DNA of 64,000 nt from Nitrospirota bacterium. GTDB lineage: Bacteria; Nitrospirota; Thermodesulfovibrionia; Thermodesulfovibrionales; JdFR-88. The notes under the pieces were generated by a model. That model ran no database searches. It worked only from the letters and a program-made list of their open reading frames with translations, and was not told the origin of the DNA. Positions 1 through 64,000 of this stretch are shown piece by piece. Position numbers and translations under genes: made by a program. The number at the start of each line of letters is the position of its first letter. The first letter of the stretch is position 1. The DNA lies in assembly GCA_021825295.1 (NCBI GenBank), contig JAKAHV010000014.1:1-64000 (forward strand). The letters are read 5' to 3'.

Positions 1-41
1 CAAGACCGGAACCCGGCAAGACGCGCTCCCGATAATCTCAT
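1..41 (-). CDS. 5' end of an unidentified leftward gene (partial)
   Basis: Only 13 codons are inside the window. They read MRLSGARLAGFRS and start from an ATG preceded by a strong ribosome-binding site (GGAGG, 7-nt spacing). A sigma70-like promoter lies just upstream. The pattern M-x-L-x-x-x-x-L-x-G-F-x-S resembles the N-terminus of SMC/RecF-type ATPases, but the next codon begins TG and so cannot encode the Phe usual in SMC. The product is therefore left open. The start itself is well supported by the binding site and promoter. Confidence 0.5.
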   Translation of the reverse strand, partial: MRLSGARLAGFRS

Positions 42-113
42 CAAGCCCCTCCAACGTGTCTTGAGAAATTGCCTTGAAATAGCTTCTGAAGAAGAACGCC
101 TACAAATTGGTGG

Positions 114-142
114 ATTAAACCATAAAATTTTTTGCGTGTCAA
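114..142 (-). promoter_or_regulatory. sigma70-type promoter reading leftwards
   Basis: TTGACA, 17 nt, TTTAAT on the minus strand. The predicted transcript starts near base 107 and leads into the partial gene at the left edge, giving a leader of about 65 nt. Confidence 0.55.
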
Positions 143-183
143 GTGGTATCGGTGAATGTGTCAAGGCAAATGTCCGGCATTTT

Positions 184-259
184 GGGCCTGCGTCAGATTG
201 TTGGGCAAGGCGTGGCATCTGGAACGGGCAGATACCGCCCCACAAAGCTGGACGCAGGC
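184..259. repeat. family-A inverted-repeat element, short copy
   Basis: A 76-bp near-palindrome. Its left arm begins GGGCCTGCGTCAGATT and its right arm ends GGACGCAGGC; the arms pair over most of their length. The ends match the 209-bp element at 31871-32079, so this looks like a deleted copy with little more than the two ends left. It lies 5 bp past the end of cheB and could act as a transcript-end hairpin. No target duplication is visible. Confidence 0.6.
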
Positions 260-264
260 AACCT

Positions 265-1828
<1,564 letters not shown>

Positions 1829-1829
1829 G

Positions 1830-2696
1830 TCAGACCGTTCTTCTATAGACGGAAGGGCCGGCCTTGACAAGCGGCAGGCCAAAGCCATGGATCGCCTCCG
1901 AATGCCCCATGAAAAGATATCCGTCCGGGGCGAGTTTGCCGCAGATACGCCACAGGATTTTTTTCTGGACGTCCCTGCCAAAATAGATGACCACGTTCCT
2001 GCAGAAGATGATGTCCGCCGGCTCGATGCCTCCAAAGTCACCGTCAATCAGGTTAAGAGGGCTGAAGCTTACCATCGCCCTCAGTCCCGGCGCCATGCGG
2101 ACGAGCCTTTTTGACCTCTCCTTGCTTCTTAAAAGGTATTTTTTTCTCAGGTGCACAGGTATCGGCAGTATCTGATCCTCCCTGTAGATCGCGCGTATGG
2201 CGGCCTGGAGGACCCCGCTTGAGATATCGGTTGCCAGAACGGTGAAGTTCAAATCGCGCCCCGCCTTCTGCCTGTATTCGCTTAAAACCATTGCGATGGT
2301 GTAAGGCTCCTCTCCGGTCGAGCATGCGGCGCTCCATGCGGCTATGCTGCTTCTGCCCGGTGTTTCCGCCAGTTTGGGAAGCACGGCGTCGGCCAGGAAA
2401 TCGAAATGGTCGGCCTCCCTGAAAAAATCGGTCTTGTGCGTGGTGACGGCGTCTATCATGTGCTGAAGCTCGGCTTCGATGCCCTCTCCGCTGAACAGAA
2501 ACTCGCAGTATTCTCCAAAGTCCTTGAGGCCGAGCTTTCTCAGCCGGTTTTGCAGGCGGGACTCAAAAAGGGATTTTTTCCCGTCCGTTATTTTCAGTCC
2601 GGTGCGGGCATTGACGAACTCGCTCAGCCTGTTGAAATCCCCGGCTGAAAGCGAGGGCAGAATCAGGCCCTCGCTTCCCGGTGTTCCTCCTTTCAT
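1830..2696 (-). CDS. cheR: Chemotaxis protein methyltransferase CheR
   Basis: CheR methylates receptor glutamates from S-adenosylmethionine. An N-terminal helical domain (about 15-90) precedes the SAM-binding domain. The SAM motif reads SAACSTGEEPYTIAM, where the second residue before Cys is Ala rather than the common Gly. Other family blocks are LATDISSGVL and IIFCRNVVIYF. Length is 288 aa. The ATG is preceded by GGCGGG, a modest binding site; a stronger AAAGGAGG lies just inside the gene but has no usable start after it. The receptor in this operon ends in a pentapeptide of the type that tethers CheR. Confidence 0.95.
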   Translation of the reverse strand: MKGGTPGSEGLILPSLSAGDFNRLSEFVNARTGLKITDGKKSLFESRLQNRLRKLGLKDFGEYCEFLFSGEGIEAELQHMIDAVTTHKTDFFREADHFDFLADAVLPKLAETPGRSSIAAWSAACSTGEEPYTIAMVLSEYRQKAGRDLNFTVLATDISSGVLQAAIRAIYREDQILPIPVHLRKKYLLRSKERSKRLVRMAPGLRAMVSFSPLNLIDGDFGGIEPADIIFCRNVVIYFGRDVQKKILWRICGKLAPDGYLFMGHSEAIHGFGLPLVKAGPSVYRRTV

Positions 2697-2716
2697 GAAT
2701 TCCCGCCCCCGGGCTG

Positions 2717-3226
2717 TCAGGCGGCCTGTCCGGCCCCTGCGGGCAATTTTACCGCGCTGATATCAGAGAGTTCCTCCTCCGAGAAGACCCTGTCTATGTC
2801 CAGGATAATAATAAACTTTTCATCGCGCTTCCCCATCCCCTTTATGAAGTCCACCCTGAGGCCGGCGCCTATCTTTGGGGCGGGCTCGATGCTGCCGGGC
2901 TCAAGCTCTACGACCTCCTGCACCGAATCGGCCAGGGCCCCCATCTGCGCCCTGCCGCCCTCCGCGCTTATCTCCATTATGATGATGCAGGTGTTGATGG
3001 TCTTTTCCGTCTTCGGCATGCCGAATTTCAGCCTCATGTCCACGACCGGCACCACGCTGCCCCTCAGGTTGATAACCCCGCACATGAAATCCGGCGTCCG
3101 CGGCACCCGCGTGACCGGCGTGTAATCGAGGACTTCGCGCACCTGCGCTATATCGATGGCGAAGACCTCTTCGCCGAGCCTGAAAGTCAGATACTGCGAT
3201 GCTTGCGAAATGCCTGAAACGCTCAT
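2717..3226 (-). CDS. cheW: Chemotaxis coupling protein CheW
   Basis: CheW is the adaptor that joins CheA to receptors at the membrane. Almost the whole 169-aa protein is one CheW domain. Typical blocks are FRLGEEVFAIDIAQVREVL near the N-terminus, then GVINLRGSVVPVVDMRLKFG and FIKGMGKRDEKFIIILDIDRV. The ATG has a near-ideal binding site, AAGGAGG with 5-nt spacing. It sits between the receptor gene and cheR, all on the same strand, with 20-nt gaps. Confidence 0.95.
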   Translation of the reverse strand: MSVSGISQASQYLTFRLGEEVFAIDIAQVREVLDYTPVTRVPRTPDFMCGVINLRGSVVPVVDMRLKFGMPKTEKTINTCIIIMEISAEGGRAQMGALADSVQEVVELEPGSIEPAPKIGAGLRVDFIKGMGKRDEKFIIILDIDRVFSEEELSDISAVKLPAGAGQAA

Positions 3227-3247
3227 TTGTGCCTCCTTCTGTTTCCG

Positions 3248-4963
3248 TCAATATCTCTCGAAATCGCCATCGTCGGCATCCGCGTGACCATTGCCGCTGC
3301 CAAGGTCCAGGGCCACGCCGGCAGGCCTCGAGGCACCCTTTGACTGCTGGCCGTTGCCCGCGTGGTCCGCCATCTCCGGGACGCCCTTGCCGGCCTTCGC
3401 GATATGCGCCACTTTCGCCATTTTGTGAGCGCTTGTTTTCCTTGCCGCTTCTGCGTGGTCCGAACCCGTCTGGAAGAAGGCCATCGTGGTCTGCAGGTGC
3501 TCCGCCTGGGAGGAAAGCTCCTCGGCCGTGGATGCCATCTCCTCGGAGGCCCCCGCGTTCTGCTGTATCACCTGGTCCAGCTGCTGGATGGCCTGGTTTA
3601 TCTGCTGCGCCCCGGTGTTCTGCTCCTTGCTGGCCGCGCTTATCTCAAGCACAAGCTCCGCCGTCTTCTGGATGTCCGGCACCAGTTTCGCAAGCATATG
3701 GCCGGCCTTCTCGGCCACCTGGACGCTGCCCCTCGAAAGCCCGCTTATCTCCGCGGCCGCCGTCTGGCTCCTCTCGGCAAGCTTGCGCACCTCCGAGGCC
3801 ACCACGGCAAACCCCTTGCCGTGCTCCCCCGCCCTCGCCGCCTCTATCGCGGCGTTCAGGGCCAGCAGGTTCGTCTGCCTGGCTATCTCCTCTATTATCG
3901 ATATCTTCTCGGAGATGTCCTTCATCGCCTTCACGGTCTCCGCCACGGCCGAGCCGCTTTCCCTGGCGTCCTCGGCGGCCTTCGTGGCGATGCTGCCGGT
4001 CTGCTGGGCGTTTTCAGCGTTCTGCATGATGGTGGAGGCCATCTCGTCCATCGATGAAGACGCCTCCTCGGCCGCCGCCGCCTGCTCCGTGGCCCCCTGC
4101 GAGAGCTGCTGCGAGCCGCTGCTTAACTGCTGGCTGCCGGCCGCGACGTTCTCCGCCGCGGATTTCACCTCGGAGACCGTCAGCCTGAGCTTTTCAAGCA
4201 TCGCGCCCATCGCCAGCAGCAACTGGCCCGCTTCGTCCTTCCTGCCCACCTCGATTTTCATCGTCAGGTCGCCTTCGGCAAGCCTGTTTGCGGCATCGAC
4301 CCCTTCGGTTATCGGATTTACTATGCTTTTTGTGATAAACAGGGATGTGGCAACGCCCAGAATGATGGCGAAAATGCCGGCCGCCAGCATTAAGGCCCGC
4401 GTTCTGGCGTATATCGCCCTGGCCTCCTGGTGGTTCACGTGCATGCGCGTCTCTTCCGAGCTTACCAGTTTTTTAAGGTTGCCTACTATCTGCCCGGAAA
4501 GCGGGATGGCCTTTTCCTTATAAAGCGCCATCGCTTCGTCACGCTTGCCGCCGAGGCTTAAATCCATGATCTGGTTGTCGACATCCTTTTCGCCGGCCAT
4601 CTGGCCGCCAAGCGAATCCAATATTGCCCTGTCGCTCTCCGTGGTCTCCAGCCTGGAGATATGATCAATTGATGCGCTGTATTTCCCGCGGTCACTGCTT
4701 ATCTTCTCTTTTTCATGGAGCAGGCCGTCCTTGTCTTTGAGAATTATGGCGTTTGCCGCATGAGAGAAAATCCTGTAGACGCTCTCCGTGGCCGCGCTGG
4801 CGTACTTGATTTTCTGATAGCTGACGCCTTCCATGTGCTCAAGCTTTGAGTCTATGCTGCTGAAGCCGTCTATCCCCAGGGCCACTATCCCCGCCATGAG
4901 CAAAAGGACCAGCCCGAACCCCAACCCAAGCCGCTTTCCGATTTTCACATCCCCTAAAAACAT
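3248..4963 (-). CDS. Methyl-accepting chemotaxis protein, transmembrane
   Basis: A 571-aa receptor. A membrane segment near residues 11-30 is followed by a four-helix-bundle-like sensor region (about 35-190), a second membrane segment (about 193-213), a HAMP domain and a long signalling coiled coil. The signalling tip is recognisable by [20 protein letters not shown] and [15 protein letters not shown]. The last residues are DFERY, resembling the xWxxF/Y pentapeptide that docks CheR and CheB, after a flexible tail of about 70 residues. An ATG start is preferred over a TTG three codons upstream, whose spacing to GGAGG is only 3 nt. Confidence 0.93.
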
Positions 4964-4982
4964 AATTTTCAAATCCCTCCTC

Positions 4983-7118
4983 TCAACCCTTTTTATTCCG
5001 CCTTGCCGGCGGCCGTCTCCATCTCTTCGCGTTCAACCCACTTACTATCTGTCCGGCTGCGACTATCAGGGCGACCGAGCCGTCCCCGAGGATTGTCGCC
5101 CCCGATATCCAGTCTATGTCCCTGAAGGTGCCGCCCAGCGTCTTTATCACCGTCTGGTTTTCCCCTATCACGTGGTCCACCAGCAGGCCGACCTTTCTGC
5201 CGTCAGTTTCGATTATGACTATCTGCTCCGTTTCCGGCGGAGCGCCGGAGATTGCAAAGAGGTCCCTGAGGCTTATGTAGGGGACTATCTCTCCGCGTAC
5301 GTTGGCGATGCGCCTTCCGTTGCGGCCGGCTTTTTTCGCCGAGGCCATCTCCACGCACTCCCCCACGATCGAAAGGGGAATGACGAAATGGCCGTCGCCT
5401 ATCTTCACAAGGAGGCCGTCGATTATGGCAAGCGTAAGGGGCAGCCTCAGCGTTATGTCCGTCCCCTGTCCCTTCCAGCTCTCGACTTCGATTGTGCCGC
5501 GCAGGGACTCTATGTTTTTTTTCACGACGTCCATCCCCACGCCGCGCCCCGACACCTTCGTGACCTCCTTTGCGGTGGAAAGACCCGAGGCAAAGATCAG
5601 TTGGCAGACCTCCCTGTCCGTCATCTCCGCCCCCTGTGGGATGAGCCCCTTTTCGATGGCCTTCGCCTTAATCGCGGCGGCATCCAGCCCTTTGCCGTCG
5701 TCCACGATCCTTATGAGCACGTTTGCCCCCGAATGGGCCGCAGATAGATGGATAACCCCCTTGCGCGGCTTCCCACAGGCCTCGCGGACCTCCGGAGGTT
5801 CGATGCCGTGGTCCATGCTGTTTCGCACAAGGTGCACAAGCGGGTCGCCAAGCTTCTCTATGAGGGACTTGTCCAGCTCGGTTTCGCCCCCTTCAATTTC
5901 AAGCTCCACCTCTTTGCCCAGATCGTTCGAAAGGTCGCGCACGATCCTCCTGAGCTTGCCGAAGACCGTCTCTATGGGGACAAGCCTGACGTTCATGATG
6001 GTGTCCCTCAGTTCCTCGGTCAGATGCTCCACCCCCTCCGCGATGGCGGAAAGCTCCGGGCTGTTATTCACGAGCGAAAACTGGCTGAGCCTGGCCTGCA
6101 TCGTGACAAGCTCCCCTATAAGGTCCGCAAGCTTGTCGAGCCTGCTTGAGGGCACACGGATGCTCGATGCGGCCTCGGCTTCCTTGAGGGTCCTGCGCTT
6201 TTCCCTCATGTATTGCTGCTCGGCGAGGGCCGAGGCGACCTTGCCGGGACCGACAAGCCCCGCCTCGACAAGGGTCTCGCCAAGACGCTTTGTGTTCCTG
6301 AGTATATTTTCGAGGTCGTCCCGAGACAGGTCGCCGCGCTCGATCAGTATCTCCCCCAGCTTTTTGTAATTGGCCTCGCCCCCGAGGGAACCTTTTTCGT
6401 CCAGTATGTCGATGCTGAGCCCGGAGTCTCCTTCCACGAAGATGAACACGTCCCTGATCGCGTTCATGCCCTTCCCCGTGGTAAGGATTATGTCCCAGTA
6501 CAGGTAGCAGGCCTCCGGGTCAATGGAGTCAATGTCAGGCACGGCCTCGGTCTGGACTATTGCCTTGCATTCCCCAAGCTGCCCCAGCTCGTCGATGAGA
6601 AGCAGCGGGTCCGTTCCCGTGGAAAGGATGCTCAGGGACGGGCGAAACCGTATCCTGTAGGTCACCTGGGGGGCATCCCGGTCCTTTTCCGGGTCCTTTT
6701 GCTCTTTCATTTTCGCCGCGGGCCCCGAAGGGGAAGGCGCCCCTGCCGGCACCAACTCCCGCAGCCTTTGCACCAGCGATGCGACAGCCTCCTGCCAGCC
6801 GGTCTCCGAATCAAGCATCCTGCGCAGAAGGTCCCCGGACTCAAGCGTGATGCCTATCAATTCTTTCGTGACGGGGATTTCCCCGTTTCTCACCAGGTCA
6901 AAGACCGTCTCCAACTCATGCGCGAACGCCACAACCTCGTCGAAGCCGAACATGGAGCCGGAACCCTTGATGGTGTGCAGGGCCCTGAAGGCCCGCCCTA
7001 TCTGTTCGGAATCGCCGGGGGTATTTTCAAGCTCAAGCAGTGATTGCTCCAGTTCCGTCAGAAGTTCGTGCGCCTCTTCCCTGAAGACTTCCTTGTGCCT
7101 GTCTGAGGAGCTGCTCAT
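4983..7118 (-). CDS. cheA: Chemotaxis histidine kinase CheA with an extra GspE-N-like segment
   Basis: CheA autophosphorylates and passes phosphate to CheY and CheB. Order: P1 HPt domain with phospho-His48 in [11 protein letters not shown]; a P2-like response-regulator-binding region (about 150-240); an extra segment (about 250-305) with the repeated pattern LGEILIERG...LGETLVEAG, like the N-terminal domain of type II secretion ATPases; P3 dimerisation helices; P4 ATPase ([28 protein letters not shown]); and a C-terminal CheW-like domain. The start overlaps the STAS gene stop as ATGA. Length 711 aa. Confidence 0.95.
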
Positions 7119-7471
7119 ATGCCGGCTTCCCCGCATGTGCCGGGGCCCATCCAGAGGCAATGGCCGCCCGCTGGATGTTTCCTGCAGATATTAGGGAAAA
7201 GGCCCGCCCGCTTTACCTCCTCCGTGAAGGGGCCGGAGCCGGCGGAGATGGATATTTTCCTGCCGGATATGGCGGCGCTCCTGTGGGCGGAGCAGAGGAC
7301 CTGGAGGCAGAAGACGTTTATACTTGAAGCGCCGCTCAGATCGATCTCCACGCTGCCGTCCCTGAGCGCCGCGGCCAGGGCCAACTTCAACTGCCCGGCG
7401 TCCTCCACGGCAAGCTCCCCCTTCAGGACCACCAGCGAAGAATCCCCGGATTTTTCAATCGTCAAATCCAT
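7115..7471 (-). CDS. STAS-domain protein of the chemotaxis operon
   Basis: A 118-aa single-domain protein of the STAS (anti-sigma-antagonist) fold. The N-terminal strand-turn (VVLKGELAVEDAGQLKLAL) and the DLSGASSINVFCLQVL block match the family. The conserved Ser found in phosphorylatable antagonists falls around SSINVF. In related operons a STAS gene lies between cheY and cheA, as here; its exact role in chemotaxis is not known. Binding site GAGGGGG before ATG; the stop overlaps the cheA start. Confidence 0.8.
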   Translation of the reverse strand: MDLTIEKSGDSSLVVLKGELAVEDAGQLKLALAAALRDGSVEIDLSGASSINVFCLQVLCSAHRSAAISGRKISISAGSGPFTEEVKRAGLFPNICRKHPAGGHCLWMGPGTCGEAGI

Positions 7472-7490
7472 CTTAATTCCCCCTCGGCAC

Positions 7491-7856
7491 CTATCTGATG
7501 AATTTTTTCACTACGGAGACAAGCTGATCGGGCGTAAAGGGTTTTACTATCCACCCGCTGGCCCCGGCCTGCCTGCCCTCCGATTTCCTTGCTTCCTGCG
7601 ATTCCGTCGTCAGCATGACAATGGGGGTGAACTTGTACCCGGCCGTCTGGCGCACCTGCCTGATGAAATCGATGCCGTTTAAGTTCGGCATGTTCAGGTC
7701 CGTGATGATCATCTCCACCTTTATGCCGTTTAGCTTCCCGAGGGCGTCCTTTCCATCGACGGCGGCGATGACATCGTACCCGGCGTCCTTCAGCGTAAAG
7801 CTCACCAGTTGCCTCATGGATGCGGAATCGTCGACAATCAGTACCGTCTTGCTCAA
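7491..7856 (-). CDS. cheY: Chemotaxis response regulator CheY
   Basis: A 121-aa stand-alone receiver domain. Acidic pocket VDDS (Asp9, Asp10), phospho-acceptor Asp53 in [11 protein letters not shown], the conserved Thr in PIVMLTTES and Lys in GWIVKPFTP are all present. It is the expected phosphate acceptor from CheA that acts on the flagellar motor or another output. It starts with TTG, with AAAGG two bases before it and GAGAGGG a little further up. Its start overlaps the stop of the upstream receptor gene (TTGA), so the two are coupled. Confidence 0.94.
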
Positions 7857-9058
7857 TGCCTTTCCCTCTCATCCTTTTCGTTGGTTGCCGTCCCGATGCC
7901 TGCCAGGGTGCTGGCAAGGGTGTCACGCTCGGACTGCATTGTATACAGGGCGTCCAGCGGCCCGGCCGAACCGCCCGCGCCGTCCTCGCACTGAAGTTCG
8001 TTTTCCATGCTGCCGACCCTCCCCAGCAGCCCATCCATGTCTTCCTTGAGCGTCAGAAGCGGGGTTACGACATGCTCTATGCGCTGCCTGGTGATGTCCT
8101 GGAACTGCATGGAAACCATTATCCCGCTTATGTCGTTTGCCAGTGTCCCGGATTCAAGGGAAAGGGCCTCCAGTTTCGCGCCAGCCAGCCTGACGGCCTC
8201 ATCCAGGTCTTTCAGCGCTGCGCCGGCTGCCTCCCCCGCCGCCTCCGATCTCATGCCGCTTTCGTCTATCTTCCCTGCCGCCCTGGAATATGAGGTATTC
8301 GCGTCCGACTGGACCTTCGATATTATCCTCTGGATTTCCACAACCGCCTTGCTCGTCCGCTCCGAGAGCTTTTTTATCTCCTCCGCCACTATGGCAAAAC
8401 CCCTGCCGTGCTCCCCCGCCCTCGCGGCCTCGATTGCCGCGTTCAGGGCTATGAGATTCGTCCGGTCGGAGATGTAATCTATTTCGGAGGCGATGCCCTT
8501 GATGTTCTCCGCGTCCCTTATGAATACTTCCATGTCGGAGAGGACTTCCCTGACCAGCCCGTTTAAGTCCTCCAGGCTGGATGTGACCTCCGAAAGGGAC
8601 CTTTTGCTGGAATCTATGAGAGAGGAATTCCCCCCGTCCCCGGTGAATTGGGTGAAGACCTCCGATGCCCTTTCGGTCTGGCTCCGCGCGCGCCCCACTA
8701 TGCTCATAAAACCCTCACCTATGCTCAGCGCGGCCGATTCCGTCTGGCTTATCGTCTCCTTGAGCTGGTTCACAAAAACCGGTATAAGCCGGGTCCTTTC
8801 CCTGAGGAATCCGGCAATCTGCTCCGCCATCTCCTCCATCATCCGAAGGTTACGGCCCATGGCGTCATTGTGGCCCCTTGCCAGCGCATCGGCCCATCTG
8901 GAATTTATGAGGTAAAGCGAGACCCCGGCCAGGAGGCAGGCAACAGCACCTATGGATATGCGGACCGCCGGGCTGCCGGCAAATTCCGCCGCGGAAAATA
9001 CAGCCAGCACCGCCAGCTGAATAAAGCAAATTCTCAGCATAAGCCTTGAATTATGCAT
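7853..9058 (-). CDS. Methyl-accepting chemotaxis protein with short N-terminal membrane anchor
   Basis: A 401-aa receptor-like protein, first gene of the chemotaxis operon. Two closely spaced hydrophobic stretches (about 6-22 and 29-48) leave almost no periplasmic domain, so it probably senses internal or membrane signals. The signalling tip is present ([20 protein letters not shown], then [18 protein letters not shown]). After the tip comes a block containing [19 protein letters not shown], seen in receptors of related clusters. ATG with GAGGGGAA just before it. A FliA-like promoter lies 55-82 bp upstream. Confidence 0.9.
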
Positions 9059-9112
9059 TTCCCCTCTACCCTATTTGATAGGTTTTCAACTTAGACGCGG
9101 CATATATATAGT

Positions 9113-9140
9113 TAATCGATTTTTTAAATCCAAAACTTTA
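9113..9140 (-). promoter_or_regulatory. possible sigma28 (FliA)-type promoter for the chemotaxis operon
   Basis: On the minus strand, TAAAGTTT is an exact match to the enterobacterial FliA -35 element. It is followed after 12 nt by ATCGATTA, which matches 5 of 8 positions of GCCGATAA. The usual spacing is 11. Position and direction fit transcription of the nine-gene chemotaxis operon. Confidence 0.4.
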
Positions 9141-9167
9141 GGAAGCCTGATTTCCAAATATTTAGAG

Positions 9168-9321
9168 GACTGTTTAAAAAGTCTCAAATTCGTCATTCCC
9201 CGGCTTGACCGGGGAATCCACGTTAAATATAACTCATTGAAAAAATTGGATTCCAGCCTGCGCTGGAATGATAGCTTGACGTATTTTGCATCCATAAAAC
9301 ACTTTTTCAGCAACCTGTTAG
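9168..9321. repeat. dispersed repeat with two hairpins (family-B-like)
   Basis: Contains two perfect hairpins: a 9-bp stem ATTCCCCGG/CCGGGGAAT (9195-9217) and an 8-bp stem ATTCCAGC/GCTGGAAT (9250-9269). The ends (CTGTTTAAAAAGT and, reversed, GCTGAAAAAGTG) are loosely inverted. Similar TCATTCC...GGAATCC hairpin pairs occur at 35.2 kb and 47.6 kb. A frame of 75 codons through it is an artefact of the repeat. The rest of the 9059-9492 gap holds only the promoter above and the terminator below. Confidence 0.55.
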
Positions 9322-9438
9322 TTTAGAGGGCTGCCAGAAATACAGACGCGATATCATTTCGCCGCCGTCTGCAGGACAAAACCACTGGTAAATTAAGGCT
9401 AAAAGAGCCAAATTAAGGTGGGGAAACCGCGGGCAATT

Positions 9439-9463
9439 AAAAGGGGGGCCCCATCGGCCCCCC
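9439..9463 (-). terminator. rho-independent terminator of the DUF4382 lipoprotein gene
   Basis: On the minus strand an 8-bp GC stem (GGGGGGCC/GGCCCCCC, 5-nt loop) is followed by TTTT. It lies 30 bp after the stop codon of the upstream gene. Confidence 0.65.
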
Positions 9464-9492
9464 GAAGATTGAAAGCTATGGCCTTTTAATAC

Positions 9493-11055
9493 TTAAGGTG
9501 TAAACGTCATCATCTGGATATTGACTGTGTCATCGCCGCCGCTTAGGTCGGCTACCCTCGGCCTGCCGATGGCAAAAGAGCCGTTGCCCCATCCCCAGGC
9601 CTCCACGCCGTAACGGCTATCTGGCACGCCGCCGGGAAGTCCCGGGACCGCATATGTGCTGCCGCCTGACATCGGCACCGGGCTCACGGCATTCACTATT
9701 ATCCCCCCTTTCGTGGCGATCACATAGCCGCTTGTGAACATCATGCCCTTTTGCATGGAAAACATCCCCGAAATCTGATGAGGCACGGCAGGGGCCGTTA
9801 CGTTCAGCGTCCCGAAACTCACTGTCTGGTTTGCATCCGCCGCGCTTACCATGACAGGCGCGCTCCTGTCATACATCACGGCGTCCGCGAAGGCCTGGAA
9901 ACCTCCATCGCCCTCAACCGGGTCCGTCTTTGCGAAGGAAACCGCGCCTCCGCCGTTATAGACCCCCACCTGCATCGGACTCTGGGAGAGTCTTAGGCCG
10001 GTCATGGACCCGTCCAGGGGGTCGAAATGCCTGTATCTGATCTCGTAGGGGATTTTGCCGCCAGCCGGGGTCTGGAAGAAATTGGCCCAGGAGCCCGTGG
10101 GCTTCACCGTCGCGTCTATGGCGTAATCGGTCCCGGTTACAGTCGTGATGGCCGACCCGATTTTCGTGGGGTTGGAGGCAGGGGTCGAACCGGATGTCAC
10201 CGGCACCCCCTTGACTATCATGGTCTCCGTGCCCAGGCCCCTGATTACCACATCATAAGTGCCGGGAGTAAGCGGGTACAGCGTGAAATTCCCGTTTTTG
10301 CCGGCTGTCGTCCAGCGGCAAACGGAATAATGGGTGCCGTCGGCGCTGGGCTGCTCGGCCTTTATCACGAAGTGACCGGCTGAGTTTAAGACCTGTCCGT
10401 TCGCTATGGAGCCGGTAATGGCCCCCGCATTGCCAAGGTCGAAATATTTAAGTCTGGGCTTCAGGATATATTCCCGCGCCCCGAAGGCATTCCCCAGTTG
10501 CACCACGTCATGACCGGCGTCAAAGTCCACAGCCAGATCGAGCGATCCGCCCTGTGTTATCGTGAAGGTCCCTGCAAGCTTTATCCCGCTTGCGGGCGCC
10601 GGTATGCGCAGCGGATAGACGGTATTTGCGTCATCGATGACCTCATTGTTGTATTTAAGATTAAGCGCCTGCGCCGATTGCGCAATAGGGTCTTCCGTGG
10701 GGACGGCGAAAAACCTTATCTGCTGATAGTGACCGGCGGGCAGGCTCAGGTTGGACCATACCTTCTCGATGTTCCCGTTGGCCAGGTGCATGAGGTCTAT
10801 CGTCACCGGGGAGGAAAGAGGAAATTTAAGCCATCCGGCCGTGTTTGTGCCGGCATCGCTGCTTGTATGGAACCAGACCGCCTGCAGCGTTATGTATACA
10901 TGGGAAAAATCACCGGGGCCGTCAGTCAGCGATATGCTGGCCAACCCGTTTGAGCCCCCGGCCAGGCTTGACGGGGCCGAAGATCCGCCTCCACCGCAGG
11001 CCGAAACCGAAAAAAGCAGGAAGACAGCCAAAATCACTACAAGATATCTGCGCAT
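9493..11055 (-). CDS. DUF4382-type surface lipoprotein
   Basis: A 520-aa exported protein. A lipoprotein signal peptide ends in SVSAC at about residue 20, followed by a Gly/Ser linker. The DUF4382 domain (about 35-185) is recognisable by ISLTDGPGDFSHVYITLQAVW and LPAGHYQQIRFFAV. After it comes a carboxypeptidase-like beta-sandwich repeat (about 190-280) and further beta-rich sequence. Function is unknown; the architecture suggests a cell-surface or periplasmic binding role. An ATG 26 codons into the open frame is chosen because AAGGAGGAG lies 6 nt before it and the signal peptide begins there. It is monocistronic. Confidence 0.82.
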   Translation of the reverse strand: MRRYLVVILAVFLLFSVSACGGGGSSAPSSLAGGSNGLASISLTDGPGDFSHVYITLQAVWFHTSSDAGTNTAGWLKFPLSSPVTIDLMHLANGNIEKVWSNLSLPAGHYQQIRFFAVPTEDPIAQSAQALNLKYNNEVIDDANTVYPLRIPAPASGIKLAGTFTITQGGSLDLAVDFDAGHDVVQLGNAFGAREYILKPRLKYFDLGNAGAITGSIANGQVLNSAGHFVIKAEQPSADGTHYSVCRWTTAGKNGNFTLYPLTPGTYDVVIRGLGTETMIVKGVPVTSGSTPASNPTKIGSAITTVTGTDYAIDATVKPTGSWANFFQTPAGGKIPYEIRYRHFDPLDGSMTGLRLSQSPMQVGVYNGGGAVSFAKTDPVEGDGGFQAFADAVMYDRSAPVMVSAADANQTVSFGTLNVTAPAVPHQISGMFSMQKGMMFTSGYVIATKGGIIVNAVSPVPMSGGSTYAVPGLPGGVPDSRYGVEAWGWGNGSFAIGRPRVADLSGGDDTVNIQMMTFTP

Positions 11056-11190
11056 CGTGATGCTCCTCCTTGTAAAGAAAATCGCATGTGAAAATCCGGT
11101 AAAACCCCCCGGTCCCGGCGCTTCGGGATTCACAAGCTAAAATGGCATGGATATATGGGAATATATTACCTGCCTCCACGGACATTGCCA

Positions 11191-11206
11191 TGTGACGGCG
11201 GTCACC
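11191..11206. promoter_or_regulatory. CRP/FNR-like palindrome in the divergent intergenic region
   Basis: TGTGA-CGGCGG-TCACC matches the CRP-family half-site arrangement TGTGA-N6-TCACA with one mismatch. It lies about 140 bp before the DUF4382 lipoprotein start (leftward) and about 80 bp before the -35 element of the rightward promoter. It could serve either gene or be fortuitous. Confidence 0.4.
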
Positions 11207-11284
11207 GGGGTAGCCAATCAAACTCACCCCAATCCGCCTTCTGCCTCGCGCGCGGTTCGCTTATACCCGCAGACACAGCCTCAT

Positions 11285-11313
11285 TTGACAGCCGGGTTGA
11301 TAATTCCGATAAT
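11285..11313 (+). promoter_or_regulatory. sigma70-type promoter for the isochorismatase-like operon
   Basis: TTGACA, 17 nt, GATAAT. The predicted start near 11320 gives a leader of about 60 nt before the ATG of the hydrolase gene. Confidence 0.6.
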
Positions 11314-11380
11314 GTGGATGGCAACGGGCTGAAAATCTGTCCGATTGCTCCGCGGATTCCGGGACAGACAGGGGGCGAAG

Positions 11381-12022
11381 ATGCAAAAATCGGAGGGGAT
11401 AGTCATTTATGACACGATTGAGGAGATAGCCGATCCGGCGCATACCTGTCTGGTCGTATGGGATGTACAGAACGGACTTGTCGACAGGATATTCAACAAG
11501 GAGGAGTTCCTCATAAACCTCGCGGCCCTAATAAAGGGTCTCAGAAAAAAGATGCCCATTTTGTATACCATGATCACCCCGCCGCCTGCGGGGTTCAAGT
11601 CCGGCTGGCACATCTATTCCATGATGAGGCGCTTCCACGTCAGGGAGGCTGACAGGTTGCCTTCCTTCATGGCCCCGGGCTCAAGGGAAAGAGAGATACA
11701 GGAGGCCGTGAAACCGGAAGAAGGCGACGCGGTCCTGGAAAAACCCGCGGCCAGCATATTCATCGGGACGAATTTCGAGTACATGGTGAGGGCGCGGGGC
11801 ATAACCACCCTCCTTTTTGCCGGCATAGCCACGGAATTCGGGATAGAATCCTCCGCCCGCGACGCCTCAAACAGGGGATTCTACCCGGTGGTGGTCTCCG
11901 ATTGCGTCTCCTCTATGGACAGGGATGCCCACGAACGCTCACTGAAAAACCTGGAGAGGCTGGTAATCGTAAGCCGCTCGGACGAGATACTGAAAAGCGC
12001 AGGGTGTTGCGGGCCCGCATGA
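11381..12022 (+). CDS. Isochorismatase-family hydrolase lacking the nucleophile cysteine
   Basis: A 213-aa alpha/beta hydrolase of the isochorismatase superfamily. The first catalytic Asp is seen in CLVVWDVQNGLVD (Asp28) and the Lys in VLEKPAASIFIGT (Lys121). The third position, Cys in amidohydrolase members (GVxTNxCVExTARDA), is Gly154 here (GIATEFGIESSARDA). True isochorismatases such as EntB and PhzD also have Gly at this place, so it need not be inactive, but the substrate cannot be named. An ATG after GGGGGCGAAG is used rather than an earlier in-frame start. It overlaps the next gene by ATGA. Confidence 0.8.
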   Translation: MQKSEGIVIYDTIEEIADPAHTCLVVWDVQNGLVDRIFNKEEFLINLAALIKGLRKKMPILYTMITPPPAGFKSGWHIYSMMRRFHVREADRLPSFMAPGSREREIQEAVKPEEGDAVLEKPAASIFIGTNFEYMVRARGITTLLFAGIATEFGIESSARDASNRGFYPVVVSDCVSSMDRDAHERSLKNLERLVIVSRSDEILKSAGCCGPA

Positions 12023-12789
12023 AGGCCGGCGCCCGGCCCGTCATTTTCTTTTTGGCTCTCGGTTTTTTTTTGTTTTTTGCCCCTGCGGCCCTCGCGGGGC
12101 CGCCTTTTTTGACCGATGACCCCGAGCCCGTGGAGTACGGGCACTACGAGTTTTATGTCTTCTCCACGCTTGACAGGGGGCAGGACGGCACGACCCTCCA
12201 GACGCCCGCCTTCGAATTCAACGCGGGTGTCGCTTCAAACACCCAGTTTCACGTTGTCATACCCTTTACGCTTTCCCTGCCCAAAGACGGCCCGTCTGCC
12301 TACGGCCTTGGAGACATCGAGGCCGGGATCAAATACAGGTTCATACAGGAGTCCGCGAATTCGCCCCAGGTGGGGACTTTCCCCATGATAGAGCTGCCCT
12401 CGGGGAGCGCGTCAAGGGGGCTTGGAAACGGACGGGTGTGGGAGAAGGTCCCTGTCTGGCTGCAGAAGAGTTTCGGCCCCTGGACCACGTACGGCGGGGG
12501 TGGATACGCGATAAATCATGCCCCGGGAAGCAGGAATTATTTATTCGGGGGCTGGCTGCTGCAGAGGGATTTCAGCGGACGGCTCACCTTGGGAGGGGAG
12601 GTCTTCGCCCAGGGGGCAACGGTGGAAGAAGGACAGGGGACGGCCATATTGAATTTTGGAGGATATTACAATTTCACCGAAGGCATGAGCCTGCTTTTCT
12701 CGGCCGGCCACAGCGTCCTTGGCGAACGCCACATGGCCGGCTATCTTGCGCTCTACTGGACGGGCCCTTTCAGGGCCGGGGGGCGCTAG
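12019..12789 (+). CDS. Exported outer-membrane-type beta-barrel protein
   Basis: A 256-aa protein with a clean Sec signal peptide (hydrophobic core about 8-22, cleavage after APAALA), followed by mature sequence beginning GPPFLTDDPEPV. Alternating Gly/aromatic strands throughout and a final ALYWTGPF strand suggest an outer-membrane barrel like those annotated as transporter or phenol-degradation MetA-like proteins. Its ATG overlaps the stop of the hydrolase gene (ATGA), so the two form an operon. Its 3' end overlaps the convergent RND permease gene by 20 bp. No specific substrate can be inferred. Confidence 0.7.
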   Translation: MKAGARPVIFFLALGFFLFFAPAALAGPPFLTDDPEPVEYGHYEFYVFSTLDRGQDGTTLQTPAFEFNAGVASNTQFHVVIPFTLSLPKDGPSAYGLGDIEAGIKYRFIQESANSPQVGTFPMIELPSGSASRGLGNGRVWEKVPVWLQKSFGPWTTYGGGGYAINHAPGSRNYLFGGWLLQRDFSGRLTLGGEVFAQGATVEEGQGTAILNFGGYYNFTEGMSLLFSAGHSVLGERHMAGYLALYWTGPFRAGGR

Positions 12790-15700
12790 TCCTCCCTTTT
12801 GAGCGGTCCGCGGCAAGCAGCATGTACATGGCCGGCACCACAAAGAGCGTGAAAAGGGTGCCGATGGAGATGCCGGCCATTATCACCAGGCCCATATTGA
12901 AACGGCCCTCCGCGCCCGCCCCGGTCGCGGTCACCAGCGGCAGCACGCCAAGGACCATAGCCGCCGTTGTCATGAGTATCGGGCGCAGGCGGATGGCGGC
13001 GGCCGTCTCGACGGCCTCGCGCTTGCTTTTCCCCTCGCCCTGCAGGTCGTTTGCGAACTGCACTATCAGTATTCCATGCTTGCTTATGAGGCCGATAAGC
13101 GTCACCAGGCCGACCTCGGTGAAGATGTTCAGCGTGGCCCCTCCCACGCCGAGGCTTATGAATATCATCGCCCCGCATATGGACATCGGCACGCTTATGA
13201 GGACGATGAGGGGGTCCCTGAAACTCTCGAACAGGGCGGCCAGGGCAAGGAAGATGATTACGAGCGCAAAGAAGAACGTCACCTCCAGCGCCTTCGATTC
13301 CTGCATGAACTGCCTGGACTGGCCCGCGTAATCGATGCTGTAGCCGCGGGGCAGCACGCCCCGGGAGAGTTTCAGCAGCTCATTCAGGGCCTGCCCCATC
13401 GTCACGCCCGACGCCGGCACCGCGGAGAGCGTGGCGGAGTTTAGCTGCTGGAAATGGTTGAGAGCCTCCGGCACGACGGAGGTCTTCAGGGTGGCGACGG
13501 TCGAGACGGGGATCGATGTGCCGCCGGCGGTCTTTATATAGTAGTCCTCCAGGTCCCGGGCGTTGAGCCTGTCACGCCGCATCACCTGCGGGATCACCTG
13601 GTAGGAGCGCCCGGACAGGCTGAAATAATTCACGTAGCCGCCCCCGAGCATGGAGCCAAGCGCGCCGCCTATGTCGCTCATCGTCAGGCCAAGCTGGGCC
13701 GCCTTGTCCCGGTCGAACACTACAGTGGTCTGGGGCTTGTCTATCTTCAGGTCGGTGTCAGCATAGGCGAACATCCCGCTTGCGCGCGCCTTGTTCAGCA
13801 GTGTCTGAGAAACCGCATTCAGCCTCCCGTATGGCTCCGTCGTGCCTATGACGAACTGTACCGGCAGGCCTCGCCCGCCTCCGGGCAGCGGGGGGCGCTG
13901 GAAGGCGACCGCCTCGATGCCGGTGATCCCGCCGAGATCTTCCTGCACCACGGGCTGCAGTTGCATCGTGGTTTTCTTCCGCTTGTCCCATGGCTTCGTG
14001 ACCATGCCGGCGATGCCGGTATTCAGCCCGCTTATGCCGTCAAGCTGAAAGACGTGATCGGTCTCCGGGAAGGAGGCCAAAATCCTGTAAACCTGGCGGG
14101 TGTAGAGCATCGTCTGCTCCAGCGTGGCGTCGGGCGCCGCCGTGGCCATGACGATTATCACGCCCTGGTCCTCCGTGGGGGCCAGTTCGCTCTTTGAGCC
14201 CTTGTAGAGGAAGTAGTTGCTGAGAAGTATCGCCGCGGCGAACACGGCGGTTACGGGCAGGTAGTCAAGCGAGCCGTGCAGAAGGCGCTGATAGCCGCCG
14301 CGAAGACGCCCGAACCATCGGTCCACAAAGGCAACGAAGCGCTGGCGTCCGGGGACATACGGCTTTAGAAACTTCGAACACATCATGGGTGAAAGCGTAA
14401 GCGCTATCACCGCGGAGACGGCAACGGTCCCAGCCAGGGTGTAGGCGAATTCCGTAAAGAGCGCGCCGGTAAGGCCGCCCATGAAGCCGATGGGCACATA
14501 GACGGCAACAAGCACCACCGAGATGGCGATGATCGGGCCCGCAAGCTCGCGCGCCCCCTGATAGGCGGCCTCAAGCGGCGGCATCCCCCCTTCGATATGG
14601 CGGTGGACATTCTCCACCACTATTATCGCGTCGTCCACCACAAGGCCTATCGCAAGCACAAGGGCAAGCAGCGTGAGCAGGTTTATAGTATAGCCTAGCA
14701 CCAGCATGATGAAAAACGCCCCGATAAGCGAAAGAGGCATGGCCACCGTGGGGATGATAACCGACCTCGGCGAGCCCAGGGATATGAATATCACCAGCGT
14801 CACTATCAGCAGCGCCTTGACGATCGTGCTTATCACTTCCCGGATGGAGCTGTGCACGTACTTTGTCGCGTCATAGACGATGCGCCCGCCCAGGCCCTCC
14901 GGCAACTGCTCCTGGATTGACGGGAATATCCTGTGGATGTCCGCGATGACGGACAGGAGGTTGGCGGTGGGCGCCACCTTGATGCCTATGTAGACGGCGC
15001 TCTTGCCGTCGAAGAATACGGATGTGTCATAGTTTTCCGCGCCCAGCGTCACGTTGGCGACATCGCCCAGGCGGACGATGGCGTTGTTCCGGGACTTGAT
15101 GACCAGGTCCCTGAATTCATCGACGGTGTGCAGCCCGGTTGCCGCGGTGAGGTCCACTGTCACCATCTGTCCCCTGGTGCGCCCCACCGCGGAAATGAAA
15201 TCGTTGGCGGCCAGCGCATTGCTTACGTCCGTGCCGGTGACGCCGAAGGCGGCCATCTTCCTCGGGTCCAGCCACGCCCGCAGCGCGAAGCGCTGCTCGC
15301 CCAGTATCTCGGCGCTCTGCACGCCGTCCACGGCCTGCAGCCTGGGTTGCACCACGCGGATCAGGTAATCGGTTATCTTGTTAGTCGGCAGCACCTTGCT
15401 GTAAAAGCCTATGTACATCGAATCAACCGCCTCGCCGACGGCCACGGTGATCTCCGGAGTCTGCGTGTCTTTGGGCAGTTGGTCGAGCACCGCGTTCACC
15501 CTGGTGTTGATCTCCGTCATCGCCTTGTTGACGTCGTAGTTCAGGCGCAGGTTGGCCTCGATGGTGCTCTGCCCGAGCGTGCTTGTGGAGGTCATGTAAT
15601 CTATGCCGCTTGCCTGGGCGATGGAGCTTTCAAGCGGGGTGGTGATAAAGCCGGCAACCAGGGAGGGGTCTGCGCCGTAGTAGGTGGTCGAAACGGTCAC

Positions 15701-15832
15701 GACCGCGCTCTGGATCTGCGGATACTCCCGCACCTTCAGAAGCCCCATCGAGCGAAGTCCAAGCACCAGTATGAGGAGGCTCACCACCGTGGCCAGCACC
15801 GGGCGTCTGATAAAGATATCCGTGAAGTGCAT
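12770..15832 (-). CDS. RND efflux permease (HAE1 family)
   Basis: A 1020-aa inner-membrane proton-driven exporter of the AcrB/MexF type. It begins MHFTDIFIRRPVLATVVSLL, a typical first membrane segment. Two clusters of membrane helices (about 330-490 and 850-1000) flank two large periplasmic loops. The proton-relay motif LVVDDAIIVVENVHRHIE in TM4 is intact. Length is normal. It is the last gene of a three-gene operon, 17 bp after the adaptor gene. Substrates of this subfamily range from drugs to solvents and cannot be assigned from sequence. Confidence 0.95.
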   Translation of the reverse strand: MHFTDIFIRRPVLATVVSLLILVLGLRSMGLLKVREYPQIQSAVVTVSTTYYGADPSLVAGFITTPLESSIAQASGIDYMTSTSTLGQSTIEANLRLNYDVNKAMTEINTRVNAVLDQLPKDTQTPEITVAVGEAVDSMYIGFYSKVLPTNKITDYLIRVVQPRLQAVDGVQSAEILGEQRFALRAWLDPRKMAAFGVTGTDVSNALAANDFISAVGRTRGQMVTVDLTAATGLHTVDEFRDLVIKSRNNAIVRLGDVANVTLGAENYDTSVFFDGKSAVYIGIKVAPTANLLSVIADIHRIFPSIQEQLPEGLGGRIVYDATKYVHSSIREVISTIVKALLIVTLVIFISLGSPRSVIIPTVAMPLSLIGAFFIMLVLGYTINLLTLLALVLAIGLVVDDAIIVVENVHRHIEGGMPPLEAAYQGARELAGPIIAISVVLVAVYVPIGFMGGLTGALFTEFAYTLAGTVAVSAVIALTLSPMMCSKFLKPYVPGRQRFVAFVDRWFGRLRGGYQRLLHGSLDYLPVTAVFAAAILLSNYFLYKGSKSELAPTEDQGVIIVMATAAPDATLEQTMLYTRQVYRILASFPETDHVFQLDGISGLNTGIAGMVTKPWDKRKKTTMQLQPVVQEDLGGITGIEAVAFQRPPLPGGGRGLPVQFVIGTTEPYGRLNAVSQTLLNKARASGMFAYADTDLKIDKPQTTVVFDRDKAAQLGLTMSDIGGALGSMLGGGYVNYFSLSGRSYQVIPQVMRRDRLNARDLEDYYIKTAGGTSIPVSTVATLKTSVVPEALNHFQQLNSATLSAVPASGVTMGQALNELLKLSRGVLPRGYSIDYAGQSRQFMQESKALEVTFFFALVIIFLALAALFESFRDPLIVLISVPMSICGAMIFISLGVGGATLNIFTEVGLVTLIGLISKHGILIVQFANDLQGEGKSKREAVETAAAIRLRPILMTTAAMVLGVLPLVTATGAGAEGRFNMGLVIMAGISIGTLFTLFVVPAMYMLLAADRSKGRTSAPRP

Positions 15833-15849
15833 TTCCGGGGGGCACCGCC

Positions 15850-16980
15850 CTAGCTTTCCGGCGGCCTTGGAGCGGGGTTGTCGCTTGGCTGGATCTGGTT
15901 GTTGATTGCCACGCGGCTGCCGTTTTTGAGTTTTAACTGGCCGCTTGTCACCACCAGTTGCCCCTCGGTTATGCCTGAAACAATCGCCACCTGGTCGCCC
16001 CGCGTGCCGCCGGTTGTCACAAAGACCTGCCGCGCGACCAGTATGGGCCTGCCATCCGGCCCCTTTCCTTCCTCCGCGACAACGAAAACCGTCTCGCCGT
16101 ATGGGTTGTAGGTGATGGCCGTCTGAGGCAGCGTCAGGTAGCGGCGGACGGCCCCGGCCCGTACGTCTATTACGGCGTACATGCCCGGCAGCAGCCTGCG
16201 GCCGGGATTTGCAAACTCGGCCTCAATCTCGGCGTTGCGGGTGGAGGGGTCCACCTGCGGGTTGATTGAAGTTATCCTACCCCGGAACGTCAGGCCGGGA
16301 TAGGCGTCGGTATCGGCGAGGACCTCCTGCCCCGGCCTGAGCTTTGAGAGCTGCTGCTGCGGCAGATAAAAATCGGCATAGAGCCTGTCGAGCGCCTGCA
16401 GGGTGACTATCTTGTCGCCCGGATTGATGTACTGCCCCGGGTTTACGGTGCTTATGCCGAGCCGTCCCGCAAACGGGGCGCGTATGGTCTTTTTTTCCAC
16501 TATCGCCCTCTGCTGCCGGACCTGGGCCGTCTTGCCTTTCAAGTCGGCGGCGTCAGCATCCAGGGTGGCCCTGCTTACGGCCTGCACGGCGAACTGTTTT
16601 TTGTCGCGCTCATAGACGGTGCGCGCCAGTTGGGCCGCGGCCTCAAGGGAATGAAGAAGCGCTATATCGGAGTCCGCGTTAAGCTGGACGAGCACGCGGT
16701 TTTTCCATGCATCCTGGCCGGATTTGAAATATACGCGGCTCACCAGGCCGGCAATCTCGCTGGTCACGTCGACGCCGCGCACGGCCCGCAGGCTTCCCAC
16801 GGCCTTCACCTCAGGCTGCCAGGAAAGGTACCGGGCCCTCATGGCGCTTACGGCCACGGGCGGCGGCAGGCGTCCGGCCATGGATTTCCTCTGCATCATG
16901 GCCTCGTATGCGTGATAGGCGAATAAGCCTCCGAAGACCAGGCCTACGGCCACGAGCATGATGATCATGCGCTTTATCAC
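15850..16980 (-). CDS. RND efflux periplasmic adaptor (membrane fusion protein)
   Basis: A 376-aa HlyD/AcrA-type adaptor linking the RND pump to the outer-membrane channel. It has an N-terminal membrane anchor (about 5-25), a lipoyl-like half motif (VDVTSEIAGLVSRVYFKSGQ), a short alpha-hairpin (about 100-150), the second lipoyl half (IRAPFAGRLGISTVNPGQYI) and beta-barrel domains. The start is taken as GTG, which overlaps the stop of the upstream gene (GTGA) and has GGAGAGGGG 8 nt before it. Extending to a further upstream start would read into the neighbour. Confidence 0.92.
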   Translation of the reverse strand: MIKRMIIMLVAVGLVFGGLFAYHAYEAMMQRKSMAGRLPPPVAVSAMRARYLSWQPEVKAVGSLRAVRGVDVTSEIAGLVSRVYFKSGQDAWKNRVLVQLNADSDIALLHSLEAAAQLARTVYERDKKQFAVQAVSRATLDADAADLKGKTAQVRQQRAIVEKKTIRAPFAGRLGISTVNPGQYINPGDKIVTLQALDRLYADFYLPQQQLSKLRPGQEVLADTDAYPGLTFRGRITSINPQVDPSTRNAEIEAEFANPGRRLLPGMYAVIDVRAGAVRRYLTLPQTAITYNPYGETVFVVAEEGKGPDGRPILVARQVFVTTGGTRGDQVAIVSGITEGQLVVTSGQLKLKNGSRVAINNQIQPSDNPAPRPPES

Positions 16981-18521
16981 AGGCGGCCCCTCTCCGCGGG
17001 TTTCTTGCCGCCCGCCATGGCCTGCGCGCCTTCCGCCGCGGCCCGGTTCCACCACCCTCCGCCAAGCGCCTGAAACAGGGCCGCGGTATCCGCGAAGCGC
17101 GCCGCCTGCGCCTGTATGAGGCCTATCCGCGTCTGCTGGTACTGGCGCTGGGCATTCAGCAGCGCAAGGTAGCTCACCGCGCCCAGCCGGTATTGTTTTT
17201 GGGTGATGTCCAGCGTGCCGCGCGCCGCGGCCCAGGCTTCGGCCTGGGCCTTTAGAGTGGCTGCGTCCCTGTCCAGGGCGCGAAGCGCATCGGCAACGTT
17301 CTGAAACGCCTCAAGAACGGTTTCCTGATACTGGGCCAGGGCCTGCTCATAGGCGGCGACGGCCGCGCGGCGTTTCGCGGTCAGCTCCCCCCCATGAAAC
17401 ACGGGCTGAAGAAGCGACATCCCAAGGCTCCAGACGCTGGTATTGCTGCCAAAGAGGTCCTCGACCTTCGTAGTTTCCGACCCGATGCTGCCCGTAAAAG
17501 TCAATTGTGGGAGCATGTTGGCGGTCGCAACGCCGATTTGAGCGCTTGCCGCATGCAAAAGGGCCTCGGAGGCGCGGATGTCCGGGCGCTGGCGGATGAG
17601 CCTTGAAGGCAGGCTGACTGGCAATTGCCGGGGAAGTCTCAGCCCGTCAAGACGAAATTCCGGCAGCCCTCCCGCATTTGCCGGAAGAGTCCCCGCAAGC
17701 ACGGCCAACTGGTGCCGGGCCACGGAGAGCGCCTTTTCAAGCGGAGGCAGCGTCGCCCTGGTTTGCGCAAGCTGTGTCTTTTGCGACAGCACATCCGGAA
17801 GGGACGCGCCCCCAAGCCGGAACTGACGGCGGACTATGCCGAGCTGGTCCTCCTGGATTGCGAGTATCTCCCTGGTCGCCCTTATCTGCGCGTCCGCCGA
17901 GGCCTCCTGCACCGCCGTTGTCACGATGTTTGCCGTAAGCGTGACGTATGCACCTTCAAGCTGGAAGCGTTGATAGTCGATCTGCGCTTCAAGCGCCTCG
18001 ACGGTGCGCCTGGAGCCCCCAAAAATATCAAACAGGTAAGATACGGTTGCCGAGGCGTTAAAGAGGTTGAAGATGATGCCGGGGGCGCCGGGCTGGCCGA
18101 ATGAGGCGCCCGAAAATTTCTGGCGAGTCGCGGCGCCTTTCGCGTCGATTTTCGGGTAGTAAAGCGCCCCGGCCTGTGAGCGCTCGTTCTCATAGGCCTC
18201 GTTGAGCGCGGCCCGCGCGGCCGCGAGCGTTCGGCTCCGGGCCAGCGCCATGCGCATGAGCCGATCAAGCCCGGGGCTGTGAAAGAGCCTCCACCACTCG
18301 GCCTGGATGCCGGCCGCCTCCCTGAAGCACTGGGCCGCTCCCCAGGCAACCGGGGCGCTTTCGGTCTTCGCGGGCATGGCCGTTGCCGTATATGAGCCTG
18401 CCGCCGGCGCCTGGGGCCGCTTGAAAGCGGGGCCCACAGTGCATCCGCCTGCTGCCAGGAGGGCGGACGATGCAAGGAGGGCCGCAGATGCGGACAGTAT
18501 CCAGGTCCCGATGCGAAACAG
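16977..18521 (-). CDS. RND efflux outer-membrane lipoprotein, NodT family, apparent CTG start
   Basis: A TolC-like outer-membrane channel (two outer-membrane-efflux repeats, about 80-270 and 290-490). The mature part begins CTVGPAFKRP, the classic NodT lipoprotein start, and the lipobox LAAGGC lies in frame just before it. No ATG, GTG or TTG occurs in frame between the lipobox and the upstream stop. The best start is CTG at 18521, preceded by GGAGGA at 10 nt and followed by a normal signal peptide (FRIGTWILSASAALLASSA). The first gene of the efflux operon. Confidence 0.85.
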   Translation of the reverse strand: MFRIGTWILSASAALLASSALLAAGGCTVGPAFKRPQAPAAGSYTATAMPAKTESAPVAWGAAQCFREAAGIQAEWWRLFHSPGLDRLMRMALARSRTLAAARAALNEAYENERSQAGALYYPKIDAKGAATRQKFSGASFGQPGAPGIIFNLFNASATVSYLFDIFGGSRRTVEALEAQIDYQRFQLEGAYVTLTANIVTTAVQEASADAQIRATREILAIQEDQLGIVRRQFRLGGASLPDVLSQKTQLAQTRATLPPLEKALSVARHQLAVLAGTLPANAGGLPEFRLDGLRLPRQLPVSLPSRLIRQRPDIRASEALLHAASAQIGVATANMLPQLTFTGSIGSETTKVEDLFGSNTSVWSLGMSLLQPVFHGGELTAKRRAAVAAYEQALAQYQETVLEAFQNVADALRALDRDAATLKAQAEAWAAARGTLDITQKQYRLGAVSYLALLNAQRQYQQTRIGLIQAQAARFADTAALFQALGGGWWNRAAAEGAQAMAGGKKPAERGRL

Positions 18522-18598
18522 GCGCGTCGCGTCCTCCGTTTCGTAAAAAAAGCACCATTAAAGAGTTAAATCGCTTTCAGCCCCGCGCAGATACGCCC

Positions 18599-18604
18599 AT
18601 TATA
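18599..18604 (-). promoter_or_regulatory. candidate -10 element for the efflux operon
   Basis: A perfect TATAAT on the minus strand, about 80 nt before the proposed CTG start. No good -35 hexamer is seen at 16-18 nt. It is back-to-back with the promoter of the ferritin-like gene. Confidence 0.35.
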
Positions 18605-18658
18605 TCAGGCCCCGCAGGCGCAGGCTATATGGAAAGTCCGGTTTTCTTTTTTCCATTT

Positions 18659-18687
18659 TTGACAATCCTTCCGCGATTTTCTAGAAT
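18659..18687 (+). promoter_or_regulatory. strong sigma70-type promoter for the ferritin-like gene
   Basis: TTGACA, 17 nt, TAGAAT (11 of 12 consensus positions). The predicted transcript start is near 18694, about 33 nt before the chosen TTG start. Confidence 0.7.
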
Positions 18688-18726
18688 TCTAAATATGTTT
18701 TGAAATTAATATGGCGGGGTGCCGCT

Positions 18727-19215
18727 TTGGATTCCCAGGTCGAACTATTAAAAATCTGCATAGGCATCGAGAACGCGATTTCTGAAACTTACGGCTATCT
18801 GGCAGACAGATTTCCCGAAGAGCGTGCCTTCTGGAAGGCCCTGGCGGAAGAGGAGAAGACCCACGCCCGCAAGTTCGTCGTCTCAAGCAGCCTGAAAGGG
18901 GCCGCCGGACTGCCTTCATCCCTTCAGCTTGCTCAGGACGCCCTGGCGGCCGTGAAAAAGGCCAGGAGGGAAATCTTTGAAAATGCCGGCCTCCGGTTGG
19001 AAGATGCCTTCGAAATCGCAATCTCCCTTGAGATGACGGCCGTGGAGGATTTTTTCGCCCGGATGCAATCCGGGGAGGCCGATGATGAAATGAAGGGGTT
19101 TTTCGGGGCATTCCTGCTTGAAGGCAGACAGCATGCCGAACGGCTCAGGAGGCGCCTCGCCGGTATTCGGTCCGCTGGCCGGCAATCGGACCGGAAACGC
19201 CCACGGCCCACCTGA
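18727..19215 (+). CDS. Ferritin-like/rubrerythrin-type diiron protein
   Basis: A 162-aa helical protein. The first helix pair carries a rubrerythrin-like pattern: Glu in IGIENAISETYGYL and EEEKTHA about 28 residues later. A second half (EDAFEIAISLEMTAVEDFF and LLEGRQHAERL) carries the matching Glu and Glu-x-x-x-His. These could ligate a diiron site for peroxide reduction or iron handling. There is no rubredoxin-like domain. The start is TTG, with GGGGTG upstream; an earlier TTG at 18700 would leave almost no leader. It lies beside cytochrome c peroxidase, which suggests a shared oxidative-stress role. Confidence 0.72.
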   Translation: MDSQVELLKICIGIENAISETYGYLADRFPEERAFWKALAEEEKTHARKFVVSSSLKGAAGLPSSLQLAQDALAAVKKARREIFENAGLRLEDAFEIAISLEMTAVEDFFARMQSGEADDEMKGFFGAFLLEGRQHAERLRRRLAGIRSAGRQSDRKRPRPT

Positions 19216-19248
19216 GCGTATTGCCCTGGGAACAGCCCCGATGCCCTG

Positions 19249-20304
19249 TCAAAGCTCCGGTCTGGGCGTCGTCGCGGCCGGAGCGGGCAGGATCGGGTAT
19301 TCGACCCTTGGCTGGACGCCCGTGGTGGTCTTTAAAAAGGCCGCGATCCTGTCAGTTTCGGCATCGTTTAGCTTAATTCCAAGCTGGGCGGAACCCATGA
19401 TGGCCACGGCATGCTTGAGGCTCCATACCTTGCCGGAATGGAAGTAAGGCGGCGTAAGCTCTATATTCCTTAAGGACGGGGCCTTAAACGCGTATTCGTC
19501 GGACTTTGTCTTAGTCACCTTGTACCTGCCCACGTCTCCCACCATGATCTCTGCAGGCGGCCTCTCGACCAAACCGAAGGTATAGTATCCCGTGCCGCCC
19601 ATGTTAATGCCGCCGTGGCAGTTCGCGCACCCCTTGCCCATGAAAAGCGACAGCCCCTCCTTTTCATAGGGGCTCAGGCTGTTGCTGTCACCCTTCAGAT
19701 ACCTGTCGAACCGCGAATCCGGCGTAAGAAGGGTTGCCTCGAAGACCTCTATGGCCCTGGCCATGTTATTAAAGGTAACCGGGTCTGCTTCCCCGGGGAA
19801 GGACTTTTTGAACAACTCCACGTACCTTGGCATGCTCTTTAACGTCCTGACGACCTTCCCTGGCGTATTGTTCATCTCGACGGAGGCCTGTACCGGCCCC
19901 TTCGCCTGCTCCATCAGCGTCGATGCCCTGCCGTCCCAGAACTGCGCTATGTTGAAGACGGCGTTAAAAACCGTGGGGGCGTTTCGCGGCCCCCTCTTCC
20001 ACCCGTGCCCGGTGGACGTCTCCTGGAAGTCGGCCCCTCCCATTCCAAGGTTATGGCAGGTGTTGCAGCTTATGAGGGCGCTGTCGGAGAGCCTGGGCTC
20101 GAAATAGAGCATCCGGCCGAGCTTGAGCTTTTCCGGCGTCACGGGGTTGTTGGCCAGCGCGGGCGGGGAGGCGGGTATGGGCTTGAAAAGCGCCTGCGCC
20201 CTTGCCATAAGGTCGTCCGCGTTTGCCCTGAGCGCCCCGGCAAAGAGGAACAGGAGGAAAAAAACAAATAATCTTCTTCCCTTTATCCCTGAATGATTGT
20301 CCAT
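19249..20304 (-). CDS. Di-haem cytochrome c peroxidase
   Basis: A 351-aa periplasmic enzyme that reduces hydrogen peroxide with electrons from small cytochromes or quinol. A signal peptide (about 10-28, cleavage near RANA) is followed by two haem c sites, CNTCH in the first domain and CANCH in the second. Both lie in family-typical surroundings (GRMLYFEPRLSDSALISC; GLSLFMGKGCANCHGG). It belongs to the CcpA/MacA group. Transcribed alone from a good promoter; AAGAGG precedes the ATG. Confidence 0.93.
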   Translation of the reverse strand: MDNHSGIKGRRLFVFFLLFLFAGALRANADDLMARAQALFKPIPASPPALANNPVTPEKLKLGRMLYFEPRLSDSALISCNTCHNLGMGGADFQETSTGHGWKRGPRNAPTVFNAVFNIAQFWDGRASTLMEQAKGPVQASVEMNNTPGKVVRTLKSMPRYVELFKKSFPGEADPVTFNNMARAIEVFEATLLTPDSRFDRYLKGDSNSLSPYEKEGLSLFMGKGCANCHGGINMGGTGYYTFGLVERPPAEIMVGDVGRYKVTKTKSDEYAFKAPSLRNIELTPPYFHSGKVWSLKHAVAIMGSAQLGIKLNDAETDRIAAFLKTTTGVQPRVEYPILPAPAATTPRPEL

Positions 20305-20342
20305 TTTTTCACACCTCTTAGGCGGAGGGATATTTCAATTAA

Positions 20343-20370
20343 ATCCTAGCAAAGGGGCCCCCGGTGTCAA
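20343..20370 (-). promoter_or_regulatory. sigma70-type promoter for cytochrome c peroxidase
   Basis: TTGACA, 16 nt, TAGGAT on the minus strand, about 30 nt before the expected leader and 39 nt before the ATG. Confidence 0.6.
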
Positions 20371-20387
20371 CCGGGACGGGCAGCCGC

Positions 20388-21947
20388 CTAATCGATGATT
20401 ATTTCCCCTTCCTCGGCCCCGTGGCCCCCTTTCAGGAAAAACACGAGGGGGACGCAAAAGACGAAAATGACGGTGACGAGGAAGAAGACATGGTTGTAGG
20501 AGAGCATCGAGGCCTGCCTGTCCAGCTCATTATTGAGGATGCCAAGCGCCTTGTAGCCGGCGGTGGCAGGGTCGTTTCCCTGCCGTATCATCGCCCCGGT
20601 CATCACACGCACGAAATTGGAGGAGTTTGCGGTGTAGGGCGTCACATCCCGGACCAGGTCCGCCCTGAAGATGTTTTCACCTCGTGTAAGCTCGGTGGCG
20701 GTTATGGCTATGCCGACGCTCCCAAAGACCTGCCGGACGACATTATAGAGCCCGGTGGCGGCCGTCATCTCCGCCTTTTTTATCGACGCCAGCGCCGCCG
20801 TGCTCAGCGCGACGAAAATCATGCCGAAGCCCGCGCCCTGCAGGGTCTGAGGGACCAGGAGGTCCAGGAAACCCACGTCAAGCGACATGGTGGAGAGCTG
20901 CCAGAATGAAAGCGCGGTCACCACAAGGCCCGCGCCTATCAGGACCCTCGGGCCGAGCCTGTTATAGAGCCTTCCCGCCACAGGCATCATGAACGCCATG
21001 GCGAGGCTCCTGGGCATGAGCACAAGCCCGGAATCAAAGGCGGGATATCCCAAAAGCTGCTGGAGGAAAAGCGGCAGGAGAAAGAGGCTCCCGTAGAGGC
21101 CGATCCCCAGTATGCCGCCCAGCATGGTGCCCGAGGCGAATGGAAGGTTCTTCAGCACCCGCAAATCAACCGCGGGCCTTTCGGCCGCAAGCTCCCTCCA
21201 CACAAAAAGCGCCATCCCGGCAGCGGAGAAGACGGCAAGCCAGACTATGAAGGCGGACTGAAACCAGTCCTTCTGCTCGCCCTTTTCAAGCATGAGCTGC
21301 AGCGCCCCGAGCCCGACCACAAGCAGCCAGAGCCCGAGGAAATCGATCTTCCCCTTTTCCCTTTTGATATAGGGCGGGTCGTGCAGGAACCTGGCAACAA
21401 GCATCATGTTTATGATGCCTATCGGGATGTTGATGAAAAATATCCAGGGCCATGAATAGTTGTCCGTGAGCCATCCGCCGATGGTGGGGCCTATTGCGGG
21501 ACCGAGCACGACGCCGAACCCGTAAATGCCCATCGCCATCCCCTGCTCCTCCGGCGGGAAGCTCTCCCTGAGTATAGCCTGCGAGACGGGGATGAGCGCC
21601 CCGCCTCCGATCCCTTGTATTATCCGGAAAAATACAAGCGAGTTTAAGTCCCAGGAGACCCCGCAAAGAAACGAGCTTGCCGTAAACAAAAGCACGCTCA
21701 GCATGTAAAACCTCTTCCTGCCGAGACGGAAACTGAGCATCGCAACGATGGGCATTATTATGACGCTCGAAAGCATGTATCCAGTGGCCACCCACGTTAT
21801 CTCCTCCACGCTGGCCCCGAGATTGCCCCGCATGTAGGGAAGCGCCACGTTGACGATGCTTGTGTCCAGGGCGCTCATTATCGTCCCCGTGATGACCGTC
21901 AGGGCAACAAGCCACTTATCGGATTCTCCGTCCTGCCCGCCCCTCAA
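20388..21947 (-). CDS. DHA2-family (EmrB/QacA) multidrug exporter
   Basis: A 519-aa major-facilitator transporter with about 14 membrane segments. Visible family motifs: ALDTSIVNVALP in TM1, the A-like motif SFRLGRKRF between TM2 and TM3, and the antiporter motif C GPAIGPTIGGWL in TM5. It should expel hydrophobic drugs by proton antiport, usually with an EmrA-type adaptor, though none is adjacent. The start is TTG with AAAGGCGG just before it and GGGAGG a little further up. A TTGACA-N18-TATACT promoter lies 150 bp upstream. Confidence 0.92.
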   Translation of the reverse strand: MRGGQDGESDKWLVALTVITGTIMSALDTSIVNVALPYMRGNLGASVEEITWVATGYMLSSVIIMPIVAMLSFRLGRKRFYMLSVLLFTASSFLCGVSWDLNSLVFFRIIQGIGGGALIPVSQAILRESFPPEEQGMAMGIYGFGVVLGPAIGPTIGGWLTDNYSWPWIFFINIPIGIINMMLVARFLHDPPYIKREKGKIDFLGLWLLVVGLGALQLMLEKGEQKDWFQSAFIVWLAVFSAAGMALFVWRELAAERPAVDLRVLKNLPFASGTMLGGILGIGLYGSLFLLPLFLQQLLGYPAFDSGLVLMPRSLAMAFMMPVAGRLYNRLGPRVLIGAGLVVTALSFWQLSTMSLDVGFLDLLVPQTLQGAGFGMIFVALSTAALASIKKAEMTAATGLYNVVRQVFGSVGIAITATELTRGENIFRADLVRDVTPYTANSSNFVRVMTGAMIRQGNDPATAGYKALGILNNELDRQASMLSYNHVFFLVTVIFVFCVPLVFFLKGGHGAEEGEIIID

Positions 21948-22096
21948 TTGCCGCCTTTACCTCCCGTGCAATCCCCTCCCGCGCCGCCAGCCCCCCCGGA
22001 AGCCGCAAGGCCCCCAGCGCGGAAAGGCTTTTTTTAAAAAAAGTGCTTTCCAGAGGGGCCCGGAGAAGAGAAAAGTAAAAAATAAATTCGTTTTTG

Positions 22097-22126
22097 AGTA
22101 TATTTTCCGCGGAAGCGGCCTGTCAA
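22097..22126 (-). promoter_or_regulatory. candidate promoter for the DHA2 exporter
   Basis: TTGACA, 18 nt, TATACT on the minus strand in the 348-bp divergent gap between the exporter and hsp20. The remainder of the gap holds no gene; a TTGACT at 22213 could be the -35 of an hsp20 promoter but has no good -10. Confidence 0.5.
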
Positions 22127-22295
22127 GCCGGGCCGCACTTTTCGCAAGCATGAAGCGAAAGCCGCCATCGTCCGGCAAATCAAACTGACGCACTACCGGC
22201 AAACGCATGCCCTTGACTGAAGGATGATTAGCTGATAGATATCTTAGAAGAGACTTGCAACTGACGGGAAAACCAATCAATAAGTGGAGGTCATT

Positions 22296-22793
22296 ATGGC
22301 TGTAAAATCGAAAGAGGAATCCCGGGAACTGGCCAGGAAGGAACCTGGGCGGGCCATCACACCATTTGAGCACCTGGAGAGGCAGTTCGAGGAATTCTTC
22401 AGGCGGCCGTTTCCTCTGCTCGGCCCGCCGTGGTGGCCGGCAAGGAGGATATTCGAGGGCGAAGAGCTTGCCCCTTCGGTGGACATCTTTGAGGAAGGCG
22501 GGGACATCGTCCTGAAGGCGGAGCTGCCGGGAATGAGCAAAGAGGACATCTCCGTCGACCTCACCGACCATCTGATCACCATCTCCGGGGAAAAAAAGAA
22601 GGAGGAAAAGGTCGAGGACAAGAACTTCTACCGGCTGGAGCGCTCCTACGGCTCTTTCTCCCGGTCTTTTGAGTTGCCCGCTGATGTGAAGGCCGACCAG
22701 GTCAAGGCCAAATTCCACCACGGCGTGCTGGAAGTCAGACTGCCCAAGACGGAAGAGGCCAAGCGCCGCGCAAAGACCGTACCAATCGAATAA
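22296..22793 (+). CDS. Hsp20/alpha-crystallin small heat-shock protein
   Basis: A 165-aa ATP-independent chaperone. An N-terminal arm rich in Arg/Glu/Pro (1-60) precedes the alpha-crystallin domain (about 65-155), marked by SVDIFEEGGDIVLKAELPGM and the GVLEVRLPK signature. The C-terminal tail is short. The start is the ATG 6 nt after GGAGG; an in-frame start four codons upstream lies inside that binding site. Monocistronic. No CIRCE element was seen. Confidence 0.95.
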   Translation: MAVKSKEESRELARKEPGRAITPFEHLERQFEEFFRRPFPLLGPPWWPARRIFEGEELAPSVDIFEEGGDIVLKAELPGMSKEDISVDLTDHLITISGEKKKEEKVEDKNFYRLERSYGSFSRSFELPADVKADQVKAKFHHGVLEVRLPKTEEAKRRAKTVPIE

Positions 22794-23074
22794 AAAACCC
22801 CGGCTGGATCAAAAAAGGGGCGATATCCCGCCTCCGGGTTCGCCCCCATCCCCCTCCCCGTCAGGACTGTCAGTTTACTTTTCCCGGGCTTATTCAGTAT
22901 CATCGAATGTGGCGATACTCATGGGAAAGTAAGACAATGTTTTCCCCTTTCAGTTTTTAGGAAACCGGATGGATGGATTGGAGAAGATCGCTGCCTCACT
23001 GAGGCCTGGGACGCTCGCCAAAATTCCATGTTTTATGGTTTAATCCTCATTGGCTGCCTGAAGGGCAATCCCAT

Positions 23075-23854
23075 TTGATCGATAACGGCGTCGGTCCGCA
23101 GCCCGTGCGATGCAAAAAGCGCCCGGCGGCCGCCTGGCTGCTGCCGGGGCTGCTCGCGGCCGGCATCTTCCTTTGCCCCGGCATGGCGCGGGGCAAGACA
23201 TTCCTGCTTAACACCTCCAGCACCTATCCGCTTTCCACTCCGGAGGGTAACGGCTCCCTGGATTTGATCATCAGGGAGGCGTTCCGCCGTATAGGTATGG
23301 ATGTGAAGATAGTCCGGGTTCCCTCCGAAAGGGGTCTTGTGGATGCCGACAGGGGGATCGATGACGGGGACTTCGTCCGAGTCGCGGGGCTTGAGAAGAT
23401 GTATCCAAACCTGGTCAGGGTGCCGGAGCCCATCTGCGATTTCGAATTCACTGTCTTTACGAAAGACCTCTCCATCAGGATCAATGGATGGCGGAGCCTT
23501 AAGCCGTACAACGTAGGCATCATAACCGGATGGAATATCCTCGAACGGAATATAACGGGCACCCGTTCGCTGACCGAAGTGGGAGACGCCAACGCACTCT
23601 TCGAACTGCTAGCCCACGGCAGGGTGGATCTGGTCGTATTTGACAGGGTGGAGGGCGACGCCGTCATAAAAAAGCTGGGGCTCTCCGAGATAATTGCGCT
23701 CAAGCCGTACCTTTCGAAACAGGGCATGTACCTGTATTTGAACCGCCGCTATGCCGGCCTGGCGCCAAGGCTTGCCGCGGCGCTGCTGGAGATGAAAAGA
23801 AACGGCGACATGCAGCGCTTGACAAGGTCGGCCGCCGGCCGGAAACAAGGATAA
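23075..23854 (+). CDS. Periplasmic substrate-binding-like protein paired with a sensor kinase
   Basis: A 259-aa exported protein of the bacterial solute-binding family 3 type. A signal peptide (hydrophobic about 20-38, ending ARG) is followed by two alpha/beta lobes (LIIREAFRRIGMDVKIVRVP early; VGIITGWNILERNI and GRVDLVVFDRVEGDAVIKKLG later). There is no transporter nearby. It directly precedes, and overlaps by one base, a membrane hybrid kinase, so it probably presents a ligand to that kinase. The start is TTG after AAGGGC; TTTTATGGTTTAAT upstream may be a -10 region. Confidence 0.75.
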   Translation: MIDNGVGPQPVRCKKRPAAAWLLPGLLAAGIFLCPGMARGKTFLLNTSSTYPLSTPEGNGSLDLIIREAFRRIGMDVKIVRVPSERGLVDADRGIDDGDFVRVAGLEKMYPNLVRVPEPICDFEFTVFTKDLSIRINGWRSLKPYNVGIITGWNILERNITGTRSLTEVGDANALFELLAHGRVDLVVFDRVEGDAVIKKLGLSEIIALKPYLSKQGMYLYLNRRYAGLAPRLAAALLEMKRNGDMQRLTRSAAGRKQG

Positions 23855-26469
23855 TGACCGGCCCGCAGGGACAAGTCCAGAACCTGATCTGCCGGCGCCT
23901 GCTGAAAAAGGTCCTTCTCTTCAGCGTGGCGCTTACGGTCATCTTCACTGTCATACAGGCGTGGATGGATTACCGCGTCCGGATGTCGGGCATCAACGAG
24001 ACGATTGACCAGGTCAAAAACGTCCAGGTCAGCGGGCTTACCACGTCGCTGTGGAAATACGACAGGCAGGAACTGGCCGCCGAAGTCGAAGGGATACATC
24101 ATTTCAGCTACCTGAACTACGCGGCCGTCATAGACCACGGCAGGGTAATCGCCCAGGCGGGGGAAAAGAAGCCGGGCAACGTCATCACGCGTGAGATTGC
24201 GCTTACACGCATCTACAACGGCGGGCGGATCATGCTTGGCACCCTGTACCTGCAGGCCGACAGGGCCGGGGTGATCCGCGATGTCCTTGAGAGGATCCTG
24301 TTTATCTTCCTGTTTCAGGCGGCGACGGTCGCGATCGTGGCGTCCTTCCTGCTGAGGCTCTTTGAGACGATGGTCACGCGCCATCTCTCCGTGGCCGCCG
24401 CTTATTTCCGCTCCTTCGATGTATCAAGCATGAACGCCCCCCTGGTGCTGGACAAAAAGGCGGAAGGCGATGAGCTCGACACCCTGGCCGACGCCTTCAA
24501 CAGCATGCGGAAGCACCTTGCAGACGCCTACCGGCGGCAGCTCCATGCCCAGCAGGAGATCGAGGAGAGCGAGAAGCGGTTCCGCGTGCTGTTTGAGCAG
24601 GCGCCAGACGCCATCACCGTCTTCGACCAGGACGAAAACCGGTTCGTGGACGCAAATGAAAACGCCGTGCGCCTCTTCGCACTCGGCCGCGAGGAGCTGC
24701 TGAAAACCGGTCCGCAGCGGTTCTATACGGATGCCCAGCCGGACGGGCACCCCGTCTCGGAGAGCGTGTCCGAAAATATCGGCCGGGTCATGGCCGGAGA
24801 ATCAATGACCGTCGAGAGGATGATCCGGAGCGCCGACGGCAAGGAGCGCCTCTGCGAGGTGCGGCTTGTCCGGCTGCCATCGGGCAACCGCAGGCTGCTC
24901 CGGGCAAGCCACATAGACATAACCGAGCGCAGGCAGGCGGAGAAGGCCCTCTTCTATGCGGAGAAGAGGTTCAGGGACCTCCTCGAAACCATCCAGCTCA
25001 TAGCGGTCATGCTGGATTCGGACGGCAGGGTCACCTTCTGCAACGACTATTTCCTCGGCCTGACCGGATGGCCCAGGGATGAGGTGCTGGGCGGCAACTG
25101 GTTCGATATGTTTTTGCCGGAGGAAACCAGGGAGAGCGTCAAATCGGTCTTCATGTCCATCCTGGAAAGCAATGAGCCCCTTCATTTTGAAAACCCCATT
25201 GTCACCCGTAAGGGCCAAAAGCGGCTTGTCATATGGGACAATTCCGTTTTGCGGAATTCCGAGGGCAGGATCATCGGGACCGCAAGCCTGGGCATCGACG
25301 TCACCGAGCAGAGAAAGCTTGAAGACGGGCTGCGCCGGGCGGAGAAGATGGAGGCCATCGGCCAACTGGCCGGCGGGGTGGCCCACGACTTCAACAACAT
25401 CCTCTGCGCAATCGTGGGATATGCCCACCTGACGCTGATGAACATGCCCGATGGCAATCCGGCCAGGGGGAACCTGGAACAGATACTCCGGGCGTCCGAA
25501 AGGGCGACCACTCTGACACGCAGCCTCCTTTCATTCAGCAGGAAACAGGTCATCAATCCCAAGCCCGACAATCTGAACGACATCATCCGGGGGGTGGAGA
25601 AATTCCTGTCGAGACTCATAAGGGAAGACATCGAAATTAAGATCAGGTGCGCCGGGGACGATATGACGGTCTTTGCCGACAGGGGGCAGATCGAGAGGAT
25701 GCTGATGAACCTGGTCACCAACGCGAGAGACGCCATGCCCGGAGGCGGGCGCATAGCGATCGGGACGGGGAAAGTGCGCATGGATGAGGAATTCATCAGG
25801 ATGCACGGCTACGGCAAGGCGGGCATGTACGCCGTCATCGTCGTCTCGGACACCGGTGAAGGGATGGACGCAAGGACCAGGGAGCGGATGTTCGAGCCCT
25901 TTTTTACGACCAGGGAGCCGGGGAAGGGCACCGGACTCGGGCTCTCCATGGTCTACGGCATCGTGACGCAGCACAACGGCTTCATCGACGTGGACAGCGA
26001 ACCCGGGAAAGGGACGGAGTTCAGGATTTACCTGCCGGTCATAAACGCAGTCGCCAAGGACCAGCGGAGGCAGGCCGGGGTTGCCGCGGCGGAGGGCGGA
26101 TTCGAGACGCTTCTTGTAGCGGAGGATGACGAGGCGATCAGGGCGCTCAATACCGAGATACTGCGAAATTACGGATACAGAATAATCGAGGCGGTTGATG
26201 GCGAGGATGCGGTCGCAAAGTTCCGGCTGTACAGGGATGACGTGCGGCTGATCATCATGGACGGCATCATGCCCAAGAAAAACGGGAAAGAGGCCTATCA
26301 GGAGATAAGGGCGATAAACCCCTCGGTCAAGGTGATCTATGTGAGCGGCTACACGGCGGACATTATCAGCAGGGAGAGCCTGCTGGAGCCGGGCACAAAT
26401 TTCCTTCCAAAACCCGTCACGCCCTCGGATTTGCTGAAGAAGGTGAGGGAGGTGCTGAAAGAGCGCTGA
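23854..26469 (+). CDS. Membrane hybrid histidine kinase (sensor-HAMP-PAS-PAS-HK-REC)
   Basis: An 871-aa kinase. TM1 (about 17-37), a compact periplasmic sensor (about 40-145), TM2 (about 150-170), a HAMP-like linker, two PAS domains (about 240-350 and 370-490), a HisKA domain with LAGGVAHDFNN, an ATPase domain (N-box VTNARDAMPGGG, DTGEGM, GKGTGLGLSMV) and a C-terminal receiver with phospho-Asp in IIMDGIMPKKNG. The AHDFNN H-box type usually transfers phosphate to the attached receiver. Coupled to the upstream binding protein; no response regulator gene with an output domain follows. Confidence 0.93.
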   Translation: MTGPQGQVQNLICRRLLKKVLLFSVALTVIFTVIQAWMDYRVRMSGINETIDQVKNVQVSGLTTSLWKYDRQELAAEVEGIHHFSYLNYAAVIDHGRVIAQAGEKKPGNVITREIALTRIYNGGRIMLGTLYLQADRAGVIRDVLERILFIFLFQAATVAIVASFLLRLFETMVTRHLSVAAAYFRSFDVSSMNAPLVLDKKAEGDELDTLADAFNSMRKHLADAYRRQLHAQQEIEESEKRFRVLFEQAPDAITVFDQDENRFVDANENAVRLFALGREELLKTGPQRFYTDAQPDGHPVSESVSENIGRVMAGESMTVERMIRSADGKERLCEVRLVRLPSGNRRLLRASHIDITERRQAEKALFYAEKRFRDLLETIQLIAVMLDSDGRVTFCNDYFLGLTGWPRDEVLGGNWFDMFLPEETRESVKSVFMSILESNEPLHFENPIVTRKGQKRLVIWDNSVLRNSEGRIIGTASLGIDVTEQRKLEDGLRRAEKMEAIGQLAGGVAHDFNNILCAIVGYAHLTLMNMPDGNPARGNLEQILRASERATTLTRSLLSFSRKQVINPKPDNLNDIIRGVEKFLSRLIREDIEIKIRCAGDDMTVFADRGQIERMLMNLVTNARDAMPGGGRIAIGTGKVRMDEEFIRMHGYGKAGMYAVIVVSDTGEGMDARTRERMFEPFFTTREPGKGTGLGLSMVYGIVTQHNGFIDVDSEPGKGTEFRIYLPVINAVAKDQRRQAGVAAAEGGFETLLVAEDDEAIRALNTEILRNYGYRIIEAVDGEDAVAKFRLYRDDVRLIIMDGIMPKKNGKEAYQEIRAINPSVKVIYVSGYTADIISRESLLEPGTNFLPKPVTPSDLLKKVREVLKER

Positions 26470-26484
26470 CCTGCATTGAGCGTT

Positions 26485-27273
26485 CTACGGCCTGCCCGCC
26501 CTGCCGGACTCCCAGGCCATCGCCTCGCGGTATTCGCGGAAGAGTCTCTCTAGCCTCCTGAACTCCGGTGAATGCATTGAACGCCTGCCGTTTTTCAGCG
26601 CGATCCCCAGACGCGCATGTAGCATCTCGTGGTAGACCACAAACCGGAGGTAATAGGATGGCACCGCCTTCCTGTCCAGTACGGGATTTATCCTTATGAG
26701 CCCCCTGCCCCCTTCATTTGCGGGCGGGCAATAGCTGCCAAGCGTGCGTTTCTTCACGGCGTGCCTGCGCTGGCTGCGGCCCCACCCGATATCGCAGACA
26801 AGCTCGCCGCCGAAATACTCCCGGTTGATGCAGTCGTATGCGCGGCGCAGGTCGTGGAACCTGCCGGCCGTCTTTGGCGGGAGCCCCTCCTTGCGCCCGC
26901 GGGCCTGCCTGGCAGAGGAGCTTTCAATCTTCCGCCGGTTTTCCCTTATGTACCGCGACAGGACAGGGAAACGCTCTCCCTTTTTCCCGTTTTTTATAAA
27001 CCTCGCTATCTCTGAGACGACCTCCTGGCCGGCGTTCAGGAAAACCCCATGGAGCCTGAGGAAGGTCCCCCCGGAGGAGCGCCTCATGGACAAAACGCTT
27101 ACCGAATTCGAGGTGATTGAGATGGACACGGGCCTGCCAGCCAGAAAGCTGAGCCGCCTCTCAAGACCCTTTTCATCCCATCTTGAAGGGCCCTTTTCAT
27201 CCCATCTGAAAGGCAGGCAGGGCTGCAGGTCTTCTTCCACCGCGGACACGCCGTAAGTATAACCCAAAAACAA
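26485..27273 (-). CDS. SprT-like zinc metallopeptidase-domain protein
   Basis: About 262 aa with a C-terminal SprT-like domain (about 140-250). It has the zinc-binding helix YHEMLHARLG, a third ligand candidate in MHSPEFRRLE and the upstream block AYDCINREYFGGELVCDIGWG. The N-terminal 120 residues are not recognised. Near the start is a tandem duplication (RWDEKG twice). The start is uncertain: a TTG opens the frame but lacks a binding site, and GTG or ATG codons lie further in. Function unknown; SprT proteins process DNA-protein crosslinks in eukaryotes, which should not be assumed here. Confidence 0.7.
   Translation of the reverse strand: MFLGYTYGVSAVEEDLQPCLPFRWDEKGPSRWDEKGLERRLSFLAGRPVSISITSNSVSVLSMRRSSGGTFLRLHGVFLNAGQEVVSEIARFIKNGKKGERFPVLSRYIRENRRKIESSSARQARGRKEGLPPKTAGRFHDLRRAYDCINREYFGGELVCDIGWGRSQRRHAVKKRTLGSYCPPANEGGRGLIRINPVLDRKAVPSYYLRFVVYHEMLHARLGIALKNGRRSMHSPEFRRLERLFREYREAMAWESGRAGRP
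27167..27207. repeat. two-copy 24-bp tandem repeat inside the SprT-like gene
   Basis: The 17-mer CCCTTTTCATCCCATCT occurs at 27167 and 27191 in the same orientation, 24 bp apart. In frame, it duplicates eight residues (F/S-RWDEKG-P/L). Confidence 0.8.
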
Positions 27274-27345
27274 AGAGGGAAGATAGCAGGGGGCCAGGAG
27301 AAACCGGCTCGGGATTGGCCGATAGCTGACCCCGCAAAGTTACTG

Positions 27346-27351
27346 TATAAT
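27346..27351 (+). promoter_or_regulatory. candidate -10 element for the helical-protein/globin-sensor operon
   Basis: A perfect TATAAT, 69 nt before the next start; the -35 at 17 nt (TAGCTG) is poor, so an activator may be needed. Confidence 0.35.
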
Positions 27352-27419
27352 CTGGCTGGAGGGTGCCATCTTTTTCAGGGTGTCTCGATTTCCATTTCCA
27401 ATGAGAAAGGAGAACCGGC

Positions 27420-27890
27420 ATGAAAAGACCAGCCGAAAAATCCGAGGATTTTTTGAACCTGATGGTGGACTGGCAGGCAACCGAGTACCAGATAATCGAA
27501 TACGCAGGCAGGCAGGCCCCGAAGACCAAAAACCCCCTCATAAAGACGATGCTTCAGACGATGGAGCTTGAGGCGAGGAAGCGCTGCCTTGTTCAGCAGA
27601 TGATCATCGAGAGCATCAAGAAAGAGTCTGTAAACCTGGACCCGGAGGACCTGCAGGCGCTCTCGGGCCATCTTAACCATCAGATCGAGGCGGAGGAAAA
27701 GGCCCTCCCCCTGGCGGAGGCGGCGCTCAAGCAATGCGAACTGTTCATGCCGCGTTTTCTGCTTTCGTACCTCGTCGACGAGCTTAAGAAGGAAAACGGC
27801 CTGCTGAGGCAGTTTGAAGACGAGGTCAAGGGTGCGGCGATCCCGACCTCGGCCAGCTCGAAGCTCTTCGATTCGGGCAAAGAAGGTTAA
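27420..27890 (+). CDS. Hypothetical all-helical cytosolic protein
   Basis: 156 aa, no signal peptide, no membrane segment. Composition suggests four amphipathic helices (about 8-30, 42-68, 78-108, 112-140), rich in Glu, Lys and Leu, with an unstructured Ser-rich tail. Glu residues recur in each helix (ATEYQII, MELEARKR, HQIEAEEKAL, YLVDELKKEN), which is compatible with a ferritin-like bundle, but no clear diiron motif is seen. A strong binding site AAAGGAG precedes the ATG by 7 nt. It lies 14 bp before the globin-coupled sensor gene, with which it is probably co-transcribed. Not assigned to a family. Confidence 0.7.
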   Translation: MKRPAEKSEDFLNLMVDWQATEYQIIEYAGRQAPKTKNPLIKTMLQTMELEARKRCLVQQMIIESIKKESVNLDPEDLQALSGHLNHQIEAEEKALPLAEAALKQCELFMPRFLLSYLVDELKKENGLLRQFEDEVKGAAIPTSASSKLFDSGKEG

Positions 27891-27904
27891 ACATACGGGG
27901 CCGG

Positions 27905-29107
27905 TTGACCGCGCGGGCGGCCTCTGCTAAAGTTTTTCCGGAGATGAGATACCCGAGTGTTGCCCTTAGCGTGCCTTTCAGCAAACTGAACCTCTTCATG
28001 GAACAGCTTGGCCTTGCCGCGGCGGAGGAAGTTGCGGCCATAGAACCGTACAAGGGGCTCTTCGTCGAAAAGGCGCGCGAATTTGCCGGCTATTTCCACG
28101 ACATCTTCATAAACATAAACGATACAAGAAAGCTCATCGAGCAGCTTGAAAATCCGCAGACGCTCAAAAACGCCTGGGAAAACTGGTTCAGGACGGTCTT
28201 CACACTCGAAATGGACGAGAACTTCATGGCCTACCTGTGGAGGATAGGCATGAGGCACGTGGAGGTCAACCTGGACCAGCGCTATGCCAACCTTGGTTTC
28301 TCGATGGTGAGAAAATTCTGCGGGCGGATAATCCAGGCCCAGGTGCCCGCGGAAGACCAGATGAAGGTCTACATCGCCATAGACAGGATACTGGATTTCT
28401 GCCTGCTCACAGAGACCAGCGCGTACATAGACGCCACAAGCCGCTGCGATGTGGAGATCATCAGGGGCATCGCGGACCGGATAAGAAACCCCATAACCGT
28501 CATCGGGGGCAATCTGAGAAGGATACGGAGGGTCCTGGACATAAATGACCCCTCATACTGCCTTGTGGAAGACATCATTGCCCAAAGCTCAAGGTGCGAG
28601 ACGATGGTGGCGGACATAGGGACGTACGTCGAGCTGTCCCAGAAGGAGGCCTACACCGTAAAGATGTCGCTGCCGGACCTGATAAGGCTCGTGCTCGATG
28701 AGCTCTCGGCGAAGACAAAGGCTGCCGGTGTGGAGATAGAAATGCGCATAGACCCCGTGACAACCTCCATCGATGCGGACCCCCCGGACATCAAGATCGC
28801 GTTTCACCAGTTGATTGAAAACGCCATCGAGGCCGCAGCCGAGTCCCCGAAGCCGCGGATCACCATAGCATCGGAACCCTACCGGGCCCCCTTTAACGCC
28901 GTAAAGGTAACCATTTTCAACACCGGGACCCCGCCCCGCCCCGAGGAAGTGGAGCGGATATTCTCCCTGTTTTATTCCACCAAGCCGGGCGGCTCCGGCC
29001 TTGGTCTTCCCATAGCCAGCCTGGCGATAAAAAAGAGCTTCGGAAGGCTCGCCATCGAGCCCGCCGCAGACGGCGCGCGGGCGGTGATAGTGCTTCCGAA
29101 GGGTTAA
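27905..29107 (+). CDS. Protoglobin-coupled histidine-kinase-like protein without phosphoacceptor His
   Basis: A 400-aa cytosolic sensor. The N-terminal protoglobin domain (about 25-175) has the proximal haem His118 in LWRIGMRHVEVNLDQRY, so binding of O2, NO or CO is likely. A HisKA-like helix pair follows, but the H-box reads GIADRIRNPITVIGG, with Asp191 where the phosphorylated His should be. In the ATPase domain the N-box (QLIENAIEA) and G2 box (GGSGLGLPIA) are intact, whereas the G1 box is FNTGTPP in place of DxGxG. It starts with TTG at 27905 or ATG at 27944; binding sites are weak for both. Confidence 0.82.
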   Translation: MTARAASAKVFPEMRYPSVALSVPFSKLNLFMEQLGLAAAEEVAAIEPYKGLFVEKAREFAGYFHDIFININDTRKLIEQLENPQTLKNAWENWFRTVFTLEMDENFMAYLWRIGMRHVEVNLDQRYANLGFSMVRKFCGRIIQAQVPAEDQMKVYIAIDRILDFCLLTETSAYIDATSRCDVEIIRGIADRIRNPITVIGGNLRRIRRVLDINDPSYCLVEDIIAQSSRCETMVADIGTYVELSQKEAYTVKMSLPDLIRLVLDELSAKTKAAGVEIEMRIDPVTTSIDADPPDIKIAFHQLIENAIEAAAESPKPRITIASEPYRAPFNAVKVTIFNTGTPPRPEEVERIFSLFYSTKPGGSGLGLPIASLAIKKSFGRLAIEPAADGARAVIVLPKG

Positions 29108-29114
29108 AACAAGG

Positions 29115-29480
29115 CTAAAGGGGTTTAAGCACGCAGTTTTCCAGTATGACCTTGTAGAAATACCCCGCGCCGAAGTCCTTGTTGGCCGCGACCGTGCAGC
29201 TTGCGCTTATGCGCTGACCCGGCTTGGCGGACTGGTTGGTTGTAAGGACAACCTCATCGGTCCCCTTCGAACCCGTCCCGTCCTTCAAGTGAATCCAGTT
29301 TTTGCCCATGATGTTCATGTTCACCTTGACGACGCGCCCGGCGACAGTGACCCTTTTGCCATTGAGCCTTGCCGCGCCCGCGTAGAGCGCCTTGATCGTA
29401 ACCGCCTGCGCTGTCCCCGCGGGGGCCAGGAGCAACGCTGCTGCCAGAAACAGGACAGCCATGCTTAAAAATCTTTTCAT
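29115..29480 (-). CDS. Exported OB-fold (NrfJ-like) small protein
   Basis: 121 aa. A signal peptide (about 5-25, cleavage after AQA) is followed by a short OB-fold domain: GKRVTVAGRVVKVNMNIMG, NWIHLKDGTG and ISASCTVAANKDFGAGY. This pattern occurs in periplasmic proteins found with cytochromes, such as NrfJ. One Cys is near the middle and one near the end. The role is not established. AAGGAG precedes the ATG by 9 nt. It is convergent with the globin sensor gene, 7 bp apart. Confidence 0.72.
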   Translation of the reverse strand: MKRFLSMAVLFLAAALLLAPAGTAQAVTIKALYAGAARLNGKRVTVAGRVVKVNMNIMGKNWIHLKDGTGSKGTDEVVLTTNQSAKPGQRISASCTVAANKDFGAGYFYKVILENCVLKPL

Positions 29481-29564
29481 TGAAAAACTCTCCTTAGGGG
29501 TTTTTTGCGACTTGGCCGATAGATTACATCAAGCCCTGAAGATTAATCAACACCAAGCCCTGCC

Positions 29565-31289
29565 TCACCTTCGCCTGAACATCCTCTTCAGCTCCTCATG
29601 GCCGAGGCGCACACGAGTGGGCCTGCCGTGCGGGCAGTGCTCCGGATCCTCACATCTTTCGAGGTCATCGAGGAGCCTGCTGAATTCGGCCTCGCCAAGG
29701 ACCTCCGCCCCCCGGACTGAACGGTGGCAGGCGAGCCTGGCGGCCACCTTCTTTTTAAGCTCGGGTGTGTCCGCCCCCCCGTCCTCCATAAGGCCAAGCG
29801 CCGTATCGGCAATCAGGGACGCCCAATCGAGGGCCCCCTTTTTCAAAAACTCCTCCGGGGCGCTCCGAAGTATCATGCTTCCAGCGCCGAATTCCTCCAC
29901 TTCCAGCCCAAGCTCCAGAAGCAGATGGCGGTGACCAAGCACCGCCTGCATCTCCCCCGGAGAAAGCTCTATGCAGAGGGGGAAGAGGAACTGGCCGGGA
30001 GCGAGCCCCACATTTTTCAGGAGCTTCTCGTACATGACCCTCTCATGGGCGGCGTGCTGGTCCAGGAGTATTAGCCCCTGACCGTCGGAATAGGCATAAA
30101 ACATCTCTCCAAGTCGAATGAAGGGGCGCTTTCCCCCTCCGCTATTGCCCGCCAGAAGATCAAGCGGGTTAGCCCCCTCCGGATACGATGCCTGACCTCC
30201 GGAATAAACCGACGGCCCCTCGGAGACCGAATTTTCCGCCGCCCCCGGCCCGTAGTCAGGGGATAGGGGCTTGCCTGACGGGTTTTCCATGCGCCCGGCC
30301 TGCCTCACCGCGCCCCTTACCAGCCTGTACAGCCGGTCCTTGTCGGCGAAGCGCACCTCCTCTTTCTGGGGGTGCACATTCACATCGACGGTGCGGGGGT
30401 CGGCCTCGATGAAGATGAAAAAGACGGGGTGCCTGCCTGGGGGCAGGGCGGCAAGGGCGCTGTAGACGGCATGCCCCAGGCCGGGGTCCCTCACTGGCCT
30501 GCCGTTTACAAAGACAAACTGGTGGCTCCTCGTGGCCCTCCAGATGCCGTCCCTTGAAAAAAACACCTTCAGACTGACTCCTTCCTCATCCGCTGCCGCC
30601 TCCAGTAGCCCCTCCAGAAACTTCCCGCCGTATACCTGCATTATCCTTTCGCGCTCGTCACGGGCCGGATGTAGCTCCATGCACATCTGGCCGTCCACGT
30701 GGAGGGTGAAGCCGGTCCCCGGGTGGCAGAGAGCCTGCCTGGTCAGGGCGCTTATTATCCTTAGGTTTTCAGCGGCGTCCGATTTAAGAAATTTCCTCCT
30801 GGCGGGGGTATTGAAAAAAAGCTCCCGCACCTCGACCGTCGTTCCCCGCGCCGGGGCCGGCCGGCTCCCGATGACCCTGCCGGCCCTGGCCTCTATGCGA
30901 AGCCCGGCGGATGCGCCAGCGGGGGCCGTCTGAAGGACAAGCTCGGAGACCGCGGCTATGGAGGGGAGGGCCTCACCCCTGAAGCCGAGAGTGGTTATGC
31001 CGGAGAGGTCTTCACCGGAGGAAATCTTGCTCGTCGCGTGGCGCTCGATGCTCAGGACGGCGTCCTCGGGACCCATCCCCTCCCCGTCGTCCAGGACCGA
31101 TATGAGCGCCCTGCCTCCTTTTCTGACCTCCACCCTGATATGCGAGGCCCCCGCGTCCAGGGAGTTCTCGACGAGTTCTTTCACGGCCCCGGACGGCCTC
31201 TCTATGACCTCACCGGCCCTGAGCCTGTCGGTCACCTCGGGGGCAAGCACCTTTATCTTTCCCATTGATGTAAATTGTAAATCAACCAT
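29565..31289 (-). CDS. mutL: DNA mismatch repair protein MutL
   Basis: MutL couples MutS mismatch recognition to strand removal. The N-terminal GHKL ATPase has VKELVENSLDAGA, DDGEGM and TLGFRGEALPSI. The C-terminal endonuclease domain has the metal motif LLDQHAAHERVMYE and a final CPHGRP, so strand nicking is expected. The start is the ATG with AAAGGA 4 nt before it, overlapping the upstream gene by 8 nt. A second ATG 8 codons in (MGKIKVL) is where most homologues begin and could be used instead. MutS is not in the window. Confidence 0.94.
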   Translation of the reverse strand: MVDLQFTSMGKIKVLAPEVTDRLRAGEVIERPSGAVKELVENSLDAGASHIRVEVRKGGRALISVLDDGEGMGPEDAVLSIERHATSKISSGEDLSGITTLGFRGEALPSIAAVSELVLQTAPAGASAGLRIEARAGRVIGSRPAPARGTTVEVRELFFNTPARRKFLKSDAAENLRIISALTRQALCHPGTGFTLHVDGQMCMELHPARDERERIMQVYGGKFLEGLLEAAADEEGVSLKVFFSRDGIWRATRSHQFVFVNGRPVRDPGLGHAVYSALAALPPGRHPVFFIFIEADPRTVDVNVHPQKEEVRFADKDRLYRLVRGAVRQAGRMENPSGKPLSPDYGPGAAENSVSEGPSVYSGGQASYPEGANPLDLLAGNSGGGKRPFIRLGEMFYAYSDGQGLILLDQHAAHERVMYEKLLKNVGLAPGQFLFPLCIELSPGEMQAVLGHRHLLLELGLEVEEFGAGSMILRSAPEEFLKKGALDWASLIADTALGLMEDGGADTPELKKKVAARLACHRSVRGAEVLGEAEFSRLLDDLERCEDPEHCPHGRPTRVRLGHEELKRMFRRR

Positions 31290-31824
31290 GGCGTCCTTTG
31301 GCAAGCCGCCTCAGGAGGACGTCGATGAGGCGGGCGGCCTCCCCGATTCCCGTTTTGTCCGTCTCTATGACAAGCTCCGGGCGCATGGGCTCCTCATACG
31401 GGGCGGAAAGCCCCGGCACAGGCCAGCCCTTTTCCGCCTTCTCATAGATGCCTGGCGGCGCCCCCCGCCTCTTTGTCCGCCTCCTTTCCCTTTCCATGCA
31501 GACCGAAAGGGGGCATTTCAGATAGACCTCCGCGAAAGGGGATATCCTGGCACGCGCAAGCTCACGCCACCTGCGGAGGTTGCCGGTTGCGTCCACGATG
31601 ACGTCACGGCCCAGGCCGGATACCGTCCTTGCCGTGAAGATGAGGGCGCGGTACAGTATGTCCCTCTCGCTTTCGGAGTATGCCGGGCTGGGGGTTGCAA
31701 GCCTCCTTAGCTCATCCATCTGGAGTATGACGCTCCTGGGGCGCCTTCTTCGAAGGGCCCTGGCGACGGCGCTTTTTCCGCTGCCCGGAAGCCCGGTTAT
31801 CCAGACCACCCTGCCCTTTCCCAT
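31282..31824 (-). CDS. Adenylylsulfate-kinase-like P-loop kinase
   Basis: 180 aa, a single P-loop kinase domain of the APS kinase (CysC) family. The Walker A is GLPGSGKSAVA. The APS-kinase-type acceptor strand is QMDELRR, and a late block YLKCPLSVCMERE followed by GIYEKAEKGWPVPGLSAPYE resembles the CysC lid and substrate region. The central block reads IVDATGNLRRWRELAR, somewhat different from the classical ISPYRxxR. It may therefore phosphorylate APS or another small substrate. It is coupled to mutL. Confidence 0.75.
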   Translation of the reverse strand: MGKGRVVWITGLPGSGKSAVARALRRRRPRSVILQMDELRRLATPSPAYSESERDILYRALIFTARTVSGLGRDVIVDATGNLRRWRELARARISPFAEVYLKCPLSVCMERERRRTKRRGAPPGIYEKAEKGWPVPGLSAPYEEPMRPELVIETDKTGIGEAARLIDVLLRRLAKGRHG

Positions 31825-31870
31825 CCCTTTAGGAGTTTATCCCCGGGGGCCTCCGGTTGCAACATGGGCC

Positions 31871-32079
31871 GGGCCTGCGTCAGATTTGTGGGGCAAGGCG
31901 GGGCATCTGCCTGCTCCTTCCGTTCAGCGCGCGGTTCCGGGCGTAAGTCCCGCCGCGGCGGGATTGCGGCCTAGGGCGAATATCAAGCCATTGTCAGATG
32001 CGGCCCGCCGGTATCCGTCCGCTCTTCGCTTCTCTCCAGGAACAGGCAGATGCCAGCCCCACAAATCTGACGCAGGCCC
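31871..32079. mobile_element. family-A MITE with 9-bp target-site duplication
   Basis: A 209-bp non-coding element with terminal inverted repeats. It starts GGGCCTGCGTCAGATTTG and ends CAAATCTGACGCAGGCCC, the arms continuing with small gaps for about 35-40 bp. It is flanked on both sides by the same 9 bp, ACATGGGCC (31862-31870 and 32080-32088), as left by transposition. It has no coding capacity, so it would need a transposase encoded elsewhere. Relatives lie at 184-259 and 41390-41487. Confidence 0.85.
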
Positions 32080-32218
32080 ACATGGGCCCCTCGGGATTCC
32101 CGTTAAGCCAAAAGATGCTAATATTGTAAGATAACGTGCAGGCGTCCCCTGGCCCTCGCGCCGCGGGGGCCGCCCCCGTCCAATAAAAGGTGGGGCAGAA
32201 AACGGATGCAATGAACCT

Positions 32219-32240
32219 CCCCGCCGCAGAGACGGCGGGG
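32219..32240 (+). promoter_or_regulatory. perfect GC hairpin in the flavodiiron leader
   Basis: An 8-bp stem CCCCGCCG/CGGCGGGG with a 6-nt loop, ending 36 nt before the flavodiiron start, followed by an AT-rich run. It could stabilise the mRNA or act as an attenuator. No known riboswitch was recognised. Confidence 0.35.
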
Positions 32241-32276
32241 TATTGAAAATTTAATAAAATTTCAATGGAGGCGGAG

Positions 32277-33494
32277 ATGGGCGTAGTTTCACTGAAACCG
32301 GATGTCTACTGGGTCGGGGCTATAGACTGGGCAATAAGAGATTTCCACGGGTATATAACCCCGAAGGGCTCCACATACAACAACTATCTGATACTGGATG
32401 AAGAGCCCGCCCTCATCGACGGCGTGAAGCTGGAGTTCGTGGATGAATCCATAGCAAACATCAGGTCCCTGATAGAGCCATCCAGGATAAGGCACCTCAT
32501 CGTAAACCATATAGAACCGGACCACGGCGGGGGGCTTTCGAGGCTTGTCGCACTCATGCCGAAGGCTACGGTCTACTGCACCCAGAAGGGCAGGGACGGC
32601 CTTGGCCGCTACCACGACATCTCGGGCTGGGACATGAAGGTCGTCAAGACAGGCGAGAGGCTGAAAATTGGCAGGCGCACTCTCCAGTTCATAGAGACCC
32701 CGATGGTCCACTGGCCGGACTCCATGATGACCCTGTGCCTTGAGGAGGGAATACTTTTCAGCCAGGACGGCTTTGGGCAGCACCTTGCAAGCTCCCAGCG
32801 CTTCGATGACGAATTCGTGGCCTGTTCCTCCGAGGCGGACCTCGAGGACTCCGTCTGGGACTATTACGCCAATATCCTCATGCCGTTTGGCGGCATCATA
32901 AAAAACAAGATAGACGAGATAGTGAAACTCGGCGTCCCGATAGGCATGATAGCCCCGGACCACGGGATCATATGGAGGAAGAGGCCGGAAAAGGTCCTTG
33001 GCATGTATCTGGACATGGCCAGCGGAAAGACGGACGAGAGGGTGGCCATCATCTATGATACGATGTGGGGCGGCACCGCCCGCATGGCCCAGCCGGTGAT
33101 GGAGGGGATCAAGGACGAGGGGATGGACGTGAGGGTCATGAAACTCCGGGCCACCCCCACATCGGTCGCGATAAAGGAATTCTGGAGGGCGCGGGGCTGC
33201 CTTCTGGGCTCCCCCACCCTGAATAATAACCTGTTCCCCTATGTCGGGGAGTTCCTCATTTACCTGAAGGGGCTCAGGCCAAAAGACCGCATCGTGAGCG
33301 CCTTCGGCAGCTACGGATGGGCCGGAGGGGCCGTTAAGCTCGCGATGGAGGAGTTCAGGAACATGAAGCTGGAGGTCTTTCCCGAGACCTCCAACGTGAA
33401 TTACCGCCCGAACCCGGAGGAGCAGAGGGCCTGCTACGAGTTCGGGAAAAAGTTCGCCCGGGCCACGAGGGAGTTCCACAAGAGGTATTTGTGA
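32277..33494 (+). CDS. Flavodiiron protein (A-type oxygen/NO reductase)
   Basis: A 405-aa cytosolic enzyme reducing O2 to water or NO to N2O. The N-terminal beta-lactamase-like domain (about 1-250) has the diiron ligands in HIEPDHGGG, the later His in MVHWPDSMM, Asp in SQDGFG and His in APDHGII. The flavodoxin domain (about 255-400) has YDTMWGGTARMA for FMN. There is no rubredoxin extension, so it needs an external electron donor. The start is the ATG 5 nt after GGAGG; an in-frame ATG four codons earlier has no binding site. First gene of an oxygen-defence operon. Confidence 0.95.
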   Translation: MGVVSLKPDVYWVGAIDWAIRDFHGYITPKGSTYNNYLILDEEPALIDGVKLEFVDESIANIRSLIEPSRIRHLIVNHIEPDHGGGLSRLVALMPKATVYCTQKGRDGLGRYHDISGWDMKVVKTGERLKIGRRTLQFIETPMVHWPDSMMTLCLEEGILFSQDGFGQHLASSQRFDDEFVACSSEADLEDSVWDYYANILMPFGGIIKNKIDEIVKLGVPIGMIAPDHGIIWRKRPEKVLGMYLDMASGKTDERVAIIYDTMWGGTARMAQPVMEGIKDEGMDVRVMKLRATPTSVAIKEFWRARGCLLGSPTLNNNLFPYVGEFLIYLKGLRPKDRIVSAFGSYGWAGGAVKLAMEEFRNMKLEVFPETSNVNYRPNPEEQRACYEFGKKFARATREFHKRYL

Positions 33495-34069
33495 GGACAG
33501 CCGTCTTCATGGGCAGCCCCAGAAAGGGCGGCAACACCCAGATACTCCTTGAAGAGGCGATGCGCGGGGCGAGGGAGAAAGGCGCCCAGATTGCCTATTT
33601 CGACTTGAACGTCATGAAAATCAGGGGATGCATGGACTGCGGGGTCTGCGCGCAGACCTGCTGCTGTCATATAAATGACGACATGCAACCGGTTTATCAG
33701 GCCATAAGGGAGTCCTCCAGGATCATCCTGGCCTCCCCCATATTTTTTGCGGGCGTCAGCGCCCAGGCAAAGGCGATGATAGACAGGTGCCAGTCTTTCT
33801 GGTGCGAGAAATATCTGCATAAGAGGCCCATCCCCCCCGAGGGAAGGGCCGGCCTCTTCGTGACCGTGGGCGGTATGAAAAGGGCGGAAGGCAGGGACTG
33901 CTCATTTGCCACCGCGAGGAGTTTCTTCAGAACGATAAGCGTCCTTGAGCATCGGGAGCTGTGCTATCTCGGGGTCGACGCCAAAGGCGAGATATTGAAC
34001 CATCCCGAGGCCCTGAAAGAGGCGTACGAGGCTGGAAAGGCCCTCATGGAATACCCGGCCCGGCGGTAA
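33491..34069 (+). CDS. Iron-sulfur flavoprotein / NADPH-dependent FMN reductase family
   Basis: 192 aa with a flavodoxin-like fold. FMN phosphate loop GSPRKGGNTQILLEEA, then a Cys cluster GCMDCGVCAQTCCCHINDDM consistent with a [4Fe-4S] site as in iron-sulfur flavoproteins, and ILASPIFFAGVSAQAKAMIDR. The GTG start overlaps the flavodiiron stop (GTGA), so the two products are made together. A plausible role is electron supply to the flavodiiron protein, but this is inferred from position. Confidence 0.88.
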   Translation: MRTAVFMGSPRKGGNTQILLEEAMRGAREKGAQIAYFDLNVMKIRGCMDCGVCAQTCCCHINDDMQPVYQAIRESSRIILASPIFFAGVSAQAKAMIDRCQSFWCEKYLHKRPIPPEGRAGLFVTVGGMKRAEGRDCSFATARSFFRTISVLEHRELCYLGVDAKGEILNHPEALKEAYEAGKALMEYPARR

Positions 34070-34133
34070 GGTGTCCTCTCCGAAGGACGGATTCGGGAAA
34101 TCCCTATAAAAAAGGCAGGAGGGTAAAAAAACC

Positions 34134-34454
34134 ATGGAGATGAAAGACCTTCCAAGGCATTACAAGGATTTGAGGAACAAGTTTCCGGGGTATTTTGCCG
34201 CCCTTGAGGCGCTCGGGCGGGAAGCCAGGGTCTCCGGTCCCCTGGACGAAAAGACCGTAGAGCTTCTTCAGCTTGCAGCCGCGGCGGCGGTGCGCTCCGA
34301 GGGGGCCCTTCACTCCCACGCAAGGCGCGCGCTGGCGGCGGGTGCCTCCACGGAGGAACTCTACCAGGCCCTCCTGGCCCTCACCAGCACTATCGGGTTC
34401 CCGGCCGTGGCAGCCTCTGCATCCTGGCTGGAGGATGTCATAAAGGGCAAATAG
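34134..34454 (+). CDS. Carboxymuconolactone-decarboxylase-like protein lacking the CxxC pair
   Basis: A 106-aa AhpD/CMD-fold protein. The family block reads SEGALHSHARRALAAGAS, preserving the His of ExxCxxCxxxH but with no cysteine at either redox position, so AhpD-type thiol peroxidase activity is unlikely. Related proteins with this pattern have no firm function. It follows the flavoprotein gene on the same strand after 64 bp, with GGAGG 14 nt before the ATG. Confidence 0.8.
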   Translation: MEMKDLPRHYKDLRNKFPGYFAALEALGREARVSGPLDEKTVELLQLAAAAAVRSEGALHSHARRALAAGASTEELYQALLALTSTIGFPAVAASASWLEDVIKGK

Positions 34455-34579
34455 CAATTTTCCCCAATTAAATGGCAAAATCCTCCAAGACATTTAACCC
34501 GCTTTAGGGGAAAATTATGTAGAGTTAGGGTTTTTCAATTTCTTAAGAGTCAAAACCGTCCGGTGTTTTTCTAAAACTG

Positions 34580-34617
34580 AAAAAAGGCGAAGCTGGAACG
34601 ATAAAAAACGCTTCGCC
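34580..34617 (-). terminator. hairpin with T-run on the minus strand, no obvious parent gene
   Basis: An 8-bp stem GGCGAAGC/GCTTCGCC with a 16-nt loop, followed on the minus strand by TTTTTT. No leftward gene lies within a kilobase to its right; it may stop read-through from fabD. Read on the plus strand it lacks a T-run. The rest of 34455-34701 shows nothing. Confidence 0.45.
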
Positions 34618-34701
34618 CGAACATGAATTTATAATTTTAGCTTACAGCGGGGCATCACGGGGGATGTTTTTAAGGGTTCTGAAAGAAATGGGGGGACAGC
34701 C

Positions 34702-34944
34702 ATGAAGATGAAGGCCCTTGCCGAAGCAATCATCCTTCAGTCATTCGAAGACCTCTGGGACCAGGTTCACAGAAATGAAAGCCTTGAGTTTTTCAAAGGC
34801 GGGGGGTTTGATTTTTATGCCGGCATCGCGGGGCTGGGGACTGCGGAAAAGTTGAAACTCCTCGAGATGTTCAAAAGCCAGATGGCGGCGGAGCGCCCGG
34901 CGCGGCCCGAGCGGGAAAAGACCCTTACAGGAGACCCCAAGTGA
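34702..34944 (+). CDS. Hypothetical small cytosolic protein
   Basis: 80 aa. An N-terminal amphipathic helix (ALAEAIILQSFEDLWDQVH), a Gly-rich turn (FKGGGFDFYAGIAGLG) and a second helix ending in a Pro/Arg/Glu-rich tail. No family is recognised. GGGGGGAC precedes the ATG by 6 nt, and the next gene overlaps its stop, so it is very probably translated. Confidence 0.62.
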   Translation: MKMKALAEAIILQSFEDLWDQVHRNESLEFFKGGGFDFYAGIAGLGTAEKLKLLEMFKSQMAAERPARPEREKTLTGDPK

Positions 34945-35144
34945 CCCTTTTTTTAAGGAAAGGCATAATCATAAGGCACATAGCCGATAAGAGAAAGGGC
35001 GTGGTCATAGACTGGGGCGTGACAGGGGCCAAGTACCGGAAGTATGTCCCTTCCAAAAAAGAACGGGCGGACGCAGTCAGGGTCTGGACGGGGCGGAAGA
35101 TAGAGGTCTGGGCCCTCCCTGAAGTCAGCTTCGAGGAAACTTAG
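34941..35144 (+). CDS. Hypothetical small SH3/KOW-like protein
   Basis: 67 aa, basic and beta-rich: LRKGIIIRHIADKRKGVVID then YRKYVPSKKERADAVRVW. The KGxxVRH...GxVxxW pattern resembles small SH3-like or DUF3553-type domains, but the match is weak. The GTG start overlaps the previous stop (GTGA). Its stop codon TAG is directly followed by, and its last base is shared with, the inverted repeat of the element downstream. Confidence 0.58.
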   Translation: MTLFLRKGIIIRHIADKRKGVVIDWGVTGAKYRKYVPSKKERADAVRVWTGRKIEVWALPEVSFEET

Positions 35145-35311
35145 TGTGATGTTTCATTAATAATTGGCTTAAATCTGTCATACCGGCGAAGGCCGGTATC
35201 CAGCGACTTTAACTTCTGAAATGCAAAAGTCACTGGATTCCGGCTTAAAACTGCCGGAATGATTGCCATAGAATAAGAAGATTTATACAAAGAATTATTG
35301 ATACATCACAC
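35144..35311. mobile_element. family-B MITE-like element
   Basis: About 168 bp with terminal inverted repeats. The left end is GTGTGATGTTTCATTAATAATT and the right end, reversed, GTGTGATGTATCAATAATT (one mismatch and a 3-bp gap). Inside are TCATACCGGCG-type hairpins. Immediately to the right, CATGTTTCAATAATTC looks like a second copy of an end. It shares its outer motif (TAGTGT-C/G-ATGTTTCA) with the element at 47.6 kb. Confidence 0.6.
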
Positions 35312-35350
35312 ATGTTTCAATAATTCCCTTTAAAATTACAGGCATGGGAG

Positions 35351-35504
35351 GATATCCGCCCGGTTCCTGAGAGAGGAGCAAGCGGACGGATCACGGCGGG
35401 CCGCATCCTGACAACCTTTCGCCATTCGCCCTGAAAGACGAACTAAACAAACCCATTTGTATCGACCGGAACCGCGCGACCGAACGAAAGACCGGGCGGA
35501 TATC
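35351..35504. other. unexplained region bounded by a perfect 14-bp inverted repeat
   Basis: GATATCCGCCCGGT (35351-35364) is exactly complementary to ACCGGGCGGATATC (35491-35504), 126 nt apart. The interior has further pairing potential (CCGC/GCGG around 35356 and 35380). No open frame in it looks coding. It could be a structured RNA, a riboswitch-like leader with no gene after it, or a third small mobile element. It sits between two MITEs. Confidence 0.4.
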
Positions 35505-35568
35505 GGGGAGGGAGGTATTTCGGGAAATGACAGAATTATTTCAGGTTATTTTTGGGACGCTACACTAG

Positions 35569-35751
35569 CTAGAACCTATCTCAAAATTGATTTTAAAGCG
35601 AAAGAGAGAGGAAATCGTGGCAGACAAGGAAGAAAGGGAAAATCGCCCGGAGGCGCAGCAGCGCTGCATTGAGGACGATTTTTCCTTTATGACACTGTAT
35701 GCCGCGATTTCAGCCTCTTGCAGCCGGAAGCGATTTTGAGATAGGTTCTAG
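35569..35751. mobile_element. family-C MITE whose end supplies the fabD stop codon
   Basis: A 183-bp element bounded by a perfect 19-bp inverted repeat, CTAGAACCTATCTCAAAAT. Both outer ends contain TA, so a TA target duplication of the IS630/mariner kind is possible. It has no coding capacity. Its right end contains the TAG stop of fabD. Confidence 0.8.
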
Positions 35752-36689
35752 TGCCCCAGTTCTACAAGCCCACGGAGGGTCTTTCCAAGCGAATCCATAT
35801 CTTCCACGTTGAATGAGGGGCAGTCGGGCAGCGTCCTTTTAAGCAGACCGGAGAGCACCTTCCCCGGGCCGACCTCGATAAATGCCTCCGCGCCCGCGTC
35901 CCTCATCACCCTCAGGCTGTCCTCCCATTTGACCGGGTTTGAAAGCTGTCTTATGAGCGCGGCCCGCAATCCATCGGCATTGCTCAGGATTATGGCGTCG
36001 GCATTGCTTATGAGCGGCACCTCCGGCGGGTTGATTTTGGCCTCGAGGAAAAGGAACTCCGCCAGCTTTTTCGCAGGCCCTTCCATGAGCTTCGAGTGGG
36101 ACGGTACGCTCACCTGGAGCGGGAGCGCCTTTTTCGCGCCGCGCTGCCTGGCCAGCTCCATCGCCTCCCGGACCGCCTCCGCCTCCCCGGAGATCACGAC
36201 CTGCCCCGGACAGTTGTAGTTGGCAGCCTGTGCGTAGCCGTTTTTGACAGCGGCGCATACCTCATCGACGGCCTCGCCAGAAAGCCCCAGGATGGCGGCC
36301 ATAATGCCCTTTCCAGCCGGCACCGCCTCCTGCATCAGCTTTGCCCTGAGCCTGGTTGTCCTCAGGGCCGTAGAGAAAGTGAGCGCCCCGGAGGCCACGG
36401 CCGCCGTGTATTCGCCAAGGCTGTGGCCGGCGACAAAGGATGGTTTTACGCCTTCAATGCAAAGCGCCCGGCAGGCGGCATACTCGGCCGTCAGCAGGCA
36501 CGGCTGGGTGTTTATCGTCAGGTCAAGCTCGCTTGCCGGCCCCTCGAAGGAAAGCCTGGCGACATCGAAGTCCAGGACCGCTGAGGCCTCGTCGTAAATC
36601 TCCCTTACCTTGCCAAGTCCCTCGTAGAGGGACTTGCCCATTCCGACCTTCTGGGAGCCCTGCCCCGGAAAGATAAAGGCCAGCTTCAT
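35748..36689 (-). CDS. fabD: Malonyl-CoA:ACP transacylase FabD
   Basis: FabD loads malonate on acyl carrier protein for fatty-acid synthesis. The nucleophile is Ser in GHSLGEYTAA and the catalytic His is in VSVPSHSKLM. The N-terminus FIFPGQGSQKVGMGKSLYE is standard, and the 313-aa length is normal. Its ATG overlaps the etfA stop (ATGA), which is unusual company: fabD normally sits with fabH and fabG. The stop codon is part of the inverted repeat of a MITE, so the last residues may have been altered by the insertion. Confidence 0.95.
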   Translation of the reverse strand: MKLAFIFPGQGSQKVGMGKSLYEGLGKVREIYDEASAVLDFDVARLSFEGPASELDLTINTQPCLLTAEYAACRALCIEGVKPSFVAGHSLGEYTAAVASGALTFSTALRTTRLRAKLMQEAVPAGKGIMAAILGLSGEAVDEVCAAVKNGYAQAANYNCPGQVVISGEAEAVREAMELARQRGAKKALPLQVSVPSHSKLMEGPAKKLAEFLFLEAKINPPEVPLISNADAIILSNADGLRAALIRQLSNPVKWEDSLRVMRDAGAEAFIEVGPGKVLSGLLKRTLPDCPSFNVEDMDSLGKTLRGLVELGH

Positions 36690-37885
36690 CTGCCGTTTTT
36701 TCGCTCTTTGAGCTTCTTTATAAGCAGCGGCACGACCTCGTTTAGGTCCCCGACGATGCCGTAAGTGGCCACGCAGAATATTGGCGCCTCAGGGTTTTTG
36801 TTTATCGCAACGATCACGTCTGAGGACTGCATGCCTACCAGGTGCTGGACCGCGCCCGATATGCCGCATGCGATATAGAGTTTCGGGGCCACGGTCTTTC
36901 CCGTCTGGCCCACCTGATGGCAGTAGGGTATCCAGCCCTCATCGACCGCCGCCCTCGATGCCCCGACCGCGCCCCCGATAAGCCCGGCCAGCTCGCTGAG
37001 CATCTGAAAGCCCTCCTTGCCCTTCAGCCCCCTTCCGCCGGAGACGATGACGTCCGCCTCCTGCAGGTTTACCTTCATCTGCCCCTCTTCGTCCCTTATG
37101 GAGGCAAGGACCTTCGTCCTGCATTTCAGCCCCCCGGCGCTGACCTCTATTATCTCGCCCTGCCTGCTGTCGTCGCGTTTTCCCCTTTTCATCACCTTCG
37201 GGCGGACCGTCGCCATCTGAGGGCGGGTCCCCGGGGAGAGGATGCTCGCCATGATATTGCCGCCATAGGCCGGGCGCGTCTGGATGAGGTTTCCCGTCTC
37301 CGGCTCAATCTCCAGGGCGGTGCAGTCGGCGGTAAGCCCTGTCTTCAGACGGGCCGCCACGCGCGGCAGAAACGACCTGCCTATCGCGGTGGCCCCGGCC
37401 AGAACTATCTCCGGCCTGTGTTCGTTTATCAGCGACGCCAGAAGCCGGGCATTGGGCTCGTCCTCGAAATTCTTAAATATCCCGTCGCCGCAAAAATAGA
37501 CCTTGTCCGCCCCCCACCTTATAAGCTCCAGGGCATCCTCCCGCGCGGCGCCAAAGAGCACCGCGGAGAGATCCACTCCCCTTTGGCGGGCGAGTTTTCC
37601 GCCCTCTCCGAGAAGCTCGAAGGCAACGGGCGCAACCTTCCCGCCGCGCTGCTCGGCAAAGACCCATACCCCTTTGTATGAGGAGAGGTCCGCCTGTCCC
37701 TTTTCGCACCCCTCCGCGATTTCCTTTATCGCGCCCTCGGCGCATGCCGAAAGACACGACTGGCAGAGCTGGCAGTATTCCCCGATCACCGCCTTTCCGC
37801 CCTCCATCTTTATCGCGTCATAGGGGCATACGGTTATGCAGGCGCCGCAGCCTGAGCAAACATTTTTATCAACCTTCAGAGGCAT
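36686..37885 (-). CDS. etfA: Electron transfer flavoprotein alpha subunit with N-terminal 2[4Fe-4S] ferredoxin domain
   Basis: A 399-aa fusion. Residues 1-60 are a ferredoxin domain with CSGCGACITVCP and CQLCQSCLSAC. The ETF-alpha N-terminal domain follows, then the FAD-binding C-terminal domain (about 260-385: VSGGRGLKGKEGF, GASRAAVDEGWIP, QVGQTGKTVAPKLYIACGISGA). Such fused EtfA occurs in anaerobes and can exchange electrons with iron-sulfur partners as well as with acyl-CoA dehydrogenase. The start is the ATG overlapping etfB by 10 nt, not an earlier in-frame start inside etfB. Confidence 0.93.
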   Translation of the reverse strand: MPLKVDKNVCSGCGACITVCPYDAIKMEGGKAVIGEYCQLCQSCLSACAEGAIKEIAEGCEKGQADLSSYKGVWVFAEQRGGKVAPVAFELLGEGGKLARQRGVDLSAVLFGAAREDALELIRWGADKVYFCGDGIFKNFEDEPNARLLASLINEHRPEIVLAGATAIGRSFLPRVAARLKTGLTADCTALEIEPETGNLIQTRPAYGGNIMASILSPGTRPQMATVRPKVMKRGKRDDSRQGEIIEVSAGGLKCRTKVLASIRDEEGQMKVNLQEADVIVSGGRGLKGKEGFQMLSELAGLIGGAVGASRAAVDEGWIPYCHQVGQTGKTVAPKLYIACGISGAVQHLVGMQSSDVIVAINKNPEAPIFCVATYGIVGDLNEVVPLLIKKLKERKNGR

Positions 37886-38658
37886 TTCTTCTCCATAAGC
37901 TCCTTTATCAGGGCCTCCACCTGCCCTTCGATGCCGCCTTCGAGCACCCTGCGCCCGCACCTGGGCTCGGGGGTGAATATCTTCTTGACCTGCGTCGGGG
38001 AGCCGTTAAAACCCACCACCTCAGGCGTCAGCCCGATTTCGGAGGCGGAAAGCTTTTTGATCTCCGCCTTTTTTGCGTTCATCTTGCCCTTAAGCGAAGG
38101 CAGCCTCGGGGTATTTAACTCCCGCACTACAGTTATAAGGGCGGGCAACTCCGCCTGGACAACGTCCACCCCTTCATCCATCAGCCTTTCGACCTTTATG
38201 GACCCCGGGCCGGCCTCCACTATCTTTCTAACATAGGAGACATGCGGGATGTCCAGGAACTCCGCCACCTCGGGGCCGACCTGCGCGGTGTCCCCGTCTA
38301 TGGCCTGCTTGCCGCAGATGATCAGGTCCGCCCCGGCCGCCTTTATGGCGCCCGAGAGGGCGCGAGAGGTCGCAAGCGTATCGGCGCCCGCAAACTCCCT
38401 GCCCGTAACCAGAAGCCCATCATCCACACCCATCGAGATCGCCTCCCTGAGGGCGGCCTCCGCCTGCGGGGGGCCCATCGTGATGGCCGTGACCTTCCCC
38501 GAAAGGCTTTCACGCAGCGCAAGCGCGGCCTCTATGGCGTGCATGTCGTAAGGGTTTATTATCGAGGGTACCCCTTCCCTCACCAGGGTGCCGGTCTCGC
38601 GGTTTATCTTCACCTCTGCCGTGTCCGGCACCTGTTTTATGCAGACCACTATCCTCAT
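37876..38658 (-). CDS. etfB: Electron transfer flavoprotein beta subunit
   Basis: 260 aa. Begins MRIVVCIKQVPDTAEVKINRE; the nucleotide-binding signature GADLIICGKQAIDGDTAQVG is intact, as is the recognition loop region (LPALITVVRELNTPRLPSLKG) that contacts dehydrogenases. It forms a heterodimer with EtfA. Overlaps the dehydrogenase stop by ATGA. Whether the pair is bifurcating cannot be decided from sequence here. Confidence 0.95.
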   Translation of the reverse strand: MRIVVCIKQVPDTAEVKINRETGTLVREGVPSIINPYDMHAIEAALALRESLSGKVTAITMGPPQAEAALREAISMGVDDGLLVTGREFAGADTLATSRALSGAIKAAGADLIICGKQAIDGDTAQVGPEVAEFLDIPHVSYVRKIVEAGPGSIKVERLMDEGVDVVQAELPALITVVRELNTPRLPSLKGKMNAKKAEIKKLSASEIGLTPEVVGFNGSPTQVKKIFTPEPRCGRRVLEGGIEGQVEALIKELMEKKCL

Positions 38659-39812
38659 TTTGCCTTTGCTGCCTCTTTTATGAGGTTCTGGGCTATGACG
38701 TTTCGCTGTATCTGGTTTGTGCCCTCGTATATCTGCAGGATCTTGGCGTCCCTCATCATCTTTTCGACCGGGTATTCCCTCATGTAGCCGGAGCCGCCCA
38801 TGACCTGAAGGGCGTTGGTGGTGACCCGCATGGCCATATCGGTCGCAAAGAGCTTTGCCATCGCGGAGGCCTTTGTCACATCCTTCGCGCCGGAGTCTAT
38901 GAACCTTGCGGTCTGGTACACGAGGGCCCTTGCCGCCTCGATATCCGTCGCCATATCGGCCAGCATGTGCTGGATCGCCTGAAAGCCTATTATGGGATGG
39001 CCGAACTGCACCCTCGATCTCGCGAATTTCACGGCTTCATCGAACGCCCCCTGCGCGACCCCCACGCCCTGGGCGCCCACGCCCACACGGGAGCTGTCGA
39101 GCGTCTTCATCGCCACGATAAATCCCATGCCTTCCCGCCCAAGGATGTTTTCCCTCGGTATCCGGCAGTCCTCGAACACAAGCTCCCTCGTCGCCGAGGC
39201 CCTGATGCCCATCTTTTTTTCCTTCTTCCCGAAGCTGAAGCCGGCAGCGCCCTTCTCGACGATGAAGGCCGATGCCCCCCTGGCCCCTTTCGCCTTGTCG
39301 GTCAGGGCTATGACCGTATATATCTCCGCTTCGCCGCCGTTGGTTATCCACTGCTTCGTGCCGTTTAAAACGTAATGATCACCTTCGGGTCTCGCGGTGG
39401 TCTGGATGCCGCCCGCGTCGCTGCCCGCGTTCGCCTCGGTAAGACCGAATGCGACCAGCTTCCTGCCGGCTGCTATGTCCGGCAGGTATCTCTTTTTCTG
39501 TTCCGGAGTGCCGAAAAGCAGTATCGGGTAGGTCCCGAGCGCGTTTGCCGCATAGGTGGTGGAAACACCGAGGCAGGCTGCGGAGAGTTCCTCCACAGCT
39601 ATCGCCAGTTCAAAACTCCCCTTGCCAAACCCCCCGAACTCCTCCGGGATGAAGAGGCCAAAGAGGTCCGAGCTTGCAAGCACCCGCATGATGTCCCATG
39701 GAAACTCCTCTTTCTCGTCAAGCTCCTGTCTCACAGGGACGACCTTCTCCACGGCTATCTGCCGGGCAAGCTCCTTGATCATCACCTGCTCTTCGGAAAG
39801 GAAATAGTCCAT
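38655..39812 (-). CDS. Acyl-CoA dehydrogenase
   Basis: A 385-aa FAD enzyme making the 2,3-enoyl-CoA. FAD and substrate motifs: FGLTEANAGSDAGGIQTTA, QWITNGGEAEIY, and near the C-terminus MRDAKILQIYEGTNQIQRN, where the Glu of YEGT is the catalytic base as in short- and medium-chain enzymes. Length and architecture are those of the SCAD/butyryl-CoA group. Translationally coupled to etfB, its presumed electron acceptor. GGGAGAG precedes the ATG. Confidence 0.95.
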   Translation of the reverse strand: MDYFLSEEQVMIKELARQIAVEKVVPVRQELDEKEEFPWDIMRVLASSDLFGLFIPEEFGGFGKGSFELAIAVEELSAACLGVSTTYAANALGTYPILLFGTPEQKKRYLPDIAAGRKLVAFGLTEANAGSDAGGIQTTARPEGDHYVLNGTKQWITNGGEAEIYTVIALTDKAKGARGASAFIVEKGAAGFSFGKKEKKMGIRASATRELVFEDCRIPRENILGREGMGFIVAMKTLDSSRVGVGAQGVGVAQGAFDEAVKFARSRVQFGHPIIGFQAIQHMLADMATDIEAARALVYQTARFIDSGAKDVTKASAMAKLFATDMAMRVTTNALQVMGGSGYMREYPVEKMMRDAKILQIYEGTNQIQRNVIAQNLIKEAAKAK

Positions 39813-39904
39813 CGTTCAAGCTCTCCCGCCTGTTTTTATCTTAAAAATGGATGTTAAGCCTAATGATAAATGAACCGGGCGATTAAATTCCATATCGCCG
39901 CCCT

Positions 39905-40321
39905 TTAATGCATCTCTATGGCCGGGAAAAAGAAGGGTATTTCGTAGCCGGCCGACGCCTCGCTGTCGGAGCCGTGCACCGCGTTTCTCTCTATATTTTC
40001 GGCGAACATCGCCCTTATCGTCCCGGGCGCCGCGTCCTTCGGGTTCGTGGCCCCCATCGTCTTTCTGAGCCTGGCGATTGCGTCTTCCCCCTCCAGCACC
40101 AGCACCACTATCGGCCCCTCGGACATGAACGCCGCAAGGTCCTTGTAAAACGGCCTCTCCCTGTGGACGATATAGAAGCGCCCGGCCTCCTCGTTTGAGA
40201 GATGCAGCATCTTCATCGCGGCAATTCTGAGCCCCGCGTCCTCGAAACACTTGATGATGGCGCCCACGGCGTTCTTCCTGACCGCATCCGGTTTGATGAT
40301 TGACAGCGTCCTTTGAACCAC
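39905..40321 (-). CDS. ndk: Nucleoside diphosphate kinase
   Basis: 138 aa; transfers phosphate from ATP to NDPs. Begins [16 protein letters not shown]; phospho-His is in [10 protein letters not shown]; other blocks are [14 protein letters not shown] and [14 protein letters not shown]. The start is GTG, 7 nt after AGGAGG; a GTG further upstream lies before the binding site. Between mdh and the acyl-CoA dehydrogenase gene on the same strand. Confidence 0.96.
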
Positions 40322-40379
40322 TCCGAATCCTCCTTTTCCAGGCACCCCTTATGATTTTCCTTATACTGCCAGATTTCTC

Positions 40380-41309
40380 TTAAAGTGCGAGCAGCCCCGC
40401 CAGACTGCCCACTGCGGAGACCGAACGGTCAAAGGCCGCCTTCTCCTTTTCAGTAAGCGGCACTTCGACTATCTCCTCCACACCGCCCGCTCCCACTACC
40501 ACCGGCACCCCCGCGTACAGGTTAGTGACCCCGTACTGGCCCTCAAGGCAGGCCGCGCAGGGAAGCAGCCTCTTTTCATCCAGCAACACCGCCTTCACCA
40601 TCTCGTAAATCGCGGCGGCGGGAGCGTAATACGCGCTGCCGTTTTTCAGGAGAGATACTATCTCGGCCCCGCCCCCCTTTGTCCTCTCGAATATCTCATC
40701 TATCCGCTGCTCCGGCAGGAGGGCGCTTATGCCGACGCCCTTAACCGAGACCAGGCTTTTGACCGGGACCATCTGGTCCCCGTGCCCGCCGAGGACCATC
40801 GCCTCGACGTCCTTTGGGCTGACGCCGAGCTGCCATGCGATGAAGGCTCGAAGCCTCGCGGAATCGAGCACCCCACCCATGCCGAAAACCCGCCTGGAGG
40901 GAAACCCCGAGCGCCTCCATACAAGCTGCGCCATCACGTCCATCGGGTTTGTCACCACTATTACGGCGGCATCCGGGCAGCGGCGGGGGAGCTCCTCCGC
41001 AAGGCCGCCGACAATGGAGGCGTTGGCATGAAGCAGGTCGTCCCTGGACATCCCGGGCTTCCTGGCGAGTCCGGCCGTTATCACAACCACCGTGGAACCC
41101 TGCAAATCCGAGGTGTCGTTGGTCCCGGTGATCGAGACCGATGAGCCCCAGAGTGGGCAGGCCTCGGCCAGATCGAGCGCCTTGCCCTGCGGCATCCCCT
41201 CCGCCACGTCGTAAAGAAAGACATCGGAGAGGCCGGTCTGTACAAGCAACTGGGCCAGCGAGGCCCCGACGTTTCCCGCCCCGATGACTGAAACCTTTTT
41301 CCTTTTCAT
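40380..41309 (-). CDS. mdh: Malate dehydrogenase (LDH-like type)
   Basis: A 309-aa NAD-dependent enzyme. The dinucleotide fold is VSVIGAGNVGASLA with the Asp of FLYDVAEG selecting NAD. The substrate loop has RKPGMSRDDLL, whose Arg pattern is that of malate rather than lactate dehydrogenase. The catalytic His is in LGGHGDQMVPV. The start is the ATG before KRKKVS; the binding site is weak. First gene of the leftward metabolic operon. Confidence 0.93.
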   Translation of the reverse strand: MKRKKVSVIGAGNVGASLAQLLVQTGLSDVFLYDVAEGMPQGKALDLAEACPLWGSSVSITGTNDTSDLQGSTVVVITAGLARKPGMSRDDLLHANASIVGGLAEELPRRCPDAAVIVVTNPMDVMAQLVWRRSGFPSRRVFGMGGVLDSARLRAFIAWQLGVSPKDVEAMVLGGHGDQMVPVKSLVSVKGVGISALLPEQRIDEIFERTKGGGAEIVSLLKNGSAYYAPAAAIYEMVKAVLLDEKRLLPCAACLEGQYGVTNLYAGVPVVVGAGGVEEIVEVPLTEKEKAAFDRSVSAVGSLAGLLAL

Positions 41310-41389
41310 CTGCAATCCGCGCCTTCCTGTCTGAAATTCGGAATATGAAGGATAATTATACCCCAATTTCCTTGTTTTTTCTTCCCAGC

Positions 41390-41487
41390 GGGACCTGAGT
41401 CAGATTTGCGGGGCAAGTCGGGGCATCTGTCCCGCCTTCGGCGGGATTGCTGCCAAGGGCGAATATCAAGCCATTGTCAAGATGCGG
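41390..41487. repeat. family-A element, truncated copy
   Basis: Starts GGGACCTGAGTCAGATTTG, like the left end of the 31871 element, and shares its core (GGGCGAATATCAAGCCATTG). It has lost the right terminal repeat. It stops directly at the stop codon of the cca gene. Confidence 0.65.
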
Positions 41488-42742
41488 TCAGCCACGCTCT
41501 ATTATCCTCTTTGCCTCCAGGAGGGCCTCCCCGCGGTCCCTGACCTCTCCCAGGAGCCATTTCATCTGCACCGCGTCCAGCACCTCCCTGAAAAAAGGCG
41601 ACGGCCTCAGCCCGAATTCCTTTTTAAGGTCTTCCCCGTCTATCGGCTTTCTGGCGAGCCTGGGCCTTATCTCATCCGCATAAAACTCCAGAAGCGACCT
41701 TGAGAATTCCAGAAACCCCTCCCCCTCTTCGCCCGGCGGCATGTAAAACGCGCAGGAAAAAAGAATATGCGCGTAAATCTCATCACCCGCGTCCCTGAGC
41801 AGCCTTGCCAGGGCCGCCCTGCCCGCGGCAGGTTTATAGAGCCTTCTCAGCCTGGGGCGAAACAGATAGAGCCTCTCGATAAGCCCCTTCTCCCTCCTCG
41901 AAAGCACCAGCCTTTCCATCGCCCTGCCCGCCGTCCCCCAGGCGAGCACGGCCACTTCAAGAGGGAAGCGGGCCTCCGGAGCATGGTAATGAAGATCCTT
42001 GATGACCCGCGCCAGCCGCTTCCCCGGTGATAAAAGGGCGGGGCGGCCACAAAGCTTCCGGAGAGTCTTCAGCGCGATGAGGTTTTCGCTTTTAAAGCCG
42101 GGCATGATCACCCTGAGCACCCCGTCTTTGAGCATGCGCTCCAATGTCCGCACGGCCCCCTGCGCGGCCAGTATCTTCCTAAACTCCTCCGTGATCCTCT
42201 CCGCAGCGGGCTTTCTCAGGAGAGGGGCCAGTTTTTTTAACACCAGGGCCGAACCGGGCTCGATCCTGAACCCGCTGGCGGCGGAAAAACGGTAGCACCT
42301 GAGTATCCGCAGGGGGTCATGGACCAGGTTTTCCTCCGATATGACGCGCACCAGCCCCCTCATCAGGTCCCTGGCGCCGCCCAAGCGGGTCTATGAGCCT
42401 CCTTGAAAAAAGGGGAAACGCCATCGCGTTTATGGTAATGTCCCTCCGGGAGAGGTCCTCCTCTATGTTGCTGCCCCGGAGCCTCGATATGTCCAGATGC
42501 TCGCCGCCCCTCACGACCCTCGCCATCGCGAACCGCTCATCGAGGAGGACAAAGGTGGCCCCGGCCTCCGCGGCGAACCTGCGCGCGGCCTTCAGCGCGT
42601 TTCCCCTGAGCGCTATGTCGATGTCCTTCGGGCTCTTTTCACCGGAGAGAATGGCCCTCACGCTGCCCCCCACAAGAAACGAGGAGCCGTTCATCCCCCT
42701 GTCCCGCGCGAACCTCCTGAAATCGGCCAGAAGCGTTCCCAT
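41488..42742 (-). pseudogene. CCA-adding enzyme / poly(A) polymerase family gene split by a +1 frameshift
   Basis: The nucleotidyltransferase head is in one frame: GGSVRAILSG, then KDIDIAL (the catalytic DxD pair) and RRDITINAMAF, up to LIDPLG. The rest of the head and the helical body (GGARDLMRGLV, then HDPLRILRCYRFSA) continue in the next frame. One extra G in the GGG at 42380-42382 causes the break; removing it gives LIDPLGGARDLM, the normal family sequence, and a protein of about 417 aa. Either a true mutation, a programmed slip or a sequencing error. No other cca gene is in the window. Confidence 0.85.
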
Positions 42743-42790
42743 CTACAATATGACAGTCCAAATTGAATGAAAAATCAAGATATTTTGTAA

Positions 42791-42796
42791 TATAAT
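42791..42796 (+). promoter_or_regulatory. candidate -10 element for ilvC-psd-pssA-leuA
   Basis: TATAAT in a very AT-rich stretch, 34 nt before the ilvC ATG. The -35 at 17 nt is not clear. Confidence 0.4.
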
Positions 42797-42803
42797 AATC
42801 TAA

Positions 42804-43846
<1,043 letters not shown>

Positions 43847-43847
<1 letters not shown>

Positions 43848-44506
43848 TGATGTTCGCCTTTGCCCCGGAGGGATATCCGTATTTCGCCTTTTTCGGGGCC
43901 CTTACCTTCCTGGTCTGGCTGGCATGGGGATGGTTCGCGGTCCTGCCGGGCCTCGTCCTGGGGTTCATGTTCCTTTTCTTCAGGGACCCTGAAAGGACGG
44001 TGCCCGCCGGGCAGGGATATATATGCCCTGCCGACGGCAGGATAATCGTGGCCGAGCAGGTGCGGGAAGACAACTATCTTGAAAAAGATGCGATGCTCAT
44101 AAGCATATTCATGTCGCCCCTAAACGTGCATGTAAACAGGAGCCCCTGCGACTGCGAGGTCAGGCTGGTGAAGTACCGGAAAGGTTCGTTCAAATCGGCG
44201 TGGAGCGACCATGCCTTTCACAAAAACGAGCACATCTCCATAGTCATGGAGGAGCGCCCCGCGCCCGGGGGACAAGGCGGAGAAAGCGGGGAGCGGATAC
44301 TCGTCAGGCAGGTCGCGGGCTCCATCGCGCAGAAACCGGTCTGCAGGAAAAAACCGGGAGACATCCTTAAAAGGGGCGAGCGGTTCGGGATGATAAAATT
44401 CAGCTCCAGGGTGGACGTTTACCTGCCCCCGGACGTAAAGCTCATGGTATCCATAGGCGATGTGGTCAGGGCCGGGGAGAGCATACTGGCAAGGAAACAG
44501 GGATGA
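43847..44506 (+). CDS. psd: Phosphatidylserine decarboxylase with altered cleavage site
   Basis: A 219-aa short-type (PSD-A) enzyme making phosphatidylethanolamine. Two membrane helices (about 12-46), then FRDPERTVP, ADGRI, SIFMSPLNVHVNRSP and VRQVAGSIA. The self-cleavage site, usually FGSRVDVYLP in this type, reads FSSRVDVYLP: Ser186 replaces Gly, while the pyruvoyl-forming Ser187 is present. Cleavage may still occur at Ser-Ser. The start overlaps the ilvC stop by one base; the end overlaps pssA. Confidence 0.9.
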
Positions 44507-45216
44507 AAAAAGGCATTTACATCCTCCCCAACGCCCTTACGCTTGCCGGGATGCTGGCCGGTTTTTACGCGGTACTGGCCGCGATAAAGGGAAACTTCAT
44601 CGACGCCTCCTGGGCGGTGCTTGCGGCCATGATCTTCGACGGGCTCGACGGGTTTGTGGCAAGGCTGACGGGCAGCGCCTCGCGCTTCGGGATAGAGCTT
44701 GATTCCCTCTCGGACCTCGTCTCCTTCGGGGTGGCCCCCGGGGTACTTATCTATCTTGCCTCTCTGAGCGCCTTCGAAAGAGTGGGCGCGCTCGTGGCAT
44801 TCCTTTACGTGGCCTGCGGGGCCATGCGCCTTGCCAGGTACAACGTGCAGATGGTGACGGCGGAGCGGAAATACTTCACGGGGGTGCCGATACCCGCCGG
44901 GGCCGTTATCATTTCGACCCTCGTCATCTTCTCCGGCAAGACCGGGGTGAATATTTACCACAGCGTGCCCGTGCTGCTGCTTACGTTCGTCGTCTCCCTC
45001 CTGATGGTGAGCACCCTCAGGTTCCACGGGATGAAGGAGATAAATTTCTCGCGCAGAAAGCCGTTCTGGCTGCTGGTGACCGTCGTGATTGCATTTGTCG
45101 TCGTGGCGATGCACCCGGAGGTCTCGCTTTTCTTCGTGGCGATGGCATATCTTTTTGCGGGGCTCGTCGAGAACGCAATTATTCTATATCTCAGAAAAAG
45201 AAGGTACAAGGCATGA
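44503..45216 (+). CDS. pssA: CDP-diacylglycerol-serine O-phosphatidyltransferase
   Basis: A 237-aa polytopic membrane enzyme, which provides the substrate of Psd. The CDP-alcohol phosphotransferase signature is complete: DGLDGFVARLTGS followed by FGIELDSLSD. About six to eight membrane segments. The ATG overlaps the psd stop (ATGA) and the stop overlaps leuA in the same way. Confidence 0.95.
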   Translation: MKKGIYILPNALTLAGMLAGFYAVLAAIKGNFIDASWAVLAAMIFDGLDGFVARLTGSASRFGIELDSLSDLVSFGVAPGVLIYLASLSAFERVGALVAFLYVACGAMRLARYNVQMVTAERKYFTGVPIPAGAVIISTLVIFSGKTGVNIYHSVPVLLLTFVVSLLMVSTLRFHGMKEINFSRRKPFWLLVTVVIAFVVVAMHPEVSLFFVAMAYLFAGLVENAIILYLRKRRYKA

Positions 45217-46751
45217 GGTCCATCAGGATATTCGATACCACATTGAGGGACGGAGAGCAGTCCCCCGGGGCGAGCATGAACGTGGAGGAGAAACTGCAGG
45301 TGGCAAGGCAGCTTGCCAGGCTGGGAGTGGACGCCATCGAAGCCGGGTTCGCCATAAGCTCCGAAGGTGACTTCGAGGCGATCAGGACCATTGCGGGCGA
45401 GGTGCGGGGCCCCATCATAACGAGCCTGGCCAGGGCCAGGGAGGCCGACATCAGAAGGGCGTGGGAGGCCCTGCGGGACGCCCCCAGAAAGAGGATACAC
45501 ACGTTCCACTCCACATCGGACATCCACCTGAAATACCAGCACAGGGGGATGAGCCGGCAGGATGCGCTCAAAAGGTCCGCCGAGATGGTAAGACTGGCCC
45601 GCAGCCTCGTGGAGGACGTGGAGTTCTCCCCTATGGACGCCACCCGCACGGAGCCATCCTTTCTGGCGGAAGTCGTTGAGGCGGTCATAGAGGCCGGGGC
45701 CGGCACCGTGAACATACCCGATACCGTGGGCTACTCGGTCCCGGAGGAGTTCGGCGGGATAATAAAGTACCTTATGGACAATGTCTTCAACATAGGCAAG
45801 GCGGTCATATCGGTGCACTGTCATAACGACCTGGGGCTTGCGGTGGCAAACAGCCTTGCGGCAGTCCGCGCCGGGGCCGGTCAGGTGGAGTGCACCATAA
45901 ACGGGATTGGCGAGCGCGCCGGCAACTGCTCCCTGGAGGAGGTCGTCATGGCGCTGCGCACACGCAGGGACTTCTTCAATGCGGACACCGCCGTGCGCTC
46001 CGAGGAGATAATCCGCTCAAGCCGCCTCATCACGAAGATCACCGGCCTCTCCGTGCAGCCCAACAAGGCGATAGTCGGGGCGAACGCCTTCGCCCACGAA
46101 TCCGGCATCCACCAGGACGGCCTCCTGAAGGCGAAGGCCACCTACGAGATAATGCGCCCGGAGAGCGTAGGGCTCACAAGCACGAAGCTCATCCTTGGCA
46201 AGCACTCCGGAAGGCATGCCTTCAAGACCAGACTGGCAGAGCTTGGGCATGAGCTTTCTGACGAGGAGCTGGAGAGCGCCTTCAGGAAATTCAAGCACCT
46301 CGCAGACCAGAAGAAGGAAATCTATGACGAGGACCTGGAGGTCCTCGTCTCGGAGGAGCTGGCCGGCGCACCCGAGCTCTACTCGCTGGCCGGGCTTAAA
46401 ATCTCAAGCGGCACCGATGAGACGCCCAGCGCCACCCTGAAGCTGAGGACCGGCGAGAAGACGTCCGAACATACCGCAACCGGCGACGGGCCTGTCGACG
46501 CCACCTACAAGGCGATTGCCGCCCTCACAAAGACAAAGAGCACCCTGCAGCGGTTCGAGGTCAAGAGCATCACCGGCGGGATGGATGCAATCGGCGAGGT
46601 CATCGTTGCCCTGGAGGAAGGCGGCATAACGGTGCGCGGACACGGCGCGGACACGGACATCATCGTGGCCGCGGCGAAAGCTTATATAAACGCGCTCAAC
46701 AAGCTGGCCGCGAAAAGGCAGAAGGGCCAAATAAGACCTCCCGAATTGTAG
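45213..46751 (+). CDS. leuA: 2-isopropylmalate synthase LeuA
   Basis: 512 aa; first step of leucine synthesis. The TIM barrel begins IRIFDTTLRDGEQSPGASM, with metal ligands in SVHCHNDLGLAVAN, then GERAGNCSLEEVVMAL and FAHESGIHQDG. A full C-terminal regulatory domain (about 390-500) is present, so feedback inhibition by leucine is expected. Last gene of the ilvC operon, coupled to pssA. Confidence 0.96.
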   Translation: MRSIRIFDTTLRDGEQSPGASMNVEEKLQVARQLARLGVDAIEAGFAISSEGDFEAIRTIAGEVRGPIITSLARAREADIRRAWEALRDAPRKRIHTFHSTSDIHLKYQHRGMSRQDALKRSAEMVRLARSLVEDVEFSPMDATRTEPSFLAEVVEAVIEAGAGTVNIPDTVGYSVPEEFGGIIKYLMDNVFNIGKAVISVHCHNDLGLAVANSLAAVRAGAGQVECTINGIGERAGNCSLEEVVMALRTRRDFFNADTAVRSEEIIRSSRLITKITGLSVQPNKAIVGANAFAHESGIHQDGLLKAKATYEIMRPESVGLTSTKLILGKHSGRHAFKTRLAELGHELSDEELESAFRKFKHLADQKKEIYDEDLEVLVSEELAGAPELYSLAGLKISSGTDETPSATLKLRTGEKTSEHTATGDGPVDATYKAIAALTKTKSTLQRFEVKSITGGMDAIGEVIVALEEGGITVRGHGADTDIIVAAAKAYINALNKLAAKRQKGQIRPPEL

Positions 46752-46798
46752 GGCTTTCGGACGAGGAACTGAAGACGAGGGCTAATAACGTTATTGAT

Positions 46799-46824
46799 AT
46801 TCCCTGCGGCAAGCCGCAGGGAAT
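46799..46824. terminator. perfect 12-bp hairpin downstream of leuA, probable terminator
   Basis: ATTCCCTGCGGC-AA-GCCGCAGGGAAT, 48 bp after leuA. A T-run (8 T) begins about 13 nt later, so it is not a classic rho-independent site but is the only candidate end for the operon. Confidence 0.45.
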
Positions 46825-46907
46825 CTAATGTAAGGAATTTTTTTATCATGTTCGCTCGCTTGACCCTGTGGCAAGTCCTGCGGAACGCAGGAGAATACGC
46901 TCGCTAT

Positions 46908-47303
46908 TCATTTAAACAGATCGAGAGCTCCGTGTTTTTCAATCACTCTAAAATGCTCGTCAAGGGTCAGGAGCCGGAGATTGTTTTCGATTGCCGTCTG
47001 GGCGATAAGAAGGTCCACCGCGCTTAATGTATGGCCCTTACGCGCAAGCTCGTATCCAAGCCTGCCGGCCTTAAAAAAAGTGGATTCGCCGGCGGCTGCA
47101 TGTTGTGTTACGTCGAATAAGCAGGAAAGCGCCTGAAGCTCCTTTTGCCCTTTTGCCCCGTTGATCAGCTCCAGGGCTATGATGCCTGTGCACACTGCCC
47201 TGCCGGATTCGAGAAGTGAAGAAATCTGCTCTGTGAGCCGGGGGTCTTTCCCCCGAAAAAAAGAGATCCACGCGGAAGTGTCCACCAGGACCTTAGCGTC
47301 CAT
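46908..47303 (-). CDS. vapC: VapC-type PIN-domain toxin
   Basis: A 131-aa PIN-domain ribonuclease. All four acidic metal positions are seen: Asp in VLVDTSAWISFF, Glu in IIALELING, Asp in LSAVDLLIAQT and Asp in LTLDEHF. Overlaps the antitoxin gene by 11 nt. The ATG before DAKVLV is chosen; an earlier in-frame start would be inside the antitoxin gene. Activity is expected but untested. Confidence 0.93.
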   Translation of the reverse strand: MDAKVLVDTSAWISFFRGKDPRLTEQISSLLESGRAVCTGIIALELINGAKGQKELQALSCLFDVTQHAAAGESTFFKAGRLGYELARKGHTLSAVDLLIAQTAIENNLRLLTLDEHFRVIEKHGALDLFK

Positions 47304-47487
47304 GCCGTGCTTTTTCCCAGTCGTCCGAGAATTCCAGTTTGCCTGCCGAAGAAAGGACATTTTCGATCTTCTTTCGCAGCACCAGTTCCTTCAGCCCGGC
47401 TACAACCGCCTCCGTTTTTGTCCTGCTTTTGGACGCCAGCATGGCCTCCTTTATAAGCTCATCGGGTATGTCCAATGTGGTCTTCAT
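47293..47487 (-). CDS. vapB: VapB-type antitoxin
   Basis: 64 aa. A ribbon-helix-helix DNA-binding part (MKTTLDIPDELIKEAM, then TKTEAVVAGLKELVLRKK) and an acidic C-terminal tail for toxin binding. The ATG after a short AGGAGGTATC is used. Precedes and overlaps vapC, the normal order. Confidence 0.88.
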   Translation of the reverse strand: MKTTLDIPDELIKEAMLASKSRTKTEAVVAGLKELVLRKKIENVLSSAGKLEFSDDWEKARHGR

Positions 47488-47595
47488 GATACCTCCTGTT
47501 TGAAACATTTTATATGGATATTATAACAGAGAAAATCAATATGATTACGAGCGTATTGGCAGACTCCCCGGATGTGAATTTTACCTTGAAAGCTA

Positions 47596-47750
47596 GTGTC
47601 ATGTTTCAAAAATTCTTTGCATAAATACGTTGTCATTCCCGCAAGCGGAGCGCGTCGGGAATCGTCGATTTTAAAGCTGTTTATATGCAGGAAGGATTCC
47701 GGACAAGCCGGAATGACAGCCCGGGCTCCTCGACTGGTTTTGAAACACAA
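47596..47750. repeat. family-B MITE-like element, second copy
   Basis: The outer ends share TGTTTCAAAA in inverted orientation (47602-47611 and 47738-47747). The left end TAGTGTCATGTTTCA matches the start of the 35144 element. Inside are TCATTCCCGC...CGGGAATC and GATTCCGG...CCGGAATGAC hairpins. It fills most of the 332-bp gap between vapB and the diguanylate cyclase gene; nothing else is seen there. Confidence 0.55.
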
Positions 47751-47819
47751 ACCCGGCGCCGGGATAATGGTTTACTGGCGGGCGGCACACACACCCGGGC
47801 GTGTGACAATCCGCGCTTT

Positions 47820-48791
47820 CTAAGACCGGCCTCCGAATTCCACCACCCGGTTTCGTCCCTGGCTCTTGCCCAGGTACAGGGCCTCATCGGCATTCCTGAT
47901 GCTGCCGGGGATGCCGGTTTGCTGGTCATAAGCGGAAGCGCCCAGGGTCATGGTCACCTTAAGCGGGGCGCCGTCGTAATGCAGCACATTGGAGGCGACC
48001 CTTTCCCGTATCCGCCTGGCGACGATGAGGGCCTCGGAGATGCCCGTCTCGGGCAGCAGCAGAAGGAATTCCTCCCCTCCCCAGCGGGATACCACATCCT
48101 GTTCGCGTATGGACCGCCTCAGGATGGCGGAGATGGCGCAAAGCACGCGGTCGCCGCATTCATGGCCGTATGTGTCGTTGAACTCCTTGAAATGGTCGAT
48201 GTCGCCCATGACCAGCGAGAAGGGCCTTTTGCACCTTTTGAACCTGATCTCCTCCTCCTTCAGTTTCTCCATCATGAAGCGCCGGTTCCACAGGCCCGTC
48301 AGGTTGTCCGTGCGCGCCAGAAGGGTGATCTGCTCCAGGGCCTTGCCCAGAAGGACATTCTTCTCCTTCAGCTCGTTGTTGATGGATTCCAGTTCCATGG
48401 AATGCCGCTTCAGGGTTTCCCGGGAAAGCTTCAGTTCAAGGTGCGTCCTTACACGCGCATTCAATTCCGTGGGATTAAACGGTTTTGTTATATAGTCCAC
48501 CCCGCCAACGGTGAAACCCCTGACGATGTCCTGCTCCGTATTGCTGGCCGTTATGAAGATTACCGGGATATCGGCCGTCCGCGCCGAGGCCTTCAGGCGC
48601 TCGCAGGCGGCAAAACCGTCCAGCCCGGGCATCATCACGTCCAGGAGGATAAGGTCCGGGACGCAATCGTTTGCGAGTTTCAGCGCCCTTTCCCCGTTCG
48701 TCGCCACGACGATTTCATATCTGTCCTTGAGTATCTCGCCCAGCATCTTTATATTGGCCGGGACATCGTCGGCGATCAGGATTTTTTCCAT
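47820..48791 (-). CDS. Response-regulator diguanylate cyclase (REC-GGDEF)
   Basis: 323 aa. Receiver domain (1-120) with phospho-Asp in ILLDVMMPGLDG, a coiled-coil linker (about 125-160) and a GGDEF domain with SRWGGEEFLLLLPE, so it should make cyclic di-GMP. A product-inhibition site, REQD, lies five residues before GGEEF. One base separates it from the upstream hybrid kinase, which is the likely phosphodonor. ATG start. Confidence 0.95.
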   Translation of the reverse strand: MEKILIADDVPANIKMLGEILKDRYEIVVATNGERALKLANDCVPDLILLDVMMPGLDGFAACERLKASARTADIPVIFITASNTEQDIVRGFTVGGVDYITKPFNPTELNARVRTHLELKLSRETLKRHSMELESINNELKEKNVLLGKALEQITLLARTDNLTGLWNRRFMMEKLKEEEIRFKRCKRPFSLVMGDIDHFKEFNDTYGHECGDRVLCAISAILRRSIREQDVVSRWGGEEFLLLLPETGISEALIVARRIRERVASNVLHYDGAPLKVTMTLGASAYDQQTGIPGSIRNADEALYLGKSQGRNRVVEFGGRS

Positions 48792-48792
48792 A

Positions 48793-51700
48793 TCACGAAT
48801 TCATGGATTTCAGTTTTTCGAGCACCGCGCAAATATGCGACAGGGCGCCGTCGTAGTCAAAGCCGTTCAGGGCCTTCCCTATGGCCTTCATCTCCTCAGC
48901 CGCGAATCCCCCCGCGCCGCCCGCGATTTTTTCAAAAAATTCGGGCGCGTCAAAACTGTTCCCGCGGACCTTTTCCTCAAGTTCCGGCAGGAGCTTCCCG
49001 AGCCTCCGCGCCTCTTCCCCAGACAGGCCGTCGGAGGCGGCCGGGGCCTTGCCGGCGGCGCCATCGCCGGCAGCCAGCGTCCGGGACGCCAGCGTCCTGG
49101 ACGCCCCGATCACCAGCGCCAGTTCCCCCTTAAAGGCATGAAGCGCCTCACCGGTCTTCCGGCTGTCGCCTTCCCTGACGCCTTCTTCAAGCAGGCGCGC
49201 CGCGTTCTGAAGCCCGAGCGCCCCGATATTGCCGGCAGTCCCCTTTATGGTATGGATGAGACGTCCCGCTTCGGCCGTCTCCCGCCGGTCGAGGTGCGCG
49301 GATATTTCATTACAGGCGTCCTTGAAGGTGTCCGCGAACTCCAGAAGGATATTCCTGAAGAGCCTCCTGTTGCCCGCGACGAGTTTCAGGGCGGCCTGCA
49401 GGTCTATCCCCGGCAACTCCTTCGGGAAACCGGGATCGTCCGCCTCCGGCGCCGTCTTGCCTCCGGAAGCGGGGACGTATTTGCCCCCAAAGATCCACCG
49501 GCCGAGCGTCTGGAAGAGCTTGTCCGGGTCTACGGGCTTTGGCGTATGATCGTTCATGCCCGCCTCCAGGCAGCGTTCCCTGTCGCCCGCCATGGCATGC
49601 GCCGTCATCGCGATTATCGGGATATGCTTGTACTTCTGCATGCCGCGGATTACCCTGGTGGCCTCGAACCCGTCCATGACCGGCATCTGGATGTCCATGA
49701 GGATGCAGGCGTATTCGTCCCGGCCGAGCATATCGATGGCCTCCCGGCCGTTTCCCGCGACCGCCACCCGCAGCCCGGCGTTTTCCATCAGCTCCACGGC
49801 GACCTGCTGGTTGATGGGGTTGTCTTCCACGAGCAGGACCTTGCCCGCCCCGCGGAAGTCCACGCTGCCTGCTCCGCCAGCGTTGCCTCGCGGGACCTTC
49901 CGCGCCGGCGGCTTTCCCCCGCAGATGTTCATAAGCGTGTCCAGGAGCCGCGACGGGGTCACCGGCTTGGTAAGAAACCCGTCTATGCCGGCGCTGACAG
50001 TCTTGTCCTTCACGTCGTCCAGGCTGTAGGCGGAGACCATTACGATCACGGACGAAGAGTCTACAAGGCCGTCCTTTTTCATCGCCGATACCGCGTCCAT
50101 GCCGTTTAAACCGGGCATCTTCCAGTCCATGATTATTATCCTGAAGGGATCGTCCGCGGTGGACTTCCCAAGGATTTCCATGGCCTCGCCGGCCGATTGC
50201 GCGGTGGTTACCCTGAAATCCATGGACTCCATGTATGTGCGCAGCACCTCGAGGGAGACGTCCTGGTCGTCAACGATCAGGGCCTTCATCCCCCTCAAAT
50301 CGGGCAGTTGCCCGTAATTTTTTTTGTCCTCCTGCCGGACGGCGAAAGGCACGGTAAAAAAGAAAGTGCTGCCCTTGCCGTAGCGGCTCCTGAATCCCAG
50401 GGCGCCTCCCATCAGCCCGGCAAGCTTTTTCGAGATGGCAAGGCCAAGGCCCGTCCCCCCGTATTTCCGGGTGACCGAGGCGTCGGCCTGGGAGAACGAC
50501 CTGAAGAGTTTTGTCTTCTGCTCCTCCGTGATGCCGATGCCGGTGTCGGACACGGAGAACTTAAACTGCCCCTTCGCCTTTCCCCCGCGGCGCGGGCGCT
50601 GCTCCACCGATATCAGAACGTGGCCGCTTTCCGTGAATTTTACGGCGTTGCCGGCCAGATTTATGAGTATCTGGCCAAGCCGGAGGGGGTCCCCCTTCAG
50701 AAGGGTCGGGATGCCTTCCTGGATATTGAAAAACAGCTCAAGGCCCTTTTTATATGCGGCGTGGCCGACTACGTTTGAGACCTGGTCAAGGATCTCTTCC
50801 AGATCGAAATCCACGTCCTCGATGACGAACTTCCCCGCCTCTATCTTCGAGAAATCAAGGATGTCGTTGATGATGCCAAGCAGGTGCCGGGCCGAGTCCC
50901 GTATCTTGTCCAGATAATCCGTCTGTTTGCCGTTTAGCTGCGTGCCGGCCATCAGATGTGAAAGCCCTATGATGGCGTTCATGGGGGTCCTGATCTCATG
51001 GCTCATGTTGGCGAGAAATTCGCTCTTGACCCTCGCGGCCGACTCGGCGGCCTCCCTGGCCTCAATCAGCTCCTGCTTGGTATGCTTTTCCTCGGTGATG
51101 TCCCGGATGATCTCAATCGCCCCCAGGACCTCGCCGGACTCGTTGCGCAAAACCGATGCGCAACCGTCCCAGTAGCGGCTCAGGCTTGGCACATAAGCCT
51201 CGCCGAAGAGCCGCTCGTTTTCACGGTCCCGCTTGATAAGCGGATATTTCTTCTCTACCTCGTCCTGGTCCTTCGTCACGAGGTCAATCAGGATGGGCCG
51301 CCTCTCGCCGTAAAAAGGGAAGCTGTATTCGTAATTGCCCTTCCCTATGATCCGGTCCGCCTTCAGGCCGGTCATGTCCTCCATGGCCTTGTTCCAGAAC
51401 AGCACGACCCCCTTGTGGTCTATTATGAACGTCGGATACGGCAGGAAATTGACTATGTTATTGAGCAGGTTATAAGAGTCCCGGATGGTCTTCTCGTCCT
51501 TTTTCCTGCCGGAGATGTCGTGCCATATGGCGTAGAGGATGTCCCGTCCGCCCTCCTTTACCAGCGTAAGGGAGACCCTGGCCGGGAACTCCTCGCCGTC
51601 CATCCGCCTGTGCACCCATTCGAACCTGTGGGAACCCTCCCGGATGGCAATGGCCATCATTTCATCGGCTTTTTCATCCGACGGACGTCCATCGGGCTGG

Positions 51701-51879
51701 ACCGGGGGGGAAAGGACCGATGGGTGCGTGTTCATGACCCGGTCCTTTGACCCGGCGCGCAGCATGTCCACGGCGGCCCGGTTACAGTCTATGAAGTGGT
51801 TGTTCTCGATGAGCAGGCATGCATCCGGCGAGCAATCAAACAACGCCCTGAACGTCCTGTCCGACAGTTTCCGTTTCAA
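48793..51879 (-). CDS. Hybrid sensor histidine kinase (PAS-PAS-HK-REC-REC-HPt)
   Basis: 1028 aa, no membrane segment. Two PAS domains (about 10-125 and 135-250), HisKA with ANMSHEIRTPMNAIIG, ATPase domain (NLAGNAVKFT, DTGIGI, GGTGLGLAISKK), two receivers (IIMDWKMPGLNG and ILMDIQMPVMDG) and a C-terminal HPt with LIHTIKGTAGNIG. A full internal phosphorelay is possible, ending on the cyclase encoded next. The start is TTG with GGAGG 7 nt before it, 18 codons inside the open frame. Confidence 0.94.
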   Translation of the reverse strand: MKRKLSDRTFRALFDCSPDACLLIENNHFIDCNRAAVDMLRAGSKDRVMNTHPSVLSPPVQPDGRPSDEKADEMMAIAIREGSHRFEWVHRRMDGEEFPARVSLTLVKEGGRDILYAIWHDISGRKKDEKTIRDSYNLLNNIVNFLPYPTFIIDHKGVVLFWNKAMEDMTGLKADRIIGKGNYEYSFPFYGERRPILIDLVTKDQDEVEKKYPLIKRDRENERLFGEAYVPSLSRYWDGCASVLRNESGEVLGAIEIIRDITEEKHTKQELIEAREAAESAARVKSEFLANMSHEIRTPMNAIIGLSHLMAGTQLNGKQTDYLDKIRDSARHLLGIINDILDFSKIEAGKFVIEDVDFDLEEILDQVSNVVGHAAYKKGLELFFNIQEGIPTLLKGDPLRLGQILINLAGNAVKFTESGHVLISVEQRPRRGGKAKGQFKFSVSDTGIGITEEQKTKLFRSFSQADASVTRKYGGTGLGLAISKKLAGLMGGALGFRSRYGKGSTFFFTVPFAVRQEDKKNYGQLPDLRGMKALIVDDQDVSLEVLRTYMESMDFRVTTAQSAGEAMEILGKSTADDPFRIIIMDWKMPGLNGMDAVSAMKKDGLVDSSSVIVMVSAYSLDDVKDKTVSAGIDGFLTKPVTPSRLLDTLMNICGGKPPARKVPRGNAGGAGSVDFRGAGKVLLVEDNPINQQVAVELMENAGLRVAVAGNGREAIDMLGRDEYACILMDIQMPVMDGFEATRVIRGMQKYKHIPIIAMTAHAMAGDRERCLEAGMNDHTPKPVDPDKLFQTLGRWIFGGKYVPASGGKTAPEADDPGFPKELPGIDLQAALKLVAGNRRLFRNILLEFADTFKDACNEISAHLDRRETAEAGRLIHTIKGTAGNIGALGLQNAARLLEEGVREGDSRKTGEALHAFKGELALVIGASRTLASRTLAAGDGAAGKAPAASDGLSGEEARRLGKLLPELEEKVRGNSFDAPEFFEKIAGGAGGFAAEEMKAIGKALNGFDYDGALSHICAVLEKLKSMNS

Positions 51880-51957
51880 ATCCCTGCCTCCGCAGCCGGA
51901 ATGGTCTGGCAAATACAATAAAACAGAGATCAAAAAAAGCTCAATAGCCGGGCGGCG

Positions 51958-53268
51958 CTAAAAACGGAAACCTACGCCCCATGTCCTCGTTACCCTGAGC
52001 ATGAAGTTCTGTCCCAGCATCATCGGCTCCGGGTCCGGGTTTTCATCAATGCTTATGGCGGAGGCCGCCGCGATCAGGTACTTCCCCCACTTCCATGAAT
52101 AGGAGAGGGAGAGGTGCCCGTGGGACAGATGGAGCCAGTCCTGAGTGAAATCCGTGCCGACGGAAAGGTGGGCCGCGTTTGCAAGCTTCTGCTCAAAGCC
52201 GGCGAAGACATCATAAATCAGGCCGCTTGCCGAATTGGTCAGAGTCAGCTTCCCCTGGACATTGTTTTCCGCGGCGGGCTTCCAGGACAGGCCGCCCTCG
52301 TAGACCTCCTGGGGGGCGGAATGGGGGCATTCCGTCATGCTGTATGTGGCCGCCCCGCTTAAAGAGACCTTCGCGCCGAGCTTGTAGCCCAGGGACCCGC
52401 CCAACTGATGGGTAAGGGGGGCCATCCGGTCAAAACCGGTATAGAATGTATTGAGGCCGTAGCTGCCCCGCAGCGAGAGCCTCTTGTCCAGATTGCCGGC
52501 GCTGGCGTCCAGCAGGAAACCAATCGGCATGGTTTCGTTTCCGCTTGAATAGCCGCCCGTTGCCTGGGCCCCAAGGACGACCGGGGCGAGCCTCCTGGTG
52601 GTAAACCGCCCGAAGGCGTTAAAAAGATATAACCTCCGGCTGCCGGGCACGGGGCCGTCAGGCATGCTGTAGTTCATCGACGCGTTGCCGGCTAGTGTCT
52701 CCGTGTCTGAAAGCTTCCAGCTCTTCTGCTTTGATCCTCCGCCCTGTGACGGGCCGCGCCAGGCATCCGCTCCGGCGGAGAAGGCGGGCGCGGGATATTC
52801 GTTTATGACCTCCAGGTCCGCCCCGGGCCAATACGGCTTTAAACTGCCGGCCCCATTTCCCCCGTTTGAAAATCCGGGTCCGTCCGAAGGCCCGCTGAAG
52901 GAAAAGGCAGGGCCGGGATCCGCCCCGGCCCTGCCTTCGGGCCGGGCTGAAGCCGGGCCGGAAGGAAGATTTGCCGGCGAAACGAGAAGAGCAATCCGCC
53001 TGACGGGGACCTCGAGCCGAACTGCCGAATTTACCCTGTCAGGAGAGACGGGTGAATTTCTGTAAGAAGAGGCGGACAGCGCGCCGCTTCCATCCGTAAG
53101 GGCGGGCATCTCCAAAACCGCCGCCGGCCGGCCGGCATAGTCCCCCGAAAGGAAATCCGCACGGGCCCGCGAAGTGGCCAGGGAAAGCGCCACAAACAGG
53201 GCCAGGGCCGTAAAGGCCTTGAATGCTCCGGGTCTGTTTCTTTTTGAGTTTACGGCTCTTGTGCGCAT
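51958..53268 (-). CDS. Predicted outer-membrane beta-barrel protein of unknown function
   Basis: 436 aa. Signal peptide (about 18-36, cleavage near ARA), then a Gly/Ser/Pro-rich, low-complexity stretch (about 60-170), then a barrel-like half with regularly alternating strands (LSLRGSYGLNTFYTGFD, LSVGTDFTQDWLHL, HLSLSYSWKWGKYLIAA). It ends in Phe (TWGVGFRF), typical of barrels recognised by BamA. The ATG two codons after a TTG is used; neither has a good binding site. Not assigned to a family. It is divergent from thiD. Confidence 0.7.
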   Translation of the reverse strand: MRTRAVNSKRNRPGAFKAFTALALFVALSLATSRARADFLSGDYAGRPAAVLEMPALTDGSGALSASSYRNSPVSPDRVNSAVRLEVPVRRIALLVSPANLPSGPASARPEGRAGADPGPAFSFSGPSDGPGFSNGGNGAGSLKPYWPGADLEVINEYPAPAFSAGADAWRGPSQGGGSKQKSWKLSDTETLAGNASMNYSMPDGPVPGSRRLYLFNAFGRFTTRRLAPVVLGAQATGGYSSGNETMPIGFLLDASAGNLDKRLSLRGSYGLNTFYTGFDRMAPLTHQLGGSLGYKLGAKVSLSGAATYSMTECPHSAPQEVYEGGLSWKPAAENNVQGKLTLTNSASGLIYDVFAGFEQKLANAAHLSVGTDFTQDWLHLSHGHLSLSYSWKWGKYLIAAASAISIDENPDPEPMMLGQNFMLRVTRTWGVGFRF

Positions 53269-53371
53269 GGACAAATGAGATGTTGATGAATACGAGGAAG
53301 ACGAGGAACAGGGTCCTCAATCAATACAAAAATCCCTTTGGGATAGTCTGGCATGCGGGGCCGCGATTTTC

Positions 53372-53387
53372 AGTGACGCAAATCACA
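53372..53387. promoter_or_regulatory. CRP/FNR-like operator upstream of thiD
   Basis: AGTGA-CGCAAA-TCACA, a near-perfect CRP-family palindrome centred about 44 bp before the predicted transcript start, close to the class II activator position. The outer-membrane protein gene lies on the other side. Confidence 0.5.
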
Positions 53388-53389
53388 TG

Positions 53390-53418
53390 TTGTCACGGCT
53401 GCGTCTTCTTTGTATAAT
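53390..53418 (+). promoter_or_regulatory. sigma70-type promoter giving a leaderless thiD mRNA
   Basis: TTGTCA, 17 nt, TATAAT (11 of 12 consensus positions). The -10 ends five bases before the ATG, so transcription should begin at or within a base or two of the start codon. Confidence 0.65.
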
Positions 53419-53423
53419 GGGCA

Positions 53424-54191
53424 ATGAGGACGCCTGTTGCCCTTACCATAGCGGGCTCGGACCCCGGCGGGGGTGCCGGCCTTCAGGCCGACCTTAAGGT
53501 ATTCAAGGCGCTGGGGGTGCACGGGCTTTCGGCCTGCGCCGCCCTTACCGCCCAGAACACGAAGGAAGTCTCCGGCATACTGGCCGTGGACGGGGATTTC
53601 TTCAGGCGCCAGTTGGACACCCTCTTTTCGGACATGATCCCTGATGCCGTTAAGACCGGGATGCTCTTCAGCCGGGAGAACATAAGAATAACCGCCCGGT
53701 GTATCGAGGAATATTCACTTAAAAACCTCGTTGTGGACCCGGTTTCGATCTCCTCCTCCGGAACGGCGCTCATGGAGGATGGCGGTCTTGACCTCATAAA
53801 GGAGCTTCTCTTCCCGCTGGCCTCGGTCGTCACGCCGAACATATACGAGGCGTCAGTGCTCTCCGGGATGGCCGTGGAAAATACCGGCCAGATGGAGGAG
53901 GCGGCCCGCAAGCTCATAGAGATGGGGCCGAAGGCGGTGATAGTGACCGGGGGGCATCTCAGGGACGAGGCCCTCGATATTTTCCACGACGGAAAAGTTA
54001 CAATAAGGCTTATGGGAAGAAAACTGGCCGGGAATTTTCACGGGACGGGCTGTGTCTTCTCCGCGGCCATCGCCGCGTATCTCGCCAGGGACAAAACCCT
54101 GAAGCAGGCCGGCAGGGGCGCCAAGGCGTTCATAGAGAAGAAGGTGGCGGCCGCCTTCCATCCGGGCGGGGGCATGGGAGTGCTCATCTGA
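53424..54191 (+). CDS. thiD: Hydroxymethylpyrimidine (phosphate) kinase ThiD
   Basis: A 255-aa ribokinase-fold kinase of thiamine synthesis. It has ALTIAGSDPGGGAGLQADLK at the start, GVHGLSACAALTAQNT, VDPVSISSSGTALM and the anion-hole/catalytic block GNFHGTGCVFSAAIAAYLA. No ribosome-binding site can exist if transcription starts where the promoter predicts. Followed 11 bp later by radA on the same strand. No TPP riboswitch was seen upstream, and other thi genes are absent nearby. Confidence 0.95.
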   Translation: MRTPVALTIAGSDPGGGAGLQADLKVFKALGVHGLSACAALTAQNTKEVSGILAVDGDFFRRQLDTLFSDMIPDAVKTGMLFSRENIRITARCIEEYSLKNLVVDPVSISSSGTALMEDGGLDLIKELLFPLASVVTPNIYEASVLSGMAVENTGQMEEAARKLIEMGPKAVIVTGGHLRDEALDIFHDGKVTIRLMGRKLAGNFHGTGCVFSAAIAAYLARDKTLKQAGRGAKAFIEKKVAAAFHPGGGMGVLI

Positions 54192-54202
54192 CCCGAAGCC
54201 CG

Positions 54203-55546
54203 ATGGCAAAACCTGAAAGGAACGTTTACCGCTGCCAGGCCTGCGGGCATAAAAGCCCCAAGTGGCTCGGCAGATGCCCGGAGTGCGGCGAGTGGAACAC
54301 CCTGGCGGAGGAGAAAGAGGCGCCAAAGAGGGCGTCGGCCGCCTTTTCCGTCCCGGAGCCGCTGTCGAAGGTCCATTCCGCGGCGGGCGGGCGCGTCTCC
54401 ACAAGGATGGGCGAGCTGGACCGCGTCCTGGGAGGCGGCGTGGTCATGGGCTCCGTGGTGCTGGTGGGCGGAGACCCGGGCATCGGAAAATCGACCATCC
54501 TCCTGCAGGCGGCCTCCAGGATGCCTGGCCCCACCCTTTACGTCTCGGCCGAGGAGTCAGCCGAGCAGATAAAGGCAAGGGCCGACAGGCTCCGCATAGA
54601 TGAGGGGCCTATAGTCGTCCTGCCCGAGATATCGCTTGAGCACATACTGGCGGAGACCCGAAGCCTGAACCCCTCCGCCCTCATCGTGGATTCCATCCAG
54701 ACCGTCTATACGGACGAACTGTCCGGCGCGCCCGGCTCCGTGGGCCAGGTCCGCGAGAGCGCGGCAAAGCTGATGCGCTTTGCAAAGACCACGGGCGTCC
54801 CCGTCTTCATTGTCGGCCATGTGACAAAGGAGGGGATGATCGCCGGCCCCCGGGTGCTCGAACACATAGTCGACACGGTGCTCTATTTCGAGGGGCACAG
54901 GGGGCAGACATTCAGGATTTTGAGGGCGGTCAAAAACCGCTTCGGCTCCACCAACGAGATAGGGGTCTTCGAGATGACAGATGCCGGCCTCGCGGAAGTG
55001 GAAAACCCCTCGGAGCTGTTCCTTGCGGAAAGGCCGGTGAATGTCTCGGGCTCCGTCGTCGCGGCCAGCATGGAGGGGACGAGGCCGCTTCTGGTGGAGC
55101 TGCAGGCCCTGGTCTCCGCAAGCACGTACTCGGTTTCGAGGAGGTCCTCGCTGGGCATCGATTTTCAGCGGGTGGGCATGATACTGGCGGTGCTGGAGAA
55201 GGTGGCGGGGCTGCACCTTGCCGCAACCGACGTCTTTTTGAATGTGGTCGGCGGACTGAAGCTCGAGGAGCCTGCGGTTGACCTGGCCGTATGCGCCGCC
55301 GTCGTCTCCTCCCTCAGGGAAAAACCGGTGCCGCCCGAAATGTTCACATTCGGGGAAATCGGACTTTCAGGCGAGGTAAGGGCCGTAAACCACGCGGAGG
55401 CCAGGCTGAAGGAGGCCTCCAAGATAGGGTTGAAACGCGCCGTCATTCCCCGGGGCAACCGGGACAAACTAAAAGGAAAGGCCTACGGCCTTGAGATTTT
55501 GGGGGTAAAAGACGTACATGAAGCAATGGAAACCCTTTTTAGTTAG
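54203..55546 (+). CDS. radA: DNA repair protein RadA
   Basis: 447 aa; promotes branch migration in recombination. The N-terminal zinc finger has two Cys pairs, CQACGHKSPKWLGRCPECG. The RecA-like core has Walker A GGDPGIGKST and the RadA-specific KNRFGSTNEIG. A C-terminal Lon-protease-like domain (about 280-440) lacks the protease Ser. Ends within a 29-bp overlap with the lipoprotein gene. Confidence 0.96.
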   Translation: MAKPERNVYRCQACGHKSPKWLGRCPECGEWNTLAEEKEAPKRASAAFSVPEPLSKVHSAAGGRVSTRMGELDRVLGGGVVMGSVVLVGGDPGIGKSTILLQAASRMPGPTLYVSAEESAEQIKARADRLRIDEGPIVVLPEISLEHILAETRSLNPSALIVDSIQTVYTDELSGAPGSVGQVRESAAKLMRFAKTTGVPVFIVGHVTKEGMIAGPRVLEHIVDTVLYFEGHRGQTFRILRAVKNRFGSTNEIGVFEMTDAGLAEVENPSELFLAERPVNVSGSVVAASMEGTRPLLVELQALVSASTYSVSRRSSLGIDFQRVGMILAVLEKVAGLHLAATDVFLNVVGGLKLEEPAVDLAVCAAVVSSLREKPVPPEMFTFGEIGLSGEVRAVNHAEARLKEASKIGLKRAVIPRGNRDKLKGKAYGLEILGVKDVHEAMETLFS

Positions 55547-56135
55547 CCCGTTTCCACTGGGTCTGCTGCTTGCCGTCCTGCTTTTTTCATGCGCTCCGGT
55601 CAGGCCCACGATACCCGAATTCCCCGGCAGCGTGAGCATGTTCCTTGACGCCTCCCGGCAGAAATACGATTCGATGAAAGGCTCCTTCGAGTTCACGTTC
55701 GAAAAAACAGACGGCAGGAAGATGTCGGCCGAGGCGGTTACCGTCATCACGCCGGACAGCCTCAACGTGAGGGTCTATCGAATGGGGCTGCCGGTCGGGG
55801 ACCTCGAGAGCCTGTCAGGCAAAAAAAGGCTTGACTACGCCGTCTACGAGGAGGCGCTGCGGAAGGCGCTTCTCTGGTGGGACCTCGGCCGGTACTCCGC
55901 CAGATATCTGCCCGGCGAGGTGCTGGTAACAAGCGACGACACAGAGCTCGTCCTTGCCCCGCGAACGTATGTGCCGGTCAGCCAGACGATAAAAATGCCT
56001 GAATCGGACCTTTTTATCACCTATTTCGATTACAGGCCGGTAGGGGGATTCTGGTATCCCTTCGGCATCAAAATCGAGTACCGCGGCAACACGCTGGATT
56101 TAGAGGCGAACCGGATAGAGCTTAAACACAGTTGA
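55518..56135 (+). CDS. Lipoprotein with LolB/DUF4292-like fold
   Basis: 205 aa. A lipoprotein signal peptide ends LLFSC at about residue 25. The mature part has the pattern of LolB/LolA-like lipid-carrier folds: DSMKGSFEFTFEKTDGRKM, SLNVRVYRMGLPVGD and a late ITYFDYRPVGGFWYPFGIKI. This suggests a role in outer-membrane lipoprotein or lipid handling, though identity with LolB is not shown. It begins inside the end of radA and overlaps the convergent ATPase gene by 14 bp. Confidence 0.72.
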   Translation: MKQWKPFLVSPFPLGLLLAVLLFSCAPVRPTIPEFPGSVSMFLDASRQKYDSMKGSFEFTFEKTDGRKMSAEAVTVITPDSLNVRVYRMGLPVGDLESLSGKKRLDYAVYEEALRKALLWWDLGRYSARYLPGEVLVTSDDTELVLAPRTYVPVSQTIKMPESDLFITYFDYRPVGGFWYPFGIKIEYRGNTLDLEANRIELKHS

Positions 56136-56940
56136 GGTTCAGGTCCATGACGACCGATTTTATGACCTGCTCGTCTATGACCTGGGATTTGAAGAGAAAT
56201 CCGTCCAGCAGGGCGTTGTCACAGATGGTGTTTATGAGCCTGGGCAGGCCCTGCGAACAGTTGTAGACGGCCCTGAGGGCGCCCTCGGTGAACAGCCCGT
56301 CAGCGGCTTCCGCAACCTCGAGCCTGTGCCTCATGTAATTCTTCGCCTCCTCCTCGGAGAGCGCGCTAAGCCGTATGCGCATCGAAACCCTCTGCCTCAG
56401 GGGCTCATCCAGGCTCAGGACCTCTTCCATGTCCGGCAGGCCGAAGAATATCAGGTTCACCATCTTGCCCTCCGGGAGCTCCATATTAAGCAGCCCGCGG
56501 AACTCCTCCATGATCTCCCTCGATTTAAGCATCTGCACCTCGTCCATCAGGATGACCGCGGTCTTGCCCTGTTCGTAAATCTCGCCCAGCCTCTGGTATA
56601 TCTGCCCCAGTATCTCGACCTTGGAGGTCCTTACATCCTTGATGCCAAGCTGGAGGGCCAGCTTCTTCAGGAGCCACTCGGAGCTGACGCTGGAATGTAT
56701 TATCACGAGGAGGGCCGCCTCGTACCGCTGCTCGTCCAGTTCCTCAAGGAGCCTCCTTGCCAGGGTTGTCTTGCCCGCCCCGATGTCGCCGACCACTATT
56801 GAAAGCCCCCTTCTGGCGTCTATTATGTGCTTCAGTTTCACCACGGCCTCGGTGTGCTGTCTGCTCCTGAAATAAAACCGGGTGTCCACAATATTGGAGA
56901 AGGGGTGCTCCTTGAGCTTGTAAAATTCCAGGTAATCCAT
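56122..56940 (-). CDS. ExeA/MshM-like AAA ATPase
   Basis: 272 aa. Begins MDYLEFYKLKEHPFSNIVD, the hallmark of ExeA/GspA-type ATPases. Walker A GDIGAGKTT, Walker B VILMDEVQ and a C-terminal lid (about 190-265, GLPRLINTICDNALL). ExeA proteins work with a peptidoglycan-binding partner to place secretion or pilus machines, but this one has no peptidoglycan-binding extension. One base follows the TPR gene stop, so the two are an operon. Confidence 0.88.
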   Translation of the reverse strand: MDYLEFYKLKEHPFSNIVDTRFYFRSRQHTEAVVKLKHIIDARRGLSIVVGDIGAGKTTLARRLLEELDEQRYEAALLVIIHSSVSSEWLLKKLALQLGIKDVRTSKVEILGQIYQRLGEIYEQGKTAVILMDEVQMLKSREIMEEFRGLLNMELPEGKMVNLIFFGLPDMEEVLSLDEPLRQRVSMRIRLSALSEEEAKNYMRHRLEVAEAADGLFTEGALRAVYNCSQGLPRLINTICDNALLDGFLFKSQVIDEQVIKSVVMDLNLNCV

Positions 56941-56941
56941 T

Positions 56942-59323
56942 TCAGATATAGGATATCCTGTTTCTCTTCAGCGGCGGAGCCGCCGCCTTTTTCTGCTCGC
57001 CGGTGTCCGTCTTTGCGGCGGCTTCAGGGGCCTGCGCGCCACGGGGGGCCGGTTTTTTCAGGGCTTCCACCCTGGAGGCCGCATCCCGGAATCCGGGGTT
57101 CCACCTGCATATCTCCATGTAGAGGTCCAGCGCCTCCTGCGCGGCGGAATTCTTCTCCAGGGCGGCCGCAAGATCATATTTCAGCCCCCAGTGTATCTCA
57201 TGGCCCGGGTCCGCCTTCTGGATCGCGCGCCTCAGAGTTTCAATGGCGCTCGCGGGCTGGCCCTTTTCCATGTGACAGGCCGCAAGGACGGAGGCGGCCC
57301 GCAGTCCCACTTCGGGGTCCTCCAGGACGGACTGCAGCTCCCTTATCGCGTCCTCAAGAAGGCCCATCTCCTTGTAGGCAATTCCCAGGTTGTAGCGGGC
57401 CTCGGCGTCCCCCGGGTCCAGCTCCTTTTCCACACCTTTCTTGAAATCCTCGAATATCTTCTCAAGATCGCCCTCGAGGGCTTCCGCGGCCTTCACGGCG
57501 CCGCCTTCAATGACGCTGCCGGAGGCCGCGATGACGGCATCAGGCCCCGACTTCATGGCGGCCAGTTCGGCAAGCTTTGCCCTGATATTCCGGTCTTCGG
57601 GAAAACGGGCCAGAAACTCGTTATATATCTTTTCCGCTTCTTCATAGAGGCCCTGGTCCGTGTAGAAGGCGGCCTCGGAGAGCTTCTCGCTGTATTCGGC
57701 GCGGTCTATCCGGATGTCGGGCGTGGTGCTTACGGCGGCCATATCCTCTGATGCCCCCTCCGCCGGCGCCTGTTCCGCCTGCGCCCTGGCCCCCCAACGA
57801 TCAATGAGGCGCGCATCCGAGGGGTTTATTCTGAAGGCCTCCTCTATCATCTCCTCTTTTTCCCGCTCGCGCCCCGCCCTCCTCATGAGCTCCGCAAGGA
57901 TGATGCACTCCGTCACGGCCAGCTCCTTGTCGCCCGCGCACGCGTAAACGGATTTCAGTTTCAGGTGAAGCTCTATATTCGCCGGCTCCCTCAGCCTCAG
58001 GGGTTCCAGGAGCCTTCGGGCTTCATCCGTAAGGCCCAGGCCGATAAACCTGTCAGCCTGTTTCAGGACCTCCACGGAGGGCCGCTCCTGCCCCGCGTCA
58101 TGGCCTTCCCCGCCATCGCCGCCTGCATCCTTTTCTTCACCCTCATCTCCCCTGGAAGCGGGATGCTCATCCCCGCCCAGTCTCCGGAGTTTCTCTTTCA
58201 GGAATTCATCTTCCGGGGCCAGATCAAGGGCCTCGCGCAACGAGAGGCAGGCGCCTTCGACATCACCGGAATCCTCAAGCAGGCCTGCCAGCCCCTTAAG
58301 CTCCCGAAGGGCGGCCTCCGACTCTCCCATCTTCCTGTAGAGGGCGGCAAGCCTTTTGCAGGCAAGGACGGGTTCCGCCTGCCTGAATTCCGAAAGTATC
58401 TCTATGGCCTCCCGGAACCGGTTTTTCTCCTCAAGCCTCTCAAGCACGCCCTCATATTCGGCCCAGGCCTTATCCAGCCGCCCCTCCTTCGCAAACGAGG
58501 ACGCGATCATCTGGCTGGCCGCCAGGTTTTCAGGGTCCAGCTGCAAAAGCTCCCGCGCGCTCTGCCTGGCCTCCTCGATATTGCCGTTTTCAAGGCAGAG
58601 TTTTGCAAGCCAGAGAAGAAAGACATCGCTTTTGCCCGTGCGGGCGATGGCCAGCTTCAGGTTCTCGATCGCCCTGCCCCGGTCGCCAAGCCTTTCGTAG
58701 AGGGAAGCTATCGCGGTAAGGGCCGCCCTGTTGCCCGGCTTTATCTCAACGGCCCTCTCAAGATATCCAATGGCCTCGCCCGCCTCTCCGCTGCTCTCCA
58801 GCAGGCGGGCGATCTCCACGTACTCCTGGGAGGTTTCCTCCACGAAACCCTCTTTCGAGAATATCTCTGCGAGCCTTTTTCTAAGGACAAGGTCGTCCGG
58901 CTGAAGCCCGCTGATTTTTGAGTAGGCGAATACGGCCTCGTCCTTGCGGCCTTCCCTCAGGAAGATGTCCGCCGCGGTCATGTAATATTTCACGGCGTCC
59001 GCGGATATGTTTTTCTCCTCGGAGAGCTCACCCAGGGCAAGGAGGGATCTGGCGTCCGAGGGGGCTATGTTCAATATCTTCTTGTAGATGGCAAGGGCCT
59101 TAAGGGAAAAACCCTCTTTCCTGAATATCTCGGCCGCGCGGTGGAATTTCTCGACCGCGCTTGTCCGGTCGTTTTTCCTCAGGTAGAGGTCGCCGGCGGT
59201 GTTGTAACTGTTGGCGTCCGGGGAGGAGGCCAGGAGGCTCTCCCACTCGGCTATGGCCTTGTCAATCTGTCCTTTGGCGAGATATTTCTGGGCCTCCCGG
59301 ATAATAAAAGCCTTGTCAGCCAT
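56942..59323 (-). CDS. Large tetratricopeptide-repeat protein
   Basis: 793 aa, no signal peptide. Repeats run from about residue 10 to 375 and again from about 430 to 770, with the TPR pattern clear in IDKAIAEWESLL, DARSLLALGELSEEKN and EARYNLGIAYKEMGLLEDAI. A Glu/Gly/Asp-rich hinge (about 380-410) separates the arrays. It is probably a scaffold for the ATPase encoded next. AAAGAGCC precedes the ATG. The long opposite-strand frames across it are GC-bias shadows. Confidence 0.88.
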   Translation of the reverse strand: MADKAFIIREAQKYLAKGQIDKAIAEWESLLASSPDANSYNTAGDLYLRKNDRTSAVEKFHRAAEIFRKEGFSLKALAIYKKILNIAPSDARSLLALGELSEEKNISADAVKYYMTAADIFLREGRKDEAVFAYSKISGLQPDDLVLRKRLAEIFSKEGFVEETSQEYVEIARLLESSGEAGEAIGYLERAVEIKPGNRAALTAIASLYERLGDRGRAIENLKLAIARTGKSDVFLLWLAKLCLENGNIEEARQSARELLQLDPENLAASQMIASSFAKEGRLDKAWAEYEGVLERLEEKNRFREAIEILSEFRQAEPVLACKRLAALYRKMGESEAALRELKGLAGLLEDSGDVEGACLSLREALDLAPEDEFLKEKLRRLGGDEHPASRGDEGEEKDAGGDGGEGHDAGQERPSVEVLKQADRFIGLGLTDEARRLLEPLRLREPANIELHLKLKSVYACAGDKELAVTECIILAELMRRAGREREKEEMIEEAFRINPSDARLIDRWGARAQAEQAPAEGASEDMAAVSTTPDIRIDRAEYSEKLSEAAFYTDQGLYEEAEKIYNEFLARFPEDRNIRAKLAELAAMKSGPDAVIAASGSVIEGGAVKAAEALEGDLEKIFEDFKKGVEKELDPGDAEARYNLGIAYKEMGLLEDAIRELQSVLEDPEVGLRAASVLAACHMEKGQPASAIETLRRAIQKADPGHEIHWGLKYDLAAALEKNSAAQEALDLYMEICRWNPGFRDAASRVEALKKPAPRGAQAPEAAAKTDTGEQKKAAAPPLKRNRISYI

Positions 59324-59430
59324 GGCTCTTTATGGTATCAAAGACCCAGGGACCTGTCAATTTGGTCCAGGACGGAGCCTATGAACGGTAACGTATCAGC
59401 GGACAAGGCTTTTTGCGCTTTCCGGCGGCT

Positions 59431-59805
59431 TCAGGCCTGCTTCTGTTTTTTCCTGTAATCCTCTATGGCAAGCCTCAGTGCGTCGGCCCCCAGGTTTGAG
59501 CAGTGCATCTTCTGGGGGGGCAGGCCGCCCAGGGCGTCGGCCACAGCCTCCTTCGTTATTGTCATCGCCTCTTCGAGCGTCTTTCCCTTGACCATCTCGG
59601 TCACCATGCTTGAGACGGCGATTGCCGCGCCGCAGCCGAAAGTCCTGAACTTTGCGTCCTCTATCCTGCCGTCTTTCACCTTGATGGTGATCTTCATCAC
59701 ATCACCGCATGTGGGGTTGCCCTCCTCTCCCACTCCGTCGGCGTCCTGTATCTCCCCCACGTTGCGCGGATTTGTGAAATGGTCCATCAGTTTTTCGGAA
59801 TACAT
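59431..59805 (-). CDS. iscU: Iron-sulfur cluster scaffold IscU
   Basis: 124 aa. The three cluster-binding cysteines are present: NPTCGDVMKI, FGCGAAIAVS and KMHCSNLGADAL, with the neighbouring Asp. AAAGGAGG precedes the ATG by 8 nt. Overlaps the iscS gene by 19 nt. Last gene of the isc operon; HscA, HscB and Fdx are not nearby, as is common outside Proteobacteria. Confidence 0.95.
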   Translation of the reverse strand: MYSEKLMDHFTNPRNVGEIQDADGVGEEGNPTCGDVMKITIKVKDGRIEDAKFRTFGCGAAIAVSSMVTEMVKGKTLEEAMTITKEAVADALGGLPPQKMHCSNLGADALRLAIEDYRKKQKQA

Positions 59806-60989
59806 GAATCGGCCTCCTTTATTCCGCCCCAGCCGCCGGCATAGGGCGATATTTCCCTCAATCTGCTCACAACAGCCGGGAACTGCTCGACGGCGTAATC
59901 TATGTCCTCCCCGGTGTTTTCCATGCCCAGGGAAAATACGATCGAGCCCTGCGCAAGCTGCGCCGAAATCCCCATGGACAGCAGCACCGGGGACGCCTTC
60001 AGGGCCTTCGAGGAACAGGCAGAGCCGCTTGCGACATAGATCCCCTTCGCTTGGAGCATCAGCAGCATCGCCTCGCCCTCAATGAACTCCACGCAAAAGC
60101 TCGCGTGCCCGGGGAGTCTGCTTGACGGATGTCCGGTAAGATGTATGTTCTTGATCTTTTCAAGCGCTCCGCCTATGAGCCTGTCCCTGAGGGAGGAAAG
60201 TTTCTGCGCCCTCTGGGGCAGCTCCTGCCTCGTTAGCTCCGCGGCCCTGCCCATCCCGACCATGGCCGGGACGTTTTCGGTGCCGGCCCTCCGGCCGTTT
60301 TCCTGGATGCCGCCGTATATAAGCGGTATTATCCTTGTGCCGCTTCTCAGATAAAGCGCGCCCGCCCCCTTCGGGCCGTAAAACTCGTGGGCCGACAGGC
60401 TGAGGGCATCAACCCCAAGGGCGTCCACGTCTATCGGAAGGTAGCCGGCGCTTGCGACCGCATCCGTATGGAAGAGCGCCCCCTTCTTTTTCGCTATCCG
60501 GGAAAGCTCCGCAATCGGCTCGACCGTGCCGACTTCGGGGCTGGCATGGATTATTGATACAAGCGATGTCTCGTCCGTAACCGCTTTTTCTAGCTCGCCG
60601 GGGTCGACCATGCCATATTTGTCAACCGGCAGGTAGGTGACCGCGAAACCCTCCTTCTCGAGGGCGCGGGCCGGGTTCAGGACCGAGTGGTGGTCCATCC
60701 TTGAGACCACTATGTGCCTGCCCTTTTTCGTGTGAGCGGCCGCGAGCCCCTTGATCGCGAAGTTATTGGCCTCCGCCCCGCCGGCGGTGAAGGTTATCTC
60801 CGGCGGCCTCGCGTTTATGAGACCGGCCACCTTCCACCTGGCCTCCTCAAGCGCCTTTTTTGCGCTCTGGCCCAGCTCGTAGAGGCTCAGGGGATTGCCG
60901 AAATTCTCCTTGAAAAAAGGCATCATCGCCTCAAGGGCCTCAGGCCTCAACGGGTTGGTGGCCATATAGTCGAAATACCGCGTGCCCAT
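59787..60989 (-). CDS. iscS: Cysteine desulfurase family IscS/NifS with Lys-to-Glu change at the PLP site
   Basis: 400 aa, class V aminotransferase fold. The catalytic Cys loop SGSACSSKAL, cofactor-stacking His in SRMDHHSVLNP and RAGTENVPAMVG are intact. The PLP Schiff-base motif, normally SxHKxxGPKG, reads SAHEFYGPKG: Glu202 (GAG) replaces Lys (AAG). Without this Lys, normal PLP-dependent desulfuration is not expected. Archaeoglobus fulgidus IscS also lacks it (Asp) and still supports cluster assembly on IscU. In an operon with iscR and iscU; AAGGAAG precedes the ATG. Confidence 0.92.
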   Translation of the reverse strand: MGTRYFDYMATNPLRPEALEAMMPFFKENFGNPLSLYELGQSAKKALEEARWKVAGLINARPPEITFTAGGAEANNFAIKGLAAAHTKKGRHIVVSRMDHHSVLNPARALEKEGFAVTYLPVDKYGMVDPGELEKAVTDETSLVSIIHASPEVGTVEPIAELSRIAKKKGALFHTDAVASAGYLPIDVDALGVDALSLSAHEFYGPKGAGALYLRSGTRIIPLIYGGIQENGRRAGTENVPAMVGMGRAAELTRQELPQRAQKLSSLRDRLIGGALEKIKNIHLTGHPSSRLPGHASFCVEFIEGEAMLLMLQAKGIYVASGSACSSKALKASPVLLSMGISAQLAQGSIVFSLGMENTGEDIDYAVEQFPAVVSRLREISPYAGGWGGIKEADSCIPKN

Positions 60990-60993
60990 TTGC

Positions 60994-61248
60994 CTATCTT
61001 CCTTTCCTGATGAAAAATTTATAGTAATCCGGATTTTCCTCTATTCCCAGAAATTCATTGCCCGTCTCCAGGCACCATTGGGGTATGTCCTCCAGCGCCC
61101 CGTCGTAATCGGTCATTATCTCCAGTATCTGCCCCGGCTCAAGCGTCTTCATCATCTCCTCCAGCTTCAGCAGGTGCATGGGGCACATCATGTAGACGAT
61201 ATCGGCCGTGACATCGGCCTTTATCCCTTCCACAAATTTTATGTTCAC
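60994..61248 (-). CDS. TusA/SirA-like sulfur carrier protein
   Basis: 84 aa. The CPxxxL/K signature appears in YMMCPMHLLKLEEMM, followed by TusA-type strands (GQILEIMTDYDGALEDIP, YYKFFIRKG). The Cys would carry a persulfide. The GTG start overlaps the iscR stop (GTGA); four bases then separate it from iscS. The longer open frame upstream is antisense-like sequence within iscR and was rejected. Confidence 0.82.
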   Translation of the reverse strand: MNIKFVEGIKADVTADIVYMMCPMHLLKLEEMMKTLEPGQILEIMTDYDGALEDIPQWCLETGNEFLGIEENPDYYKFFIRKGR

Positions 61249-61682
61249 GCGCCCACTGCCCTCTCGCTGCCGAATTTCTTGCCCGCCAGGAGATCGTGCA
61301 GCGTCATCTGGTCGAGAAAGCCCTCTATCTTTTCCCCGAGGGCCTTCCACAAAAGGGAGGTCACACACCCGTCGGCCCGGACACACCCGGCAAGGGGGTC
61401 CTGACAGGCCGTCAGCGCAACCGGGCCGTCCAGGCTCCTCAGTATCTCCCCGATGCTTATCGCCTGGGGAGAGCGCGAAAGCAGGTAGCCGCCCCCCGGG
61501 CCGCGCACGCTCGTTATCAGGCCGGCCTTCCTCAGGGTGTTTAATATCTGTTCCAGATAGGCCACGGAGACGTCCTGCCTTTCGGCTATCTCCCGGATGG
61601 CGACCGGATGCTCCGGGTAACCCCTGGATATCTCGAACATCGCCCTTACGCCGTATTGCCCCTTCGTCGACAGTTTCAGCAT
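61245..61682 (-). CDS. iscR: Rrf2-family regulator IscR
   Basis: 145 aa. Winged helix (LSTKGQYGVRAMFEISRG, VSVAYLEQILNTLRKAGLI, RGPGGGYLLSR) and three Cys for a [2Fe-2S] cluster (CQDPLAGCVRADGC). It should repress its own operon when the cluster is present. The promoter region carries an IscR type-1-like palindrome. ATG start with almost no leader. First gene of the isc operon. Confidence 0.93.
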   Translation of the reverse strand: MLKLSTKGQYGVRAMFEISRGYPEHPVAIREIAERQDVSVAYLEQILNTLRKAGLITSVRGPGGGYLLSRSPQAISIGEILRSLDGPVALTACQDPLAGCVRADGCVTSLLWKALGEKIEGFLDQMTLHDLLAGKKFGSERAVGA

Positions 61683-61689
61683 AATCTTT

Positions 61690-61720
61690 TTTATAATACC
61701 TTACTATTTTTGTCAAGTAT
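61690..61720 (-). promoter_or_regulatory. isc promoter overlapped by an IscR type-1-like operator
   Basis: On the minus strand TTGACA is followed by TATAAA at 15 nt or TAAAAA at 17 nt. The 25-bp palindrome with half-sites ATACTTGAC and ATACCTTAC (61696-61720) covers the -35 and spacer and closely resembles the E. coli IscR type 1 site. The -10 lies only a few bases from the ATG. Confidence 0.65.
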
Positions 61721-61743
61721 TTTAGAAAAAACTCCCTCCTGGT

Positions 61744-61791
61744 CATCCTCACTCCCGTTACGCTCCTCTCACCAGGGGAGCGGACGGGATG
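61744..61791. other. imperfect hairpin between the LuxR-type gene and the isc promoter
   Basis: Nested stems CGCTCC/GGAGCG (61761-61782), CCCGT/ACGGG and CATCC/GGATG. There is no T-run on either strand. It may end the upstream transcript weakly or be a repetitive palindrome. Confidence 0.35.
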
Positions 61792-61825
61792 AGAGAGGCC
61801 TGACAGGCACGTTTTTTCAGGTTTG

Positions 61826-62353
61826 TTATTGGGAGGGCTGCCGGATGGGGGCCCTTCTCGGGGGCCGGTGGGCCAAACCGTAGTTAAGGGCCATGAGGCA
61901 GGCATGCAGCCTGCCGGAGCAGCCGAACTTCCTGTAAATGTTGTCCAGGTGGCTGTTGACGGTGCCGGGGCTTACCCTGAGGTCCCGGGCGATCTCCTTG
62001 TTTGAAAGCCCCCTTACAAGCATCAGAAGGACCTGCCTCTCCCTTTCCGTCAGGGACGGGTCCGGCGCGGTCTTAGGCATGGCCTTCAGAAGCACCAGAA
62101 ACCCGCCGGGCAGCCCCATGACCTCCAGCCGGATGCTCCGGTAAAGGAGCTGCCGAAGGTAGCCCCCGGCGGCGATGACCCATTCGGCCAGCTCATCCGG
62201 GCCGATCTTTTTTTCATCCAGGAATGCCAGGGCTTTCCCGTTGCACCAGTGCCTGCCTCCCCGGTCGATAAACAGGGCCGGCTCCGTCTCGATCATAGAA
62301 TCAAGGTCCCGCAGCGCCTTTCGCGCCTCCAGGGCCATTTCCGTGCCTTTCAC
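61826..62353 (-). CDS. LuxR/FixJ-type transcriptional regulator
   Basis: 175 aa. The C-terminal helix-turn-helix (about 100-160) is clear: LTERERQVLLMLVRGLSNKE, then VSPGTVNSHLDNIYRKF. The N-terminal 95 residues are a small unrecognised domain with a PAS-like flavour (FIDRGGRHWCNGKALAFL). There is no receiver domain. GTG start with GGAGG at 5 nt; an ATG five codons later is possible. Confidence 0.85.
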   Translation of the reverse strand: MKGTEMALEARKALRDLDSMIETEPALFIDRGGRHWCNGKALAFLDEKKIGPDELAEWVIAAGGYLRQLLYRSIRLEVMGLPGGFLVLLKAMPKTAPDPSLTERERQVLLMLVRGLSNKEIARDLRVSPGTVNSHLDNIYRKFGCSGRLHACLMALNYGLAHRPPRRAPIRQPSQ

Positions 62354-62474
62354 CGCCCCCTCCAGCCGGTTTTTTTTAAAGCACCCCTATTCTTAAATCA
62401 TAGCCCAGTTAATTAAAAAAACAACTTCCGCGGTCATCAAAATCCCTTCGGGGCAGATGGGGCGGACGGGCGGG

Positions 62475-62747
62475 TTATCCGTTTTTTATCTTGAAGACAA
62501 CTATTATCGTCCCCAGGACAAAAGAGACGATGTTGGTCACGACGATGGGCGCGGAGCTTATGGAGATGCCGTACAGCACCCAGAGAAAGAGCCCTGAGCA
62601 GAGGGTGACGAACATGCCGGCTGAGATGTCGCGGGTGGATTTTGATCTCCATGTCTTTACGACCTGGGGCAGGTAGGCCAGCGTGGTCAGCGTGCCGGCC
62701 GCGAACCCCAAAAGCGTTGTCCAGCCCATCTGGCTTATCTTAAGCAA
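62475..62747 (-). CDS. SemiSWEET (MtN3/PQ-loop) transporter
   Basis: 90 aa with three membrane helices. The PQ motif is in AYLPQVVKTWRSKST, followed by DISAGMFVTLCSGLFLWVLYG. SemiSWEETs form dimers that move sugars or other small solutes by facilitated diffusion. The start is TTG within the end of the symporter gene, after GAGAGG; an ATG six codons later is an alternative. Probably co-transcribed with the symporter. Confidence 0.88.
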   Translation of the reverse strand: MLKISQMGWTTLLGFAAGTLTTLAYLPQVVKTWRSKSTRDISAGMFVTLCSGLFLWVLYGISISSAPIVVTNIVSFVLGTIIVVFKIKNG

Positions 62748-64000
62748 ACGAGACCTCTCTCAGGAGCCGCAAACCCGCGGCAAAGGCGGCGGCAAGCCAC
62801 AGGAAACCGGGCAGATAAAAACCGAGCACCACTTTCCCAAGCCCCAGCGTGAGGCCCACAAGGAAAACGCACCCATAGACCCACTGCGCGAATGCGCCGG
62901 AAAAAACACCCGGTCCCGTGTGATAAAGCCCGGCCTTCACCGGCCCCCAGCCGGGGCCGCCGGGGTTCGCCCTCATGTAAAACTCTCTCAGTTTCTCCAT
63001 GGCCACGGGCTTGGTCAGCAGGGTAACCAGGACCCATACGACCGTGGAGAACCCTATTATCATCGAAAGCCTCAAATAGTACGGCGTATGGCCGAATGCC
63101 CTGCTCGAATAAACTACGGCCGTGGACAGGCTGGACGCCACCACGGCCGATATCTCGCTCCAGGCGTTGATCCTCCACCAGAACCATCTCATTATGTAAA
63201 CCAGCCCCGTGCCGGAGCCGAAGGCGATCAGGAACTTGAAGACCCCGATTATCGAGGAGACGTTGGCGGTAATGACCGCGGTGACCGCCGAGAGCACCAG
63301 CACGATGATCCTTGCCACCTTTATGTAATGCCTGTCATCCGCGCCGGGCTTTATGAACGGCTTGTAGAAATCGTTCACAAAATACGCTGATGAGAGGTTC
63401 AGGTAGGTGCCGAGGCTGGACATGAAGGCGGCGAAGAAGGAGGCGAGCATGAGGCCCCTGAGGCCCTCGGGCAGAAGGTCCATCATCATCCTGGGATAGA
63501 CGGCCTCGTTGTCGGAGAAGGCCGGGTACAGCACCATGCTGGCAAGGGCCGCGATCACCCACGGCCAGGTCCTCAGGGCGAAGGTGGCCACGTTGAAGTA
63601 GAGCGTCGCAAAAAAGCTCTGCCTCTCGTCCCTGGAGGAGGCCATGCGCTGCACTATGATCCCGCCCCCGTCGGAAGAATATTTTGACCACCAGCTGAGC
63701 GAGATATACCCCAGAAACGCCATGAACGCCGCGCTTCCGGCCCCCGGGAAGAAATCCATCACTCGGGCCGGCAAAACGGCCTTTATGTGGGAAAGCCCTC
63801 CGGCCTTGCCGTCGGCGGCCACGGCAAGCACGACCGCGCCCGTCATGGCTATGGCGAACTGGAAGAAATCGGTCAGCACCACACCCCAGTAGCCCGACAG
63901 CATGGTGTAGAGGATCGTCACACCGCTTGAGATCACGATGCTCTCCCACTTGCCCCAGCCAAGCACCGTGTCCATTATCTTCGACATGGCCAGTATGACC
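62740..64000 (-). CDS. Sodium:solute symporter family protein (N-terminus outside window)
   Basis: At least 419 residues, still open at the right edge, so the first part is missing. About nine to ten membrane segments remain. SSS-family blocks include LYTMLSGYWGVVLTDFFQFA, FLGYISLSWWSKYSSDGGG, MLASFFAAFMSSLGTYLNLSS (sodium-site Ser pair) and VIGFSTVVWVLVTLLTKP. The substrate is not evident. It precedes the SemiSWEET gene with an 8-nt overlap. Confidence 0.9.
   Translation of the reverse strand, partial: VILAMSKIMDTVLGWGKWESIVISSGVTILYTMLSGYWGVVLTDFFQFAIAMTGAVVLAVAADGKAGGLSHIKAVLPARVMDFFPGAGSAAFMAFLGYISLSWWSKYSSDGGGIIVQRMASSRDERQSFFATLYFNVATFALRTWPWVIAALASMVLYPAFSDNEAVYPRMMMDLLPEGLRGLMLASFFAAFMSSLGTYLNLSSAYFVNDFYKPFIKPGADDRHYIKVARIIVLVLSAVTAVITANVSSIIGVFKFLIAFGSGTGLVYIMRWFWWRINAWSEISAVVASSLSTAVVYSSRAFGHTPYYLRLSMIIGFSTVVWVLVTLLTKPVAMEKLREFYMRANPGGPGWGPVKAGLYHTGPGVFSGAFAQWVYGCVFLVGLTLGLGKVVLGFYLPGFLWLAAAFAAGLRLLREVSFA

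Follow-up and report, generated by a model that had tools for sequence, protein, structure and literature searches.

The window, a 64,000-nucleotide stretch of a Nitrospirota contig, encodes a protein in which a protoglobin domain is joined to a HisKA/HATPase core carrying Asp in place of the phosphoacceptor His. Although descended from histidine kinases, the protein does not, judged by its residues, function as one. Our preferred, if tentative, reading is that it is a soluble gas sensor in which a haem globin is linked to an ATP-binding core that is dead as a kinase and may act as a phosphatase. The features on which the argument draws are as follows.

27420..27890, + strand: upstream 156-aa protein, no Pfam or NCBIfam match
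27944..29107, + strand: globin-coupled Asp-box kinase-like gene, 387 aa from the ATG at 27944, a start common to close relatives in the alignment
28007..28435, + strand: protoglobin domain (PF11563 match; 2w31 match, E 3e-12)
28256..28258, + strand: codon of the proximal haem His, H105 (RHVEV), aligned with the His of 2w31 and invariant in 27/27 relatives
28457..28618, + strand: HisKA-like DHp domain, a two-helix hairpin (PF00512 match; AlphaFold helices 169-197 and 203-233)
28475..28477, + strand: Asp178 (Asp191 from the TTG start), codon GAC, at the phosphoacceptor His site
28478..28480, + strand: Arg179, replacing the HisKA catalytic Glu/Asp (R 19, K 8, M 1 among 28 globin-type members)
28487..28489, + strand: Asn182 at +4, the HisKA phosphatase Thr/Asn position (28/28 globin-type members; role from PMC3510030)
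28778..29101, + strand: HATPase_c (CA) domain with N, G1, F and G2 boxes present (PF02518, E 1.9e-11; ThkA CA domain with ADP, TM 0.88)
28916..28927, + strand: G1 box F-N-T-G, the Asn variant as in ThkA (alignment with ThkA and relatives)

An alternative TTG start at 27905 would give a 400-aa product. The protoglobin (41.6 bits, cut-off 25) and HATPase_c (44.8 bits, cut-off 26.4) domains exceed their Pfam thresholds, and the HisKA match scores 24.0, slightly below its cut-off of 26.9. An AlphaFold2 model based on 27 aligned relatives is confident (mean pLDDT 86.8) and comprises globin helices, a signal helix interrupted at a conserved R-C-D, the DHp hairpin and an alpha/beta ATPase domain. Its best PDB matches are ZraS, HK853 both alone and with RR468, RetS (6dk7), DivL (4q20) and the ThkA CA domain.

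Asp at the phosphoacceptor position

Read directly from 28472, the DNA gives GCG GAC CGG ATA AGA AAC CCC, or A-D-R-I-R-N-P. The original prediction, which reported an Asp in an H-box IADRIRNP, was therefore correct, its residue number 191 being counted from the TTG at 27905. The closest solved core, ThkA (3a0r, E 1e-23), aligns without gaps (VAHEIRNPITIIGG in ThkA, IADRIRNPITVIGG in the window protein) and places D178 on the phosphorylated His of VAHEIRNPIT. A whole-protein profile run against 177 genomes from the window's order yielded relatives in 28 of them, the window's own genome among these, and one further relative came from elsewhere in the class. Asp was found in 30/30 copies covering the site, from 29 genomes, a result that is not built in because the relatives were gathered with a whole-protein profile. 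The Asp is thus a conserved subfamily trait, a point on which the prediction had called for a check. Among alignable canonical kinases, the site is His in 40/41 and the following position E/D in 40/41, while Asn at +4 is the commonest residue there too (30/42).

Other conserved His residues were sought in the DHp region and none was found, the commonest column reaching 5/27 relatives; this rules out an alternative phosphorylatable His there and bears out the predicted lack of a phosphoacceptor His. Residues C168 and D169 are invariant immediately before helix 1. The original prediction overlooked two things: that the phosphatase Asn at +4 is kept, and that a wider Asp-box group extends beyond the globin proteins.

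That the Asp reflects a decaying pseudogene or a sequencing error is extremely improbable. A read error at the codon is refuted by the homologues, all of which carry Asp; the frames are open, and dN/dS across the gene is 0.11-0.27 among close relatives, indicating purifying selection. The DHp domain has the lowest values of the three domains (0.05-0.17 between close relatives). A DHp freed from function by loss of its His would be expected to drift, yet this is the most tightly held part of the protein, which argues against decay. The single indication in favour comes from genome G112, in which the globin Asp-box gene (L059, L061) is split by a frame change. This split copy could represent either a pseudogene or a misassembly.

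Haem globin, ATP site and the closest known systems

The haem-binding His proposed earlier is present as H105. With a protoglobin domain above cut-off and a proximal His, the protein qualifies as a protoglobin-type globin-coupled sensor, and binding of haem and gas is predicted on this basis. In AfGcHK, the distal Tyr for O2 recognition is Tyr45 (PMC8697598). The putative distal Tyr site of the window protein, column 52 (28097-28099), is Tyr in 16 relatives, His in 6 (the window protein among them) and another residue in 5, a variation hinting at differing gas preferences.

Nucleotide binding is likewise predicted, from an ATP site in which N293, N326, G328, F343, T346, G352 and G354 are invariant among relatives, in line with the earlier view that the rest of this site is preserved. 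The accompanying hint of a damaged G1 box, FNTGTPP, does not hold. ThkA shares the Asn variant (WNSGPPIPEE), and the crystal structure of its ATPase domain includes ADP and Mg, so the FNTG box is not degenerate; the model matches this ADP/Mg-bound domain (3a0t) at TM 0.88. The overall picture of a globin-coupled kinase-like sensor that lacks its His and keeps its ATP site thus stands with the exception of the degenerate G1 box, and signalling via conformation, as was also proposed, is possible.

AfGcHK and NmpU, from Anaeromyxobacter and Myxococcus respectively (PMC8697598, PMC11841059), resemble the window protein in having an N-terminal protoglobin with proximal His, a HisKA-type DHp and a HATPase_c domain, and in being soluble and of similar length. 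AfGcHK, however, autophosphorylates at His183 (PMC8697598), where the window protein has Asp178. A sampled Myxococcota protein of the same architecture (L129) aligns with the window protein over almost its full length and carries AHEIRNP where the latter has ADRIRNP. In the tree described below, the L129 core falls among the His-bearing canonical kinases rather than in the Asp-box group, on a branch that is long; the idea that the window protein is simply AfGcHK minus its His is not supported, with the same caution over branch length. The closest core sequences are those of ThkA (TM1359) and of ZraS/AtoS-type HisKA kinases (3a0r, E 1e-23; AtoS model). ThkA shares the Asn variant of the G1 box, but these proteins are kinases with both His and Glu present, whereas the window protein has neither.

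Two pseudokinases offer partial parallels. DivL of Caulobacter (PMC4211667) also has a HisKA/HATPase core with the His replaced and is a close structural match (4q20). It differs in having Tyr at the site, poor ATP binding, PAS inputs and a known partner, DivK~P, in contrast to the Asp plus Arg/Lys, the intact ATP-site residues and the globin input found here. RetS of Pseudomonas (PMC5992135), matched structurally by 6dk7, is a kinase-dead transmitter that acts as a phosphatase on, and an inhibitor of, another kinase. RetS keeps HExxT while its ATPase domain is degenerate; the window protein shows the opposite, with His and Glu lost and ATPase motifs intact. It would work unlike canonical kinases, and not exactly like DivL or RetS either.

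The wider Asp-box group and its gene neighbourhoods

Alignment of kinases from the same genome identified a second one with an Asp box, the membrane protein L003, whose box reads VADRVRNP. The 177 genomes of the order were then searched with a 20-base pattern encoding A-D-[RKQNHS]-[VIL]-R-N-P; 71 of them were hit, with 115 matches compared with 4 for the reversed pattern. On reading 90 non-globin loci, 74 proved to have a DHp + HATPase core with an Asp box; because the pattern itself picked out these proteins, it dictates their D, R, N and P. The boxes mostly follow an [A/S]-E-R-[T/A/S] stretch, and group inputs include receiver domains, a Tll0287-like domain and multi-span membrane segments (membrane assigned by reading). 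Of 25 pattern loci from a second phylum, 4 are genuine Asp-box proteins. The N-terminal stretch of these four (L287-L290) looks RsbT/anti-sigma-HATPase-like by reading, possibly giving two ATPase folds per protein. None of 20 pattern loci from the window's own phylum outside the class was an Asp-box kinase, so the pattern alone is not proof. A scan of viral contigs gave no matches, and in a scan of genome contigs only ordinary kinases matched the core.

In a tree calculated without the motif columns, support was 100/100 for the globin type, 100/97 for the ERT-type and 99/93 for the second-phylum type. A branch setting all Asp-box proteins apart from the others was recovered in 91% of bootstraps (89/80), again with motif columns left out, and a quicker tree agrees with this grouping. 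The result speaks for a single replacement of the His followed by sensor swapping, without proving it. It is conceivable, though short of probable, that Asp-box cores represent a single ancient class of regulators that arose from histidine kinases but is distinct from kinases, combining a functional ATP site and a fixed D-[R/K]-x-R-N box with many interchangeable sensors (haem globin, membrane, receiver, RsbT-like). Such proteins would act as phosphatases gated by a sensor, or would read receivers, and the Asp would take part by mimicking phospho-His. The group comprises about 80 kinase-like proteins, which are probably phosphatases or regulators of other signalling proteins, and is apparently undescribed. 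An NCBIfam scan returned no name for it, and the literature searched, whose coverage is incomplete and leaves absence unproven, held no description of the group or of a gas-gated pseudokinase of this type.

No regulator or kinase is a consistent neighbour in 29 globin loci and roughly 70 further Asp-box loci, and most globin-type copies are orphans that stand alone. The upstream 156-aa protein was considered as a partner and set aside: it has homologues in 64/177 genomes of the order, yet it sits directly upstream of the globin gene in a single bacterial family and is common elsewhere without such linkage. In one genus a PAS kinase also lies just upstream. Further upstream in the window (23854-26469) lies a CHASE5-PAS-PAS-HisKA-HATPase-REC hybrid kinase with ordinary domain matches. 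At L211, L213, L215 and L243, receiver-Aspbox-HATPase genes directly follow a same-strand HK-REC hybrid gene, making these candidate partner pairs. Membrane Asp-box kinases at L160, L208, L212, L216, L229 and L232 are repeatedly found downstream of an SPFH/slipin-like gene (YERGVVFRLGRV; by reading), often separated from it by a DedA/TVP38-like membrane gene or a short membrane protein, and adjoin fabH/plsX-like genes on the opposite strand (names by reading). Such surroundings hint at a connection with membrane or lipid state.

Candidate modes of action

We consider it plausible, without rating it as probable, that the window protein is a gas-gated phosphatase devoid of kinase activity that acts on a response regulator or on the receiver of a hybrid kinase. 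Haem oxidation, or binding of a gas (O2, NO or CO), would move the signal helix, and the DHp-CA core would thereby alternate between two states. The first would dock the phosphorylated receiver of a separate response regulator or hybrid kinase, with Asn182 positioning a water that leads to removal of the receiver phosphate; the second would not. The haem step is modelled on AfGcHK (PMC8697598) and NmpU (PMC11841059), in which ligand or haem binding controls the kinase; by analogy, the window protein may be switched by its haem.

The combination of D178 (30/30) with R/K/M179 and N182 (28/28) means that kinase-specific residues are lost while the phosphatase residue is kept, a kinase-minus, phosphatase-plus pattern. 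Work on CrdS and three other HisKA kinases assigns the two activities to different residues: the one adjoining the His is required by the kinase reaction and not by the phosphatase reaction, and the converse holds for the +4 Thr/Asn (PMC3510030). CrdS H371A and E372A abolish kinase activity and keep phosphatase activity, with RR~P half-lives of 2.6 and 0.4 min, respectively, against 53.5 min for the regulator alone, whereas N375A loses the phosphatase (47.6 min) (PMC3510030). RetS provides a natural kinase-dead transmitter phosphatase acting on another kinase's receiver, an activity that needs the Thr of HExxT (PMC5992135). The strong constraint on the DHp, the invariant haem His and ATP site, and the resemblance of the model to ZraS, HK853-RR468, RetS and DivL also support the phosphatase reading. 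Several observations count against it: the lack of any consistent regulator or kinase neighbour among copies that are mostly orphans; the frequency of Asn at +4 in canonical kinases, such that its invariance may be structural; the loss of phosphatase activity in PleC H610A (PMC3510030); and the behaviour of DesK H188E, which mimics phospho-His and traps the phosphotransferase rather than the phosphatase complex (PMC5231405). A further point against it is DivL, a natural His-less case that has Tyr there; this protein lacks both kinase and phosphatase activity and reads phosphorylated DivK (PMC4211667).

DivL is also the established precedent, as a receiver-sensing pseudokinase, for a serious though doubtful alternative, in which the window protein is a non-catalytic allosteric pseudokinase with a binding role like that of DivL or RetS. 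It would bind a receiver or heterodimerise with a kinase in a gas- and ATP-dependent manner, with Asp178 mimicking phospho-His and stabilising the docking state. The phosphomimetic DesK H188E binds its regulator with normal affinity (PMC5231405), the model matches DivL 4q20, and receiver-fused Asp-box genes come after HK-REC hybrids (L211, L213, L215, L243), all of which are consistent with such a role. DivL binds ATP weakly, however, while the ATP-site residues here are invariant, which would be needless for a pure scaffold, and Asn182 is retained. The invariant ATP site and the lack of a consistent regulator gene nearby would also suit a conformational switch that binds or hydrolyses ATP and has its output outside two-component signalling; this is unlikely given that no domain is more conserved than the DHp hairpin, with which receivers dock, and that the core resembles HK-RR complexes. 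Less likely still is that the protein remains a kinase, with Asp178, Cys168 or another residue accepting phosphate or with the His of a partner kinase being phosphorylated. The intact ATP site and the invariant C168 and D169 just ahead of helix 1 would fit this, but the acidic residue required in HisKA is Arg/Lys in nearly all members, CrdS E372A, D, G and Q are all kinase-inactive (PMC3510030), and the DHp is without a conserved His.

Annotation pipelines would label Asp-box proteins as sensor histidine kinases. Should none of the group prove to be an active kinase, many of the kinases predicted in these bacteria would run in reverse, removing or reading phosphate rather than adding it. The natural loss of His and Glu with retention of Asn is the same combination as in the CrdS separation-of-function mutants, and this match makes the Asp-box group a natural test of how far the phosphatase and kinase functions separate, with its globin member a candidate gas-gated pseudokinase.

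Follow-up and report, generated by a model that had tools for sequence, protein, structure and literature searches.

Lysine-less IscS-like proteins of bacteria form a clade linked to TusA genes and may assist carrier-fed iron-sulfur cluster assembly

The window, a stretch of 64,000 nucleotides from a Nitrospirota genome, carries on its minus strand an operon with the order iscR, tusA, iscS-like gene and iscU, in which the GTG start of tusA overlaps the stop of iscR, and the iscS-like gene overlaps iscU. The four genes are:

61245-61682, minus strand: iscR-like regulator of the Rrf2 family (TIGR00738, above cut-off)
60994-61248, minus strand: TusA-family sulfur carrier with a CPMH motif and a GTG start (PF01206, 72 bits, above cut-off)
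59787-60989, minus strand: open reading frame of 400 residues, an IscS-like protein without the PLP-binding lysine
59431-59805, minus strand: IscU/NifU-type scaffold with three cysteines (TIGR03419, 208.9 bits, above cut-off)

Two of these proteins fall short of the cut-off of a family model: the regulator scores 133.5 bits against the IscR model TIGR02010, under its cut-off of 207.55, and the IscS-like protein scores 485 bits against NCBIfam TIGR03402, below that model's own cut-off of 530.75. The carrier fits the TusA family by its PF01206 match and its Cys-Pro motif, appears as TusA/YedF-like in the scan, and its gene is kept next to the iscS-like gene in relatives. Open reading frames and family scans are thus in agreement with a sequence-only reading of this DNA, which had placed iscR, a TusA-family gene and a three-cysteine iscU in one operon with the iscS-like gene.

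That reading had also noted a glutamate in place of the PLP-binding lysine, and both the nucleotide sequence and the alignment to E. coli IscS bear this out: positions 60384-60386 read CTC on the plus strand and GAG on the minus strand, coding for Glu202 within SAHEFYGPKG. The alignment places the key residues of the protein as follows:

60774-60776, minus strand: codon of Ala72, at the site of E. coli T76 (PLP phosphate contact)
60537-60539, minus strand: codon of Pro151, at the site of E. coli N155 (substrate carboxylate/PLP contact)
60453-60455, minus strand: codon of Ala179, at the site of E. coli Q183
60384-60386, minus strand: GAG codon of Glu202, at the site of the PLP lysine (E. coli K206)
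60015-60017, minus strand: codon of the retained persulfide cysteine, Cys325 (E. coli C328)
59937-59939, minus strand: codon of Val351 in GSIVFSLG, at the site of the substrate-carboxylate arginine (E. coli R354)

Residues kept with respect to E. coli IscS are H104, D180, S203, H205, T243 and C328, so that the catalytic cysteine and the stacking histidine are indeed intact, as had been claimed. The C-terminal block, likewise described as intact, is not, its substrate-binding Arg354 being replaced by valine; and the enzyme is not, as had been pictured, sound apart from one substitution, given the further changes T76>A, N155>P, Q183>A and R354>V. Set against the features of an active desulfurase, the protein retains the homology and fold type and the persulfide cysteine on a mobile loop, and lacks the lysine, the Arg354 and Asn155 pair, and the Gln183 and Thr76 contacts. 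In SspA the equivalents of Arg354 and Asn155 (Arg340 and Asn150) bind the carboxylate of the substrate cysteine (PMC7188994), and in the T. onnurineus CDS Arg371 and Asn165 bind that of alanine (PMC5426080); the spacing from catalytic cysteine to substrate arginine is 26 residues in both SspA and E. coli IscS. With the PLP lysine, Arg354 and Asn155 all absent, both the link to the cofactor and the grip on the substrate are gone and, as judged from its residues, the protein is no normal PLP-dependent desulfurase.

A sequencing or assembly error at Glu202 was rejected, as separately assembled relatives at 92, 86, 81, 80 and 77% identity all carry glutamate. A decaying gene was rejected too, the reading frame being intact and dN/dS against relatives at 76-92% identity being 0.10-0.13 (about 0.11), which indicates purifying selection. 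A count of the residues at the lysine site, as the sequence-only reading had suggested, was made on the nearest homologues (one genome per GTDB species, from Nitrospirota, Thermodesulfobacteria-like bacteria, Dehalococcoidia and others): lysine was absent from 80 of 80, the majority having glutamine, and glutamate was confined to relatives of the window protein. With the whole neighbourhood of homologues lysine-less, loss of the lysine as a lone recent event was discarded. The proposed derivation of the glutamate codon from AAG by one base change also found no support, in that the nearest relatives beyond the glutamate group have glutamine (CAG or CAA) and glutamate itself is written as both GAG and GAA.

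A wider survey covered three phylum-level groups, namely the phyla of the window, of a Dehalococcoidales genome and of a Thermodesulfobacteriaceae genome, and kept 198 proteins at less than 97% identity; as the samples were picked by likeness to the window protein, its counts do not measure prevalence. The lysine is present in 47 of these proteins and absent from 151, where the site is taken by Q (115), E (10), P (7), S (4), A (4), T (3), N (3), R (2), M (2) or I (1). Such a spread over ten residues argues against selection for any one replacement, and a specific substitute catalytic residue at this site is accordingly unlikely. None of the 151 lysine-less proteins departs from His104, Asp180 or Cys328, and Thr243 is nearly invariant, while Asn155 is often lost; the sequences thus point to strict selection on the persulfide cysteine. 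Arg354 divides the set, being present in 42/42 canonical proteins (those with both the lysine and Gln183) and in 0/156 of the others, the latter including five that bear the lysine and lack Gln183 and Arg354. These five (L136, L138, L140, L128 and L129) are placed inside the degenerate clade described below, and may mark the lysine as the last residue lost, or multiple losses. A further variant, L170, has glutamine for lysine and methionine for Arg354 and keeps Gln183; a TusA-like match adjoins it, and no IscU was found nearby.

In the phylogenetic tree the degenerate proteins form one clade with 100/99 support, with a few lysine-bearing degenerate members inside it, and only 3-4 changes are needed to account for the losses of the lysine. 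A single lysine-less group that excludes four lysine-bearing degenerate relatives was not rejected (AU p 0.21), so that the losses inside the clade may be one or several. The IscS of A. fulgidus lies outside the degenerate clade in the careful tree, and joining it to the clade was not rejected (AU p 0.57), so that it may represent either an independent loss, as a first quick tree suggested, or a member of the clade.

An AlphaFold2 model of the window protein has the IscS fold (pLDDT 87.8, pTM 0.87), and among the PDB structures that it matches best are A. fulgidus IscS and complexes of human Nfs1 with ISCU, with a TM score of about 0.9 to IscS/Nfs1. The Cys loop (residues 324-329) is modelled with low confidence, which is consistent with a mobile loop. 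Past the IscS core lies another low-confidence region, the C-terminus (59787-59850, minus strand): many of the related Nitrospirota proteins end in SP[YF]AxGWG...C, and this extra conserved cysteine, found in 50 of the 56 tails with GWG, may offer a further ligand or relay site.

Gene neighbourhoods also differ between the degenerate proteins and the canonical ones. Among proteins with enough flanking sequence, a co-oriented TusA gene lies within 1.4 kb of 128/144 arginine-less proteins and of 0/38 canonical ones (Fisher p about 1e-26, uncorrected for kinship). Because the degenerate proteins form one clade, this association is largely a single old event followed by rearrangements, and an independent-pairs test of lysine loss against TusA offered 2-3 pairs and hence no power. 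The gene orders vary (iscR-tusA-iscS-iscU, iscS-iscU-dsrE-tusA, iscS-tusA, iscR-iscS-iscU-tusA, tusA-iscS-iscR-iscU and others), and all detected TusA proteins have the Cys-Pro motif. In a representative Dehalococcoidales locus a DsrE-like gene (PF13686) lies between iscU and tusA, and its homologues occupy the same gap at many loci of the Chloroflexota group. TusA was not found within 1.4 kb of some 14-16 degenerate proteins whose flanks were long enough, the majority of them from the Desulfobacterota-like group, and about a dozen lysine-less iscS loci of that group, most of them with iscU, showed no TusA in the inspected DNA.

Several variants of these neighbourhoods deserve mention. The CPMH motif of the operon's TusA, which replaces the common CPxP, is shared by 76 TusA genes near lysine-less IscS. 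At L141, L143, L145, L146, L148 and L150 the lysine-less IscS is followed directly by TusA, without IscU, and the first two loci adjoin a fatty-acid desaturase gene; Pfam scans beside some degenerate proteins without IscU returned fatty-acid desaturases and cytochromes, with no common theme. At L244, L245 and L246, from the Chloroflexota group, canonical and lysine-less iscS genes lie a few kb apart, one of these loci having two iscU genes.

The source genome (91% complete) contains two separate canonical, lysine-bearing desulfurases (L001 and L003), which answers the suggestion of the sequence-only reading to look for a second desulfurase elsewhere. Its one NifU_N match (PF01592) is the iscU adjoining the iscS-like gene, and at this completeness no SufB/D was detected in it. 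There are nine TusA-family matches, and dsrA, which scores above cut-off, has another dsr-like gene as its neighbour. In the order of the window, a close match to the IscS-like protein (E below 1e-150) occurs in 73/100 genomes, and each such match that was read was lysine-less. SufB/D is present in 39/111 genomes of the order and in only 15/73 of those with the IscS-like protein, 12 of the 15 being weak matches, though a few genomes may lie outside one of the samples. Family f6 has no close match to the IscS-like protein and no NifU_N, and shows strong SufB in 11/11 genomes at least 90% complete; family f10, likewise without a close match, has strong SufB in 9/10 of its genomes that were sampled. 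The single-contig genome G083 (99% complete) has a lysine-less operon with tusA and one NifU_N, and no SufB/D was detected in it.

On balance, we think that the window protein is probably a catalytically dead paralogue of IscS that docks IscU and either relays persulfide from TusA or provides a cluster ligand. Under such a scheme the protein would no longer take sulfur from cysteine, its dimer would become a docking platform for IscU, and the flexible Cys325 loop would either relay sulfane sulfur from the operon's TusA to IscU or contribute a ligand to the cluster as it forms. TusA itself might be charged by the two canonical desulfurases, or by way of the sulfide-rich metabolism that a sulfite/sulfate reducer would have, and in the Chloroflexota group DsrE and TusA would deliver the sulfane sulfur. 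We infer transfer in the direction from TusA to the IscS-like protein and IscU, together with the source of the sulfur on TusA, and likewise an action of the Cys loop on IscU as persulfide relay or ligand. A donor role for TusA would explain the linkage of tusA, and the surfaces needed for a relay exist in the family, since E. coli IscS docks both TusA, with the cysteines about 4 A apart, and IscU (PMC2854127). In E. coli, however, TusA receives sulfur from IscS, the opposite of the proposed direction, and TusA and IscU compete on IscS (PMC11302665). His104 and Asp180, which make contact with PLP, are unchanged in 151/151 lysine-less proteins, and the window protein may still bind a cofactor or ligand. 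The sequence-only reading had already suggested a docking or transfer subunit fed by sulfide or by persulfide from TusA; this part is strengthened by the loss of the lysine and ligand residues, the retained cysteine, the clade tied to iscU and usually to tusA, dsrA and the lack of detected SufB/D. More tentatively, the same arrangement might extend to a widespread carrier-fed Fe-S assembly, mostly in anaerobes, in which TusA, in some cases with DsrE, loads a pseudo-desulfurase and IscU, making a factory without its own cysteine desulfurase.

More doubtful, to our minds, is a role of the A. fulgidus type, with the IscS-like protein docking IscU and lending a cysteine ligand, free sulfide as the donor, and TusA serving another acceptor. 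The A. fulgidus protein, which shares the losses at Q183, K206 and R354, has no lysine and no desulfurase activity and provides a cysteine ligand to the IscU cluster, as summarised in PMC7585200, and sulfide restores growth to E. coli with iscS deleted, whereas it fails to do so when iscU is deleted (PMC13015791). The dsrA gene and the degenerate loci that have iscU and no TusA nearby also speak for this role, which nevertheless leaves the tusA and dsrE-tusA linkage, seen at many degenerate and no canonical loci, unaccounted for. That the protein is a PLP enzyme of changed chemistry, with non-covalent PLP and another residue as the base, appears improbable: the constancy of His104 and Asp180, and the near-constancy of Thr243, speak for it, but the lysine site varies freely, Arg354 is always lost and Asn155 is often lost. 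Least probable of all is a regulatory pseudoenzyme that carries no sulfur and tunes Fe-S assembly by competing with canonical desulfurases for IscU or TusA, as the lysine-bearing paralogues in the same genome and the competition of IscU and TusA on E. coli IscS might suggest, because the persulfide cysteine kept in 151/151 proteins would be superfluous for pure docking and the genome's only IscU sits in this very operon.

Among known systems, the closest is A. fulgidus IscS2 (PDB: 4EB5, 4EB7, 4HVK, 4R5F), which has Asp at the lysine site, as the sequence-only reading had stated and the alignment shows, as well as Ala at Q183 and Leu at R354. Like the window protein, it keeps the cysteine, His104 and Asp180 and has IscU as a partner (in complex in 4EB5 and 4EB7), and the window model matches its fold with a TMt of 0.96-0.97. 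By its lack of the lysine and Arg354, its retained cysteine and its IscU partner, the window protein is of the same kind; unlike it, IscS2 is archaeal and keeps T76 and N155. The archaeal Methanosarcina acetivorans IscS1, likened here by description, is reported to lack the catalytic lysine and belongs to one of three IscSU pairs (PMC7585200). Canonical IscS/NifS proteins (E. coli IscS, H. pylori MisS/NifS) share the fold, the Cys loop and membership of a family that docks IscU and TusA; in contrast to the window protein, they are active enzymes, E. coli IscS keeping Lys206, Arg354, Asn155 and Gln183. The E. coli IscS/TusA/IscU system comprises the same three protein families (PMC2854127), but there IscS hands sulfur to TusA for use in tRNA thiolation, whereas here we propose passage from TusA to the IscS-like protein and IscU. 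The minimal MIS system (MisS-MisU), again likened by description, also has an IscS homologue and an IscU-type scaffold as its core, but is described with a cysteine desulfurase.

A. fulgidus thus provides a known case of lysine-less IscS, and another has been noted in M. acetivorans. The open literature searched, a weak guide with subscription papers mostly outside it, yielded nothing on so broad a clade in bacteria, on Arg354 being lost together with the lysine or on the tusA/dsrE linkage, and nothing on lysine-less IscS in Nitrospirota, Dehalococcoidia or sulfate reducers. Accounts of Fe-S assembly usually begin with a cysteine desulfurase, and here the sole detected IscU pairs with a protein that is not a normal one; its close relatives are found in the majority of sampled genomes of the order, and also in many genomes from the Chloroflexota and Desulfobacterota-like groups. 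Proteins of this type are called cysteine desulfurases by homology alone, and the loss of Arg354 together with Lys206 and Gln183 provides a simple rule for their re-annotation. If true, the proposed relay would supply the Fe-S clusters of anaerobes with sulfur by a route of its own, and would offer a testable explanation of how IscU is fed in sulfide-rich organisms.

Elsewhere in the window, positions 62475-62747 (minus strand) encode a small membrane protein that by eye resembles SemiSWEET/PQ-loop transporters and lies beside a solute-symporter-like open reading frame.
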